Assembly: GCA_000333855.2 (NCBI GenBank)
Contig: CM007347.1
Location: 492,367-556,366, forward strand
Direction: 5' to 3'
Source: Endotrypanum monterogeii
Taxonomy: Eukaryota; Euglenozoa; Kinetoplastea; Trypanosomatida; Trypanosomatidae
Length of the DNA stretch: 64,000 nucleotides
Part shown: one piece after another, positions 1-64,000 of the stretch
Layout of the letters: each line of letters starts with the position of its first letter
Numbering within the stretch: the stretch's first letter is position 1
Made by a program: the position numbers and the translations under genes
Notes under the pieces: generated by a model
Databases searched by the model: none
Seen by the model: only the letters and a program-made list of their open reading frames with translations
Told to the model about the DNA's origin: nothing

Positions 1-97
1 TTACGTACGGACGTACGTAACGTTAAACCGTAAATTTACTTTACCTTACCGGTAACCGGAACCCGGTACGTACGTAAGTAAGTATACTAATAAGTAA

Positions 98-134
<37 letters not shown>

Positions 135-1826
135 GGTGTATGTATATACACACAAAAAAAAAAATTGCAAAATGGCTTCGACTTGAGAGAGAAATCGAGT
201 ACGCGACGGTGGTTGTATGGTGGAACGAAGTCGAGAGGTTGATCACGAAGAGCGGCGTTACGTACCCAGTGTGGGTTGATGCGAGGAGACCCTTGTTTCG
301 CTCGACACAGTGAGCGTCTGCGGTGTTTTTGTATTTTAGGGAAAACACCCCCACTCCCTACCTAAAAGGGGAGCGTGCTATCAAGATGCATGTACCACAG
401 GTGTGCAGCGCAGAGATGTAGCAAGTGGGCAGACAAATGCAGCGGAGGAGAGAGAAGAGTGAGTCCCCTCCCTCATCACAACAACAAAAAAAAAAAGTGG
501 GGCACAGAAGCAACGGCGGCTGCTACAGGGACGATTTCAGCATACGAGAAAAAAAAACACTGTCGCCGCAAACGATGAAAGAAAAAAAATTGTAGGAGCG
601 GGGATAGAAGAGGAAGGGGACGATGCGTGCAGGCACACGTAAAAGAGCAGGAGAAGGGGGGGGGGAGGTAAAAGGCAGCACAGAATGAGAAGTAGAATCA
701 ACTATCGAGGCCTGTTGGCAACTTGTGTGGGTGAGTGGGTGAGTGGGTGGGTGGCTAGGTGGGTGGGTGTAAATCTTTACGCGTAGGTAGAAACTCATAC
801 AAGCATATGTAAATAAAGATTTATGTATATATAGATAGATGTATTTGTGTGCACCGGGTATAGGTATGCATGGACATGTAGAACAACAAGAGACACGTAC
901 ACACCCCCGAATATATTTGTACGAGTGGTTGAAGCCAAGGAAAGGGATAAAAAGAGGAGGAGGGAAAACAAAAGTAGGGGTTTAGAAACACGAAATGCAT
1001 GATTGTGTCCAAGGGTACACACACACAGTATCCCGCCCAACTCACTTCACAGCCATAAAGCATTGGGGACGTGCACCTGAGAACTCCTTCACAACGTCAA
1101 GTTGAACTTGACCACCTAGACGTGGTCTTCTGTGTCTGTGTGTCTGTAGAATGGAGGGAGACGAAGTAGAAACCCGACCCACCACATCCTGCTCTCCTCA
1201 TCGTCCCTCTAGTGGCGCAGGAGGAGAGGTATTGTGTGTTCAAGAAAAGCAAAACAATAGATTAAGGTGTTCCAGCAATTGTAGGGCTTGCCCTTCTCGC
1301 CTCCGCACACACATAAACACACGCTCCTTTGCACGTTTGAATTCGAGGAGGAGGGGAGGGAGCTCACAGCGCTGGAGCGTGCGGGAATCCCTCGATACTC
1401 GCTGGAGGGAGTCATCTGCGAAGCAGTCGAACACGGCTGCAGAGATAACGCGTACCGAGTCGAGTTGAAGAACGCCTCACCGGCGGTGTTCCTTCTACCC
1501 ACCTACCCCCTCCCAATCCCACTCCTCACGTCGACTCATCTCGTTCGCGTACCTGTGCTGGTGATGTGCCGAGGGAGGGAGGGAGGGAGGGAGAACCTCC
1601 TTGAGACAACCTACGAAATACAGTGAAAGGAACTTAGAGACAAAACACATGCACACACACAAATTGAGTTGCTAAGGGAGCTAACCACAACTCACTCACC
1701 CACCTCCATGCGGTGAAACGAGCCACCGTACTGCACAAGACATAAATTGGGGAGGCCATGTCACAGCGAATGTAGGGGCGGTTATCGACCACAGTTCCCC
1801 AGATGCTTACGTGAAGCACACTTTGC
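1..1826. other. Intergenic region at left edge, no gene seen
   Basis: No open frame here has convincing coding character. The first 98 bases are low-complexity, built from acgt/taag permutations and including a near-palindrome at 1-20, followed by a TA run (99-131). The rest holds A-rich runs, purine-rich tracts (640-670), GTGGGTGA-type repeats (725-770) and a GGGA repeat (1573-1592). The A-rich runs on the plus strand would read as polypyrimidine tracts for minus-strand transcription, consistent with downstream processing signals of the leftward gene cluster. Confidence 0.6.
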
Positions 1827-3815
1827 TCAGCCCCGAACAAGATTAACCAACTGTGATGTGTCGCGGCCTTCGCGCTCTTTGATTGCCGCCACAATGGCAG
1901 ATGTATGTAAGCAACCCATCTCACATATGATCATGTCTACGTACGAGGCAGGCGTCAGATCATAGAGGTAGCCGGAGGCACTCGACGAGAATGGGGCCGC
2001 GCCGCTAACACCACGCGCCGGTGTCCCCCATCCTGTGGACGCACGCAACTGGGGAGATAGCGTTGGGGGAGTAGGGTAAACCACTGGACTGTGCGTGCCT
2101 GTTTCGCTTCCGTGTGCATCAGCGGCAGGCCTCATGTCCGCCAACTTAGTGTTCTGTGCTAAGTTGCCTACCCAGACCTCTGGCACAAACTTGTAGCTCT
2201 CACTGAAGCACAGCACAGGCTTGCGGAACAGCTTCGCACAGGCTGCCACCAGTGCAGTGCCACAGCGACTGAAGACGTCACCGTTCTGTAGCACGGCGGC
2301 AGCCCCCATAAACACTCGTGTGCATTTGGGCATTGAGGTGCAGCACGCCGTGATAAGACCGTACGTTACGTCGATGCCAGCGCTGGTCAGCTTGCTGGCT
2401 AGCTGACGTCCCTCAAAGAGCGGCGCCGAGTCGATGACGATGACGCGCTTCGGCTTGCACTGCAAATCGCGCGAGCGGGATAAAAGAATGTACTCGACAA
2501 GGCTGCTGCGACCAAACACTAAGATGGTATCGCTACTCGACACGTACGGAAGCGAGCGATCCTCGACAATACTCTTGAAGGACATCTTCAGCTCGGCCTC
2601 AATGGAATCTAGTATCTTTAATGTCACCTCGCGTGGATCGCCAAGGTCCTTGATGAGGTCCACCATGTTAGGCTTCGGATGAATTACCTCGTCCCGCAGC
2701 GCTACGAAGCGGCGTGCGAGCACATCCTTCACGTGGCGCATGCCCGCAGAGGCCTCACGCTTGCGACGAACAAAATCAAAGTTGATCTGTATGAGTCTTT
2801 CAAAAGCAGTTGTGTCCACGTCGTTTAGCGAGTGCACGGCAAGAACAGTGGTAGCGCGTATAAGCTCACGGAAAGCTGAGATGAGCGCTAAAGCACGTGC
2901 ACTGCCGCCAACCAGCAACATCTGCTCCATCAGCACCGCCACCTCTGCCATGCGGGGATGCACGACGGCATCGCGCGGGGGCACATGCATGCGCTTGAGA
3001 CGATTGGCGTCCATAGCGCGTTGAACGAGATCATGCAACTTCTTGGCCGCCGCTGCCCGCTCTTCAGACGTGATCTCTTTGACAGACTCGGCGCCCTTCG
3101 CGGATAGGGTACTGCTGTTTTTGCCGGCTTCCACACTCGCTCCCGCTGCTGGCGAGGCTGTAGCCACTGCAGCAATGGTAGCGGAAGGCACCGCTGAAAT
3201 GTGCGCTGTCGAGGGTTTTGGCGATACTCCACACAAGGCTTCAAGGTGAGCGATCTCGACGATAAGCTCCTTTTCTTCCCTCGCAGCAGCAGCCACCTCG
3301 GTGTCACTGCCGCCTAATCTCAGTGTCTTCTGCACCTTGCGCAATGCATCTCGCTTTTTCTTGAGCTCGCGCTGTGCTTTCACGGCAGAGCGGGCCTCGT
3401 CGCTGCTTTGGCCTACAAAGCGCATCTGAGAGTCCTTTGCAGCCTCCTTTTCCGTTGATGGCACCGTCGACGATGCGGCGGCCATCGGAACAGAAGCAGC
3501 GGATGCGGATAGGGCCGGTTCGAGGACGGCAGCACTCTCAGTGACTTTCTCGGTCAATTCGGCTAACCTACGCTCGGCTACGTTTACCTCTGCCGCAGCC
3601 TCCTCGACAGCAGCCTTTGCGGTTTCGTACTCCACACGGTTTGCCGCATCATCTTTCATACCCTTGAGAGCTTTCTCCGCCTTGCGCAAGGTGTCCCGCC
3701 TCTTCTTCAGTTCGCGCTGGGCATTGACAGCGACACGCCCACCATCGGAGTCGTTCTTGGCCAGCGCGAGCTCCGCCTGCTTCTTAGCCTCCTTCTTATT
3801 CGCCGACGAAGACAT
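1827..3815 (-). CDS. Translation initiation factor eIF2B, delta-type subunit
   Basis: A 662-residue protein. The C-terminal part (about residues 260-650) is the IF-2B/eIF2B regulatory-subunit fold, recognisable by the segment ILVFGRSSLVEYILL, a following VIVIDSAPLFEGRQLA strand-helix, the G-I-D-V-T-Y-G-L-I turn, a VFMGAAAVLQNGDVFSRCGT core and KPVLCFSESYKFVPEVW. eIF2B is the GDP/GTP exchange factor for eIF2 in the cytosol, and the delta subunit belongs to its alpha-beta-delta regulatory core. The N-terminal 250 residues are a charged, coiled-coil-prone extension carrying two copies of a motif reading A-V-x-A-Q-R-E-L-K-K (about residues 29-52 and 143-166). Long variable N-termini are usual for delta subunits. 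The start is the first ATG of the frame. A sense-strand poly(T) run at 4001-4015 and an AG at 3986-3987 would suit trans-splicing about 170 nt upstream. Beta or alpha subunit identity is less likely given the length. Confidence 0.88.
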   Translation of the reverse strand: MSSSANKKEAKKQAELALAKNDSDGGRVAVNAQRELKKRRDTLRKAEKALKGMKDDAANRVEYETAKAAVEEAAAEVNVAERRLAELTEKVTESAAVLEPALSASAASVPMAAASSTVPSTEKEAAKDSQMRFVGQSSDEARSAVKAQRELKKKRDALRKVQKTLRLGGSDTEVAAAAREEKELIVEIAHLEALCGVSPKPSTAHISAVPSATIAAVATASPAAGASVEAGKNSSTLSAKGAESVKEITSEERAAAAKKLHDLVQRAMDANRLKRMHVPPRDAVVHPRMAEVAVLMEQMLLVGGSARALALISAFRELIRATTVLAVHSLNDVDTTAFERLIQINFDFVRRKREASAGMRHVKDVLARRFVALRDEVIHPKPNMVDLIKDLGDPREVTLKILDSIEAELKMSFKSIVEDRSLPYVSSSDTILVFGRSSLVEYILLSRSRDLQCKPKRVIVIDSAPLFEGRQLASKLTSAGIDVTYGLITACCTSMPKCTRVFMGAAAVLQNGDVFSRCGTALVAACAKLFRKPVLCFSESYKFVPEVWVGNLAQNTKLADMRPAADAHGSETGTHSPVVYPTPPTLSPQLRASTGWGTPARGVSGAAPFSSSASGYLYDLTPASYVDMIICEMGCLHTSAIVAAIKEREGRDTSQLVNLVRG

Positions 3816-6725
3816 TGATTACGTGGCTGCAACCCCTTGGGTTCTAGCTGATGAATCTGAGTACGAGGTAAGAAGACTACGACTGCGTGTCAGAAGAGTG
3901 GGAGAAGGGAGGGGCAATAGAGGATATCAGCTGTTGTTGTTATTTGTGCTCTTATCTGCCTGATTCGGTGGAGGGAGTAGAAAGACTCCAGGTGAAAACC
4001 AAAAAAAAAAAAAAACGGGAGCTGCAAAATTTCTTTTCGGCGAGAACTCGAGCTGAGCAATGCGTCCCTCTTCTCTTTTCCTTTTCGAGTCTGCGATATA
4101 CACCTGGAAAAGAGAAAAACGAGACGAAACCAGACAGACCCACAGCGACACACAGGAAATATATATCTTTTTTGAAGAAAAAAAAAATAGAGGTGCGAGC
4201 AGCGGCACAAAAAATCAAATTGTTTGGTAAACCGGTGGTGAACAGAACACACACACACACACACACATACGCACACACACTGTGCTGAGACTGAGGAGAA
4301 AAGGCGAGACAAAGAGTGATAGGCAATCACATGAAAAAAAAAAAATGGAGAGGCACACACACAGACACACATATCGCATATACGTGAAGCGATAAAAAAA
4401 AAAAAGGCGAGTCGAAAAACGTATTCAGGGAAATGTGTGAAAGAGTTTCATACGGAATCAGTGCAGCTGAAGCCTGTACATTGAGGCCCACAGTTAGGGG
4501 GGGAGCGTTGAAGAACAAAAGGAGGCGACCGTCTACCTTGGTGCACAGTGAGCCCCATCGTCGCTGGCAGGGCAGCGCAGAGCGACGAGAGTTGCATAGA
4601 GCTGTCCCAAATAGACAACCTTTGTGTAGAATCTTTGTTTCTCAAAACACACTGTACAGACCAGAAAAAAAAAAGGAAAGAAAACGAGCCTCAGAAAGAT
4701 ATAGCGCGTCCCCCTTTCTCCTTCTCTTCCCAATTATCTAATACAAATACCTTTCTTCATCCAGCAAAGGTATGAACACAACATGTGACGTCTCAGAGCC
4801 TGACGCTGCAACAAAGGGCCGGTCGCCCTATGTATTCATGCGGTGCCGGAAACGTGTTTCGGTGTTTGGTCTCAGATTTTTCATAAGCGCGGTACTAAAG
4901 ACTTCGTGATATCGCAGGAAAGAGATGTCTCAAATTCCAAAGCGAATGAGACACGAAATACATGACAAAGCGAGAGAAAACCCAACGATCAGACAGTAAT
5001 GGCAACAATAAAACAAGGACATGAAATAAAATTTATTCCGCCTTTCGCACACAGTCTTTCAGTCACCCGCGGAGAGAATTACATGTCACTGCACGTCAGT
5101 ATAGGTCCCACCTCCTACATCCCCTCCCCCCTTCCCTCGTACCTACGTAGAAACACTGTGGCTACAAAAGAGAGGTTACAAAATCACCCATCACTGCGCT
5201 CAGGTTAAACGTGGAGAGGGGGGAGGGATAGAGGTATTGGAAATGCGAGCGGTACACCTATATCTGCGCAACAAGACACAGAAAAAGGCGCGTACACACA
5301 CGCACACAAAAGTCATTTGGTACAATCGACGGAAAAAAGAAAACGAGAGTTGAATATGACGGCGAGAACAGCCCGATGGGAACACGAATAAAAAAAAATG
5401 ACAACCAGACAACCAACAAAGAAAATCAGCTTAAACACTTCACCTCCAGGGTATACAGTGGTAAAAAAAAAAAAAATGGAAACGGAATCGGAATCGGAAA
5501 AGAACAAAGGCCGCGGAGGAGACAGCAGCAGAACCACTGGCCAGGATACGCAGAGAAAAAGTAAACACAACAAACAAACAGGCGCGAAACGATAACAAAG
5601 TTGCTCAGCAGCATCCGCATCATATCAAGAAAGCTTTTTTTTTTTGCAAGTTACCCAATACCGAAACGACTACGGTTTCATTCAACTGCTGCTCTTGCTC
5701 ATCATCTACCCAAACACTCCTTCCCTACGTAAAAAAAAAAAACACTCAAAACGTAGCCAAGATAGACCCACAATAATTCGACTTGGTAACACACACACAC
5801 ACACACACAGATGTCTATTTCGGACAAACGTACACGAAGTAGAGCAGAGAGAGAGAGGGACGTATGGGGATGTGAAAGAGTGGGCGTTAGATCAGGGAGG
5901 CTAAAAGAGTGACGGTAACGACGGTAGCGCGCGGGTGGGTGAGTGGACTGTCGCACGTTACGAAACACACAAAAAAAAAGAATTTGAAGAAACTCTGTTC
6001 CTTTTTTTTTTTGACACAAACAAAAAGCAGACATCAGCTACAATAAAAAGGAAACCAGGAAACACACAAGTAAAAAGAATGAAACAGACCTAGTGTCAGA
6101 TACAGAAAAGAGGGGAAAAAGGAGCACAAATACACTCTCATATATATATATATATATATACGATCTTCCGAGAAAGCGGGAATACTCCATCTCACCGCCT
6201 CAATGCCTCAAAGAAATCTGAAAAGAAACCGGAAAAACAAAGAGTCGCGGGAAGGGAGAATGTGAGTACAGAGCGCACGACAGAAGCCTACAAAATAAGA
6301 TGGTGGAAAAAGTAAGCAGATGCATCAGCTATTTGTTGCACTGCAGACGCATGGCTGCTGTTGAAGAAACAAATACAATCTCGGTGTGTTACCTCTGGCG
6401 AATCCATCAACACAAGAGAAGATAAACACACACCCTTGCAAAAAGAAAACAACCCTAGCACTCGGTCATACCCGAAATTGCCGGGGACTTCAGAATGTGC
6501 AAGTCGTGCCACGACTCATCTTGTCATCAGATAAGACACCCGCAGCGTAGCCCGATTCCCTTCTGTCCACACGTGCCAGCACAAACACAGAGACAGGCGC
6601 AACGCGATGACCAGCTCTAAACACCATCAACACCTATTCCTGTGATTCTTTTTATTATTATTTTCAGAGGTGAAAGACATAGAAGCGAGCCCCCGGTGGG
6701 CTGGTCGCACACAGCTTTGGTGGGA
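3816..6725. other. 2.9-kb intergenic region, low complexity
   Basis: No supportable gene. It contains many A8-A15 runs on the plus strand, CA repeats (4247-4268, 5791-5808) and a TA run (about 6141-6160). Apparent open frames here are short and dominated by lysine, or phenylalanine on the other strand, from homopolymers. The segment should contain the 3' UTR of the coiled-coil gene at 6726-7970 and the 5' UTR of the eIF2B gene. Confidence 0.55.
3986..4015 (-). promoter_or_regulatory. Candidate trans-splicing signal for the eIF2B delta gene
   Basis: On the minus strand this is a run of 15 T followed by an AG dinucleotide about 14 nt downstream. Kinetoplastid spliced-leader acceptors are typically the first AG after a long polypyrimidine tract. 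This site would give a 5' UTR of about 170 nt. Other AGs are present nearer the gene, so the exact site is inferred. Confidence 0.4.
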
Positions 6726-7970
6726 CTAACGCACTTTTCCAGCAGAGCGCCGATGAAGCGCGTCGATCTCGTCATGGAGTTTCGTGACGGTACGGCCGTT
6801 CGAAAAGCGCTCCTGATCAAGGGTCTTCTGGAGATTTCCAAGGTAGCGCTGATGCTCGCGGTAGAACCGTTTCATCTCCACAACTGCGCTATCCTTCGCA
6901 TGCTGCAGCGCACCAGAGCGCCACACCATCTTCTCGATGTCGCAGTCGATCGCGTCCATGCGGAGGTTCGCCATCACATGAGACTCGTAAAGGTGGTTGA
7001 TCTCCTTTGCCAGCTCTTCGACAATCTCCGCATCAACACGCTCCTCCTCCTCCATCCCGTCCCCGATGACAGCGTTACCAATCAACTCAAGACGTGCCTG
7101 AATCTTAGAGATTTGCATGGCACGGTAGCGAATAGCAAGATCGTTTTGCTTGATGAGGCTGTCTTCCTTGTTCAGAATGTGCAGCGCTACGCGGCGATCA
7201 AAATTGCTGTGGCGAATATAATCCTCCGAGGTGAGACCATGTTGAGTCTTTTCAGCGATCTTGTCCCTGCGCGAAACCGCACGCGCAAGCACATCACACT
7301 CATGACGCAGCTCCGCCAGTTTCGCCTTGCGCTCGGCAAGCGCAACGACAGCCTCGGCACGCTGACTATCCGCATCGGTTGTCTCTTGCAGAACCGCAGC
7401 AAGGCGTAACAGCTCACGAGACTGGCTGTCCAGCTGAATGCGCGCGTTCTCTCTCTGACGATACGCCTCTGCGATATCTTTCAGCGCAATGTTGTATGCG
7501 TTCTTCTTCTTTGCACCCGCCGCGCTCCGTGAGTTACCTTTTTCGTCCAATCCTGCTATTTCTGAAGCAAAAATGTACTCTTGCTCTGCTGCCTGTGTGC
7601 AATCCTCGGCCTTGACTAGAGCAGCCTGCAGAGCCTCCTTCTCCTTGCGAAGCTCCCTGTGAGCGCGGATGGAGGCGTCTACCTCGCCGCATTTGTGTGA
7701 CAGATCATCGAGGAAGTCCTTCGGAAGATCAGTAGTGGCACCGCTAATCGTGCTTTGGCGCTGGGTGGAGGCACGCGAGCGCCTTGACATGGACTTGGTT
7801 GTGCTGCCCACGCTTTCCCGCATCTCCAACATCTTGGTTTTGTTTACAGCAGATACCTCCAAAGAACGCTTCGTGGCACGCAAATACTCCACCTCGCTTC
7901 GGATTGCTTTCGCCTGATTGTCGAGCAGCACTAGCTGATTCGACATTTCTTGGATACTAACCGAAGTCAT
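6726..7970 (-). CDS. Coiled-coil protein, unrecognised
   Basis: A 414-residue, highly charged protein that I do not recognise. Nearly the whole length is predicted by eye to be alpha-helical coiled coil: long stretches rich in E, K, R, A, Q and L with heptad-like spacing (about residues 5-60, 85-145, 155-260 and 270-410) and few prolines. A short Ser/Thr/Arg-rich linker (about residues 58-80, including S-M-S-R-R-S-R) interrupts the coil and could be a phosphorylation-prone hinge. No signal peptide or membrane segment is visible. Composition and length fit a cytoskeletal or axonemal coiled-coil protein of the CCDC type, but this is only inference. The ATG is followed by a high-GC3 frame, and a sense poly(T) tract plus AG lies just upstream. 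Confidence 0.85.
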   Translation of the reverse strand: MTSVSIQEMSNQLVLLDNQAKAIRSEVEYLRATKRSLEVSAVNKTKMLEMRESVGSTTKSMSRRSRASTQRQSTISGATTDLPKDFLDDLSHKCGEVDASIRAHRELRKEKEALQAALVKAEDCTQAAEQEYIFASEIAGLDEKGNSRSAAGAKKKNAYNIALKDIAEAYRQRENARIQLDSQSRELLRLAAVLQETTDADSQRAEAVVALAERKAKLAELRHECDVLARAVSRRDKIAEKTQHGLTSEDYIRHSNFDRRVALHILNKEDSLIKQNDLAIRYRAMQISKIQARLELIGNAVIGDGMEEEERVDAEIVEELAKEINHLYESHVMANLRMDAIDCDIEKMVWRSGALQHAKDSAVVEMKRFYREHQRYLGNLQKTLDQERFSNGRTVTKLHDEIDALHRRSAGKVR

Positions 7971-9863
7971 CCTTTTTCTTTAGTGCTGTTTAAAAAAAAA
8001 AAATTGTACGAGTCCACGTCAGTGATTTCTTTCCCTTGTCTTTCCTCTCGATCGAACGAAGTATAATTACGAAGTGGCACAGCAAAAGGAGCGACGAAAA
8101 TACAAGCGAGAAGCGATGAAGTGCAGAAGAAAAAAAAAGGAGTTTGTTAAAAGGGGGACTGGAGTTCGCCTGTGTATATATACCCGCCCTCCTCCTGACC
8201 TCCTGGGGATGAGCAGTGTAAGTGGAACAGAAAGGACGCAGGGGAAATGGGAGCGTATGAGTGACAGGGCGCCTCTGTGGAACTGAATAGGCTGTGAAAA
8301 ATAAAAAGTACGTATAGAGAGATGAAAAATGAACGCTACCGTTTAAATTTTGAAACGTTTGTGTATTCTTCGTTATTATTTCCTCTCTTGCGATGACGCT
8401 CCTTCAGCAGTCGGGATAATGTGTGTGTGTGTGTGTGTGTGTGTATTTTGTAAAATCATTGACAGTAATGAAGGACAGAATCAGATACAGTGAAAAGAAA
8501 GCGCGAGGGTTCGAATCTGAGTGCGTGCTCACACAACCGGCGTTCTACGAAAGCAGCGCAGGTCCGCAGCAAGAAAAAAAAAAAGTGCAGAATCAACGAA
8601 CTGTACGGACGAATAGTCGATCGGCCGCTGTCGAGACGAGAGCAAGACAAGAAAGATATGGCAGAAATACCCCCGATTCCCATGAGTTGAAGACAGAGGA
8701 GCGAAATAAAAGATAGGGGGAAACGGGGGAGCGCGGAAGAGGGGCAGATGTCAAAAAACTCTGCGTTTAGCACACGAAACGAGCGCCTACACACGCAGAG
8801 ACCCAAGACTCGTGCAACAACAGCGAAAAAAAAGGGGGCAGCACTGTATGTTGCACAGAGAGCGACTACAATCGGAAGGTGAGAAGAACACATTTGAGCA
8901 AGCTGCCCCTATTCGTCACCCGCTCGCTCCGTCGTCATCATCTGGATCTTGACTCTACTTCTTTTCGCCTCACCCCCTTTCTTTTTACGCCTCCGTCCTT
9001 GCGAGTAGTTCTCGTCCTACTGTGTATGTTTTTTTTTTCATGTCTACAGCGCCACAGAGTTGCCCATACCCATCTCAACTCGTGCGCCCGAAGCCAACTC
9101 ACACTCTACCCGCTACCGCCAGACACATGGCTCCCCACCCAAGACACAAGAGTGACACCAGAAGAGGTGACACTCACATCAAGGACAGAAATCGATACCG
9201 AGGACATAGAGCGTTTGTATTCTGGGCGGAAGTGGAAGAGAGGTGAAGACGAAGGCGGTGGCGACATAAGAACACCATCCAAGATGAGAGGAGCGTTATG
9301 AAAGATAAAAAAACCACAAAGACACACAGACCTATGTGCAGGAAATGTGGAAGACGATAAAATGGAGTTGCACAGAAATATGAAAAAAAATTCTTGTGAG
9401 CCCTCAGAGATATACCCACGTGGGCGCGTGCCCGTTTTGCTGTTGGTAGAGCGTCGGCTGCATCCGAGCGGCAGCCTCGATTACCCAACTTTGCTAAGCG
9501 CGGTTCAAGGAGCAACATACACCACCACCACGCGCTGCATGTCCAGACGGACGTATAATCCATGAGGTGTGGTGATGGGACGGGGCAGTGGTAACCACCA
9601 AAGGCCCAGACAAATCGATGTCGATTAAAAATCAAGCGCCTGAGGTGACACACGCAGAAAGGTGGAGAAGAGAAGAAGGGGGGCTAGCGGGAGACACGGC
9701 AAGAGCAAGACGAAGCACCACCGAATGCATCCCCCCCCCAAAAAAAAAAAAAGTCTATCCGGGGGAAGCATAACGTGCAACAGGTTCAAAGGAGAAAGAG
9801 ATGAGGCTAAAGCAAGTGCACCACAGCCCACGCACAAAAATATGATGAGCGAAGACGAAAATA
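7971..9863. other. Intergenic region with GT repeat
   Basis: No gene supported. It holds a GT run at about 8420-8445, A-rich runs (8573-8584, 9739-9752) and a purine-rich block around 8690-8750. The frames open here on the plus strand are short, lysine/arginine-rich and start in low-complexity sequence. Confidence 0.55.
7986..8003 (-). promoter_or_regulatory. Candidate spliced-leader acceptor of the coiled-coil gene
   Basis: The minus strand reads twelve T (7992-8003), then AAACAG with the AG at 7986-7987, only about 16 nt before the ATG at 7970. A poly(T) followed by the first AG is the usual kinetoplastid trans-splicing signal, and it supports the chosen start codon. Confidence 0.55.
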
Positions 9864-11387
9864 TCAGTGCCCCTTGGAGTCATGGTTTGTTGGAGGCGGT
9901 GCACCTGGAGACGCTGGTGGGGTGGTATCATCAGCAACAGTGCGACGCTTCGGGTAGGTCAGCCTGTCCGCCCTCTCAGGTGTTGACTGTGGTAATGATG
10001 ATGCTGATGATGATGCATTGCTGTCCGGCTCACCAGTTTGTGACTCTTCTTCAAACCCAAACAGTTTTGTCACATCGGTGTCAACGCGCTGTGCGTGCTC
10101 ACGGCGATCTGAAAAACGTGTTGGTGACGGCTTTGCGCCATGTTCCCGTGTATGAGGAAACCGAAAGACATGATGCTCGACAACGCCGTCCTCGTGAACC
10201 TCGACGTTAGTGTCGCCTTGCATCTCTTCCTTGTTGTGCCGCATAATGCCCATGAACTGATCGTAATGCCCGCGCGGGTCGGTAAACCCCTTCGCACCCT
10301 GCGACCGGGAAACTGAGAAATTGAACTCTGCCGCCTCCTGCATCTGTCTGCGCGTCTGCTCTTCGTTTGCTGACAATCGCTCATTGTACACAGGAACCCC
10401 GTGAATGGTGTCTACGGCGCGCTTGATGCGACGAGTGCGGTCCAGCCACCACACGAACTTTGCTTGGTTGCGCTCATCTTTACCCATGTCGGCTGCGTAC
10501 ATATGCTTGTATATGTTTTTGTGCGTACTAAAATGTTTGTTGCGCATCTGCAGCACCTCTGGTTTCTCAGTCATCTCCTCGTGCGTCACTGTCGCCTCGC
10601 CACGCTCCAGCTGCTCGATTCGCCGCTCCTCCAACATGTCCTCCAACTCGCTTGCCTCCGCTGCCCGCTTCTGTCGCTTTTTTTCTCGGTCACTGGCGCC
10701 GAGGTCGTCAAGGGTGCGCATACCACGTTGGCGATTCGTCAGGTACTGCTCCTCCTTTAGCACCTCCTCTTCGGAGTATCCAATCTGACGCAGGATTTCC
10801 GCCTCGCGGGCCTTCTCAATTTGTGCTTTGCGCGCTGTCATGTGCGTGTTGGCATCGTCGATACTTTTGTGCAGCTTACCCTTGTAGTTTCTGTACTGTG
10901 TGCGAGGAAGCTCCACAGTGTCCATGATATCCTGCAGCACCTGCCTTTCTAGCTTGGTATGACCCAGAAGTTCATCGAGCGGTTTTTTCCGCTGCTCCGG
11001 CTGGAGAACCCACCGAAGATCCTCGTCATCGATACGGCCCCGTACCAGTGAATATGGCTCGTGTTTATCGCGCTCCCACGCAAGAGGGAGATTGCCGCTA
11101 ATCACTGTCTGGTCAGTGCGCAAATTATCAGACATCTCCAGATATGTGTTCAAATACCAGCGTGGTGCTACATGATCGGTCAACTCAGTACTGCTAGCGT
11201 CCTTGGACGTCTCCACATACATAAGCGGCTCCGTGTTCACATCGTCCTGACGAGTGTTAATGCCCTGAGCCGTGAAATGCGGCTTCTTGAACTGCTGCTC
11301 CACCGGAATCTTGTCCAGGCGCGGAATTTTCTTGGCAACATACCGGATCGGTGCTTCACGCACCGGCTTTGCAGCTGCACCACCCAT
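9864..11387 (-). CDS. Conserved-looking charged protein, unrecognised
   Basis: About 507 residues from the preferred ATG at 11387 (a second in-frame ATG lies six codons upstream at 11405). I do not recognise a named family. The N-terminus (M-G-G-A-A-A-K-P) has glycine at position 2 and a nearby lysine, so N-myristoylation is possible though not a textbook match. Residues about 20-190 look globular, with aromatic and tryptophan residues (APRWYLNTYLEM, DLRWVLQP). Residues about 190-290 are a charged, probably helical region (E-E-V-L-K-E-E-Q-Y-L, then E/R-rich). A further ordered block includes KFVWWLDRTRRIKRAV. The last 70 residues are a disordered Ser/Pro/Thr tail. No signal peptide or membrane span is seen. 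Strong high-GC3 coding bias supports a real gene. Confidence 0.82.
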   Translation of the reverse strand: MGGAAAKPVREAPIRYVAKKIPRLDKIPVEQQFKKPHFTAQGINTRQDDVNTEPLMYVETSKDASSTELTDHVAPRWYLNTYLEMSDNLRTDQTVISGNLPLAWERDKHEPYSLVRGRIDDEDLRWVLQPEQRKKPLDELLGHTKLERQVLQDIMDTVELPRTQYRNYKGKLHKSIDDANTHMTARKAQIEKAREAEILRQIGYSEEEVLKEEQYLTNRQRGMRTLDDLGASDREKKRQKRAAEASELEDMLEERRIEQLERGEATVTHEEMTEKPEVLQMRNKHFSTHKNIYKHMYAADMGKDERNQAKFVWWLDRTRRIKRAVDTIHGVPVYNERLSANEEQTRRQMQEAAEFNFSVSRSQGAKGFTDPRGHYDQFMGIMRHNKEEMQGDTNVEVHEDGVVEHHVFRFPHTREHGAKPSPTRFSDRREHAQRVDTDVTKLFGFEEESQTGEPDSNASSSASSLPQSTPERADRLTYPKRRTVADDTTPPASPGAPPPTNHDSKGH

Positions 11388-13046
11388 TTCCTTTCTTCTG
11401 CACAAACGACTAGCTGAGTAACCCTATTCCCCTGCGGTGAACATGTATCTGTGTGTGTGTGTGTGTGTGTGTGTGCCCGTCTGTGTACTTGCACGGCTTA
11501 CTGCTGTCGAGACCGCAGTCGTACAAGTGCGAATGCTACGCAGAGTGGCTGATGTCCCCCCCTTTAACACCCCTTTTTTTCTCCTCCGCAGAGTGTGAAG
11601 GCGTTACCTTCTCAAAGTTAGCGTTTTGATGAGCGATAAGGTCGTGTACGGTGTGAACAGATGAGACTAGCAGTCGCTCGAGGAGGGAGGGGGGGATTCA
11701 GAGAGTCTTGGGCCCACGACCGCAGCAATGCTGACTAGGACGGTATCGAACAGGCGAGGAAGCGAAACGCCACCTCTTGGCGTTGATAAGAAATCAAAGA
11801 AAAAAAACGCTAACACACAACCCACACGGTGAAGGAAGGAAGGAGAATGAGATGCAATAGGTCTATTGAAGATTATGATACGATTTGATTTACATAAAAT
11901 CGGTTGAAGGGAAAATGAAATATCGCTATACAGCGACGTGTATCTTCACCACCATTTTTTTGTCGCACTCGTTCTGCAAACGGCACAAACATCCCTTTTC
12001 CCTCACTGCTCCCTCGAGTCGTTCGTCGCTTCTCCCCGCCCCATTCTCCTCTCTACCTTTGCCTCGTATCCCTCATTGAAACATTGTAAATACATCTACC
12101 TCTCAGACCTGTCCTTGTTTGTCGAACAAACCGAGGGTGCAATGGGCACATCTCACAGCGCAGTGTCCAGTCACCTCCCCCCGTAAAAAACGTACAAACA
12201 TGTGATCAGCGCTCGCGGACCGGTGACGGTAATGAACACAAAAATGTGCACTTTATACCGTGCACTCCAACTCACTCACACACCTCCTGCTCTTTTGTAC
12301 ATCCCCACGAATAGAAAATAAAATAAAGGGATCAGAGCACCGCAGAAACGACTACAAAACAGGCACCCAGTGTAGCGCTTCGAAAGGGGGGACGCGTATC
12401 AGCAGAGGGACAGAAAGGGCCAAGCCGCGAGCACCGCGGCTCCAGATAGGGAGTGTATCCGCCAGACGAAGGAAGTGGAAGCGACCAAAAAAAGGGGGGA
12501 AAAGGGCTATGAATATATATATATTCCCCTGCCCCGCATTCACAGTAACTGCCAATACTAGGTGGCCTTTTTCTTTCTAATCAAGTGAGCACCGAAGAGC
12601 ACACTTCACAGGGGGAGCTGCGGGACCACTTCCCGTGAGAGAGAGCGCCATCCCTTTTCATGACATGTTTGGGTTTTTTTTGGGGGGGGGACTTTGATGT
12701 CCACGTGTGCGAGCTTTTTTTTTTTTACTTGACTGTTTCCTTCCATCCTTCCCTCATCACTCGATCATCGACTGAAATTCCTTCTTCGACAAGAAAAATC
12801 GGTACATTTTGGAAAGAGAAATAGAGGCTCGGAAGCAACGAATAAAGAGCGACCGCGGCACCACACTGCTACGGAGAGGTCCCTCTCCCCTCCAAAACAC
12901 AGAGGACAGTCAACAAAAGAGAAGTGGTAAACAAAAAAGGTACAGAAACAATAAAAAACAAAAAAAAAGGATCTATGATGTCTCCGGGCACGTGTGCCAC
13001 GGGAGAGCGTACAGTCAGTGACGCACCAAAGTAAAGGCGCGCTTCC
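11388..13046. other. Intergenic region between the 507-residue protein gene and the H1 array
   Basis: No convincing gene. Contains a GT run (about 11451-11475), C-rich and G-rich homopolymers (11549-11556, 12682-12690), and a T run (12715-12726). It would include the 3' UTR of the histone H1 gene at its right end and the 5' UTR of the 9864-11387 gene at its left end. Confidence 0.5.
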
Positions 13047-13390
13047 TTACTTCTTGCCAGCCTTCTTCGCAGCCTTCTTCGCGGGCTTCTTCGCCGGCTT
13101 CTTCGCAGCCTTCTTCGCAGCCTTCTTCGGTGCAGCCTTCTTCGCAGCCTTCTTCGGTGCAGCCTTCTTCGCGGCCTTCTTCGCCGGCTTCTTCGCAGCC
13201 TTCTTGCCAGCCTTCTTCGCAGCGGCCTTCTTCGGTGCAGCCTTCTTCGCAGCCTTCTTGCCAGCCTTCTTCGCAGCGGCCTTCTTCAGCGCAGCGGGCC
13301 TCTTCGCGCCAGCCTTCTTGGGCAAGCGCGAGGAGACCTCTGCGGCGACACCGTGTTGGCGGCGACGGCGACGGCGGAATCAGTGGACAT
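13047..13390 (-). CDS. Histone H1-like protein, copy 1, frameshifted in this sequence
   Basis: The product would be a short linker-histone-like protein made almost wholly of K, A and P (repeats of A-A-K-K and A-P-K-K), the form of kinetoplastid histone H1, which lacks the winged-helix globular domain and corresponds only to the C-terminal tail of animal H1. It compacts nuclear chromatin. The ATG at 13390 opens M-S-T-D-S-A-V-A-V, but the frame breaks near 13322: copy 2 reads TTGGGCGAAGCGC on the plus strand where this copy reads TTGGGCAAGCGC, one G fewer. Downstream of the break the K/A/P frame runs cleanly to the TAA at 13047-13049. Restored length would be about 114 residues. Since this lies in a misassembled tandem array, a sequencing or consensus error is at least as likely as a true pseudogene. 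Confidence 0.85.
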
Positions 13391-13873
13391 CGTTGAAAGG
13401 GCGGTTTGAGAGAATGGAGGGTGTGAGCACGGCGAGCAAGGTGTGAGTGGCGAGAGGACTGAGGAGAGCTGACGAAGCGAGGCGTGTTGGCGGTTGACGG
13501 GGAGGTAAGTGCAGGGAGGAGTGCATGGGGACGGCGTGCGCGTCGACGTGGAAGCGTGAAAGGGGGGGAGAAAGGAGAGCGGGGATCGAAGAGATGTGCA
13601 GCATGAGCACCCATGAGCAGTGTCAGTGATTTGAACGCTGTAACAGAAACGAAAAAAAAAACAGTCAAGAGCGAGCCACGCACCTGGCGGGTACACTACA
13701 GCGCAACACGCGCCATGCCCGCCCTGCGGCACAGCAGCCACGCGCGCCGTCCTGCAGGTGCAGGGCAGCCGCGATGGGAGAGCATTCAAGTGGGGATGCG
13801 TCACCACCTGTGTGGGTGGCGCATTGCGGGCCCGGCAGTCAGTCGGGACCAAGCGCAGCACGCATGGCGGGGG
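13187..13873. repeat. Histone H1 tandem unit, copy 1
   Basis: This segment matches 14016-14701 closely over its full length: the 5' part of the H1 coding sequence plus about 480 bp of upstream flank, ending at GCATGGCGGG. The flank includes a GC-rich block (about 13675-13873) that resembles the GC-rich degenerate retroposon remnants (SIDER) scattered in Leishmania untranslated regions. That identity is only a guess. Differences from the other copy are mostly one-base indels in homopolymers. Confidence 0.85.
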
Positions 13874-14005
13874 AAGGGGGGGGGAGAAAGAGAGCGGGGA
13901 TCAAGAGATGTGCAGCATGAGCACCCATGAGCAGTGTCAGTGATTTGAACGCTGTAACAGAAACGAAAAAAAAAACAGTCAAGAGCGAGCGACGGACCGG
14001 GCGGG
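13874..14005. repeat. Partial extra copy of the H1 upstream flank
   Basis: After the end of copy 1, the sequence jumps back to a point equivalent to about 14388 in copy 2 (G-run followed by AGAAAGAGAGCGGGGATC) and repeats about 120 bp of H1 upstream flank before reaching the N gap. The junction lies in a G-homopolymer shared by both sites. This looks like a chimeric join or collapse within a longer tandem array rather than a biological unit. Confidence 0.7.
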
Positions 14006-14015
14006 NNNNNNNNNN
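14006..14015. other. Assembly gap of 10 N
   Basis: Ten undetermined bases interrupt the histone H1 array, truncating the second H1 copy. The true gap length is unknown and may contain further H1 genes. Confidence 0.99.
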
Positions 14016-14221
14016 GCCTTCTTCGCAGCCTTCTTGCCAGCCTTCTTCGCAGCGGCCTTCTTCGGTGCAGCCTTCTTCGCAGCCTTCTTGCCAGCCTTCT
14101 TCGCAGCGGCCTTCTTCAGCGCAGCGGGCCTCTTCGCGCCAGCCTTCTTGGGCGAAGCGCGAGGAGACCTCTGCGGCGACACCGTGTTGGCGGCGACGGC
14201 GACGGCGGAATCAGTGGACAT
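14016..14221 (-). CDS. Histone H1-like protein, copy 2, 3' end lost in gap
   Basis: An intact reading frame from the ATG at 14221 encodes M-S-T-D-S-A-V-A-V-A-A-N-T-V-S-P-Q-R, then S-P-K-K-A-G-A-K-R-P and K/A-rich repeats. It runs off into the N gap, so about 68 codons are visible. Two S-P motifs near the N-terminus (in S-P-Q-R-S-P-R and S-P-K-K) are typical phosphorylation sites of H1 tails. This copy keeps the G missing from copy 1 and shows the normal frame. Kinetoplastid H1 genes are usually tandem multi-copy, which fits. Confidence 0.85.
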
Positions 14222-14701
14222 CGTTGAAAGGGCGGTTTGAGAGAATGGAGGGGTGTGAGCACGGCGAGCAAGGTGTGAGTGGCGAGAGGACTGAGGAGAG
14301 CTGACGAAGCGAGGCGTGTTGGCGGTTGACGGGGAGGTAAGTGCAGGGAGGAGTGCATGGGGACGGCGTGCGCGTCGACGTGGAAGCGTGAAAGGGGGGG
14401 GAGAAAGAGAGCGGGGATCAAGAGATGTGCAGCATGAGCACCCATGAGCAGTGTCAGTGATTTGAACGCTGTAACAGAAACGAAAAAAAAAACAGTCAAG
14501 AGCGAGCCACGCACCTGGCGGGTACACTACAGCGCAACACGCGCCATGCCCGCCCTGCGGCACAGCAGCCACGCGCGCCGTCCTGCAGGTGCAGGGCAGC
14601 CGCGATGGGAGAGCATTCAAGTGGGGATGCGTCACCACCTGTGTGGGTGGCGCATTGCGGGCCCGGCAGTCAGTCGGGACCAAGCGCAGCACGCATGGCG
14701 G
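14016..14701. repeat. Histone H1 tandem unit, copy 2
   Basis: Direct repeat of 13187-13873, containing the H1 5' coding part and the same 480-bp upstream flank. After GCATGGCGGG the two copies diverge, this one continuing into unique sequence. It defines the upstream boundary of the array. Confidence 0.85.
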
Positions 14702-16112
14702 GAGAAGTGGGTCTCACAGTAGGTCCTCGATGCACATCTTTTTCTTTCCTCCGCCTAGCGGATGCACAACAGCAAGGCGTGCACGCCCCGCGCCACACAC
14801 CGAGTGCTCCCTGCGCGGGTATCAGGTGACCAGCGCAGCAGGGGGAAAACAACACGTCAAGCAGTCAAACAAAAAAGACACAGCAACAAAGCAGGAAGGG
14901 GGACACGCAGCGGAGCCGCAAACAAACACCAAAAGGAAGGGAAGGAAAAATCCCCACCCACAGTCGACGCGCACACACGCACACACACACACACGCACCA
15001 TCACGACCAATGCAACGCCATGAACCACAAGCCTAGCCACACATGGCCTCGGAGGGACGAGACACCAGAGCACATGAAAGACACGAGAGGTGAGAGGGAT
15101 GCAGCGGGCACCCGCGCACCCACAACGCAGTGGAAAGAATGGGAATTCCACTTGGAGAGCGGCGCACACGCCCAGCAAGCCAGTAGGGCCACCAGCAGTG
15201 GGAGGCAGTGGAGCCCGTCGTGCAGGTAGCACATGGTCACCGAGGCGGACGACGGGTAAATCAAGAAAGAAAGCGGGCCGCACGCACGCAAGCACCCTCT
15301 TGCACCCTGCGCCCTGCATGGAAGCTGCGCACCTACACCCCTCAGCAAGCACAGGCCCGCGCATTCTAGACGACAGTCGAAGGTGCGCCACGGTGTGGGC
15401 TCAGAGGGCGCTCATCATGCAACAGGCGGCTGCCCCTCCGCACCCCACACACTCGCTTGGTAGAGATGACACATGCCTGTGCACACACGCAGATGTATAC
15501 GCCAGGATCCAGACTCAGTGGCATGCTCGTCTCGAGCCGCCCGCGCCGATCGCCATTGCTCTGCGGACCTCAAGGTGCTTTGCGGGCACGATATACACTA
15601 TGCCCGTCACAACCACGGCGACCGTGCCCTGACAATCCGAGGCCCCACAGGATCGTCTGGCTAGCCGCCAGGGAAGGGGGGCACAGGGTAGCCTACACAC
15701 CCTCGACAAAAGTGGGCCATGTCAAGCAGAAGGTGCCCCATGTGCACACGGCTGTCAGCATACACAGAAACTCTGTAGTTCCTGGTGAATAGCTCAGGAA
15801 ATGATAGCCGATCAAGGGAAAAAAAGAGGCACAGGTGATTGGGCCAGCAGGTAAAATGTAAGGGTCCAATACTTTTCCCTGTTGCTGGTATGAGAGCGGT
15901 CCTATTGTGATGCGTATAGTATAGTAGGGCAGAGGCGAGTTCAGGTCTGGATGCGGGGAGGTGTGGACAGAAAAAAAAAAAAAGAGGACGAGAACGAAAG
16001 GAGATGTGGAGACATGCATGCATGCAAGTGGGTGCGTCTAGGACGGAAGGCTAATACTTCCCTCTGCGGCGAAGCACGTCAACGATATACTTTACTTAAT
16101 AGGTCAGATATA

Positions 16113-16143
<31 letters not shown>

Positions 16144-16461
16144 ACCGAACGAATGCCTAGGAAAACATAGGCGTGTGAGGACGACTTGAGGCACAATAAC
16201 ATCTTAGGGGGACGTGTGTTGCACTGTCAGACATCTGGCAGACCAGCCGCATCATTCTCCGAGGCATGATCGAGTACATTTTTTTTTCCTTCTGGGGGGG
16301 GGGGGACTATTCTCGCCGTACTACAGACGTTAAGCTGCACCCGTCCACTCTGAGACCCATCACCTCAAACGGGAAGGAAAAGGGCGCGTACTCGAGGTAG
16401 GACGACGCCATCTCATGAGCACAGCATCCACTTCGAATTTTGCTCACCAGCTACATCGCAG
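14702..16461. other. GC-rich to mixed intergenic region upstream of H1
   Basis: No gene supported. The part at 14700-15700 is unusually GC-rich for intergenic DNA here, with many CAC/GCAC repeats (14970-14996), and has overlapping open frames on both strands without coding-like composition. It may include degenerate retroposon-type sequence. The part from 15780 on is A-rich, with an imperfect TA repeat at 16110-16144. Confidence 0.45.
16110..16144. repeat. TA microsatellite
   Basis: Imperfect TA dinucleotide repeat of about 35 bp. Confidence 0.9.
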
Positions 16462-16853
16462 GTCTCCCCTGAAAGCCACTCCCAATGCACCGACTGTCAC
16501 GCAGTGTATCCTTTCAGGGCAACTCCAGAGCCCTTTCCAAGCCTCCCCCCCCCTCCAAACACAAACATACACACTTCGATTGTCAGGCGACAAGGACTCA
16601 ACAAAATGTGCTCGACTCACATTGACACCTTGCAGGTCACATGAATGGTGCACATCTTCACGGCTGCGACTTGAATCCATCGCAACGACATCATCGACCC
16701 CACCATGAAATCGGTAACGACGCATCGCGTCGACATCGCGCTGAAGAAAGCTCTTGACCTTCTCTTCATGAGCAATGGTCTGACCCTCACGGGGGAGTGG
16801 ACTAGGGGACTGCCTTTGTTTCGCACATTGCGGGTCGAAAACCTCGATGCCTC
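16462..16853 (+). repeat. 392-bp inverted repeat, left arm
   Basis: This segment is the reverse complement of 25707-26098. Reading base by base, the arms appear identical except for a few positions in the first 25 bases (CCTGAAAGCCACTCCC here versus CCACAAAGCCACACCC there). Homology stops abruptly at both ends, GATGCCTC being the last shared bases on one side. One frame stays open through both arms (T-V-T-Q-C-I-L-S-G-Q-L-Q-S), but it has no recognisable domain and probably reflects only the shared sequence. The identity as a mobile or SIDER-type element is unproven. Confidence 0.92.
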
Positions 16854-17139
16854 ACGTTAGGAGGACGCCCCTCCTTACAAGGAACATAGTAGTAAAAGAA
16901 AAAAAAACATATTCACAGCGAGAAGGCGACGGCATGGTTTCCTTTCCCACCCACTCAGCACCTTCCCTCACCTCCCCCACTCATATACGCTGCTGTCTGT
17001 CGCGATGACGCTAAGCGCTTCTCATTGGCTGGGCTGATGTGTGTCATTGCTTCTTTCTCCTGAACCTCTTCCAAAGAGTGAAAAAAAAAAGGAGAGAGAA
17101 TGTACACCATCTTTATATATGTATATATATATATATATA

Positions 17140-17176
<37 letters not shown>

Positions 17177-18313
17177 CTATCACACAACCCCCTTCGCCTC
17201 ACCCGTGGGGGCGGCAAGGGGGGGGTCCGTAGCTGAGTGGGAGATGCGGTGAAACAGAGAGGCAGCGAATTGCAAGAGCATCAACTAAGAGAAAGAAGGC
17301 GACGTCACTACTCAAAAAGAGGCAACCAAAGGACCAGCGAAGACGAGAGGAAAACAAACGCACACACACACAGTACAAGCCAATCACAATATATGCGAGT
17401 GACGATGATGCAGCGATAAGATTGGCCAAGAGGACGGACAACGGAGAAAAAAAAAAGGAGGTGCCGACCATTTCCAGTGTAACAATGTCACCTCTTCTTT
17501 TTCGTCCAAAATCTAAGCTTAGCGGTAGTCGACCACATCATTTTTTTACCCGACGCTCTCGGAATTGTGAATACCGCTTCAAGGTCACCTGAGGGGACTT
17601 TTGTTTGTCCAGCCCCCCTCCCTACCCCACTTGGGCACAGGCCCATATGGGCAGCAGGGGGGAGGGGAATTCCACGGGCGCTACAGGGCATGCGCCACTT
17701 AGACTACCGGTCAAGACCCCAGATCATCCTCTCAAGTCACGTCCAGAATCGATGGAGAGGCGCGTCAGGAAAAAATCTCGGGAGAGGGAATATGATTGAG
17801 TTCAAGTGCTTGCTTTCTCCCGATGCGCCAGTGTCGCTGCCCTCACAAACGAGCTTGGTGATGAAAATGACGAAAAGAGCGCAAGCCATACAAGAAAAAA
17901 AAAAAAAGAAGAACAGGGTGGACTCGAGTGCGACCCTCGGCCGTCGCTCAAAACACGGGGAGCATATAGCTAGATGACGGAAACCAACAAAACGAATACA
18001 CACCCATACACATACGCGCGTGTAGGACAATAAACGTCATGGATCAACTGAACCAACCATAAGAGACGCCCACACGTTTTGGAGGGGGGAAAATGAGTGT
18101 TTTCTTTCTTCCCTAGCGATGAAGGTCAATGAACGCCGGGATTTTTTTTTTGTGGCCCGTAGTCTACAGACTACGTGAATACGTCGAGTCCCACAGGGCG
18201 TGTCCTCACCCTCCCCCCCCCCCTCCCAACCCGTCTCGGACCCATCGCTTTTCTTATGCTGCCTTGACCGTCTCTTTCACGTAGAGGACCATCAGCACAC
18301 GACTGCATTCCCT
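16854..18313. other. Intergenic region downstream of the STRAP gene
   Basis: No gene supported. It contains a compound TA/GT microsatellite (17113-17174), a short perfect palindrome GCCCATATGGGC (about 17641-17652) flanked by C-rich and G-rich tracts that could form a hairpin, and A-runs. It would include the 3' UTR of the STRAP-like gene. Confidence 0.5.
17113..17174. repeat. Compound TA/GT microsatellite
   Basis: A TA-rich run of about 28 bp followed directly by GT repeats of about 32 bp. Confidence 0.9.
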
Positions 18314-19279
18314 CTACGCCTCTGTGTCGTACTTCTCGATGATCTCATGCGAAGGCCACACACGCACCATGCCGTCTTCTGCTCCGGAAGCATAAGAGTT
18401 TCCATCTGGGGCCCAACGGATGTGAAACACGGGGCCGTGGTGACCGCGGTTAGACTCCACCTCCGCGCCGTCCAGCGTGAACTCTTTTGCCTTCAGCTTT
18501 GATCCGGCCGCAACGCGCTGCCCATCCGGAGAAAGAGATGCACACTCGACATCTTCAGCGGTGGTAAAACTGTTCTTCACCTCCAGGGATGTGGTGTCTA
18601 TAAAGCTGATGCTCTTTTCATGAGCGACAACAATAGAGTGGCGGTGTGTATACTCCACAAAGTTCAGACCAGGAATCTCCCGGCGCAGGTAGGGTCCAGA
18701 GGTGTCCCTGAGGTCCCACTTCATGATCACGTTCTCGCACGCGGTCACCATGGTGTTTGTGTCCAAAAAATACGTTGACTTGACGTTAATGGCGTCAGGG
18801 CTACCGAAGGACAAGGGATCAGCGTCGTAACGAGTGGCATCATAGATGCGGATGTTACCATCAAAACAGCCTGTGGCGATCCGCTGATCCATCCAGTCGC
18901 AGGACTTAATGTACTTGGGGTGGCTCCACACATGAAGCTTCTTGCCGGTCAGGGAGTCCCAAACTATCGCAGAATAGTCGCCGCTACCAGTCACCAACCG
19001 CGTAGCGCCATTGTTGAAAGCTGAGCAGAACACAGCTCCCTTGTGCCCCTCAAACGTTCCCACCCAATCACCGGTCTGGCCATTGCGAAGCATTGGTTTT
19101 GCGTCGTGGCATGACGTCACAAACCAAAATGTGCCATCGATGATCTCACTGTAGTTAATGTGACATACCGGTCGAGTGTGCCCGGAGCAAATCTTCACCT
19201 TCGTGATATCTGCAACACCGTTGTCTGCAGCGGGGCCTGCTGGTGCTACTTTGCCTGTAGGGGCCACGTACTTGCTCAT
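18314..19279 (-). CDS. STRAP/unrip-like WD40-repeat protein
   Basis: A 321-residue WD-repeat beta-propeller. It matches the serine-threonine kinase receptor-associated protein (STRAP/unrip) family along its length: I-C-S-G-H-T-R-P-V-C-H near the start, then a K-P-M-L-R-N-G-Q-T-G-D-W segment, T-F-E-G-H-K-G-A-V-F, the IVWDSLTGKKL strand, and a C-terminal GPVFHIRWAPDGNSYASG followed by G-M-V-R-V-W. In other eukaryotes STRAP works in SMN-complex assembly of snRNPs, translation and signalling scaffolds; which applies here is unknown. The frame stays open far upstream, but the ATG at 19279 is chosen because a poly(T)-AG acceptor lies 23 nt upstream and because the upstream part is low-complexity. 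The 321-residue length fits the family (about 350 in animals). Confidence 0.93.
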   Translation of the reverse strand: MSKYVAPTGKVAPAGPAADNGVADITKVKICSGHTRPVCHINYSEIIDGTFWFVTSCHDAKPMLRNGQTGDWVGTFEGHKGAVFCSAFNNGATRLVTGSGDYSAIVWDSLTGKKLHVWSHPKYIKSCDWMDQRIATGCFDGNIRIYDATRYDADPLSFGSPDAINVKSTYFLDTNTMVTACENVIMKWDLRDTSGPYLRREIPGLNFVEYTHRHSIVVAHEKSISFIDTTSLEVKNSFTTAEDVECASLSPDGQRVAAGSKLKAKEFTLDGAEVESNRGHHGPVFHIRWAPDGNSYASGAEDGMVRVWPSHEIIEKYDTEA

Positions 19280-20611
19280 TGGAATCTGCCGTTGGAGAAG
19301 TGCTAAAAAAAAAAAATCGCAGAGATCGGCGCAGAAACAAAAATACCGCTGGATGAACAGTACTGGTTCAGTGGCTGCTTGCGAAGTCGGGAAATTGCAG
19401 TGGTGAACCTCCACAAGAGGAAAAATATATATATATGCTGACGCTAGTACGTCACTACCCGAGGGTTGCCTCAACGCGTCAGTCAGTACTAGGCTATTTG
19501 TGTGTGCGTATGTGTGTGTGTTTGGATCGACTCTTGGGAGGCGGGTATCGTCTTGCCTGTGGTGCTTAAATATGTGCGTCACGATTTGATGACAAGAGGT
19601 GAGAAATCTCTGAATGGTTCCGCTGACACAACTGCAATGCGACTGCGCAAGTAACGGGAGAGGTAAATTTGCTCTTGGAGGGTGTTTCTTGAGCGTTATT
19701 TGAAAGCAACGCAAACTCAAAACGAAGCACACACGCGCACACACACATGCACAAGGAACGCCACGCAAACCGCAGGAGTCAGCAACAAAGGAAGTTGAGG
19801 TAGGAAGCTTGTGCGGCATTATGCAAACACCAGCATAGTCATATGATCACGTGAACGACTTCTCACCCCGTCTGTGCTGTTAGCATCGGGCAATGATATG
19901 CGAATATTTTCCAACATCATTCCTGAGTGACGGATTCGAGCCGGGAAATGAGAAGTAGACGATGCCGGTGCTGCGGCGACACGGACGCGAGGCCGTCCGC
20001 AAGCAAGCGTGCATCTTGAGACAATGAGTACGTGTTCGGGACGGCGATGACCACGATATACGACTCAATTTGATTCTTGATTCCTTGGAGACAAAACATA
20101 CAAACATGAGTACGAGTTAGTACCACTTAGTTCCTAGCCAATACACCACACCGGCCTCCCGCTGATGATCACAGACCCTCCAAGAAAATATATAAAACAG
20201 AAAAAAAAATGGACGGTCAGGGAGGGGGCCCTCAACGCTCTCACATGGGCGACTTCTCCTGCAAACAATCACAGGAACGCGGATTCCCCCTCTATACGCA
20301 GATTTTACTCGCTCCTTCCCAGAGACCTGTCGCCTCCCCCTCTCTCTCCTCCCCCCCCCTGCCTCCAAAGGAAACAAGTCGGTCGTCTGTAAATACAAAA
20401 GGCGCAAGTGTCTTTAAAGGATTGCCCATATACGAGCCGGCTCTATATAGACGAAAACAAAGATGGCGATGTAACCTTCTTCTGTTGATATCCCTGAGCC
20501 GCGATATAAACGACACCAACTGTTAGCTAGCGCGATGAAAAATCTTCCAGACGACTCATATCCTTCTCGTAACACGTTTACACCGCTACGTTCGCATGAA
20601 GGGGCCATTCA
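19280..20611. other. Intergenic region between CCT2 and STRAP-like gene
   Basis: No gene supported. Apparent frames are short. Contains GT-rich (19498-19520) and CA-rich (19733-19748) stretches and a C-rich tract (about 20329-20362). It should include the 3' UTR of the CCT beta gene. Confidence 0.5.
19303..19316 (-). promoter_or_regulatory. Spliced-leader acceptor of the STRAP-like gene
   Basis: The minus strand reads twelve T (19305-19316) followed at once by AG (19303-19304), about 23 nt before the ATG at 19279. It is the clearest trans-splicing signal in the leftward cluster and decides the start codon of the STRAP-like gene. Confidence 0.7.
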
Positions 20612-22201
20612 TCACTGGGTGCGTTGACGCGGCACAGCGCGAAGTACATCGTCCACCCGCAAGATCATCTCAGCTGCTTCTGAGGCATACGCCACAACTG
20701 AGCTCTTCACCTTGTAGGATTCAGTGATACGAAGGACCTTCACGTCAGCAATATCACCACGGATGACATCGATACCATAAGCCTTGTTCCCGCGGTAGTG
20801 CTCCGCTTGAAGACGGGTAACAAGGTCGTTGCTATCGAGGCCCGCGTTATCTGCGATGATTGCAGGAAGTGTCCGAAGTGCAGCGGCAAACGCCATCATT
20901 GCAAGCTGTTTTTTCCCAGCAATCGACTTGGCTCTCTCCTCCACAGCGTTCGCCATAAGAAACTCCGAGCACCCGGCACCGAGCACTGTACGCGTCTCCT
21001 TCACAGTTTCCGAGATGACGCAGATCGCATCATGAATGGAGCGCTCCGCCTCATCAAGTATGTGGCGCGACGCGCCGCGCAGAACAATCGTGCACGCTTC
21101 GCCCTTGGGGAGTCCAGAGAACCGGATAACGGTGCCTTCACCGATCATGACCTCATCGATTTTCTCAGCGAAGCCATACTGCAGATTTGCAGTATCATCA
21201 AAAGTTGAAACGACGTCAGCCCCGAGGGCCTTCGCAAGGCGCTCGATTCCATCAAAATCTGCGTGCTCGATTGCCATGATACCGTGCTGAGCAAAGATCT
21301 CCTCGGGATAGTTGTAGATCAGTTGGCGGTTAATGAAGCAATTGATATTGTGGTTGATGATCTTCATGCACTTGGATTTCATTTTGGCCTTCTCGGATGC
21401 CTCCACCTCGGCCAGCTGAGAAATGCTATCCACGTTCACCTTTGCTCCAAAAATCTTAATTTTGTCAGTATCCATTGGGGTGTTCGCTACAAGAATCTTA
21501 GCGTTTTCCAAAGAGCGGGGCTGGCCGATGCCGATCTTCTTGTCCAGCAGGAAGCCAGGCTCGAGATAGCTGTCACGAAGAGTACCACCAAGCTTCTTCA
21601 TGATATTGATCATCTCGAGGTTGCCACTTCCCTTCAAACGGAGAACCGCATCAACACAAAGCCTTGCAAAATGATCTGACTCCACAGTAATAATTTTGGA
21701 GCTGAGGGTAGTTTTGGCGATAGCGATAAGATCCTCGTAAAAGAGCTTTTCATCGGACCCGTGATCCTCAGTAGAGTCCGCCAGCGCTTTCTGCGCGCAC
21801 TCGGCCGCCATGCGGTAACCCTCGATAATAGTTTGGGGATGGATAGACTGATCCAGAAGCTTCTCCGCATTTCGCAGAAGCTCTCCAGCAAACACGGTGA
21901 CGCTAGTGGTGCCATCGCCCACTTCATCGTCCTGCGTCTTGCTCATATCGATCAAAATCTTGGCAGCTGGGTTATCCATGAAGAGAGATTTAAGGATTGT
22001 TGCACCATCGTTGGTGACGCGCACTGACTGCATTCGATCCATTCCTTGAAGAATCTTATCCATTCCTTTTGGACCCAATGTCGTCTTCACAATATCAGCC
22101 ACTGAAACAGCACCCATGATGTTCATCAGACGTGCACGTTCGCCTTTCTCCTCAGAAGCGCCCTGGCGCAACACCTGAGAAGCCTGATTAGCGAAAAACA
22201 T
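20612..22201 (-). CDS. CCT2: T-complex protein 1 beta subunit (CCT2), group II chaperonin
   Basis: A 529-residue group II chaperonin subunit. The ATP-binding equatorial domain shows [12 protein letters not shown] near residue 40, [10 protein letters not shown] near 62 and the catalytic [12 protein letters not shown] near 90. The intermediate and apical domains carry [10 protein letters not shown], the beta-typical [16 protein letters not shown] strand and [15 protein letters not shown]. The C-terminal equatorial half has [30 protein letters not shown] and A-E-M-I-L-R-V-D. The [13 protein letters not shown] and [15 protein letters not shown] segments point to the beta subunit among the eight CCT paralogues. 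It folds actin, tubulin and WD-repeat proteins as part of the cytosolic TRiC/CCT double ring. Length is as expected and the frame is intact. Confidence 0.97.
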
Positions 22202-22885
22202 TTTCTTTGATGCCTTTTTTTAGTGCGACACTAGATAGAAAACAGTTGTCGTTTGGGGAAGGAAAGTTGAAAATCAAGTAATGTGGTGGAATTGTATAAA
22301 AGACTCAATCTACTTTCAGGTGAAATGAAAAAAAAACTGTTTTTCGAAATAAAATGCACCGTGTCAGATTCAAGAAAAATTGGAGGCAAGAGGGCGAAAT
22401 AGCTGGGGCTCTCGAGGGGAATTGAATGTATAATACGGATATGGCTCGCAGAGAGCAAGCACCTACTATCATCGATAGAGGAGTAATTTCAAGACGGTAA
22501 GAACACCGCTAGGGAAAAACAGAGTACCTCAATAAATAGGCGATTTTTGTAGCTATACCTCGCTCTTAATTTTCAAGTTGAAGAGAATTATCGACATAGA
22601 ATACTTGCTTTTTCTTCTCCGTATGTGTATCAAACGGAAACGCTGAAAGGTAGGAAATGTGGCAAAAACAGAGGTGGGAGAGTGACGCGGGAGCCTTCCA
22701 ATAGAGCACCTCTACTTTTTTTTCTCGATAACTTTCAGTGTCAAAACAAGACGTATGGTACGAACTCACACACATAAACAAATTTATATAAAAAACGTTT
22801 CGCGGAGCACAATGATAGATTCAGGAAGGAAAAAAGTTCATCAACTCACACTCGAAGATCAGTGGAAAAACAGAAAAAAATTCAA
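22202..22885. other. AT-rich intergenic region
   Basis: No gene seen. It is distinctly more AT-rich than the intergenic regions to the left and contains the 5' UTR of CCT2 and the 3' UTR of the zinc transporter. A sense poly(T) run upstream of CCT2 (22328-22336) may belong to its trans-splicing signal. Confidence 0.5.
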
Positions 22886-24766
22886 CTAATCGAGATGAAG
22901 CACAAAACTTATATTATGAAGATCAAGATGTGTCATCATATGTGCTGTTACTGTTTCCATGATACCTTTCCTTGCCGCTGTGTATTCAACATTACTGCGC
23001 AGTTTCCCTGCCACAGTGCAAATTACGAGCTCGCGTGGAGCAGTAGAGTGCACCCACACCTTTGGGATTTCAACATTCTCCAAAAAAGCTGTTTCTAGAA
23101 GTGCCTCACGCAATTTATTAGGATAGCCACCTTCATCATTTGGTGCAGATAGCAGAAGAATTTTTCCCGTTTCTTCAAGGAGAGGAAAAGCGGAGAGTAG
23201 AATCAAGACGGCACTCATGGCACTACAAATCGGATCTGAAATCCAGATACCGAAAAGATAAATCAAAATACTGGAAATAATTACGCTAACACTGCCCAGC
23301 AAATCCGCCAGAATATGCAGATAGACTCCACGCATGTTGTGATCTACATGACCACCACAACCACCTTCACCATGCGAATGTGAATGACTATGGCCATGTG
23401 CATCGTGAAAAAATAAAATGCCTACCACATTTACCGCTAACCCAATCAGAGAAACAAGAAGTAAAAATGGTCCTTCGATTTCAGGAGGATCCAAAATCCG
23501 CTGTACCGATTCAACTATCACATACAGCGCAATAAAAATAAGAAGGATACCATTTACAAACCCTCCCAAAACCTCGTAGCGTGCGTAGCCAAAAGGATGT
23601 GTTTTTTCGTCTGGTTTCCACGAGGCAGCGTGTGCTGCGTATAGCCCAATTACAATAGACAATCCATCAAGCATCATGTGGAACGAATCCGAAATCAAAC
23701 CCAAAGAATTAACCGCCAAACCGTAGATAAACTCTAACAGCATTATGCCCACAGTTAAAAGAAGGAAAAGAAAAAGCTTGCGCTCCCTTGAATTTGAAAG
23801 TAAGGTGGCAAGAAGACCGTCATCCTCAGAGTGCTGTTTGGCTTTCCTAAACATCTGTGCTGGATTGAAGGGTACGCCGCTTTGTGTACCTGAAGAAGTG
23901 TCTCCAAAAGTGAGACCTTTGTGTGCAGCCAATAAAAGACAGCAGCTCCCTAGCAAGGCAAGGCTTTCCCAGTCGTACAACTTTGGAAACACTTTCCCTT
24001 TACAGAACAGTGATGCAACTGACATACCAACGACTGCGCCTACGAGCTTTGTAATGCTCACCTGCAGCGACAGGCCTGCATGGAAGCAGCCAATCAAAAC
24101 AACAGATGATACACTGAAGATGAGTAGTAGCAACATTCCATTCTCAGCTGCAGATTTATGATGAACAAGAGTGGTAATAAAACCTACAAGACCTAAACCA
24201 CAGGATGCTAGAAGATACGCTGCGTGATGCGCCTTTTTCATGGATTCTTTTGTGGATATATAAACAGCACCACTGGTGCAAGCAACTCCCAAGAGATCGG
24301 AAAGCTTAGATGTCTGCGATGGCAGAGCTGGGTTCGACGTGAAAACCACCAGAGCACAGCTAAAAGCCGTACACGCTAACCTTACGAATCGTGAAGTTCT
24401 TCGAACCCGAGCAATATGAGCTACAGCAGCAGTGCAAGCACACATACACGCAAAGCGCACAGCTCCAAGAGTAGTGAGGCCGTATGCAGCACTCACGAAA
24501 AAAAGAGCACATGCTCCAACGGAAAGCAAACGACATTGGTCAAGAAAAATGTCCCGTTTTATGACTTTGGAGAAAAGTATCTGTGTAAGACGCACCAAAA
24601 ACGTCAGGATTGCCGCAAAGGAGCTAAGCCACATTACGCTTGTACCCGAGAGAGTGGCACAGTGGTGAAGAAAAACAAGACATACTGACGCGGTTAGTGC
24701 CGCAACTGCCTCGAAAAGCTGCATTTTGCCCGTTGATGGGTATATGTATCTGTACGAAGAAAACAT
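22886..24766 (-). CDS. Zinc transporter of the CDF/ZnT family (ZnT5/Msc2-like layout)
   Basis: A 626-residue polytopic membrane protein. The C-terminal half is a cation diffusion facilitator: SLGLISDSFHMMLDG carries the first HxxxD zinc site (H363, D367), HILADLLGS the second (H484, D488). Between them lies a histidine-rich cytosolic loop (H-G-H-S-H-S-H-S-H, around 455-470), and a hydrophilic C-terminal domain (about 535-626) follows. The N-terminal 300 residues add about eight more hydrophobic segments, a layout known from ZnT5 and yeast Msc2, which load zinc into the early secretory pathway. Zinc/proton exchange is the expected activity and secretory-pathway location the inference. An alternative start is the ATG at 24724. 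Codons here end in A/T more often than in CCT2 or eIF2B. It is the first gene leftward from the strand-switch region. Confidence 0.93.
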   Translation of the reverse strand: MFSSYRYIYPSTGKMQLFEAVAALTASVCLVFLHHCATLSGTSVMWLSSFAAILTFLVRLTQILFSKVIKRDIFLDQCRLLSVGACALFFVSAAYGLTTLGAVRFACMCACTAAVAHIARVRRTSRFVRLACTAFSCALVVFTSNPALPSQTSKLSDLLGVACTSGAVYISTKESMKKAHHAAYLLASCGLGLVGFITTLVHHKSAAENGMLLLLIFSVSSVVLIGCFHAGLSLQVSITKLVGAVVGMSVASLFCKGKVFPKLYDWESLALLGSCCLLLAAHKGLTFGDTSSGTQSGVPFNPAQMFRKAKQHSEDDGLLATLLSNSRERKLFLFLLLTVGIMLLEFIYGLAVNSLGLISDSFHMMLDGLSIVIGLYAAHAASWKPDEKTHPFGYARYEVLGGFVNGILLIFIALYVIVESVQRILDPPEIEGPFLLLVSLIGLAVNVVGILFFHDAHGHSHSHSHGEGGCGGHVDHNMRGVYLHILADLLGSVSVIISSILIYLFGIWISDPICSAMSAVLILLSAFPLLEETGKILLLSAPNDEGGYPNKLREALLETAFLENVEIPKVWVHSTAPRELVICTVAGKLRSNVEYTAARKGIMETVTAHMMTHLDLHNISFVLHLD

Positions 24767-26518
24767 AGCGAGTTGAAAAAGGAGTAATCAGAAAAAGATT
24801 GAGATTTACCTTCTAGAGCCATAGAGTTGATTTTCCAATCCGAACATTAGATGAGCAGCACTTCTGTGGCAAGAAAAGTCACATTGAGGTTATTCGTTCA
24901 CATACGGCTGCAGGAATGCCACCAACTCAAGGTAGATACTTCATAGATTTTCAAAGTATAGACGAAGCACTCGCAGCTGACGCATTGTGCCAAGTGCATT
25001 AGGGAGCTTGACAACGCCAGTGTGCCCCAGAGACTGAAACGTACTCGTCAGAAATCTAGAGAGGCAAGAGCACGCAAAAAATATTTCAACCGTTACCTTG
25101 AATCATCACCACAAGGATACCGCAGCATTTTTAAAAAGGTCAAAACAGTTTTTCCTCGTAAGTAACTCGATGCTTTCGCACGGTGAAAATTGTCTTCAAA
25201 TCCAATGAGTTCTACTCAGCCTACGGCATGCCAAAAGTCCCGAAGCGCAGAAGAGGAGAGGTTATGCAACTGCCAAGCATTTACAGCATCATGCACTGTC
25301 CATCGCCCCTCTCCATTGTGACTCAAAAATCTTTTCTCATTGGAATGCAACTCATTCTACAGGATAAAAAAAGAAAAAAAAGGCTTCTATCTCCTTTAAG
25401 CGAAATTGGTATCCCTCAACATATTTCGAAAGAATACAGTCAAGGGTTCTATTGATCGCTTTTCTATGATGCAACGCCCGGTATTTCTTTGCGCAACACA
25501 TAGGCAACCCTGTGGATTGACACCTTTCTTGACCACAGCACTCCTGTAATTTGAACAAGTTCTGAAGCACTACGAAGCTTCTTTGCCAAGGCGAAAAAAT
25601 GATTTGCCCGTTTACACAATCAAAGTACGCGCAAATAATTATATGCGATTTTGCTGAAGGCCGATTGAAGAGTTACGTTACAGTTCCCCCCCCCACCCAC
25701 TGGCACGAGGCATCGAGGTTTTCGACCCGCAATGTGCGAAACAAAGGCAGTCCCCTAGTCCACTCCCCCGTGAGGGTCAGACCATTGCTCATGAAGAGAA
25801 GGTCAAGAGCTTTCTTCAGCGCGATGTCGACGCGATGCGTCGTTACCGATTTCATGGTGGGGTCGATGATGTCGTTGCGATGGATTCAAGTCGCAGCCGT
25901 GAAGATGTGCACCATTCATGTGACCTGCAAGGTGTCAATGTGAGTCGAGCACATTTTGTTGAGTCCTTGTCGCCTGACAATCGAAGTGTGTATGTTTGTG
26001 TTTGGAGGGGGGGGGAGGCTTGGAAAGGGCTCTGGAGTTGCCCTGAAAGGATACACTGCGTGACAGTCGGTGCATTGGGTGTGGCTTTGTGGGGAGACAC
26101 AACTTTAGAGGAGAGGCACTGTTGCTTCAGTTTGTCGCGTGGTCGTGCAGACAACCAACTGCTTTGACCATGTCGGTGAAAGAATCTGCATATATTTGTA
26201 TTCAAGCTAAACCACGAAAAAAAAAATCTTTCATGAGGGGAAAAAACGGTTCTATGGATGGCCAGGAAAAACTGTTTTTAGCTCCTTTGAAACTCATCGG
26301 AATAATCGGAGGGGCCGAGGCCAATAATCGAAAGCATTTAATTCATCTGAAGTCAGTAAGCTGCGCTATCTTTTTTCCCAACTCCTTGTCCGGGAATAAT
26401 GAATTGTTTAAGGTGCTGATCTTTTCTAACAATTCGAAAACCTTGTCCACGTTTGCCTTCCCCTACCTGGTTGCTTTGGAGAATGATAAAGCAAGTCATT
26501 TCCTGTCTAAAGGCGAAG
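24767..26518. promoter_or_regulatory. Divergent strand-switch region, probable Pol II initiation zone
   Basis: All genes to the left are on the minus strand and all genes to the right on the plus strand, so the coding direction diverges here. In Leishmania and Trypanosoma such divergent regions are the sites where RNA polymerase II starts bidirectional polycistronic transcription, without TATA-type promoters and with modified histones. No core promoter motif was identified. The region is AT-rich, holds only short open frames, and includes the right arm of the 392-bp inverted repeat (25707-26098). No tRNA-like sequence was found in it. Confidence 0.75.
25707..26098 (-). repeat. 392-bp inverted repeat, right arm
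   Basis: Reverse complement of 16462-16853, appearing identical over most of its length and equal in length (392 bp). It sits inside the divergent strand-switch region, immediately followed on the left by a C-rich run (25685-25698) and on the right by unique sequence leading to the deubiquitinase gene. The 8.85 kb between the arms carries the STRAP-like, CCT2 and zinc transporter genes. Confidence 0.92.
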
Positions 26519-28246
26519 ATGTTCGAACTCAACAAGAAGATCCCTTTCGAGGAGTTCCGCAAAACCATATATCACCATGCGCGGACATATGAAATTCCAC
26601 GTACAGATCCTTACGAACAGTGTAAGATTGTAAAGGCGCTTATCATGAAGGCCCGTGAAGAAGAAGTGAACCGATGCTACTCTAAGGCCTTCTATTACGC
26701 CAACAAGTGCCTTCTTTTTTTTGACAGAGATGAGAATTCTCGCGAGTTTGTGAAGAAGAATCCATCCATAAGGCAGATATGTGTAGAAGCACTCGATCTC
26801 GTGGCTAGGTTGGAGGAGAAGGGGCTTCACATAGAGTACAATGCTATGATGAAAGAAATCGATCGCAGGGAACCTGAACGACGTCGCATTGTTGCCCGGC
26901 AACTGGAGCCAGATTGTGAAGATAATGGCGGTAGTAGCAACACCTCATCTGCTGTGGACATGCATTTGATGAAACAACGGCAGTTGCTTTCCTCAGAGAG
27001 CATTAATCTGGACGAGTTATTGCAGCAACTGCACCAGACATCAATTCCTGATAAGCAGGGACACACTTCCCTAAGTATTCCCGGCGGTCCACTTACCCCC
27101 CAGCAAATTCACACCACCAATTATACACCTCAAGTATCTCCACCGTTAACGCTTCCTGAACCTTCAGGGAACAACAACTATTCTATTTCAACACCAGGTG
27201 GTGCCTACGCCAACTGTGTTTTGAATTCGCCAGATGCATCTTTCACTGTACCACGGCGGGGATTAGTAAATTTGGGAAACACATGCTACTTGAACAGTGT
27301 GCTGCAGGTTCTTTACTCGACACCATTAGGCCGGTACTTTCTCACAGACGATTACGTCTCTCGTCTGATCACAAAAAAAGGAAAATTGACTCGCCTAATC
27401 AATTCTTTTAGCTTCGTTATCCGAGAGCTTAACCGTACGGATTGCGATTTTTCAGTGAGCGTGTCGCCATTCAAGTCTGCACTTGGAGACTATTACGAAG
27501 GATTAAAGAACTCGAAGCAGCAGGACGCCAACGAGTTTCTTAGAGTTCTCTTGGACGGATTACATGGAGCATTAAATATGAATGATGGTAAGAAAACTAT
27601 CTTTCCTGAGATTGACAACTCTCAAGGCACCGATGATGAGCTAGCCCACAACTACTGGACTCAGTACTATCAGAAAAATTCTTCTGTTGTCGTGGACCAC
27701 TGTGCGTTCCAAGAACGAAGCTCACTTCTTTGTCCATCCTGTGGTCACCAGTCACGTTCTTTCAACATTTGTCTGAGCATTGAAATTCCCATACCGTCGA
27801 CATCGTCGAAAATTTCACTTGATGATTGCTTTTCGGCGTATTGTAGGGAGGAAATTCTCGATAACAACTCCATGTACATGTGCCCGCATTGTCACCGGAA
27901 AGTGAATGCCCGCAAGCAAATGTTGTTTTATTCAGTACCATCTGTGCTGTTCATAACGTTGAAGCGGTTCCGGTCTTATGGTAATTTTACCAGCGCCTCA
28001 AAGGTGAACTCGAGCGTTTTTTTCAGTAAAACGTTAAGCATCGCTCCTTATATGTGCTCCAGTTTCTCGAAAACCACATATCATTTAGTGGGGATAATCA
28101 ATCATCAGGGTAACATGCATGGTGGTCACTACACAGCAGACGCCCTTGGTTCTGATGGGGTGTGGTGTAACTTCAGCGATGAGCGGGTAACCAAAGCCGA
28201 TATGGCGGATAATAAACAGGCCTACATACTCTGCTACGTCCGTTGA
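26519..28246 (+). CDS. Ubiquitin carboxyl-terminal hydrolase, USP8-like
   Basis: A 575-residue cysteine protease of the USP/UCH family (C19) from the ATG at 26519; the frame stays open further upstream but encodes no domain. Residues about 8-110 resemble the helical USP8 dimerisation/MIT-like domain (P-F-E-E-F-R-K-T-I-Y and a Y-S-K-A-F-Y-Y-A-N-K helix). A Ser/Thr/Pro-rich linker follows (about 115-240). The catalytic domain begins at GLVNLGNTCYLNSVLQ with nucleophile C256, has Q-Q-D-A-N-E-F, two zinc-ribbon CxxC pairs (L-C-P-S-C-G-H and M-C-P-H-C-H), the general base in N-M-H-G-G-H-Y-T (H537) and a D-containing W-C-N-F-S-D-E-R-V box near 554. The active-site set looks complete. It would cleave ubiquitin from substrates, and a USP8-type endosomal role is inferred from the N-terminal domain only. 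First plus-strand gene after the strand switch; codon use is more AT-rich than most of the window. Confidence 0.93.
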   Translation: MFELNKKIPFEEFRKTIYHHARTYEIPRTDPYEQCKIVKALIMKAREEEVNRCYSKAFYYANKCLLFFDRDENSREFVKKNPSIRQICVEALDLVARLEEKGLHIEYNAMMKEIDRREPERRRIVARQLEPDCEDNGGSSNTSSAVDMHLMKQRQLLSSESINLDELLQQLHQTSIPDKQGHTSLSIPGGPLTPQQIHTTNYTPQVSPPLTLPEPSGNNNYSISTPGGAYANCVLNSPDASFTVPRRGLVNLGNTCYLNSVLQVLYSTPLGRYFLTDDYVSRLITKKGKLTRLINSFSFVIRELNRTDCDFSVSVSPFKSALGDYYEGLKNSKQQDANEFLRVLLDGLHGALNMNDGKKTIFPEIDNSQGTDDELAHNYWTQYYQKNSSVVVDHCAFQERSSLLCPSCGHQSRSFNICLSIEIPIPSTSSKISLDDCFSAYCREEILDNNSMYMCPHCHRKVNARKQMLFYSVPSVLFITLKRFRSYGNFTSASKVNSSVFFSKTLSIAPYMCSSFSKTTYHLVGIINHQGNMHGGHYTADALGSDGVWCNFSDERVTKADMADNKQAYILCYVR

Positions 28247-28830
28247 CCGCGCTTCTCCATTCTGCCAAACGCTGAATGAATTTCTCTTTCTCGTTGCTGC
28301 GGTGAATGGCAATAGTAGCGATTTTTTTTTTTACTGCGTGTAGTATTTACTCTCCCCAAATCGTAGATCCATTGTTCTTTCAGCTGCTTATTTGAGAACC
28401 GGAGATAAGTGTTTCACCGGACTAGTGACTCTATGTTTCTTCGTTGCAACTTTTTTTTTTTACTTGTTCAGTTGCCGTGCGTGCGCGAAGTGCACATGCA
28501 CATTAGTAAAAAAAAAAGTTATCAAATCTCTTTGTCCAGAGGCTCATTGGATACAGTATCGAGATACATTTGAGAGTGGAAAAATAGAGTGCGTTAGGCG
28601 CTCAATATTTTTCTGATTGCATTGTACTTTCGGAAAAAAAATATATACAAAGGCACTCGTGTTTTTTTTGTCTGTGTCAGCTGTGAGGAGAGCTCCAGCA
28701 GCAGGCTCCTTTTTTTTTGAAAGTGTTTTTTTTACTTTTTTTTTCTCTCCTATGTTTTTGCTATTTCTTGCCCTTTCTACTAGAGTGGAGGGGGAAAAAC
28801 TGAGGCTTCCTTTTCCGCATCTCCGATGCT
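28247..28830. other. Intergenic region with T-rich tracts
   Basis: No gene seen. It has several T8-T13 runs and an A-run (28508-28517) and ends in the trans-splicing signal of the next gene. Confidence 0.55.
28715..28783 (+). promoter_or_regulatory. Polypyrimidine tract and spliced-leader acceptor
   Basis: A long T/C-rich stretch (about 28715-28780) ends in CTACTAG with the AG at 28782-28783, 47 nt before the ATG at 28831. This is a strong kinetoplastid trans-splicing signal and supports that start codon. Confidence 0.65.
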
Positions 28831-30033
28831 ATGCAGTCCCAGCGTTTTTGTGTTCCTGGGAAGGAAGATCGACTTTTACACTCCCCTTGTGATCTGCCTG
28901 GGGTGAAAGTACTTCCGGGCGTCCGTACTCCTGCTTTATCACAGAAGGTTTCTAGGGATGAAAGTGAACTATCCTTTGCGGACATACTGAATACTTACCC
29001 CCAGGGAACAAAGAATGCAGACGTCACGACGACTGCTCAAGCGAATGTACCTCATTCAGTGAGCACAGTATCTGCTTCCGCTCTTATGCCGTACGATTCT
29101 CAAGTGGTGTCACCTTCAAGACTTCACTATGTTGGAGTTCAGGTGCCGAAAGGAAAGAGTTTAAGTAACTTTCAGGGTCTGTATACGGATAGGTTTCAGC
29201 CGAAAGGATTATCGCAAGCTATTGTGAGCTCACAGAACCAACCCATAGGACCGACAACACTTCCGATTAATAATGGATCTCTCGGGGTAGTTCTACGCTC
29301 TTCAGTTCACCCATTGTTGCAGCAAGCACTTTTGCTTATTGGGGCTACGGAGGTCGAAGAACGCTTGGCAATTCGTCAGGAAGAAGCGAATGCATTTGAT
29401 GCCATCTCGACCTTACTTGGTGTGGCAAAGGAAGTCGAAGTTATTCGCATTGCTGCTTTTGAAATGTTTCACTTCGAAAGGGCGTACCGCCGCGCCCTGA
29501 AGCGTCAAGAGAGACATGAGCGAAGGATTCTCCAAGTTTTGTATTCTGAGAGTTACAACGATGCGCAGTTTTCAGAGGAAGTTCGGATCATTCGCCAGCA
29601 TTCCGAGGAACCAAGCGGTGCGCTTCCCCGCTCTTTTTTTCGGTCGCCAAGCGCTTCTTTGAACCGGCAATCACCGTATCTTTTTGAAATAGCCGCACGT
29701 CAGGTCGGTGGCCCTTCGTCGAGTCCTCTGTTTTCTTTTGAATCAAGGCGCCATGAAGAGGTTCGAGGCTGTTCTCACAGTTCTCACCAAGATCTGTGCA
29801 ACTCTTACAGGGCCTCATCCCCGATTTCATCAAAGTTTTGTTTTTTGCGCCCCGAGGGCTCCTTATCTCCACTGGGAAGTCCTTGCGACTTTGTAAACAT
29901 TCTGGACAAACGGCAGTATTATCGAAACCTCGGTGATCAACGTCATACGACGCTCACACAGCTTGAGTCTGAGCTGGAAGAACGAATTGCCAGGCAGCAG
30001 ACGCTGTTACTGCCTCTCGGGCTGAGGAGATGA
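28831..30033 (+). CDS. Hypothetical protein with central helical domain
   Basis: A 400-residue protein that I do not recognise. The N-terminal 150 residues and the region about 250-350 are Ser/Pro/Gln-rich and probably disordered. The middle (about 155-245) is a helical, charged segment (A-L-L-L-I-G-A-T-E-V-E-E-R-L-A, then A-I-S-T-L-L-G-V-A-K-E-V-E-V-I, then H-F-E-R-A-Y-R-R-A-L-K-R-Q). The C-terminal 40 residues form a short coiled coil (L-T-Q-L-E-S-E-L-E-E-R-I-A-R-Q-Q). No membrane segment or signal peptide is seen. It is likely a structural or regulatory protein specific to kinetoplastids. Codons are mixed, less GC3-biased than in the distal genes. Confidence 0.8.
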   Translation: MQSQRFCVPGKEDRLLHSPCDLPGVKVLPGVRTPALSQKVSRDESELSFADILNTYPQGTKNADVTTTAQANVPHSVSTVSASALMPYDSQVVSPSRLHYVGVQVPKGKSLSNFQGLYTDRFQPKGLSQAIVSSQNQPIGPTTLPINNGSLGVVLRSSVHPLLQQALLLIGATEVEERLAIRQEEANAFDAISTLLGVAKEVEVIRIAAFEMFHFERAYRRALKRQERHERRILQVLYSESYNDAQFSEEVRIIRQHSEEPSGALPRSFFRSPSASLNRQSPYLFEIAARQVGGPSSSPLFSFESRRHEEVRGCSHSSHQDLCNSYRASSPISSKFCFLRPEGSLSPLGSPCDFVNILDKRQYYRNLGDQRHTTLTQLESELEERIARQQTLLLPLGLRR

Positions 30034-30722
30034 ATAAGTTGCCATTCTTTGTTCAATTGACGTCTGGGGCCACATCCTTTTCAGCGGTTATTGTGAACAG
30101 GGGGTTAGTATGCGTGTGTCAAAAATATAGAGATCTTTGTATATATATATACTCTGCATTGCGTTTCCGAAGTAGACTTCCTCCCATGCGTTCTATGGTG
30201 CTACTGCATTCCACATTTGTGAAGTCTACTCTCTTGTGAAAGTATTGTCTTCCTCTTCAAGTCGTGTGCTGCTCATTGTTCTTATCATATGAGCTACTTG
30301 ATGTGTCTTTACAGGCACAGAAGATCCTTCGTTACGATCGAGGGCTTGCTTAATTCGACAATGGCGAATATTTCAAGCGTATTTATTACATGACAAGCAG
30401 ACGAGTTCTATGACCATCTTTTACGGATTCTGTGAAATGTATTAGGCTGCTTTTTCTATGTCAGCTAATCAAGTGGCCGCCTTTTCCGATATAGAATCTT
30501 CAAAGCAATGTGTGAGCGAGACACGCTCAGAGAATCCGTTATGCTGATTTGGGTTACTTTGTCTCTATTACTTCATTGCTCCATACAAGGTACCCTTGGA
30601 TACCACGGCTGATGTACTCTTCTTTTTTTACGCCTCGATTTTCTTTTAGTGCGTTCTTCCTGCTCGAGAAGAAGCAGTCTGCGCATGAAAAAAGCAAAGG
30701 GAACCGACGGTTGTCTGTTAGT
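30034..30722. other. Intergenic region with candidate acceptor for the RNase III-fold gene
   Basis: No separate gene seen. The right part has T-rich sequence ending in TTTTCTTTTAG with the AG at 30648-30649, which would place the mRNA start downstream of the in-frame ATG at 30612 and favour the ATG at 30723 for the following gene. Confidence 0.5.
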
Positions 30723-31400
30723 ATGCGTCGTTCTCACAAAATCCAATCACTTCCAGGATTGCTCAATGTCTTGACAGACTTGGTGCAACCCTGCACCTCA
30801 ACTTCTTATCAAGATCTTTTGCAAAACCCACATGTCCCTACTCAGCAACTGCCTTTTCTTCCCCCACCGCGATGGGCAGCGGAACTGTCGCGTGTGCTTC
30901 GTAGAACTTTTCCCGACATAGCACAGAAACACCATGCTCGTTTTCTACAGGTGTTTGTACATCCGAGTTTCACCACAGCCGCCGGTGCATCTGGCACCAT
31001 GCAGCCGCTTGTTGCCATCGGTGAGTCTCTTTTGGAGCGGGTCGGAGGACTTTGGATCATAGCTACATTCGACGGTATTCGACGCGAGGAGTACGCCTCT
31101 CTGCTTGGTTTGCTGATGAGCGACACCGCTTTGTGTCGTGTTTTGCGTGACCACTGGCGCTTGGAGCACATGGTGCTCACAGATGCGTCGGCCGATCTTT
31201 TCTCGCGGCAGCGCCTCAGCTCTGCTAAAGGACTCTTGTGCTGGCTTTCTTCGCAAGGGAACACTGGTGGGGGACAGTCGATTCCCGAGCCATACGCTGC
31301 CTGTTGCGTTAAAGCAATGATTGCTGCAGTTCTTTTAGTGCATGGCAGCGACGCCGCAGAGCATTTTGTAAAGTCCGAGGTGCTCCCCTTCGTCTTGTGA
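30723..31400 (+). CDS. Degenerate RNase III-fold protein, probably mitochondrial
   Basis: About 225 residues from the ATG at 30723; an in-frame ATG at 30612 would add 37 residues rich in F, S and R. The latter would look like a mitochondrial presequence but is encoded by a polypyrimidine tract that probably serves trans-splicing. The core matches the RNase III fold: F-V-H-P-S-F-T-T (family F-x-H-x-S-Y), then MQPLVAIGESLLE in place of the canonical N-E-R-L-E-F-L-G-D-S-V-L signature, and a C-terminal A-C-C-V-K-A-M-I-A-A-V-L-L-V-H-G like the A-x-x-A-x-I-G-A-x-x-L-D-x-G helix. The catalytic acidic set is poor: N-E-R-L-E is M-Q-P-L-V and the usual aspartate is E101. A catalytically dead structural role, as in the kinetoplast editosome KREPB proteins or mitoribosomal mL44-type proteins, is inferred. 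The exact family is not settled. Confidence 0.72.
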   Translation: MRRSHKIQSLPGLLNVLTDLVQPCTSTSYQDLLQNPHVPTQQLPFLPPPRWAAELSRVLRRTFPDIAQKHHARFLQVFVHPSFTTAAGASGTMQPLVAIGESLLERVGGLWIIATFDGIRREEYASLLGLLMSDTALCRVLRDHWRLEHMVLTDASADLFSRQRLSSAKGLLCWLSSQGNTGGGQSIPEPYAACCVKAMIAAVLLVHGSDAAEHFVKSEVLPFVL

Positions 31401-32103
31401 TGCCCAACTGGGGCTGTTCGTGTCTTGGTTTTTCTCAAATTAGGGATACATCAGGGCAAGCTGTCTCGACTGCTATGACTGTCGTCAGGTGACGCCTTGT
31501 AGCTTCTCCTGCCATCGGGTTTTATTAACAAACCTAAATAAAATATCTAAGCGCAGCACCAATGTGCCCCCCTTTTCTCCCTTTCATGTGCTTTATGGAG
31601 CTGAGGTACACTTTACGTACCCTTTCTCTCCTCTCCTCGCCACCAACACCATCACCCTGTCTTGAGGGCGCTAGGCGCTCACTCGCTTTCTGCGGGTGTA
31701 GCAGTATGAGTGGAATGTGGTGGGGCAAAGGACTCGTGGTAACAGAACACACTCTTGAGGGCTCTACTGCGCATTAATCGCGGAACCCCTGTGCGCTGCC
31801 TGGTGAGGCGTACGCGCGACGCACTCTTTTTTTTTTTCCACCTCGATGGCGAAGGGATAAAAAGAAAAAGAATACTAGGGTGTGATGCCTGTTGGCTAAC
31901 ACTGTACATTTCAAAATGCCCGCACTTTCTCCCCTCACGATTGTCCTCCGCTTCTCGTCACCTTGCGACTTGGTGTGGGTAACCCCCAGCCTCCCTCACG
32001 CATCACATAAGGGAGAAAACCAACAGTGCCGGTTATCCTAGTTCTGCACGTCACAGTGTGCTTGTGCGCACGCTGTCCGGTGGCTCTTCTTGGTGAAATA
32101 CGC
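31401..32103. other. Intergenic region
   Basis: No gene seen. Mixed composition with a T-run at about 31827-31838 and a pyrimidine-rich stretch (31920-31965) that may belong to the trans-splicing signal of the leucine-rich-repeat gene. Confidence 0.5.
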
Positions 32104-33303
32104 ATGTCCACTGTGATCAATTACCCCACTGAGGCGGATGAGCCCTCCTCACCAACTTCTCAGGTTGCTCTGTTTGCCTACGAAGAGGAGCCGCCGCGGT
32201 GCAAGCCGCCAGAAGAGGTCCTGGTCGAGCGACTCCAAGAACTCAAGAGGTTTCAGTACGCCATCCCTGACGACCCTGAGAGCGATCCCACGGGTGCCAG
32301 CGCCTACCTGGCGGTGTGCGCAGAGACGTCCAATGCTACGGGAGTAAATGGTCCCACGCATTCTATCGCAAAGGATCTGGCCACAGAGAGTGAGGTTCTA
32401 GATTTGTCATACGCTGGGCTAGGGGTGAAGGGATGCGCTGCGCTGGCCGCTGCCCTTCGCGTTACGTCAGCTGTTCGCTCACTCATTCTTGTTGGCAATT
32501 ACATAACTCCCTCCGCGGCTCTAGTGATTGTGCGCGCCATCAACGAAACGCGCAGTATCGAGTCTCTTAACTTGTCGAAGAATCAGATGGGGTGCGTGGA
32601 GGCGATGCGAAAAGGCGTCGATAACCTGATTCCCATTTCCGGTGGCGCGGTAGTGAACGCCGTGCTGGCCCCTGGCTGCTCATTGCGTTCTCTGACCCTC
32701 TCGAACAATTATCTTGGTGACACCGACATCGCTGCCTTTGCCGACACCCTCGCTGAGAACATCACTTTGCAGGAGTTGGACTTGAGCTACAACCGCATTG
32801 GCTTTCTTGGGGCAACGGAGCTGGCGAAGATGTTGTCCCGCAACGGCGACCTGCGCGTGCTTAATGTTGAGTGGAACTCCTTCCGTGCCGCCGGCGCGCA
32901 GATCCTCTTATCTGAAGGGCTGCTTCAGAATAACACCATCAAGCAGTGCAACTTAAGTTCTTGTGGGTTAGATGACAAATGTGGGCAACTCGTGGCACGT
33001 GTCGTATCGGAGAATGCCATCGAGGAGGTGATTATTGCCAACAACCGAATCGGTCGTGTGGGTGCCGAGGCTATTGCGCGCAACTTGCCGGCCACGTCTG
33101 CGTTGACCACGCTAGTCATGGATGGAAATCCCATCGGCGACGCTGGAAGCACTGCTCTGCTGGATGCGGTTTTGAGCGGCAACGTTCCCACTATTCAAGT
33201 GATGAGCTTGCAACACTGTAGCTGCAGTGACCCCGCCATTATCCAGCGAGGGCAAGACGCTTCCAGCGCCACACTCACAATTCGCATTTCCGAGAGCGTG
33301 TAA
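32104..33303 (+). CDS. Leucine-rich-repeat protein of the RNase-inhibitor type
   Basis: A 399-residue protein. After an acidic, proline-containing N-terminus (about 1-105), roughly eight leucine-rich repeats of 27-29 residues follow: [73 protein letters not shown], and [10 protein letters not shown]. Their length and the helical G-A-x-x-L/I-A-x-x-L segments are those of the ribonuclease-inhibitor subclass, a horseshoe scaffold for protein binding. The partner is unknown; kinetoplastids have many such proteins, several flagellar. The ATG at 32104 is preferred because the 26 upstream in-frame codons look like untranslated sequence. Confidence 0.88.
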
Positions 33304-33380
33304 CGCTTTATCTTTCCGTTTCTCTTGTCTTCAACCTTGCGATAACACCCACAGGTAGGCATCGTCTTACCGATTTGCGT

Positions 33381-33411
<31 letters not shown>

Positions 33412-34337
33412 GTCAATGGATTCTGTTTGCGATGTATAGGTTAGAACGCGTTGAGTTTGAAAACTGAACTGCCTCTCCCCATGGATGAGGTGCACGCATG
33501 CACTGTAGCAGAAAGGAGGCGCTGGTGAGTAGAATGTGTGGGGTGGTTGCAAGGGTTTATTTTTATATGCCGACCTCCCTCGCATGTCACACCTCCCTGA
33601 CAGTCAAAGGGAAGAGAACATGAGGTCAATCCGACAGACGCTATTGCCAAACAAACAACAACAACAAAAAAATAACAACAACCAAAGGGGGGTAAGTACT
33701 TGTTTGGGGCAGCAATGACGGAAAGGAGGGGGGACGCGTATCTCGCCCGTTAAGTGCAACGCTCCTAACAGTGCGGTTCGAGACTTTGGCCGCGTGACGG
33801 AACCTTTTCCCTCTTTCATTCCTTTTTTTTTTTTTGTTCCCATTTTTCTCGTGGAAAAAAAAAAACGAAAAGAGAAGGGTGCTTTGGTACTCGTCAACAC
33901 CCTTATGTTGCACCCGCTCATTTTCCTCTTGCATTTCTTGTATGTGCGTTTTTTTTTTTTTTGTTAGTTGTCTCCTTCCCTTTTTTAGAGGATAGGCGCT
34001 CCAGGTTTGTCCACCTTCACCAGTGTGCATCTCCATCAACGTGTGTTGCCATTTCGTTTACAAGAAGAAAAATAGTTTCTTTTCTTTTTCTCAGCGGTTA
34101 AAGCTACAGTCTTAGATGTGTGTGTGTGTGTCTTCTGTTAGCCCATAGCCTACGTAGCTACTCGGTGCGACATCTTTGTGTGAGAGTTACCCCAACAACA
34201 TCCAGCACCTGACGCTGAAGGGGACAGTATAATAGAAGGAGGCGCCATATCTCTTTCAATCTGCCCCTCTAAGGAGGGCAGTGCCAACATTCTTTTTTTT
34301 TTTTGAAGGGCAGCGCATTAGTATTCCAGCAGCTATA
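33304..34337. other. Intergenic region with GT, T and A runs
   Basis: No gene seen. Contains a GT run (33379-33412), an AACAACAA-rich stretch (33655-33685), T-runs (33822-33834, 33950-33962) and an A-run (33856-33866). It ends with the acceptor of the following gene. Confidence 0.55.
34291..34308 (+). promoter_or_regulatory. Poly(T) tract and candidate spliced-leader acceptor
   Basis: TC followed by twelve T (to 34304) and then GAAG with the AG at 34307-34308, 30 nt before the ATG at 34338. The arrangement supports that ATG over the upstream in-frame start. Confidence 0.6.
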
Positions 34338-35219
34338 ATGGCTTCTTTACTTGAGAAGATACGAAAATGTGAGGCAGCGCTCGCAAGTGAGGTGGAGCAG
34401 CGCTCTGAGAACGATGACGCTCAATCGCATTCATCTCCTCAGATGTTAGACCTCGTCAAGCCGACCATGGACGCGCTGTCAACCGAGATCCCTGTGCCTC
34501 GACTCAGTGAGGGTATTGCCGGCCACTGCTCCTCGTTGCTCGAGCTCTGTGGGCCGGAAGATACAGTCCTGCTCCGTGTCATCACGCAGTTCCTTGCCGA
34601 TATGTCGCTGAACGACGAGAACGGCGCCATGCTTCTTCGATTTGGCATACCAAGCTTCTATCTCCTTGTGCTGCAGGAATGGTCGACACTGCCACTGGAC
34701 ACTCTCAGAGCCGTTTTTGATCTTCTTAGCACCATCTCCTCCAGCAATGCGCAGACCCGGCAGACGCTCCGGCCGTGCATTCCGTATATACTGGCCGCAG
34801 TGGAGCATCATCTATATGAGATGGATATCCTTCACGGGGGCATGGTGACTCTTAGCATGCTCACTACGATGAGTGACGAGAACTGCAGTCTGATTGTGCA
34901 GTGTGGGGGCCTCCAGACCCTCCTCAGCGCCTTTTACCATGCACACCGCATGGAGGATACCGTTCAAAAAGTGAGACAGAAAAAATCTTTTCCCTCCAGC
35001 TCGGTGCTTCTCGCCCGCGCCCAGGATCGGCGGCTGAAGGAGCAGACAGATCTCTCTCTCGACGTTCAAAGGTGGTGCCGTGACGTGTTGCTCAAGGTTT
35101 GTCGAACGCGCACGAAGGCCGTGCAGGATGCCCTGAAGAAGGCAGACTTCGGCGTCTACGGACGCTGTATCCCTTTAGATGAGCTGAAGTGGTCCTTAAT
35201 ATTTGAGCAGCGAGGCTAG
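34338..35219 (+). CDS. Armadillo/HEAT-like helical protein, unrecognised
   Basis: A 293-residue protein of unknown function. Residues about 60-215 are a series of amphipathic helix pairs with the hydrophobic spacing of armadillo or HEAT repeats (SLLELCGPEDTVLLRVITQF, then NGAMLLRFGIPSFYLLVLQ, then LRAVFDLLSTISSSNAQT, then I-L-H-G-G-M-V-T-L-S-M-L-T-T-M-S, and L-I-V-Q-C-G-G-L-Q-T-L-L-S-A-F). The phrase I/V-x-x-G-G-L-x-x-L-L is typical of armadillo repeats. The flanking N-terminus (about 1-50) is charged, and the C-terminus is basic. No signal or membrane segment. A protein-interaction adaptor is the likely role. Confidence 0.82.
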   Translation: MASLLEKIRKCEAALASEVEQRSENDDAQSHSSPQMLDLVKPTMDALSTEIPVPRLSEGIAGHCSSLLELCGPEDTVLLRVITQFLADMSLNDENGAMLLRFGIPSFYLLVLQEWSTLPLDTLRAVFDLLSTISSSNAQTRQTLRPCIPYILAAVEHHLYEMDILHGGMVTLSMLTTMSDENCSLIVQCGGLQTLLSAFYHAHRMEDTVQKVRQKKSFPSSSVLLARAQDRRLKEQTDLSLDVQRWCRDVLLKVCRTRTKAVQDALKKADFGVYGRCIPLDELKWSLIFEQRG

Positions 35220-35591
35220 AGGCTCACTTTTCCCCCTCCCTACGGTTGCTCGGTGCAGTTCCGAATACTTTTTCTTTTCCCACCCCTTTTATGTTGTTAT
35301 GAATTATTTTTATACGACTGCTCGTGTTTGTTGGGGAGTAGCTGACATGGTGTGTGTGTGTGTGTGTGTGTGTGTGTCTGTGTAGATGAAAGAAATACCA
35401 TGAGCTTTCCCCAACATCGAGCACGAGATACATAGCTCTGCATGATTGGCTCACTTGAGGGTCCTCTACGTTTTTTTTATGTGTTAGATTTCTCGAGCAG
35501 AGGGGGAGGGGGAGATGATGACGTAGGGGAGATGAAAGGCATGCATAGCACACTGAAAGATGGTCGACGAACCTTTCCCTATGTACGCGTG

Positions 35592-35629
<38 letters not shown>

Positions 35630-37241
35630 GTGTGTGTGCGTGGAGTTGTCAGCGTCAGCCCAGTGCATGAGCTTACGTGTACACATGATCATCTTCATCA
35701 CCGTAGCAATGAAAAGACATATGCATCAGTGTACGCCTGGGCTGTACTTGGATTCATACCTGCTGCACTTTTTTTTTTCTCTCTTCCTAAAGTCTATTTC
35801 TCGCTTCTCGACTGCTATCCTGCGTGCGTGCCTCAGATGGGACTCACTGTAGATGAATGATATGAACGAAAACCATGTCCGCAAAGCACGCACACGCACG
35901 GACAAAATAGCCACGGTGGGATATTTTATGAGAGGCGGAGTTCAAAGTTGCTGTGCCATGTATTGAAAAATCGTTGCTTCTGCATTTGGTTTCTGCCGTG
36001 CTTCACTGCGCGTATGGCACTGGTGTGATACGCTTATCTACTTGACGATCACTCAGCGATCGATACCTCAAGGCGGCTACTCACACCCGTGATATCATAT
36101 GCTGTTCATTTTCGTGTCGTAGGTACGTTATTTATAAAATCATTGGTCCATTCACGATGACAGCGCTACTGCTCATCTCTTGTGGACCTTTCATGATCTG
36201 TTTCCTTTCCTTCTCCGCGTTTTCGTCTGTGGCTTCACCCCTGACACAAAATCTCTACACAACAACTCCACCTCTCTGCTCTCTTGTGCACATCTCCCCT
36301 TCTCCGCTTACCTTTCTTCTGTTCCCTCCGTTTTGCTTTCACTGACACATCTCAACAGTCCACATCAAAGTCTACACTCTTTTTTTTTTTCGTCTTCCCC
36401 CGACACCGCCTCAGAAGGGGAAAAAAGGGAGAGTCAGCCAATCCACCCGTCAACAACCCTCTCCATTGTCGATCAACATACACAACTCCGTTCCACCATT
36501 TTCCCCAAAAAGAATTGGGCACAATTGGCGCACCACTAAAGTTCTTTATCCTCTCTTCATCCCCCATCCCCCCCACAGACAGACACACAGACACAGGGTT
36601 CGCCTTACGTGCCACTTTTCACTTCTAGTGGCGCGACTACCTACTTCTCCCTCTATTTTTTTTTTTTTGTCCCACCCCAAAAGGGAACATCGGAATAGGG
36701 CTGCAGCTTCTGGGCGCGCATAAAACCCACTTCTCTACTGGTATCCTTTGTGTGTGTGTGTGTGTTTTCTTTTTGCCAACCGCGACAACAACAACAGCAT
36801 CCTCCCCCCCCCAAAAAAAAAAAAAACACACACAAACCTCGTGTCAGCCTATTTCACACACCACCCCTTAAAAAGAATATATATATATATATATATATAT
36901 TTCCCCGTTTGTACTTGCACCATTAAAGGTAGCTCCACTTTAAGAAACATTTTCTTCTTTTGACTCGCTATCTCCTTCCGTCTTTAGTCCCTTCCCTCCC
37001 CCCTCTTGCCTGCCTGTCTGCCTTCTCTGTTGGGACCACGTACGCTGGAGGACCAGTTTGTGATTGGTACACACCACGTTTTTTTTCTTCTCCCCCCCAA
37101 AGAGAGGCTCTATTCGCATTCTTCTTCACGCACCAAAGAGTTGACGGCACGTAAAATCTCTTCGCTCCCTTCGCCTTCTCGGATCACTCACCCCTCACCT
37201 CCTCCTAACCTCTGAAATAAGTGTGGGAAAGTATTCATATC
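35220..37241. other. 2-kb intergenic region
   Basis: No gene supported. It contains two GT microsatellites (35350-35378, 35595-35640), several T-runs, an A-run (36811-36825) and a TA run (36876-36901). The last 200 bp are pyrimidine-rich (CT-rich 36960-37020 and 37150-37205), the expected trans-splicing context of the next gene. Confidence 0.55.
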
Positions 37242-38843
37242 ATGTCCCAACAGAACGCTGTCGAGTCCCTGCTGGTGCGCCTGCAGATGGGGGATACTAT
37301 CCCCGCATTTCAGGCCATGGGCGTGGACCGCATCGTATCTCTGCGTAAGTTGTCAGAGGAATCTTTGCGCCAGGCCGTTCCGGACGCTGAGCAGCGCCAG
37401 GCACTGATGGATGCGATCGAAAGTCGTGGTCATCTGCAGTCGCGTCGCGCCGCACCTTTGGCTGGCCAGCCGCACCCTCCTCGCAGTGCCGATACCGACT
37501 ATGCCCGCAGCGCCAACGACGATGGCCACGGGGGCTACGCGCCGCGCGGTGACCGTGGTGACCGTGGCGGCCGCGGTGGTGCCCGTGGTGGTCGCGGTGG
37601 TGTGCGTGGCGCTGGCGCGCCGAACGGAGACGACACCGGTCGTGTTTGCCGTCATGTCTTTACGCCAGAAGGGTGCAAGTATGGTGACAAGTGCCGTTAT
37701 AGCCACGTCGAGAACGACCGCCGCCGCGCACAGGGTGCTCCAGCAGGAGGCGGTATGGCGCAGCGCTCTGTGGAGCGTCCCCCTCCAAACTTCAAGTTTT
37801 CCGTCGAGGTGGAGATCCCGACGGATCGTATCAAGTACCTTCTGGGTTCTCAGGGCAACAACATGAAGGTCATTAATGAAACCTGTGGCACGTACAACGA
37901 ACGCTTCGATCACGTGGACGAGAAGGAGGAGACCTTCAAGATTCGCCTTCTTGGAGGCACTGAGGAGGCGATCAACAAGGCCAAGGATATGCTTTTGTCC
38001 TCGGCTGGCGTCAAGCGCGAGGAGGAGAAAAAGGATCGCTTCCAGTACGCTGTGAATGAGCTGGATGCAAACACCCACGCCGTGCGCCTGTTTGCAGCCT
38101 GCAACACCAAAAACAGGGATACCCCGCGCCACCTGTCCGATTCTATCATGCTCAACATTGTCTCCAGCTTCAACTTTGTTCGACCTCAGGAGGTGCGACA
38201 CTTCTACATGTACACCTCCAGCAGCGACAAGGACAAGCTCGAGATGGTTAGCAAAATTGTATCTCAGCTGAAGGGCGTGCAGGCGATCCTGTTCTGCGAC
38301 CAGAAACGCGTGGAGGAGATGTGCAAGGGCTCGCAGCGCATTGCACGCCACTTCAACGGCGTGGAGCCACAATTTGTGTACCGCCAGCTGTCCAAAGAGG
38401 AGCGCCTGACAGCGCTGGAGAAGTTCAAGAAGGGTGTGGAGAACGAACATGGTGTGCGCCAGCGACTACTGGTCACAAATGAAGATTACGCCAAGCTGGC
38501 CCGAAAGACCATTATTCCATACGTGAACCTCGTCATTAACTTCTCCGTGCCGCGCGCTGAGGAGTATTACGTTCTCCAGTCAAAGGTTGCAGGTCGTCAG
38601 GGCACTATCGGTGCATCCTTCCTCTGTGTTAGCAACTTCGAAGAGGGGCCTTTCCGCGAGTTGGAGAAGAATATTCACTTTGAGCGTTTTGAAGAGGAGG
38701 ATCACTTCAGCACGACGGCAGTAGAGCTGTCGTATGATACAAGGGACGAACCACTGACACCGGAGGACGCTGACCCACCGGCGGACTGGCGTGAACACCT
38801 AAACGATGCCAAGCCGCGCCAGATCTTCGGGAGGCGTCGATAG
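37242..38843 (+). CDS. SAM-RGG-CCCH-KH protein with orphan helicase C-terminal lobe
   Basis: A 533-residue predicted RNA-binding protein from the ATG at 37242. Domains in order: a SAM-like helical domain (about 6-65), an RGG/RG box (about 98-127), one CCCH zinc finger with perfect C-x8-C-x5-C-x3-H spacing (C136, C145, C151, H155), a type I KH domain (about 182-255) with the G-S-Q-G loop after R-I-K-Y-L-L, and a domain (about 270-480) resembling the second RecA lobe of DEAD-box helicases: VRHFYMYTSSSDKDKLEM, GVQAILFCDQKRVEEM, FVYRQLSKEERLTALEKFKKG, RLLVTNEDYAKLA, V-N-L-V-I-N-F-S-V-P and V-A-G-R-Q-G-T-I-G-A-S-F. There is no first RecA lobe, so no Walker A or DEAD box, and the HRxGRxGR motif is degraded. 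ATP hydrolysis is therefore unlikely. A post-transcriptional regulator is inferred; a kinetoplastid ZC3H-class protein such as ZC3H41 is a possible match, not verified. Confidence 0.9.
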   Translation: MSQQNAVESLLVRLQMGDTIPAFQAMGVDRIVSLRKLSEESLRQAVPDAEQRQALMDAIESRGHLQSRRAAPLAGQPHPPRSADTDYARSANDDGHGGYAPRGDRGDRGGRGGARGGRGGVRGAGAPNGDDTGRVCRHVFTPEGCKYGDKCRYSHVENDRRRAQGAPAGGGMAQRSVERPPPNFKFSVEVEIPTDRIKYLLGSQGNNMKVINETCGTYNERFDHVDEKEETFKIRLLGGTEEAINKAKDMLLSSAGVKREEEKKDRFQYAVNELDANTHAVRLFAACNTKNRDTPRHLSDSIMLNIVSSFNFVRPQEVRHFYMYTSSSDKDKLEMVSKIVSQLKGVQAILFCDQKRVEEMCKGSQRIARHFNGVEPQFVYRQLSKEERLTALEKFKKGVENEHGVRQRLLVTNEDYAKLARKTIIPYVNLVINFSVPRAEEYYVLQSKVAGRQGTIGASFLCVSNFEEGPFRELEKNIHFERFEEEDHFSTTAVELSYDTRDEPLTPEDADPPADWREHLNDAKPRQIFGRRR

Positions 38844-41800
38844 GCGTGAGACACTCTAGTGTATACACGCACACACACACACACACACACACACGCACAA
38901 ACACACAGACACAGACACAGACACATACATGCATAAATACATACACCCCTGCGCCATCCGCACACACAAAGGCGGCACCAGAAAAGGATGAAACCACGAA
39001 ACGGAGGGACGGGGGACAGGTAAAAAGTGGGGCGTTATCACCATCCCGAGTTTTTCCTCCTCCGCGGCCGTATTGAGGAGTGAGAGAAATACCTATGCTT
39101 CTATATCTCCTTTAGGGATTGTTTGTGGGTTCGCGTGTCTCTAGTTGATTGTGAGGTGTTCTCTTCAAGTGGAACACGTTGGCGCAAATCACAGCAGGAT
39201 AATGTCCTTATTTTTTTTTCCTCGTTGTCATTTTGTTCTCTCCCTTCAATTTTTTTTCCTGGAGTCCCCTATTACCGTTTCTCTCTCCCGTATATATATA
39301 CGAAGAGGGGGCTTACGTGTGACCTCGTGAACTTGTTCCGCCTTATTTGAGTTGTGTTGCGCGTGCGTGTTTAAAAAAAAAAAAAACTCTCCCGGAGTTG
39401 CATTGGGGGTTGTCTCCAGGACGGAGAGGTTGGGGATCGAGATGATAGAGTCTGAGGATAGTCGACGAAGACGAGGGGATGCATGTGTGTGGTGCTTAAA
39501 GAAAAAAAGCTGCTGAGCTCTCTGGCTTGCCAAGGGCGCTGTAGTAAAAAAAAGCTTTTTTCTGGTTTTGCATACAAAATAGAATCTCTTCGTTCATGTT
39601 TGTATTCTCGGAGGTTTTGAGGGGTGGACACACAAGGTCGAGCCGTGTGTTGGTCACCATTCTCCCCTTCATTATTTCTTCCTCTATCTGCCCCCCTCCA
39701 CATACAAACGTACGTACGTATACACAGACGCACACTCGACATAAACTGACTGCCGTTTTCCTTCCTCTGTCTGTGTTTTTCTTTCGCCTCCATCTCTCTC
39801 TCTTCCTTTCGTATTTTACATCGTTGGGTCTTTCGTCTTGTTTGTGTCCTATATTTTTTCTGTCCCCTGTATATATATACACATATATATATATATATAT
39901 ATATAAATACCTGTGTGTATATGTATATATGTGTATGTGTATGTGCTGTTGTGTGCGTAACGTCTTGTTTTTTTTGTGTTTCTGTCTGCGTGTTTGTTTT
40001 CCGGTTTGTCTGCGTGTGTGTATTAATTGTTTTTTTTTTTTTCGCCCCCTTTTCCCTTTTTTCATCACAGCGTTATCCGTACCTCTGCCTCCGCGTCTGC
40101 GACCTTTGCATCTCTACGTGTGCACGCCTCAGCGTAACATGTTCGGGTCCACGAAGAATTGTACACATATAAGAAAAAGAAACAAAAAAAGGGCTGTGTG
40201 CTTCCTCTCACTCATTTTGATGATAGGACTTCTCTGGGGAAAAAAAAAACGATCTAACAAACCACAAGCGACTACAGAAGGGACACGTGGGGGCGAGGCA
40301 AGAAAGTGCGAATGGAATGGCCAAAAAAAAAAGAAAAAAATATGGACTACTCTTTTGGTGCGCATGACGCGTTGGCTCCTGTCTCTTGTATCCTTCATTT
40401 TTTTCCTCTCTCCCATCGCCAGGGCTGACAACACATTCGCATTCAGCAGTGGTGACGGTGGTGATGCGTGCTCGTATACCTGCGTATATGTGTGTAGGTG
40501 GTATCTCTTTTTTTTTTTAGGAAAGGGAGAGGGTACATCTTGAGTTTGGGAGGTATCTAGGGGGCTTCCTGTTTCTTCAGAGGGAGGGGGAGTGAGGGAG
40601 GGAGGGAGGGAGGGAGGGGTTGGCTGACCGATGAGGCGTTGAGACGGATAAGGAATGAGGGTGATTCACTCGAAACTGTGGAACGTCAACGAAAAGGGCG
40701 CTGGCGACGATGGCGGTGGCGGCAATGGAGTTGATCTGTCGCCTCAAAACTTGAAGTGGTGGAGAAAGTCAGCGGATTTGACCCCACTGTTTCATTCGTC
40801 TTCCCAGACAGTTTGGTGCTGAAAACAGCAGCAGCAACTGTAGAAGTTATCGGCATCACGGAAAAAAAAAACAGATTTTATAGAAATGAATATATACTTT
40901 AGGCATCTGTAAGAAGGACATGGCTGTTGCTGTCGCGTTTATTTGTTTGGTCATCTACTTCTGTATCCGTTGTCCTGCTGCCGGCCCCGCTCCTCCCGCG
41001 TGTTCTCCTCCTTTTGCGCATCTCCCCCTTTTTGTTTGTTTGTTTGCTGTCGTGTTCTTTCTCTCTTTTTTTTTGGTTGTTCAATGGTCTTCCGAATCCT
41101 TCTGGCGTTTTCTATCTCTTGTGCATCTGTGCCTGTTCGTTTTTTTTTTTTGAGGCTTTTGTGGGGGGTATGTAGTGAGTACCCTCAGAAGAGCCCGTGC
41201 ACACCCACATAGGTGAGCCGATCATCAGTGTCGTCTCAAGTTGACGTTGCCTCGTCATGATCAAATAACGCACAAGCGGTGCCCCACTGTCCCCATCAAA
41301 GTTATTTTGGCTGTCTTCCACGAGGATCTATGCGCACTCCACAAACACACACACGTAACACCAAATAAACACCAGTTGAAATATTTCCCCCTTAAGAAAA
41401 AAAAAAAGAGAGCTTTTGCGAAAGAATAAAACTGTGACACACTTCCCCCCCCTCCCCCCTGAAGGAGGGCTGAAATCCTTCGCACCTTCCCTCTCGACAC
41501 CCCTTTTCTCCATCCTTCCTCCCTCGTCGCACCGCCTCGCACGCATGTGCTCCCTCACTCATACACAAGAAAAGAAAAACGTAACGAATGTTTCAGAGTG
41601 GCTATGCAATAATAGGCACTGCCCGTATCGGAGAGAATAGGCTGTTTTCGTTTTGTTCGCCGAGTTTTTACGTTACCGTGCATGTTTTGAATTCCACGCG
41701 CCAAGTCTCTCGGGCTTCTGTTGAAAGAGGTGGGGGGATGGGGGGAGGGGTTGAATCTTGGCGATGGCGGCGACGGAGACAAACTTGCTGCCCCCTCCCC

Positions 41801-42283
41801 TGATGCTTCTTCTAGAAGGAGGGTGAGAGGGGGGAAGGAAAAAATGTACCCCCCCCCTTTTTTTTTTTTCGTCTAGGGCATCCCCCCCTCTTTACCTATT
41901 GGCTGCTCGCTTTCATCTTTCCTCCTCCTCTCGGCAATGTACGACGTTTCCGTGGGGAAAAAAAAAACTGATCGCATTGTCTCTCTCCTTCTTGTAACAT
42001 GTTTTGTTTTATTTCACCTGAATGTGAACATCTCTGCTATGCTATCACCTTTTGCGCCATCTCTACACTACTCTCCTCCACTGGGTGTGGCAACTTTTGG
42101 TGTGTGCATTTATCTGTGCCCCCTTCTCTGCGCCTGTGTCGGCGCTGACGTTAGTGTTCGATACTCATCCATTAAACAACAACAACAAAAAGCACGTATC
42201 ACCTCACCCCTGCCAGAGGAACAACCCCGTCTGCCTCCTCCAGGAAAATAATATAGATTCTGAACACTTCCCTCTTTGTCATC
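38844..42283. other. 3.4-kb intergenic region, low complexity
   Basis: No convincing gene. One long open frame (39596-40543) is made mostly of homopolymer- and microsatellite-encoded F, C, V, Y, I and K and is rejected. Features include a CA run (38868-38895), a TA run (39880-39905), T-runs and A-runs, a GGGA repeat (40590-40618), and pyrimidine-rich sequence in the last 400 bp before the ArgRS gene. The length would accommodate non-coding RNA genes, but none was recognised. Confidence 0.5.
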
Positions 42284-44362
42284 ATGTCTGTCGCTGCCGC
42301 TACCGTGAATGTGGAATTGGCGCTGAAGGAAATTGTGAAGGCGACTATCGCAAAGGCCTTCCCTAACCTCCCGGCTCAGGAGCCTCTCATCACCCTTGGT
42401 AGGGTGAGCGAGTACCAGTGCAACAATGCGATGGGGCTTGTAAAGGTCCTGTCTCAGCAACAGGAGGCAGTGAAGATGAGCCCGCAGATGGTCGGTGAGG
42501 TGCTCAAGAAGAATTTGGCAGATAATGAGATTATCAGCGACTTCGAGCCGACTGCGAAGGGCTTCATCAACGTCAATATTCGGAAGGAGTGGGTCTCAAA
42601 GATGGTGAGGGAGGTCCTGGACAGAGGCATTTGCCCACCCGTCGTGGAGAAGCAGCGTGTCCTCGTTGACTTTTCTTCTCCGAACATCGCAAAGGAGATG
42701 CATGTAGGTCATCTTCGTTCTACCATCATTGGCGAGACGATTAGCCGTCTGCTAGAGTTCTGCCAGCACGATGTGGAGCGCATCAACCACATCGGCGACT
42801 GGGGTACAGCCTTTGGCATGCTCATTCTTTACATCAAGCGTAATTTCCCTGATTTCACTTCCAATCCCCCAGACATTTCCGACCTGACCGCGTTCTATCG
42901 TGCGGCGAAGCAGTGTTTCGATGAGGACCAGGAGTTCAAGGAGCAGGCTCGTATCGAGGTGGTCAAGCTGCAGGCGCTGGAGGAGGAGTCAATTCGAGTG
43001 TGGAAGTATATCTGCGATGTCTCGCGCCGGGAGTTCAACGAGATCTACGAGCGTCTCGGCGTCACTCTACAGGAGCGCGGCGAAAGTTTTTACAATCCGC
43101 TCATCCCAACAGTGCTCAACCTGCTGGAGCAGGCTGGTCAGATCGAAGTGAGCGATGGCGCAAAGCTCATTGTCAGCAAGGAGGAGCGCAAGTTGAACAA
43201 CCTCGACGTGCGAGACATGACGAAGCTGTTGAACCAGCATCTTGTGTTCATCACGCGCGCCGGCTCTACGTACCACCCGAACCTGATCACTGCCATGAAG
43301 AAGGCGGGTGTCATGACTGGGGCTGATGGTGAGGAGTCGGTTACGTTGTCCAAGAAGGAGGTGAAGCCATGGAGCAAATTTGATGCTCGCGTTGACTTGG
43401 ACAAACTCACGGCCCAGCTCGCTCCCCTGTACAAGGGTCACCTCGATCCTCTGTTCCTGGAGGTGTTCGAGGCAGCGGGAATCGTCAAGGGTGACAGCCT
43501 TCTTGTCCCCCGCTTTTCCTTCCCTCTGATGGTTGTAAAGAGTGATGGCGGCTACACCTACGACACCACAGATATCGCGGGCACGTACCACCGCTTCGTC
43601 GTTGAGGGGATGAACCGGGTCATCTACTGCACCGACGTGGGCCAGTACGAACACTTTCGAATGTGTCTACAGACCGCGAAGGACATGGGCTGGATGGAGA
43701 AGGCCACCTGGGACCACGCTGGCTTCGGCCTCGTGACAGGCGCGGATGGAAAGAAGATCAAGACGCGCTCGGGAGAGACCGCCAAACTGAAGGAGCTCAT
43801 GGATGAGGCTGTGGAGCGCTCCCTCACGATTCTGAAGGAGCGTGAGACCGGCGAGCGTAGCCAAGGTCACTCGGAGGAGGAAATGCGAAAGCTATCCAAC
43901 ATTATTGGCATTGGTGCCATTAAATACTTTGATCTCAAACAGAGCCGCGTTGGTGACTACGCCTTCAGCTACGACAAGATGCTGGATATGTCTGGCAACA
44001 CGGCCGTGTTTCTGCTTTACCAGTATGCCCGTATCTGCTCTATTCAGCGCAAGGCTGGTGTGTCGGCTGAGGAGCTGGCGAAGGTCACAGACATTTCTCT
44101 CGAGACACCGACGGAAAAAAACCTGGCCCTGTGCGCCCTTCGCTTTCAGACGGTGGTGCTGAAGACCGTCGAGGACCTCTTCCCGCACCATCTCGCTGAC
44201 TTCGCGTACGAGCTCATGACAAATTTCTCCAACTTCTTCCAAAATTGCCGCGTCCTGGGCGACCCGCTGCAGAACAGTCGTCTCTGCCTTGTCGAGCTCA
44301 CTCGCATCACCCTCAAAAAGACGTTGGATCTACTGAACATTGAGACGTGTGAGCGCATTTAA
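42284..44362 (+). CDS. Arginyl-tRNA synthetase
   Basis: A 692-residue class I aminoacyl-tRNA synthetase charging tRNA-Arg in the cytosol (a mitochondrial share is possible in kinetoplastids, not shown here). The N-terminal additional domain spans about 1-115 and ends in G-F-I-N-V-N-I. The Rossmann catalytic domain has V-D-F-S-S-P-N-I-A-K-E-M-H-V-G-H-L-R-S-T with the HIGH-type motif HVGH, then INHIGDWGTAFGMLI, YDTTDIAGTYHRF, TDVGQYEHFRM and the KMSKS-equivalent K-I-K-T-R-S-G-E-T. The C-terminal DALR anticodon-binding domain shows Y-Q-Y-A-R-I-C-S-I-Q-R-K and F-F-Q-N-C-R-V. All are diagnostic of ArgRS. The ATG follows a pyrimidine-rich leader; high GC3; intact frame and normal length. Confidence 0.97.
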   Translation: MSVAAATVNVELALKEIVKATIAKAFPNLPAQEPLITLGRVSEYQCNNAMGLVKVLSQQQEAVKMSPQMVGEVLKKNLADNEIISDFEPTAKGFINVNIRKEWVSKMVREVLDRGICPPVVEKQRVLVDFSSPNIAKEMHVGHLRSTIIGETISRLLEFCQHDVERINHIGDWGTAFGMLILYIKRNFPDFTSNPPDISDLTAFYRAAKQCFDEDQEFKEQARIEVVKLQALEEESIRVWKYICDVSRREFNEIYERLGVTLQERGESFYNPLIPTVLNLLEQAGQIEVSDGAKLIVSKEERKLNNLDVRDMTKLLNQHLVFITRAGSTYHPNLITAMKKAGVMTGADGEESVTLSKKEVKPWSKFDARVDLDKLTAQLAPLYKGHLDPLFLEVFEAAGIVKGDSLLVPRFSFPLMVVKSDGGYTYDTTDIAGTYHRFVVEGMNRVIYCTDVGQYEHFRMCLQTAKDMGWMEKATWDHAGFGLVTGADGKKIKTRSGETAKLKELMDEAVERSLTILKERETGERSQGHSEEEMRKLSNIIGIGAIKYFDLKQSRVGDYAFSYDKMLDMSGNTAVFLLYQYARICSIQRKAGVSAEELAKVTDISLETPTEKNLALCALRFQTVVLKTVEDLFPHHLADFAYELMTNFSNFFQNCRVLGDPLQNSRLCLVELTRITLKKTLDLLNIETCERI

Positions 44363-45200
44363 TCAGGGCTTCAGCGACTCATCTCTGGTGTTGGCTCTAG
44401 TGCTATGAGCTATCTTGGCGAGTTGTAGAGAGGATACCACAGGGTGGTGCGGCTGGTGCCAGTGTTAGAGGTAGAGCTAAACAATAGGGGGCAATGAAAG
44501 GACCCACAAGAGCTCACGCTGTTACATTTCCCCCCTCTGTCTGCTTCTCTATGGGTCGCCACCTCTCGACTAATACCGGGTCCTTCGCGTTTTATTTCCA
44601 TCAAGTCTTTTCGCGCGGAGTCTCGTCGTCCGCAAGAGCTCACCCGGGTGTATCCTTTGTGTGTTGAGGTGTGTGTGTGTGTGTGTCTGTGTGTCTGTGT
44701 GTGTGTGTGTGTGTGTGTCTGAATATAAGTCTGTGCTCCTAACGTCTTGAGTAAGAGATTCTTTGATGGTGCACTGTTTTTTTCCTTTTTCTTCTTTGCT
44801 AGTATACGCAAATCGGTTCATGTCAGGGAATTATTTGGAAGAGAGGGGAGGGGAGTGCATCTGCTTTTGTTTTCAGTGGCCGATATTCGTACCGTTTGTC
44901 AGCGTTTGTGTGGGTGCGTGCGCATTTATAGGGATGGTACTACGCGTTGCACTCCCGCAGATCTACACGATAAGGCGCCCAGATATGAATAACACCGAAC
45001 CGCTCAACTCAGGTGAAGAGCTCCTTTCTCTTCCTTCCTTTTTTTGTTTTCTTCTCTCCCCTCCCCTTCGCTCCGACGTCTTCACGCACTAGAATATACT
45101 AATGCCTCCCGCGCATCCACTTTTCTCCCCTCTTCTACTACACACACTTTCTGGCAAGTACTCCCTATAAAATTACTTTTGCGGCAGTCGACATACTGTT

Positions 45201-45243
<43 letters not shown>

Positions 45244-45365
45244 CAGGAAGACAAAATATATCAATAATTTGTGAGTTGCTCTTCCTCTTTTTCCCCTCTC
45301 CACCTTCTATATATTCGTCACTGGTGGGATCTCCAACACTCGTTGGCGGCGAAAACACCCAAAAA
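44363..45365. other. Intergenic region
   Basis: No gene seen. Contains a GT-rich stretch (44670-44720), a TA run (45211-45235) and pyrimidine-rich sequence (45275-45310) upstream of the JmjC gene. Confidence 0.55.
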
Positions 45366-47117
45366 ATGCAGACATGGTATCGTCCCCATCCCTACGGCAT
45401 TTACCCACGCGGCAACGCCGTCAAGCGCTCAGACATATTCGAGCGGCTCGGCACCCTTTCCCTCTTTACGACAGCAACGACGGATGATGATAGAGAACAA
45501 ACTGAACAGCCTTACCTGAACCTTATTCAGGTTTTTCTCTCCTTCCTCGAGGTGCCCGAACTGTGCCGTCTCTCACGCAGCTGCACGGGCTGGTATGTGC
45601 TAGTGCATTGCACAGATGCCTTCAAGACTGCGTACACAGCCTTATCTCCAACATACCTCCGATTCCGTGGCAGCTGGAAAGAAACTGCAGTGCGAGGCTA
45701 CATGTCTGTTCATGCCACCACGTCGAACACGACGCCTGCAGTGACCTCCACAAACGGTCCTCCCTCGAAAAGGTCGAGAGTGGAGCTAGGGGGTACGCAG
45801 GCCGTGCCATCGCAGACAGGTGAGGAATCTCTTGAGTTCACCCATCATATACCAGTGTGCGTGCGCCGTCGATTCTTCTGTGATCAGCTTTTCCAGGCAT
45901 GGATGTGCACCATTCTCCCGCCATACTACCATCTTCGCCGTGCTGCGGAGGAGCTGAATGAGGCAGCGGCATCCCATTCCTCCTCCTCGGTGCGTACCGA
46001 GAAGAGTGCTGGGCGGGCCTGCTCCTTGTCCTCTGTGGCCACAGGGCTGGACGAGGCGGTGGGTGCGACCAATGATGCCAGTCCCCGTTACATTTCTCAT
46101 TTTCGCCCCGTCGAACGGTGCAGCCGTATTTCTGTCTCGGAGTTTCACGAACGATTTGAGAAGCCGAACATACCGGTGGTGATCACGGATGTGGCGACGG
46201 AGTGGCCACTCTTCAAGACCCTTCAAGGTCGTTTTGCCAATCTTGCAGACAAGAAAGATTTTCTCTTTCGTGGCGGCTGTCCGGTAACCTCACCGCTGCG
46301 CTGCGAGTACACAAATATGGATCTGGAAGACTACGTGCGCTACGCGACGGAGCAAAATGATGAGCGTCCTATATACATGTTTGATGCCGAGTTTGGGTGT
46401 GTGCTCGATGCGGAACGGCTCTACACGGTGCCCCCATATTTCGCCCGAGATGATTTTTTTTCTACACTCGGCGACCGCCGGCCCAAGTTTCGGTGGCTCA
46501 TCGCAGGTCCGCGGCGTGGTGGCAGCAGCTTCCACGTGGACCCCAACTATACGAGCGCTTGGAACGCGAACATGACCGGGCGCAAGCGGTGGCTGCTCTT
46601 TCCACCTGGGGTGGTGCCCCCTGGGGTGGTGCCGAGTCCCGATATGGCTGAGGTGGCCACCCCTGTATCGCTTACAGAGTGGCTCTTAAACTACTACGAC
46701 GCTAGCCTGCAAGAGTTCAGGCATCGCGGCTACGAGTGTATATGCGAGCCTGGCGATATCATGTTTATACCGTGTGGATGGTGGCACTACGTGATCAACC
46801 TGGAGGATTCGGTCGCCATAACACAGAACTACGTGTCACGGTGTAACTTGCCGAAGGTGATCAAATTCCTGCGCGCCATGAAGCGGTCCATCAGCGGCAT
46901 CGACGAGGATGCCGACACAGCGACGGAGGATTCCACCGCAAAGCGCCAATCTGGATTTGCGAAGGAGTTCGAGGTCGCCATGGAAGCGGCTCATCCAGAT
47001 GTGATGCGGAAGGTTGCGCAGCAGTTCGAGGAAGAGCGTCAGGAGCGTGAAAAACGCCAACTAGGACGTCTGACGCTACTGGATCCCTCCTCAGAGGGTT
47101 TTGCCTTCAGCTTCTAG
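45366..47117 (+). CDS. JmjC-domain oxygenase (JMJD6-like) with F-box-like N-terminus
   Basis: A 583-residue protein. The C-terminal half is a cupin-type JmjC domain of the Fe(II)/2-oxoglutarate dioxygenases: P-V-V-I-T-D-V-A-T-E-W-P, RRGGSSFHVDPNYTSAWN with the metal ligands H390 and D392, the R-K-R-W-L-L-F-P-P strand and the distal histidine H474 in C-G-W-W-H-Y-V-I-N. The nearest animal relatives are JMJD6-type hydroxylases or demethylases. Residues about 45-100 (LNLIQVFLSFLEVPELCRLS, then C-T-G-W-Y-V-L-V) look like an F-box-like helical pair. The middle (about 115-240) is low-complexity Ser/Ala/Glu-rich. The ATG at 45366 follows six A in a T/C-rich leader, and upstream in-frame codons look untranslated. 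A nuclear lysyl- or arginyl-modifying role is inferred from the family; all three iron ligands are present. Confidence 0.92.
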   Translation: MQTWYRPHPYGIYPRGNAVKRSDIFERLGTLSLFTTATTDDDREQTEQPYLNLIQVFLSFLEVPELCRLSRSCTGWYVLVHCTDAFKTAYTALSPTYLRFRGSWKETAVRGYMSVHATTSNTTPAVTSTNGPPSKRSRVELGGTQAVPSQTGEESLEFTHHIPVCVRRRFFCDQLFQAWMCTILPPYYHLRRAAEELNEAAASHSSSSVRTEKSAGRACSLSSVATGLDEAVGATNDASPRYISHFRPVERCSRISVSEFHERFEKPNIPVVITDVATEWPLFKTLQGRFANLADKKDFLFRGGCPVTSPLRCEYTNMDLEDYVRYATEQNDERPIYMFDAEFGCVLDAERLYTVPPYFARDDFFSTLGDRRPKFRWLIAGPRRGGSSFHVDPNYTSAWNANMTGRKRWLLFPPGVVPPGVVPSPDMAEVATPVSLTEWLLNYYDASLQEFRHRGYECICEPGDIMFIPCGWWHYVINLEDSVAITQNYVSRCNLPKVIKFLRAMKRSISGIDEDADTATEDSTAKRQSGFAKEFEVAMEAAHPDVMRKVAQQFEEERQEREKRQLGRLTLLDPSSEGFAFSF

Positions 47118-48308
47118 GCCAGGCCCCTCCTCCCCTTTCAAAAAAAAAAGATCGCGACGAGGGGGTGGCGTATTTATCAGCTGGCAACTTTGCGAGGGTT
47201 CCCTATAAGGGAGCAGTGAAGGTTTGGATGCGTCATTCTTCAATCCCACTGTGCCCTGAAATTGTACATCCCTCTTTCTCTTTTTGTGGACTTTAACTTA
47301 CTGGCGTGTCTCACATAAAATCGCATAATTCATTGTAAGCACTGCTGTTTTTTTTTTTTTTATTTCTCGGTGACCAAAAAAAAAAATAATTCGATGTCCC
47401 TGGCCTCCGTGCGCATGTGCCACGCGTCGATGTGTGTGTGTGTGTGTGTGTGTGTGTGTCATCGAGAATGGCGTGACTGAAGTCCTACGTAAGCTGATGT
47501 CTGAATCGGTTCCGACGACTTGGAACTGAGGCAGAGTCGGTGGCGCAGGTAGCAGTGAAAGGGGAAGGGGAGTGCCAAGAAGCAACGTCGAGGAGGTAGG
47601 AGAAGAGAGAGAGGTGGGGGGGGGCGGAGGCTTCGAGGAGGGAAGTGCGGGGAGTGACAAAGCCACCGAGTGAATTGTAGAGGTCTGGCAAGGGCAGCAT
47701 ATCCAACAACACTTGTGTGCTGCACTCCGTTGAGCCTTTTCTGGGGGAGGAGGGGGCAGTGAAGTTGTGTTGTGTCGGGGGAGGGGGGGGACGTCACAGA
47801 AGTTCGTATCCCTGCACACATCACCTCCCGCTCCCATCCGAATCACCTATGCCAAAGGCGATGTAACGCAGAAAGATATCACCATTACACTTCCCTTTGC
47901 CATACTCGTGCCATGGCCGCTAACCCTCCGACCATGCTGCCGTTTTATTATAGTTCTTTTTCCTTCTGTCCTTTTTTTCCCAACCTCCCCGCCGCTCCTC
48001 CATCCTTTCCTCGGAACACCACACGGTTTTGAACCTTGTCAAAAAAAAAAAAAAAAGTGCTGCCGAACGAAAGGCATCGCACATCCACATCTTGAGTTCT
48101 GTAATCGAAGGGGTATATGTATATATATATATATACATATATATATACATATACATGTTTGTATAGGTATATTTCGCTGACGTATTTCGGATGACCTCAA
48201 GGTCACTTGGTACACACACATATACATATATATACAGACACATACATACACAAAGTTTATCCATCGAACACATTTATCGTTTGCCTTCAGGGTGCACCAC
48301 AGTCCATA
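47118..48308. other. Intergenic region with GT repeat and TA runs
   Basis: No gene seen. T/A homopolymers (47350-47386), a GT run (47431-47460), an A-run (48041-48055) and TA-rich stretches (48120-48150). Open frames on the minus strand are Pro/Ser/His-rich translations of repeats. Confidence 0.55.
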
Positions 48309-49610
48309 ATGGGCCTACTGACAAAATGGTATGATAATCTCGCACAGGAGAAGCGGCTGACGCTGCTCATGACGCTTGGCATGTATGATGAGCGCGTCTA
48401 CGAGGTAGTGGAGCGGCATCACCTTGCACCTGATATAATCCAGACGCTGCCATCTCCTCTTACTGCTCACTTTCTGTCCCGTGGAATGTGTTACGATCCC
48501 ATCAATGAGGAGGTAATTCGAAACTTTGTGCGAATCTGCATGATGCTCTCGCGCTACCACAGCATCGAGGAGGCATCGACACTAGCGGGGCTGATCGGCA
48601 GCTGCGGGTTCCCGGAGCAGTATCGCATGCAAATGTTTAACTTCAGCGAGACATATCGGCACATGATTCTTTCGCAGTCTTACTTCGCTCAGCGAGCCGT
48701 CTTACGTCTTCTGTCGTATATTTTCTGCGACGACTTCCTCTCCGATGCCGTGGCGCAGTTGCAATATAAATCAGACATCTTAAACCATATAAATAAAGTT
48801 TTTGTCACTACACCAGACTTTGTGTCGTGGCGCTTCTCCGTCCGGTGCATGTCCTTGGCTGGTGGCTTCAACGAGGACCGATCAGACGTTGAGTACACAG
48901 AGCTGCTCACGCGTGTTGTATCGGAGACACTTCCTGAGTTTCTTAGCTATTTTCTTGTCACCTTCTTCTACGCCCGCTTCCGGTTTTACCCGCAGCGGGT
49001 GCGTGGTATCACCCCACGGTGGCTCGTACGACAGCGCGCCTGCTTCTCTGCTCTCTACTGCGCCCTTCTCGGTGTTTGCTGTAATTCACTATTGGAGTAC
49101 CGGGTGCATAAGCACCGAGTGCTGTATGCGCTGCGCATGAGCCAGGAGTACCGACGGCGCCGCGGCGCGGAGCGCCGTGATATTCCGTACGACTCCAATC
49201 ATTACTTCGATAACCTGGAGGGGGTGACGCGGCGTGTGTACATGATGCAGCTCTCCGCGTACACCTTCACTGGACTTGGTCTGGTGGTTTCCATGCTCCC
49301 TCTGACCTCTGTGAAGTTTCCGAAGTTTATGGGCGACGTGGCGTGGCGGCATCCCTTTGTGCCGCGCCTCTTCCCATCTCTGCTCGGCATGCACGCTGCA
49401 TCGCGCTGCCTGGTCCCCTTTGTAATGGCGCCGTTCATTGCTGTGAGCCTGGTGAAGCACGGTACTTGGGGGACAACTCTATACGATCGTTATGTCGAGT
49501 TACGCATGCGGATGTGGAAGCGAAAGGTCGACACAGCCTTCGACACATCGACGGTGGTGGATGATGTAGACATCACTGGCGCGGATACTAGTAAGGGACT
49601 GAGGTTTTGA
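48309..49610 (+). CDS. Membrane-associated protein, unrecognised
   Basis: A 433-residue protein without a recognised family. Hydrophobic segments that could span a membrane lie at about 200-222 (L-P-E-F-L-S-Y-F-L-V-T-F-F-Y-A-R-F), 237-255 (A-C-F-S-A-L-Y-C-A-L-L-G-V-C), 315-340 (S-A-Y-T-F-T-G-L-G-L-V-V-S-M-L) and 375-395 (L-V-P-F-V-M-A-P-F-I-A-V-S-L-V). The N-terminal 170 residues are helical and charged. No N-terminal signal peptide. Basic segments flank the membrane parts (Y-R-R-R-R-G-A-E-R-R). The four spans and lack of a signal suggest an organelle inner-membrane or ER protein; this is inference. The upstream in-frame extension encodes repeat-derived His/Tyr/Thr and is not used. Confidence 0.82.
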   Translation: MGLLTKWYDNLAQEKRLTLLMTLGMYDERVYEVVERHHLAPDIIQTLPSPLTAHFLSRGMCYDPINEEVIRNFVRICMMLSRYHSIEEASTLAGLIGSCGFPEQYRMQMFNFSETYRHMILSQSYFAQRAVLRLLSYIFCDDFLSDAVAQLQYKSDILNHINKVFVTTPDFVSWRFSVRCMSLAGGFNEDRSDVEYTELLTRVVSETLPEFLSYFLVTFFYARFRFYPQRVRGITPRWLVRQRACFSALYCALLGVCCNSLLEYRVHKHRVLYALRMSQEYRRRRGAERRDIPYDSNHYFDNLEGVTRRVYMMQLSAYTFTGLGLVVSMLPLTSVKFPKFMGDVAWRHPFVPRLFPSLLGMHAASRCLVPFVMAPFIAVSLVKHGTWGTTLYDRYVELRMRMWKRKVDTAFDTSTVVDDVDITGADTSKGLRF

Positions 49611-49947
49611 GTGGTAACCGGCCCCATTTTCTTTGCATTTCGACCAGGGTTACGATGTGCCGTATGTGAAAGAGGTGCGTGCTTGTGTGTGTGTGTGTGT
49701 GGACTTGTTTTGTCCACTGGCCCGCATCTGCCATTGAACTTGGCCAAGAGGAAGTACTGGGTTTTATGTAGTTGGGGCATGGTGCCGGCAGCTCACTTTT
49801 TTCTGGTCGTTGATGATGTTGGAGGAGGAGGATGTGGAGGTGTGGATGTCCCTCTTGCTTTTAGGTCTCGCAAGTGTCTGTGGTGTCGGTAATCGCTTTT
49901 TTTTTCTCACGATGCTGTTGCGTGGTGTGTGCATTCGTCACGCCCAC

Positions 49948-49949
<2 letters not shown>

Positions 49950-50024
<75 letters not shown>
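49950..50024. repeat. CA microsatellite, 75 bp
   Basis: Long CA repeat with a single T interruption near 49994. Confidence 0.95.
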
Positions 50025-50027
<3 letters not shown>

Positions 50028-51173
50028 GATACACTGCTGCTGCGGAGGCCGTGATTTCACCTTACTTCATCAGTTGTGGTGCTTTACATGACGTCGTGCA
50101 GCCTTCACTAGAAACTTGAAAGTACAGAGAAATAGGGGAGGAGAAAAGCGATGTAGCCACCCGTGGTGATGGGTGCTGTGCTGCCCGTTCCCGCGCCCGC
50201 GAATCCTCCGCGTCTCCCTCTTTCCGGAGGCGCTCCCCTCTCTTCTTTGGCTGTTGCTCCTCATGCGATATGTTTAGCCCCGCTTCGCTGATGGTTGTTA
50301 TCACCGATACACATGGTCACGATAGGCGACTGCGAGTGCCTGTGCTCGTATTTTTTCCACCTGTTTTTTTCTCATGTAGATCAGACGCCTGTAAAGACTG
50401 CCACCTCGTTTTTTTTTTTTCGGGGAGGGGGGTGATCGCTGCTGCTTCTTTGCGCAAGCGTATGCTTATATGAGATTAAAGGTTATGTTATGGTTCACCA
50501 CTGCTGTTGACGTGTGTGTCTGTGTGTGTCTTGTCATGACTTTGGGGAGGTATTACGCCTTCAAGGCGAAAAAAAAGTCGTTGGCCTCTAGCGCGGCGCA
50601 GCGCATGGCCGTTCGAGGTAATGCTTCACACTGTGCTCAAGTTCATGGGAAAGTTTAGTTTTAGGTGCTCACTTCAGTGCTGGAAAGAACAGAAAATATC
50701 ATATGTGTAGAGAAGCAATGTGTGTGTTTATGTGTGGACTATTTTCCACTCCCTATTCCCTCCGTCCCCAATTCCTCTATCCCTTTTCTTTTCCCTTCCC
50801 TTCTCTCCTCCCATGTCTTTTTCAGATCTTTTTTTTTTCGCTCCCCCCCCCTAAAAAAATATATATATTCCAAATTTTTTTCGATGTAGACACCTTTGTG
50901 CCTCCGCCTGCACGTTTCTTGTCTTTGATTTGTGTTGACAATCTACCTTACCTCCTCCTCTCTATAACATCAAAACACACATACACACATACACACACAC
51001 ATATCCACTACACGCATAAGCTTACATAAGCATAGTATTACCTTGTACATTACGGAGGCACATCTGAATGTGCCGCCTTCAGCCGCTTTCACGCCTACTC
51101 CCTCCCCGGATGTGAATTTCACTGTATTTCTCACACCTGTATCTATTTGTCTCTCTCTCTCTCTCGATATAAC

Positions 51174-51193
51174 TATATATATATATAACTATA

Positions 51194-51228
<35 letters not shown>
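51174..51228. repeat. TA-rich microsatellite
   Basis: Three short TA blocks separated by AACTA, then a longer uninterrupted TA run. Confidence 0.9.
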
Positions 51229-51231
<3 letters not shown>

Positions 51232-51566
51232 TGGGTTTCCTTTTTCACTTATAATTTCATTTTCTTGCCTCTCCCCTTTTCGGGCGTTCGGTCTCTCCAC
51301 CTTCACCCCTGGTTAAGCACAAGGAACGGCAGAGTGGAATAGACCAACACTCCTGCAGAGTATCGCTGCTGACACGTGTGCACCATTACGGTAACCACGG
51401 CTGAGGAGAGGGCAAGTAGAAATACACGCACCCACTGGCTTGCACTGCTACATAGTTTAACGCACTCTGTGCCTTTTTGGAAGTTCCCCGGAACGGTTTT
51501 CCTGCGGTTTTTGTCTGACCCACATACCTTTGTGGCCGCTTAAAGTCTCACACTGCTGAGCTACCG

Positions 51567-52868
51567 ATGACTTCTGGATTGCACTTCGATGTACAGGTGA
51601 AAGGATGTGCGGCAGTCGCGTTTAAGATAGAAGAATCGCGCACTCGCTTGGAGGATGCCAAAAGAATACTCCTGGAAACCGATAAGCAGCTGTGTCAGGC
51701 GCACGAGGCGTACAGGGGAATCGCCACTTACTTCGTCGCAGCAGCTTCCCCGAGGGTCCCGGAGAGGAGGGTCACGCGGTCAATACCAAAGGTGGATATA
51801 GTAGGTCGTGATGAGGGCCAGGTGATGAGTGGGTTCGCAAATCTGTTGGGAGACACCCTTGGCGACACGCCTCCTCTCTCAGTTCAATATAGCGTTGACA
51901 CACTACAGAAGAGTTCGTGGGGCTCTCCTACAAGCCACGCGTTCACCCCTGCTCTGACCATACCGCGCCTCGCGCACCTGCAAACAAGCGAGCTGCCAAG
52001 TATGGAAGTGGAGAGAGGCGCCGCCAACTTTGTGGCAACGTGGCGCGAAGAGGACCGTATTCGCACGTTGCAAGAGAATCTCATTCGCAACTGCTTGACG
52101 GCGCGCTTCGCGTTGGAAGTGGAGGAGAAGCGTCGTCGCCACCGGCTGCGTCAGCTGCTACTGACACAGGCAGAGCTCATTCTTCGATTTTCAGTGGAGG
52201 CCGAGTACGACAAGTTTTATGTCTTCTGTACCGATCACGAACCTGTGTGGCGCCAGGCAGCAGTTCAGCTTCATCGGGAGAACGTGGCTCGACTCGACAG
52301 AACGGAAAACGTCTACGCTCGTGTTGTCATGCAGGAGGTGGCGGTCACTGAGAAGCAGCGCATATTCCAGGAGACTGCCGACTGTATTCTGTCTCATTGG
52401 TTAACCGAGCGGGAGCGGTATCGCGTCCGCTTTTTGTGCAAGGACGAGGCGGCTCGCCGCTACCTGCAGGAGCCAAAGGTAAGGTCTGAGCTACTCGTAC
52501 CTCTCGGACGTGCGCACCCTCACACCCACCGTAGGGACAATGCAGCTGCTCGGGAGGGCGGCTGGGCTGGGCCTCAGGTGCCGCCGAGGCTCGGTGGCGG
52601 CTTGACAGGCAGCTGCACTGCCGCTGCCGATGCAGGAATATCGAAAGTTGTTGAGGCGCTTTCTGCGGTAGAGGTGAGCCCGCCCAGAAAACGCCGAGAG
52701 TCGACGCGAAAGTGCTCCACGAACAGTACGCGAGGCACCGCGATGTCGTACTGTAGAAAACCGCTCACTATACCTACGACAGGTCACCATGATAGAGGAA
52801 AGGATTTCCTTCCCTCGCTGTCATCGTCGCACCAATATTCTTTCAACGCGAGCGTGAGTAACCCATAG
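51567..52868 (+). CDS. Coiled-coil protein, unrecognised
   Basis: A 433-residue protein of unknown function. Residues about 20-55 (F-K-I-E-E-S-R-T-R-L-E-D-A-K-R-I-L-L) form a short coiled coil. A Ser/Pro-rich stretch follows (60-150). Residues about 155-300 are a long, charged alpha-helical region (A-T-W-R-E-E-D-R-I-R-T-L-Q-E-N-L, then E-V-E-E-K-R-R-R-H-R-L-R-Q-L-L-L, and E-K-Q-R-I-F-Q-E-T-A). The C-terminal 120 residues are low-complexity and probably disordered (G-R-A-H-P-H-T-H-R-R, then S-P-P-R-K-R-R-E-S, a possible basic nuclear-type signal). No membrane span. Cytoskeletal association is a reasonable guess. Confidence 0.82.
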   Translation: MTSGLHFDVQVKGCAAVAFKIEESRTRLEDAKRILLETDKQLCQAHEAYRGIATYFVAAASPRVPERRVTRSIPKVDIVGRDEGQVMSGFANLLGDTLGDTPPLSVQYSVDTLQKSSWGSPTSHAFTPALTIPRLAHLQTSELPSMEVERGAANFVATWREEDRIRTLQENLIRNCLTARFALEVEEKRRRHRLRQLLLTQAELILRFSVEAEYDKFYVFCTDHEPVWRQAAVQLHRENVARLDRTENVYARVVMQEVAVTEKQRIFQETADCILSHWLTERERYRVRFLCKDEAARRYLQEPKVRSELLVPLGRAHPHTHRRDNAAAREGGWAGPQVPPRLGGGLTGSCTAAADAGISKVVEALSAVEVSPPRKRRESTRKCSTNSTRGTAMSYCRKPLTIPTTGHHDRGKDFLPSLSSSHQYSFNASVSNP

Positions 52869-54678
52869 TTCGAGGCGGCTCTCAATGTGCCAGTCACGTA
52901 CCCCCGTCCTCCAAAACAAAACAAAAAACTAACGGGGGAGGCCCCGGCGTGAGGAGAGGTCACTCTTCCTGCCGTACATGATGTGTTTTTTCCGTCTAGC
53001 GGTGGAAAAATATGTTGGATGAATTACCGCCGATACCTTCAGCACGAGAGTCTTGCGGAGAACAGGCGCGCGCGTTTATCATAAGGGCGCCGAGTAAGAC
53101 ATATCGCGCTGATATGGGGGCACCAAGGGTGTGCAGTTGTTTTCCGTGCAAAATTGTCAGTGGTAGAGTTACCATCTCCACACTTCCTGCCGTCAGCAGT
53201 CCCTACGCACGGATCTCCTGAGACGATGGGGTTCTCTGCGTATCTTATGGGTGCCTCAAGGGCCGAGCGGATTCCGCTACGGATCGACTGTTGCAGCATT
53301 TTGTGTCGGCCTGTTCATTAGGGTACTTCAACAAGGACAATGACGCAACTCCTGCGTAATGAAAAGCTCACAAAAGGTCGGTGCTTATACAACCTCATTG
53401 TTGCCTCGTATTCTCGTCCCTGCTAGACTCTCGATGCCGTTCATCCAGTTCGGTGCTTACAAACATGTGTACTGTTCACTGATGGACCTTTGCAAGATGT
53501 GCTGTACAACGTGGTGCGACCGTGTCATCCTTCATGAGAACGTGCTTGTTGCTCTACAGAGAGTTTTGCTGCGTTTCTGACCCACACGAACATACGGAGT
53601 GCATCACCGAGAGGAATGATGTCACTTCAAGGCTCACTATGACGTGGGGAGGAGATGAAAAAAAAAAAACTTCAGCTGGTTCGTTCGAACAACAAAAAAA
53701 AAGAGAGCGGAAGCTCCCCCCTTTTTTCCTTCCCCTCTGCCCCCCCCCTCCCCCCCGTCACACAGCAACAACCACTTACACTACTACGACTACTTACCCT
53801 CACATTTCAACAAGCTGTTTGTGAGCACGTTATTGTATGTTATACAAAAAAAAAGCAATGCGTGTGTCTCTTTTACAGTTTTTATCCCTCGGCTCTTTTT
53901 GTCCGTCTGCGAGTTTGTGTGCTAACGCGACTTACACTTCTAAAAAGGAAAAGAGCTATGTTTGTATCGTGCTGCTGCTGTAACTAGTGGTGTCTGTCGG
54001 TTTGATTCCCTGCACATTGTGTGCGTGGAAATTGGACACACACACACCACTTGTCAGATGGGTGTATTATTTTCTTCTTACACCCTTCATGTCCTTTTTC
54101 GTGGCTTACGCTTAAAAAAAAAAACGATTCATCTTTGTGTCGCCTATCAGTTTTGCGTATTGTTTAATTTCCTTTTTTCCCCATTTGCAACGATATCTTT
54201 CAATGTTTGAGTCGTGTCTCGTTTTTTTTTTTGTCCATACATGCTTCACTTGTCACAACCATCTATCTTGTATATATATCTTCCTTTTCACTCATCAGGA
54301 TGAGCGTGTACATATACACACACACACATATGCACACATATATATGTACATGTATAAATTAATGTGCGAAAATTTTTTTTACGGGTGTGCACTTTTTCTT
54401 CATTGTCGACGAGGTCTATTCACGTATCGAGCACTGCAAGAGCGCCCTCGTTTCGTGTCTCCCAAGCTTGTTTTTGTGTTCCTTTGTTTGGTTCCGTGTT
54501 TTCAAATGTGCATACTCGTCGCTTGACGATGGGAATGCGCGATGACACACACACACACACAGTTTTTGTTTATCGCCGCATGAGTTTGAGATGTGTGTAT
54601 GCTATTGTTTGGTATTCCTCCCTTTGTATCGCCGCATCTCTAAGGATTTGGGAGGCAAAACCTAGAAATATATAATAC

Positions 54679-54712
<34 letters not shown>

Positions 54713-55942
54713 ATAAGCTTGTTATGTAGATTTGTATTCTCTCTCTCTGTGCGTATTTGTGTGTGAAGCCACATCCCTGTTGACGGGGGGCACACCTCAA
54801 CGCCAAATCAGGGAGTGCCCAGTGCTTTCGATTCGAGAGAAGGGTTTGCATATCTCTTACCTCCCCTTCCCTTCCCTCCTTTTCTCACCTGCCGACGGCG
54901 GACCTTCTTTTGATGAAGACATGGCCAAGAAACACTCCGACGTAGTGAAGTCAGTGCAGTGTGTCGCAACGAGTGTCAGAGGTGATGGCCCTGGACAAGA
55001 GCTACGTCGGGGCTAACCACCTCCGTGGAGCACGTGTGAAACTATCCATGCGATAGACAGCTCAAAGGCAGTTGTGGCCCACCTCACTCATCCTCCACAG
55101 TCTGCTGGCAAAAAAGCCCAATCGACGGCGGAAGATGCAGTGGATAGCTACCGAGAGTATAGTCGAAGCGCTTCGGAGAGAGATTGCCTACTGAAGTGAG
55201 TGTGTGAAATGAGTTTGAAGGTCGCTATCGTCTTCAAATACCCGAGGCAGTCCCCCTTACAAGTGAATACACTTACCGTTCTTGTGCACCCGGTCCTCGC
55301 CTCCTCTCCCCCCCCCCCTGCGAGACAGGTCCAGCATCGCTTTGGAGTGTAGTGCTTGGCTCATGCGTTGCACGAAGGGAAAATCTTTTTTTTTCGATTT
55401 TAAAGTCGGATGTTGTTCAAGCGCTTCTATCTTCCATTTTCCCTTAATCCTAATCTCCTGCTCTCAACTGTGCCAACGGCACTGATGAAGTCATACAGTA
55501 GAGATATACCTACACAGACCTGGGAAGTCGCAGAGAAGTTGAGACGGTCATGTAGCCTTAAACTCGAAGACTCAGTACGATAGAGTGAGTGCCAGGTCGG
55601 CAGGAGGAGGGAGGACGAAAAAAAGGGGGGCGCGTGCGCGCTGATCCCTGCCCCACTCAACCTCGTTCGATCTTTTCCCCTCCATTCTTTGTCATCATCG
55701 ACACCTTTTTTTTTTTTCTAATGCTTTTCAAACACATAATTTTCCGCACTAAAGCCGTCTGCGCGCTCTTGAATTTCTATGGAACCTTCATATCTGCTTC
55801 GAAAATTTTTTTTTCGCTCTGATAATGTATCTTGGCCTCTAGAGGCTTTTTTTCACGTTCTTTGAAACGCCTGCTTTCATTCGTTACGGGTTTGTTCATT
55901 TTTTCTTTTTTTTTGATTAGGTTCTTGCTCCTCTCTGTTCGT

Positions 55943-55948
55943 CTCTCT

Positions 55949-55979
<31 letters not shown>

Positions 55980-56437
55980 GCGGTTGGTGCTCATCTTTGT
56001 ATATGTCTTGATACCGATGAGCATAGTGCGACCATAAGAAAAAAAAAGAAAGTCAAATAGTCTCAAGCTCCACAGTTGGTATATATCGACGAGCCGAGGT
56101 TTTTGTTTGAAAGGCATTTCATTACTTCGCAGCTCGACTTATAGTGAGAGAGAAAAAAAAGATTTTTGCTGTGGCACAGCGCACGCGCGCTAAGGCAGGT
56201 ATATGCGAGGCGTCTGGTCTTCTTCCAATGCGCGCATTTCATTGTTTATATCTTGACCGAATGAAAACACTTATTTGCCTACGCTCTCGGCGTCATGTGA
56301 ATGCATGCTTCTCGAACAGTTTACCTCCCCAGTGTCTGGTGGAGGGAGATGTTTTCTTCACCGACATCAACATCCACGCCTCCCCCGGTCTCTTTCTTTT
56401 TCTTCCTCACTTTTGTCTCCCCCTGTCTCCTGGTTTG
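55943..56437. repeat. Direct repeat, copy 1 (left of N gap)
   Basis: About 495 bp that reappears at 56458-56958 with no visible difference except the length of the internal TG run: 14 TG units (55952-55979) here against 18 there. It ends exactly at the N gap. Most likely two overlapping contig ends that were not merged. Confidence 0.9.
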
Positions 56438-56457
56438 NNNNNNNNNNNNNNNNNNNN
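56438..56457. other. Assembly gap of 20 N
   Basis: Twenty undetermined bases lying exactly between two copies of the same 0.5-kb sequence. This points to a false gap or a tandem duplication that the assembler could not resolve. Confidence 0.99.
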
Positions 56458-56461
56458 CTCT

Positions 56462-56501
<40 letters not shown>

Positions 56502-56958
56502 CGGTTGGTGCTCATCTTTGTATATGTCTTGATACCGATGAGCATAGTGCGACCATAAGAAAAAAAAAGAAAGTCAAATAGTCTCAAGCTCCACAGTTGG
56601 TATATATCGACGAGCCGAGGTTTTTGTTTGAAAGGCATTTCATTACTTCGCAGCTCGACTTATAGTGAGAGAGAAAAAAAAGATTTTTGCTGTGGCACAG
56701 CGCACGCGCGCTAAGGCAGGTATATGCGAGGCGTCTGGTCTTCTTCCAATGCGCGCATTTCATTGTTTATATCTTGACCGAATGAAAACACTTATTTGCC
56801 TACGCTCTCGGCGTCATGTGAATGCATGCTTCTCGAACAGTTTACCTCCCCAGTGTCTGGTGGAGGGAGATGTTTTCTTCACCGACATCAACATCCACGC
56901 CTCCCCCGGTCTCTTTCTTTTTCTTCCTCACTTTTGTCTCCCCCTGTCTCCTGGTTTG
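56458..56958. repeat. Direct repeat, copy 2 (right of N gap)
   Basis: Second copy of 55943-56437, offset by 521 bp after the TG run, continuing into unique sequence (CTGATGTTTCAG) at its right end. Confidence 0.9.
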
Positions 56959-57672
56959 CTGATGTTTCAGCCTTGCTACACATACATGCAAACACCTCAA
57001 AAATATTTTGTGCTTCTGGTTCATCCGTGCATAAATAATTCAAGTTCTCTCCTTCGCTGCGTTTTTTTTTTTTAGACTTCACTTTTTACGCCACTGTTTT
57101 TTTTTTCCTTCACACCTTTACAGCGCGCCTCTTCGCCGTCTTGCTCAGGTTCCTGTGATTCCATCCTTTTTCCCATTCTTGACTAATATATTTCGTGTGT
57201 GTTCGTGTATACATACGTTACTTCAACTATTTGCATTGCGACTTCTCTCCCTCCTTTTTTTCTCTTCACCTCCACACGTGCGGTGGTTATGCTATCGCTT
57301 AGGAGCTGATCTCTACACATGAGGGAACAATAAGCCGTTTCATTCACACACAAAAAGGGACACAGCTCAACAGTCACACCTGCGCCCACGCACAGAATTT
57401 CTCCTTGCTTGCCTTCCCCATCTCGCATAGATATATACAGACATATATATATATATATATATATACATATATATCCTTCTCACATAAAGAGCGCTTTGCT
57501 AAAGCGACTTTCATTGGGCCCCTTTTTTTTTGTTTACACCAGCTACGCTTTCTCATTACGTTTTTTTTCTTTTTTCGTTTCTGTCCCTGTGTGTATCGTG
57601 CGGGGTTGTTTATGTTTCATTTTTTGAGGCGCATCGTGCTCTGATCCGGCAAGACGTTTGCGAAAAAGGACG

Positions 57673-58488
57673 ATGCCACCGCCACCGCCGCCACTGCCGC
57701 CACCGCCGCGTCGCGCGCCATCGATGGCCCCCCCGAGCAAGGTGACCCGAGCAGACCGTTTTGTCCTGACAAGTGTAATTGTTTCCCTGGGTGGCGTCGC
57801 CCTTCTCTCACAGAGGTTAATGCAGATGAAGGACCTGACAAGTGACATGAAGGTTTCTTTAGCAACTGCCGACGAGTCACTCAAAGCGATATCGAGGAGC
57901 TCAGCTGTGCGACCCCCATCACCACTCAAGGGCGCTACAACTGGCGGCGACGACATGGAGTCGCTAGCCTTTGCTTCCGCGACCCACTCGAGGCTGACCG
58001 AGGAGGAACGCAAGCAGGCAACTTTTTACGCTAACCTCCCTGAAATGAAGGCTGTGCGTACAGAGGTCCAGAAGGGTTCTAAGGACGCAATGCTGCAACG
58101 GTACAGGGATCAGTTTGAGCGCCAGTTAGCTGTTCACAGCACTGGCGCCACGTTACCGTCGAGACTGCGCCAGAGCGATGTGCCGCCAGAGCGACATCAG
58201 GTACTTCTAAATCCCTACAGTACCGTGCACCGCCAGCATCTCAGCGCTGCTGTTACTGCCCCTCCGAAGGGCAGTGCCGTTTCTCCATATGCTATTACGC
58301 CGACCCCTTTCGTGAACTTGACACACACGTCGACGCCAGTGCCCACGGCCAACGCTTACCATACCTCAGCCTCCGGCACCGCGCCTTCACAGCAGTCCGC
58401 GTCTTACGGTGGCGCGTACAGCGTCTCTCCCCACATACCGGTCGTGGGAGGGAGACCGGCACCAGTGTATGGAGGCTACAGCAGATAG
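57673..58488 (+). CDS. Proline-rich single-span membrane protein, unrecognised
   Basis: A 271-residue protein starting M-P-P-P-P-P-P-L-P-P-P-P-R-R. After the polyproline N-terminus, residues about 25-48 (R-F-V-L-T-S-V-I-V-S-L-G-G-V-A-L-L-S) form one hydrophobic segment, a likely membrane anchor. The part about 50-160 is charged and helical (L-T-E-E-E-R-K-Q-A-T, M-L-Q-R-Y-R-D-Q-F-E-R-Q-L). The C-terminal third is Ser/Pro/Tyr-rich (A-V-S-P-Y-A-I-T-P-T-P, then V-Y-G-G-Y-S-R at the very end), a style shared with the tail of the next gene. A mitochondrial or ER membrane location is possible, but no function can be assigned. Upstream in-frame codons are without an ATG. Confidence 0.8.
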   Translation: MPPPPPPLPPPPRRAPSMAPPSKVTRADRFVLTSVIVSLGGVALLSQRLMQMKDLTSDMKVSLATADESLKAISRSSAVRPPSPLKGATTGGDDMESLAFASATHSRLTEEERKQATFYANLPEMKAVRTEVQKGSKDAMLQRYRDQFERQLAVHSTGATLPSRLRQSDVPPERHQVLLNPYSTVHRQHLSAAVTAPPKGSAVSPYAITPTPFVNLTHTSTPVPTANAYHTSASGTAPSQQSASYGGAYSVSPHIPVVGGRPAPVYGGYSR

Positions 58489-59903
58489 GCCAGATAATCA
58501 GAGCCCACGCGGACAGCTCAGCCGGCAACGCAAGATCCTCATGGCTACACGAGTCCTCCGCGGTAGCATGACGTTGTCAGTGCTTCATCAATCAGTCATA
58601 TTCTCTCACATCTCGGGTTTGAATTGTGGAAAAGAAAATTAGTTGCACTTCAAAGTCGTGTAGATCCCTCGAGGGAGGGGAGAGGAGTGCAATAGCGATT
58701 AAAAAAACTCTCAACGGTGTGGCCGGTGTGACCGGTGTGTGTGTGTGTGTGTGTGTCTGTCTGTCTGTTAGTAACGAAGTGGGTGCACCTGTGTATTCGT
58801 CAATGTGTGTGCTTCGCTTCCGCAACCTACCAATGATGTGGTGTCAACGGTTTTCATTCACTTAGATGAGGGCGGCAAGAGGGGTCATCACTTAAAAGCT
58901 GCACCAGGGAGAGGGGTGGGAAGCGCTCATGAGAAACGGATGAGGAGCTCTGTGTGGGGTGGTCTGGGCAGGGCCCAGGTCAAGCCCGTTTCTCCCTGAT
59001 TCACACAGCGCGCCGACATATTTTCTCGACTTCTTTGTGCGCTGCCCCTTCGTTTTTTTTTTTTCGTTTTCCTTCTCACCCTGCCTTCAACCTGCGTTAC
59101 CGGGTAGAGGGAGGGGGTGGCTTTACGATGTGGGAGGGCACAGCACACGCGGACACGCGTTTTGCTGGAGATATATTAGTTTTTCCCCCTCATGATGAGG
59201 AATATATATATATATTTCTTTTCGTTTGTATTTTCCCAGCGCCCTTGGTGTCTCATATCTTTCGTATAGGGATTCGGACACTCAACTTCCTTCTGGCAAC
59301 GATCCGCAGCTCCACCACCTGTTCCACTTCATCAAGAAGGAGAATGGGAGTGGGTGGGTGAGGGGGAAATATATGAGACAAGCATAGTCATACGCTTGCG
59401 CTTTTTATTATCCACGGAACGTTTCGGTGTAACGTACCCACACACCCACATGTCTGTTTCATATTTCGCTACCTTTCCTTTTGTTATTAATTTTCTCGCT
59501 CGCTTTGCTCACAACCAATTCACAGTAGTCGTGTATATCGAGAACCAGCTAGCGAAGAAACCTGTGTGGCTCGTTTTGGACCCAGCTTGCATAGCGTACT
59601 CGACGCCTGTACTGGGTATGGCTGACGTCTCTCCTCGAGGTCAAAAGTGTCTTGTCCAGCTTTCCCTTTCTGAAGAGGAGCGAGGGGTTCTTTCCTCCGT
59701 CTGTTGGGCGGGGGAGGGAGTGTTCATGGCACCCTTTTTTTTTCACCGCATCGAATACATACCGCCTCGTCTCCGCCGATATCTCTCCGTCTCTTTGTCT
59801 CATCACTCTTTTTTTTTCTTTGCCCGTTTTTGAATGTCTTCATTGTGCGCTCTGTGAATTGACTGCAATGTTTCTCTGTGCGCATTGTCCTACCGCCCTG
59901 CTG

Positions 59904-59950
<47 letters not shown>

Positions 59951-61059
59951 CACACACACAAGCAACAGTTGTCATTCCTCAGCGGTAACGATTAGCCGCG
60001 TTGGCAAAATTTTTTTGTTTGAGGGAATTTCAGTTTCCTTAATTTCTTCAACTACTTCACATTTTGGTTTTGCGCTAGTGCTTTTTTTTTCCCGTCTGAC
60101 GCACACAGTGCTGAACCTACGCGTCGAGAAGCTGTTCTGTGGTACACAAACGACCAAGACCTCCTGCGCGCAGGACTCTTTTTTTTTTTTTGCGTACTTA
60201 CCACCACAAGCAAGGAGGTTCAATAAAGTGACATCACTCAAGTGCCTCGGAGACGAAGGAAGGTGTGGGGGAGAGGTCGTGTTCTGCTTCCTTTCCTGAA
60301 CAGCACCAGTTGCGGACTCGGTGCATGGAGTGAGCACTGCTCGAGTCTATGATTCCCTTTTTTTTTTGATACCCCCTCCCCCCATCTTTATTGGTGTGCT
60401 GCCATTTTTTCTTGTTCTCTAGTTCACTCGCTCGCTTTTTTTTTTTTTGTTGTTGTTGTCGCCGTCTCAGGCAAGACTGCTGGGTAACGTAGACAATTGG
60501 GGCGGAGCTTCGGTGGCAGGAGACTGTTCCCTTTCCCCCTTGAGTGGGGATTCTATTGGTATCCTATTTGTCGTCTGCTCGAGGGATATCATCGTCACGC
60601 ATTTCCTCGAGCGGCCCCCCTTTCCTGCTCAAGAAAAAAGGGGGGGGAGGGAGAAAAGAAGGGGCGCTGCTAGCCTTTACGCTGCGCCAGCTTTGAGTTG
60701 TTGATCTCCTCTGGACGAGCTCGTCCAGGTAGTGGTGGTGGTGGTGGTGGTCACCCGGGTGATGGTTACTTGGTGTGTGCTAATGCCTTTGTGTATTTGA
60801 AGTGCCTCTTCATTTACAATTTGCTGGTATCTGCGATGCTTCCTTCACCTGCAATAGGGCTACCGGCCACTACCCTTCTTGTCGAAGTCCAGGTCGCCCC
60901 GCTACTGGCCGACATTCACGATGAGTTCGCGCCTCTCCTACGCTTTCCGGTATTTGCGCTGCCCCTAGTGGCGGCAGCAATTCCGCTTCGGGGTCCAACG
61001 GCACCAGCTCCGGATTCTGTGGGAACAACAGCGGCTGTCCTAGCGGCGAGGAAGACGAC
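58489..61059. other. 2.6-kb intergenic region
   Basis: No separate gene supported. Contains a GT run (58735-58760), several T-runs and a CA/TA microsatellite (59905-59960). One open frame around 59520-59730 looks less repetitive than its surroundings but has no recognisable domain. The last 135 bp before 61060 form a Ser/Gly/Asn-rich open frame continuous with the next gene but without an ATG. Confidence 0.5.
59905..59960. repeat. CA/TA microsatellite
   Basis: CA repeat of about 36 bp, a short TA block, then CA again. Confidence 0.9.
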
Positions 61060-62901
61060 ATGCGTGGGAGGCGCAGCCCAGCTGCATCGCCTGTGAAGAC
61101 CGCCGAGAGCAAGCTCGCTGAACTCATGGCCCCGGTGACGGTGAACCTGCCGCCGCCCATGTCCAGTGAGGATGCCACATCCATAAAACGTTATGTCGAA
61201 CACTTCCGTCAGCGGGAAGGATACGAGCGCAACTACATCGCTCTGGTCTTTAAGGAGTACAAGCGACGGAAAGGCATCGATAAAAAATACGACGAGGGCT
61301 TCGCTTCGATGTCAGGTGAACTGAAGCGGCTCCGAGAAATAGAACTGTCTCCTGAGGTGCGCGCGGCTTTGAGCGTCGTCGAGTCTAGAGAGACGGCAGC
61401 CCGAACGGCTTTGCAGGATGCGTACGACAAGTTCCTTGGTTGGGTTGAGAAGACGACACCTCTTTGGATCGAAGAAGCGCAGCGACATGAGCGGCAGCGG
61501 GTGGATAACGAAAAGGCGAAGATGGCAGCCATTGCCGCCGCGCGAGAGGCGCTGACGCAGGAACTGATGCTGGGGAAGCAGCTGGGCAACGCTAGCGATG
61601 ACAAATCGCTGCAAAAAGATGGCGTTATACCTGGCCGAAACGAGGAAGGAATTCTCTCCTACGAACCGACCGTTTCTGTCGATTCACAAATGCAAGCGTC
61701 TCGCGACACCGTCGAGGTGCTTTCTCCTACGCAGTTGCGCCGAAAAGCTATCCGTATGCTGGAGGCCGAAGAGGCTGAGATGAAGCGCCGACGTGAGGAG
61801 CAGCTGCGTCTGCTGCGCGTTCAGGAGGAGCAGTTGCGCGCAGAGATTGCCCTCAAAGCGCAACATGAGCAGGAGGAGGCTGAGAGGCGCGAGCGCGCAG
61901 TGGGGAAGGTGCGAGAAGACGAATTGGCCCGGCGGTACGATGCACTTCTGGAGGAGGAGTTCACCCTGCAAACTCGCATGCGAGAGCGTCGGGAAGCCGA
62001 GGTGCGGCAGGAAGCGGAGCGTCGTGCAAAGCTAGCACGTATAGCAGAAGAAGAAGAGCAACTACAGCACCGCATACTCGAGAGGGAGGCGTGCCGCAAG
62101 GCCTCGGAGGAGGAAATATGGCGTGCGGCGCGTGAGACGATGATGCGTGAGGTACGCGCGCAGGAAGAGCTACTTAGGCAACGCATCACGGAGCGCACGA
62201 TAACCATGAAGGCGGAGCGTGACCTGCGTGAGGCGGAGGCTCGCATTCGCGCCGAGGCAGAAGCGGTGCGTGCCGAGCAAGAGGAGGCACTCCGGCAAGC
62301 TAAGATACAGAAGGAGAAAAAAGAGAAGGAGCAGCAGCTCGCTTTTTTGCGCGAGCAAGAGGAGGCGTACAAGCGGCGCATTCGAGAAAAAGAGCTCGCT
62401 GAGATCGATGAGAAGCGGCGTGCAGCTGAGTTGCTACAGCAACAGCACAGCACAGCAGCCACGCCAGCGTGGACTGGCCACTCCTTGCGTCTCGCGTCCA
62501 CCACTCCACTCGTCACACCTCCAGGTGCCTCTTTTCCAGGACCCTATACAGTGCCACCGCAGGCTTCTCTCAGCGTTTATGCGCCTGCTGTAGCCTCGAA
62601 CAGCTACCAGCCGATGGTGGTTGCACCGTTGACCGCTGCGATGGCCCCTGGTGTTTACCAGCCATACCCTAGCACTGTGATATCATCCGCGTGGACGGGG
62701 GCAGTGCACCCGCCTTCACACCCTGAACAAAGCAACCCTACATTCGCTCAGTCACCGAGTGCACCAGTGATCCAAACGTATTTCCAACCGCACGTATCGG
62801 GTTCTGCTGGGGTACACGTGGGGTTACCACAAAACAGCTCTTCGCCAGGGGCGACGGTGCAAGTGTCTCCATACGCTCCTACCGTCATGTACACCCGCTA
62901 A
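61060..62901 (+). CDS. Large coiled-coil protein with Pro/Tyr-rich tail
   Basis: A 613-residue protein not assigned to a family. Residues about 25-160 are helical and moderately ordered (D-A-T-S-I-K-R-Y-V-E-H-F-R, L-V-F-K-E-Y-K-R-R-K-G, P-L-W-I-E-E-A-Q-R). From about 225 to 465 it is an uninterrupted E/R/A/Q-rich single helix or coiled coil (E-A-E-E-A-E-M-K-R-R-R-E-E-Q, then E-Q-E-E-A-E-R-R-E-R, through K-K-E-K-E-Q-Q-L-A-F). The last 140 residues are P/S/Y/V-rich, with blocks such as P-G-V-Y-Q-P-Y-P and the end Q-V-S-P-Y-A-P-T-V-M-Y-T-R. A cytoskeletal or flagellar structural role is plausible. Start at the first ATG of the frame, but coding-like sequence continues 45 codons upstream without one. 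Confidence 0.83.
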   Translation: MRGRRSPAASPVKTAESKLAELMAPVTVNLPPPMSSEDATSIKRYVEHFRQREGYERNYIALVFKEYKRRKGIDKKYDEGFASMSGELKRLREIELSPEVRAALSVVESRETAARTALQDAYDKFLGWVEKTTPLWIEEAQRHERQRVDNEKAKMAAIAAAREALTQELMLGKQLGNASDDKSLQKDGVIPGRNEEGILSYEPTVSVDSQMQASRDTVEVLSPTQLRRKAIRMLEAEEAEMKRRREEQLRLLRVQEEQLRAEIALKAQHEQEEAERRERAVGKVREDELARRYDALLEEEFTLQTRMRERREAEVRQEAERRAKLARIAEEEEQLQHRILEREACRKASEEEIWRAARETMMREVRAQEELLRQRITERTITMKAERDLREAEARIRAEAEAVRAEQEEALRQAKIQKEKKEKEQQLAFLREQEEAYKRRIREKELAEIDEKRRAAELLQQQHSTAATPAWTGHSLRLASTTPLVTPPGASFPGPYTVPPQASLSVYAPAVASNSYQPMVVAPLTAAMAPGVYQPYPSTVISSAWTGAVHPPSHPEQSNPTFAQSPSAPVIQTYFQPHVSGSAGVHVGLPQNSSSPGATVQVSPYAPTVMYTR

Positions 62902-63901
62902 TAGGAGATAGGGGGTGTGGGGGGTGGGGGGGGGGAGGTTACATACGGGGGGTGTCGCTTCGGCTATCCCATTGACGCTTGAGGTGTTCTTAGATATTAT
63001 ACCGTTAACACCTCCTCCTCTGCTTTTCTTACCCTTTTTCTCCGCTTACTGCCACTTGCGATTCTGCCAATGTCGTTCTGATGGAGGATGATGGCGTGCC
63101 ATCCCCCCCCCCGCTCGTGCTGACCTGCTGCTTACTGTACCCCCTTTTTATTTATTCGTATGCAACGCGTTTCAGTTTTGTTTAGGACTTGAGAACCCCT
63201 TTTTTTCATGCTCACAACGTCAGGTCTTCTGCTCTTCTTCTCTCCCCTTATTTTTGTTTCCGCACCCGCTAACCCCACGTTCTGGTTACCGCGGTAATGG
63301 ATTTCTACTGGTTGATCTTCCTCCCGCCCTCTCGGTCGTGGGTGGGGTGCTTTCTTAACGTGCGTCTGCATCCGAGTGTATGTGTATGTGTTTCGAAGCT
63401 TTCTGTGCCGACTTTTGTTTTTGCTGTTAACGTTTGCTCTGCGGAATTTCACAATGTCTTGCTGAACTACATATTTGCTCGCTGTTCTTTCTTTTAATGC
63501 TGATCTCTCTCTCTCTTTCTGTTTGCATTGGTCCTTTGTTCTTTGCAACATCGGGAAGCTGCACGCGCGCGCGTGCACATACATGCCTTTCCCGCACACA
63601 TCTCAAAGAATATAATCAGTTACATATACCCTCCTCGTGTTCGGCGGCGGCGGAATTGATCTGGCTGGGGGAGCGATTTCTCTATACAACGTGTTTCCCT
63701 GACTTCAAGGACCTTGGCCTCAACGAAATGCGATTGCAACAGGGGCGTGACTCTACAGCGGCTCGTTTTCGAGTTGTCAATGTACGTTCATTACCCATGG
63801 CATTATGTGGGAATGTCTATGTAGTGCCATGCATTGGTTTTGTCCCTTCATGCTTGCATCTCCCTGTCTCTCTCCCTCTTCTTTCTCCTCACCTGACACG
63901 T

Positions 63902-63932
<31 letters not shown>

Positions 63933-64000
63933 TTCATATTCTTTTCGCTCTGTGCCGCTGCTCGCTTTCTGACTGAAATATTTTCGCAACTGGAGAGTGG
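62902..64000. other. Intergenic region at right edge
   Basis: No gene seen. G-rich run (62912-62938), C-rich run (63103-63112), pyrimidine-rich stretches and a TA run (63905-63933). The right end is probably the 5' side of a further plus-strand gene beyond the window. Confidence 0.5.

Follow-up and report, generated by a model that had tools for sequence, protein, structure and literature searches.

The 64-kb window analysed here, the whole stretch of 64,000 nt from Endotrypanum monterogeii, holds a long and nearly identical inverted repeat that brackets three genes and has one arm in a strand-switch region, which raises the question of what kind of repeat this is, what keeps its arms alike and what recombination between them would do.

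Structure and genomic setting of the arms

The two arms (16462-16853, plus strand, and 25707-26098, minus strand) are each 392 nt long, lie 8,853 nt apart and are 99% complementary. Aligned without gaps (99.2% identity), they share 373 identical bp and differ by three mismatches, at positions 9, 10 and 19 numbered from the outer end, all inside the outermost 19 bp (16462-16480 in the left arm, partner stretch 26080-26098). Homology ends sharply on both sides of the alignment, and no shared homology was found in the arm flanks over 4 kb per side, the best other match having an E-value of 0.72. As the second arm was recovered in the genome search at E = 1.5e-199, the pair is not due to chance. 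The arms are situated near the middle of the 978-kb contig (C27), at about 508-518 kb or 52-53% of its length. Another inverted repeat in the window is much shorter (40 nt, 73%).

All three bracketed genes, contained in 8.85 kb, are on the minus strand. They encode a WD40-repeat protein of 501 aa (18314-19819; Pfam WD40 and beta-propeller matches), a TCP-1/cpn60 chaperonin subunit of 529 aa (20612-22201; PF00118, E = 2.8e-154) and a cation-efflux, probably zinc, transporter of 626 aa (22886-24766; PF01545, E = 7.4e-43), the latter being 78% identical to Porcisia hertigi JKF63_03306. The left arm is intergenic, in the minus-strand unit, on the downstream side of the WD40 gene. The right arm lies within a divergent strand-switch region (24767-26482; 1.7 kb from ATG to ATG, based on the ORF map and Pfam), after which the plus-strand unit begins with a ubiquitin carboxyl-terminal hydrolase (26483-28246; PF00443, E = 5.3e-54; counterpart in P. 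hertigi JKF63_03307). In both P. hertigi (JKF63_03306/03307) and L. enriettii (CUR178_03597/03598), the counterparts of the transporter and the hydrolase, which flank the right arm here, have consecutive locus tags. No tRNA gene was found in the 64-kb window. The sequence-only reading had described arms of equal length with sharp boundaries, a few differing bases at one end, three enclosed genes and one arm in the strand-switch region, and it was borne out on all these points; its labels STRAP and CCT2 held as families (WD40, TCP-1) but Pfam does not support the exact names. The arm pair does not imply a dedicated role for any of the enclosed genes.

Copy number, content and comparison with RAG repeats

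The search of the arms against the whole genome that had been proposed with the first description was carried out, and two whole-genome DNA searches (30.7 Mb) found arm copies in two places only, both on C27. Searching for a 23-base arm core with up to three mismatches returned the same two places only. All genome copy counts given here are lower bounds, the search skipping very common words.

The sole frame open through the arm scored 0.001 bits per codon, compared with 0.091-0.393 in the 10 training genes, and lay above the intergenic median (-0.095) and below the intergenic 95th percentile (0.018). By chance, a frame was fully open in 3.1% of 20,000 shuffles, and among 270 intergenic windows, of which some overlap the arms, the share was 3.7%. 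The coding score discriminates weakly, since 8 of the 17 other ORFs outside the training set also scored 0.025 or less and the arm frame exceeds the intergenic median, so a small gene is still conceivable. In addition, there was no protein match to the arms at E ≤ 10 among 30 candidates, no Pfam domain at E ≤ 1, no Rfam family and no phage relative. The arms are thus apparently non-coding, with no gene or RNA family supported. A structured RNA was rejected, as Rfam returned nothing and folding was unremarkable (z = -1.07 and -0.61, no better than shuffles). The 60-aa plus-strand frame of the arm, which we take to resemble a leucine-rich repeat, was rejected as a gene, its genome matches being the two arms only. 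The 128-aa frame on the opposite strand matched the two arms and one place on contig C23 (E = 7.4e-5, 28% identity, 3 stops); the latter was rejected as a homologue and taken as compositional, because a different frame is open throughout there and the aligned one is not.

In Ubeda et al. 2014 (PMC4028189), the RAGs of Leishmania are described as intergenic repeats of 0.2-2.5 kb with at least 85% identity, present on one chromosome in few copies. The same source reports 507 RAGs in L. major, among which 242 have just two repeats, usually on one chromosome; more than 60% are shared between L. major and L. infantum, and 10% and 16% with L. braziliensis. The arms resemble them in being intergenic and non-coding (on which the coding score alone is a weak guide), 392 bp long, 99.2% identical and inverted within 1-100 kb, with two copies found on a single chromosome, a count that is a lower bound. 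They differ from them in lying mid-chromosome, whereas the inverted repeats of L. major are generally closer to telomeres (PMC4028189), in belonging to a host outside the three catalogued Leishmania species, and in that rearrangement between them is a prediction. As this host is not among the species where RAGs were studied, the RAG model is here carried over to the arms. Overall, the arms very probably constitute one low-copy, chromosome-specific, intergenic two-copy inverted repeat family of the RAG kind, apparently non-coding. The pair looks like another case of known sparse chromosome-specific repeats and no new kind of structure; so read, it extends the RAG-type repeat landscape beyond the three catalogued species; taken alone, this one locus alters the picture little.

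Comparable repeats were surveyed in C27:1-200000 (15,576 N), where 15 pairs of repeats reached 150 bp and 80% identity or more. Six of the 15 rows gave four dispersed families (A-D), taken outside ORFs of at least 300 aa, while nine were set aside (four from a tandem array at 65659, one tandem of 181 bp, two starting or ending at N gaps and two in long ORFs). The four families measure 207-484 bp and are 96.3-99.6% identical; family D is inverted in two of its three pairs, and in one of the four a member lies at a different site that also appears to be a strand switch. In the genome-wide search, which covered C and D, these had two and three copies, respectively, all on C27. Since four comparable families occur in 200 kb of the contig, the arm pair is ordinary there. 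A shared origin of the arms and families A-D was rejected, with weak cross-matches among B, C and D (E = 0.04-0.11) and none convincing for the arms. This cross-search yielded 109 matches to other places, 9 of them in the surroundings of the families (4.7% of the sequence), and a weak family C match that overlaps the outer edge of the left arm (16323-16501, E = 0.017) was not convincing.

Edge-clustered differences and the origin of the arms

The clustering of differences at the edge of the arm pair had a P value of 1.7e-4, or 0.005 if the adjacent mismatches are counted as one event. Pooled over five pairs, edge clustering gave P = 0.003 after edge trimming, two of the three family D pairs having been left out as not independent. 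An identical core with diverged edges was seen in families C and D and partly in B, and family A was without the pattern (central events: 2 of 4 in A, 1 of 7 in B). That differences gather at the edges in the majority of the five pairs suggests gene conversion: occasional ectopic conversion would homogenise the arms while their edges stay diverged, and we infer from the sequences that the arms may be older than their identity implies. Errors near a junction could yield a similar edge pattern. Edge decay through gene conversion would provide a simple, testable reason why such repeats stay nearly identical.

Two other origins, both compatible with RAG-type arms, were considered. A recent one-step inverted duplication, for example by template switching in repair, may have copied the 392 bp from one of the two sites to the other, the identity then reflecting youth and the edge mismatches junction errors. 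The identical 373 bp, which set the 95% upper bound of arm divergence at 0.8%, and the sharp ends with flanks devoid of homology accord with it, but the confinement of mismatches to the outer 19 bp, paralleled in C, D and partly B though not in A, counts against it, because youth alone does not predict an identical core with diverged edges, and this origin is possible but doubtful. The sequence-only reading had offered recent duplication or gene conversion, and the edge-clustered mismatches lean, not decisively, towards conversion of an older repeat. Somewhat less likely still, the arms could be a local SIDER2-type subfamily of two members, each a truncated and degenerate retroposon. Like SIDER2, they are short, intergenic and local, in both orientations; according to PMC2424063, SIDER2 subfamilies are neighbours on one chromosome, in both orientations and mostly along transcription, and the two arms share one direction relative to transcription, provided that the right arm is counted with the plus-strand unit. 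Divergent strand switches are also reported to be 5-fold richer in SIDER2 than convergent ones (PMC11520807), and a precedent of similar size and identity exists in the SIDER2-related 374-bp, 98% identical repeats used by the M210/M230 minichromosome amplicons of L. major (PMC2424063). Unlike SIDER2, the arms were found in two copies only, no A-rich 3' end was found at their ends, no target-site duplication was detected (no shared 6-mer in 30-bp flanks), and the DNA searches, which could miss very diverged copies, revealed no dispersed family of many diverged members. No convincing arm relative was found in 264 kb either, where queries of the arms plus 350 bp of flank mostly hit stretches that look like microsatellites. 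SIDER2 elements bear a 79-nt signature at the 5' end. On L. infantum chromosome 32, A runs are described for no more than about 28% of SIDER2 copies, target-site duplications are not clear in that species (PMC2424063), and such duplications are reported for only 18.9% of aligned LmSIDER2. In these accounts, many true SIDERs also have neither an A-rich end nor a target-site duplication.

That the assembly itself made the repeat is highly improbable, even though identical or near-identical direct repeats resembling artefactual duplications flank N gaps at 56438-56457 and C27:198470-199069. There is no N run at either arm (the window gaps are 14006-14015 and 56438-56457), the arm flanks share no homology, the copies differ at three sites, and the genes flanking the right arm are consecutive in both relatives. 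Equally slight is the chance that the arm serves as a directional element for transcription start, of which a copy reached the neighbouring unit, as might be proposed from the arm in the divergent strand switch and from the outward-pointing strand of both arms, on which a GT-rich stretch is followed by a nine-G run; T. brucei is reported to have GT-rich promoters (work cited in PMC11708010). However, runs of at least nine G or C abound, with 18 of them in the window, and TG and CA microsatellites are frequent there too. Against a composite transposon with terminal inverted repeats speaks an indirect observation on the right end: such a block would be missing from this place in relatives, whereas the transporter inside and the hydrolase outside are consecutive by locus tag in P. 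hertigi and L. enriettii.

Predicted products of recombination between the arms

Inverted repeats are a known recombination substrate for linear amplicons in Leishmania, as the sequence-only reading had stated and as PMC4028189 and PMC4256157 describe. In the model published there, annealing of the repeats duplicates the DNA from the repeats to the chromosome end. The pair had been proposed to amplify the zinc transporter and the chaperonin; this is unsupported, since the model duplicates outward, and the interval between the arms would be an unduplicated loop. It is an easy misreading, as in the published model inverted repeats amplify what lies outside them. If recombination used this pair, the arms would anneal, by a route that in L. 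infantum depends on MRE11 and not on RAD51, and the product would be a linear inverted duplication that spans about half the chromosome and carries the three enclosed genes once each at its centre. From the arm position in the contig and this model, linear products of about 1,027 or 929 kb are predicted. The arm spacing falls within the 3-10 kb of the inverted repeats that L. infantum used most often to form PTR1 linear amplicons (PMC4256157). In the PTR1 and M210/M230 systems, by contrast, amplicons were observed, whereas here they are predicted, and would be about two half-chromosomes long.

Crossing-over between the arms would instead invert the 8.85-kb block. The idea that the pair serves as a reversible and tolerated means of switching genes between units, and that similar pairs could explain drift in strand-switch position, is very unlikely. 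Crossing-over would move three whole genes from one polycistronic unit to the other, with all genes still pointing away from a divergent boundary. With one arm located at the divergent strand switch and its partner in the unit next to it, such an inversion avoids head-on genes and could therefore be tolerable. The accessible portions of PMC5031125 and PMC11807225 say nothing about inversions at Leishmania strand switches. The block has the orientation deduced from the locus-tag order of P. hertigi and L. enriettii, so there is no sign of a fixed inversion; an inverted form may occur as a minority.

The inverted repeat and neighboring genes

The inverted repeat consisted of a left arm at 16462-16853 (plus strand) and a right arm at 25707-26098 (minus strand) of the window, each 392 bp long and separated by 8,853 nt, exactly as placed by the sequence-only reading. 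The alignment it had proposed showed three mismatches, all in the outer 19 bp, which bears out its remark that the differences were confined to one end. In two DNA searches of the whole genome (30.7 Mb, 44 contigs) the only matches were the two arms, and a 23-base pattern allowing up to three mismatches was likewise confined to them (backward control: zero), although these copy counts are lower bounds. The arms were located at 52-53% along C27 (978,369 bp), a contig presumed to be chromosome 27, of which the window covers bases 492,367-556,366.

The bracketed genes were indeed three, all on the minus strand, and encoded a WD40 protein (18314-19819), a TCP-1 chaperonin subunit (20612-22201) and a cation-efflux protein (22886-24766), the putative zinc transporter. 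As had also been noted, the right arm fell within the divergent strand-switch region (24767-26482), between the transporter ATG (24766) and that of a ubiquitin carboxyl-terminal hydrolase (26483-28246) opening the plus-strand unit. The top match of the transporter was in Porcisia hertigi (78%), while P. hertigi and several Leishmania were about equally close for the hydrolase (65-68%); we take the genome to belong to the Leishmania-Porcisia-Endotrypanum clade. Because these two genes carry consecutive locus tags in P. hertigi (JKF63_03306/03307) and L. enriettii (CUR178_03597/03598), the block, as judged at its right end, appears to keep the ancestral orientation. A hypothetical inversion at the arms would leave every gene facing away from a divergent boundary.

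The sole frame open across a whole arm had a coding score of 0.001 bits per codon, compared to 0.091-0.393 for 10 training genes; the best frames of 270 windows of intergenic DNA, some of which overlapped the arms, had a median of -0.095 and a 95th percentile of 0.018. The score was 0.025 or less in 8 of 17 further ORFs and reached 0.277 in one antisense ORF, and a fully open frame arose in 3.1% of shuffles. None of 30 candidate protein relatives reached E 10, no Pfam or Rfam match was found for the arm, and its folding was not unusual. Overall, neither a gene nor a known RNA is supported in the arms, the coding score alone being a weak test.

Repeat class, divergence and origin

A published L. 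major screen, limited to intergenic repeats 0.2-2.5 kb long and at least 85% identical, reported 1,926 repeats in 507 groups, of which 242 had only two members, groups being usually restricted to one chromosome (PMC4028189). The arm pair resembles these repeat alignment groups in being non-coding, in size, identity and restriction to one chromosome, and in having few copies, whereas its mid-contig position differs from L. major inverted repeats, described there as generally nearer telomeres. It is a known kind of feature, correctly observed.

Self-comparison with minimum values of 150 bp and 80% identity yielded 15 pairs in C27:1-200000 and three in the window. Once tandem arrays and any pairs at N gaps or within long ORFs had been removed, the 200 kb retained four families: A (229 bp, 97.8% identity), B (207 bp, 96.6%), C (484 bp, 99.6%) and D (three copies of about 410 bp, 96.3-98.1%, two of three pairs inverted). 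All nine copies lay outside ORFs of at least 300 aa, and two overlapped minus-strand 170-aa ORFs where nearly all long ORFs were on the plus strand. Genome-wide, the two families searched had two (C) and three (D) copies, every one on C27. Since one family B copy (C27:72589-72794) sat after the last long ORF of the minus strand, which reaches 68111, and before the first long one of the plus strand, which begins at 75284, location at a strand switch does not set the arm pair apart, as judged from ORFs of at least 300 aa. With four comparable families, one having a copy at an apparent strand switch, the arm pair is therefore one of an ordinary class on C27.

The clustering of the three arm mismatches had a P of 1.7e-4 if they were independent and 0.005 if they represented two events. 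The same combination of identical core and diverged edges was present in family C, where 464 bp were identical and both differences fell in the last 20, and in the D1/D2 pair, which shared 357 identical bp and differed close to one edge and, about 50 bp from the opposite edge, in a G run. Family B showed the pattern in part and family A did not. Pooled over five pairs, differences were nearer the ends than uniform with edges trimmed to 8 matched bases (12 events, P 0.003) or 4 (13 events, P 0.001), and untrimmed (18 events, 0 of 100,000 simulations). Within a small sample and under a crude null, the pattern is consistent with ectopic gene conversion, in which tracts would rarely extend to repeat edges and would leave them diverged.

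The arms may possibly descend from a SIDER, a degenerate retroposon: SIDER2 elements form local subfamilies, and 374-bp SIDER2-related repeats are reported to have formed the M210 and M230 minichromosomes (PMC2424063). However, neither an A-rich end nor a target-site duplication was found at the arms, and no relative within 264 kb was convincing.

Low-copy families were located at C27:72589-79433, 94308-99772 and 128129-140746; in several of them the copies were identical in the core but differed at the edges. Weak similarity (E 0.04-0.11) was seen among families B, C and D, which perhaps share a degenerate common ancestor.

Predicted recombination products

In the published model, a break or fork stall lets inverted repeats anneal and start DNA synthesis that continues to the telomere (PMC4028189, PMC4256157). 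Linear amplicons are described as RAD51-independent and as present in only 1 of 10 MRE11-null clones. By PCR, 40 of 48 predicted chromosome 23 amplicons were detected, 15 of these at inverted repeats, with rearrangement estimated at about 1e-6 to 1e-7 per cell (PMC4028189). The arm spacing of 8.85 kb is within the 3-10 kb reported for the most used PTR1 repeats (PMC4256157).

Depending on the side, annealing of the arms is predicted to give a product of about 1,027 kb (left) or about 929 kb (right). From the geometry of the model, each molecule would carry the three bracketed genes once and one half-chromosome twice, so amplification of the zinc transporter and chaperonin, as the sequence-only reading suggested, is not implied. 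That interpretation was correct in part, but it assigned amplification to the wrong interval.

Assembly features near repeats

At window 13015-14711, a short Lys/Ala-rich, histone H1-like ORF, for which a Pfam search gave no match, lay in a direct repeat (about 830 bp) with a 10-N gap (14006-14015), perhaps a collapsed tandem array. Two identical 486-bp stretches flanked a 20-N gap (56438-56457) at window 55952-56958, and a similar layout (578 bp, 99.8%) surrounded a 600-N gap at C27:197892-199647; both look like unmerged contig ends and not real repeats. In addition, at C27:143405-198471, next to a 14.9-kb N gap, repeats of 424-605 bp, 90-99.5% identical, occurred within open frames of great length (up to 5,576 aa); this is probably a large gene for a repetitive protein, difficult to assemble.
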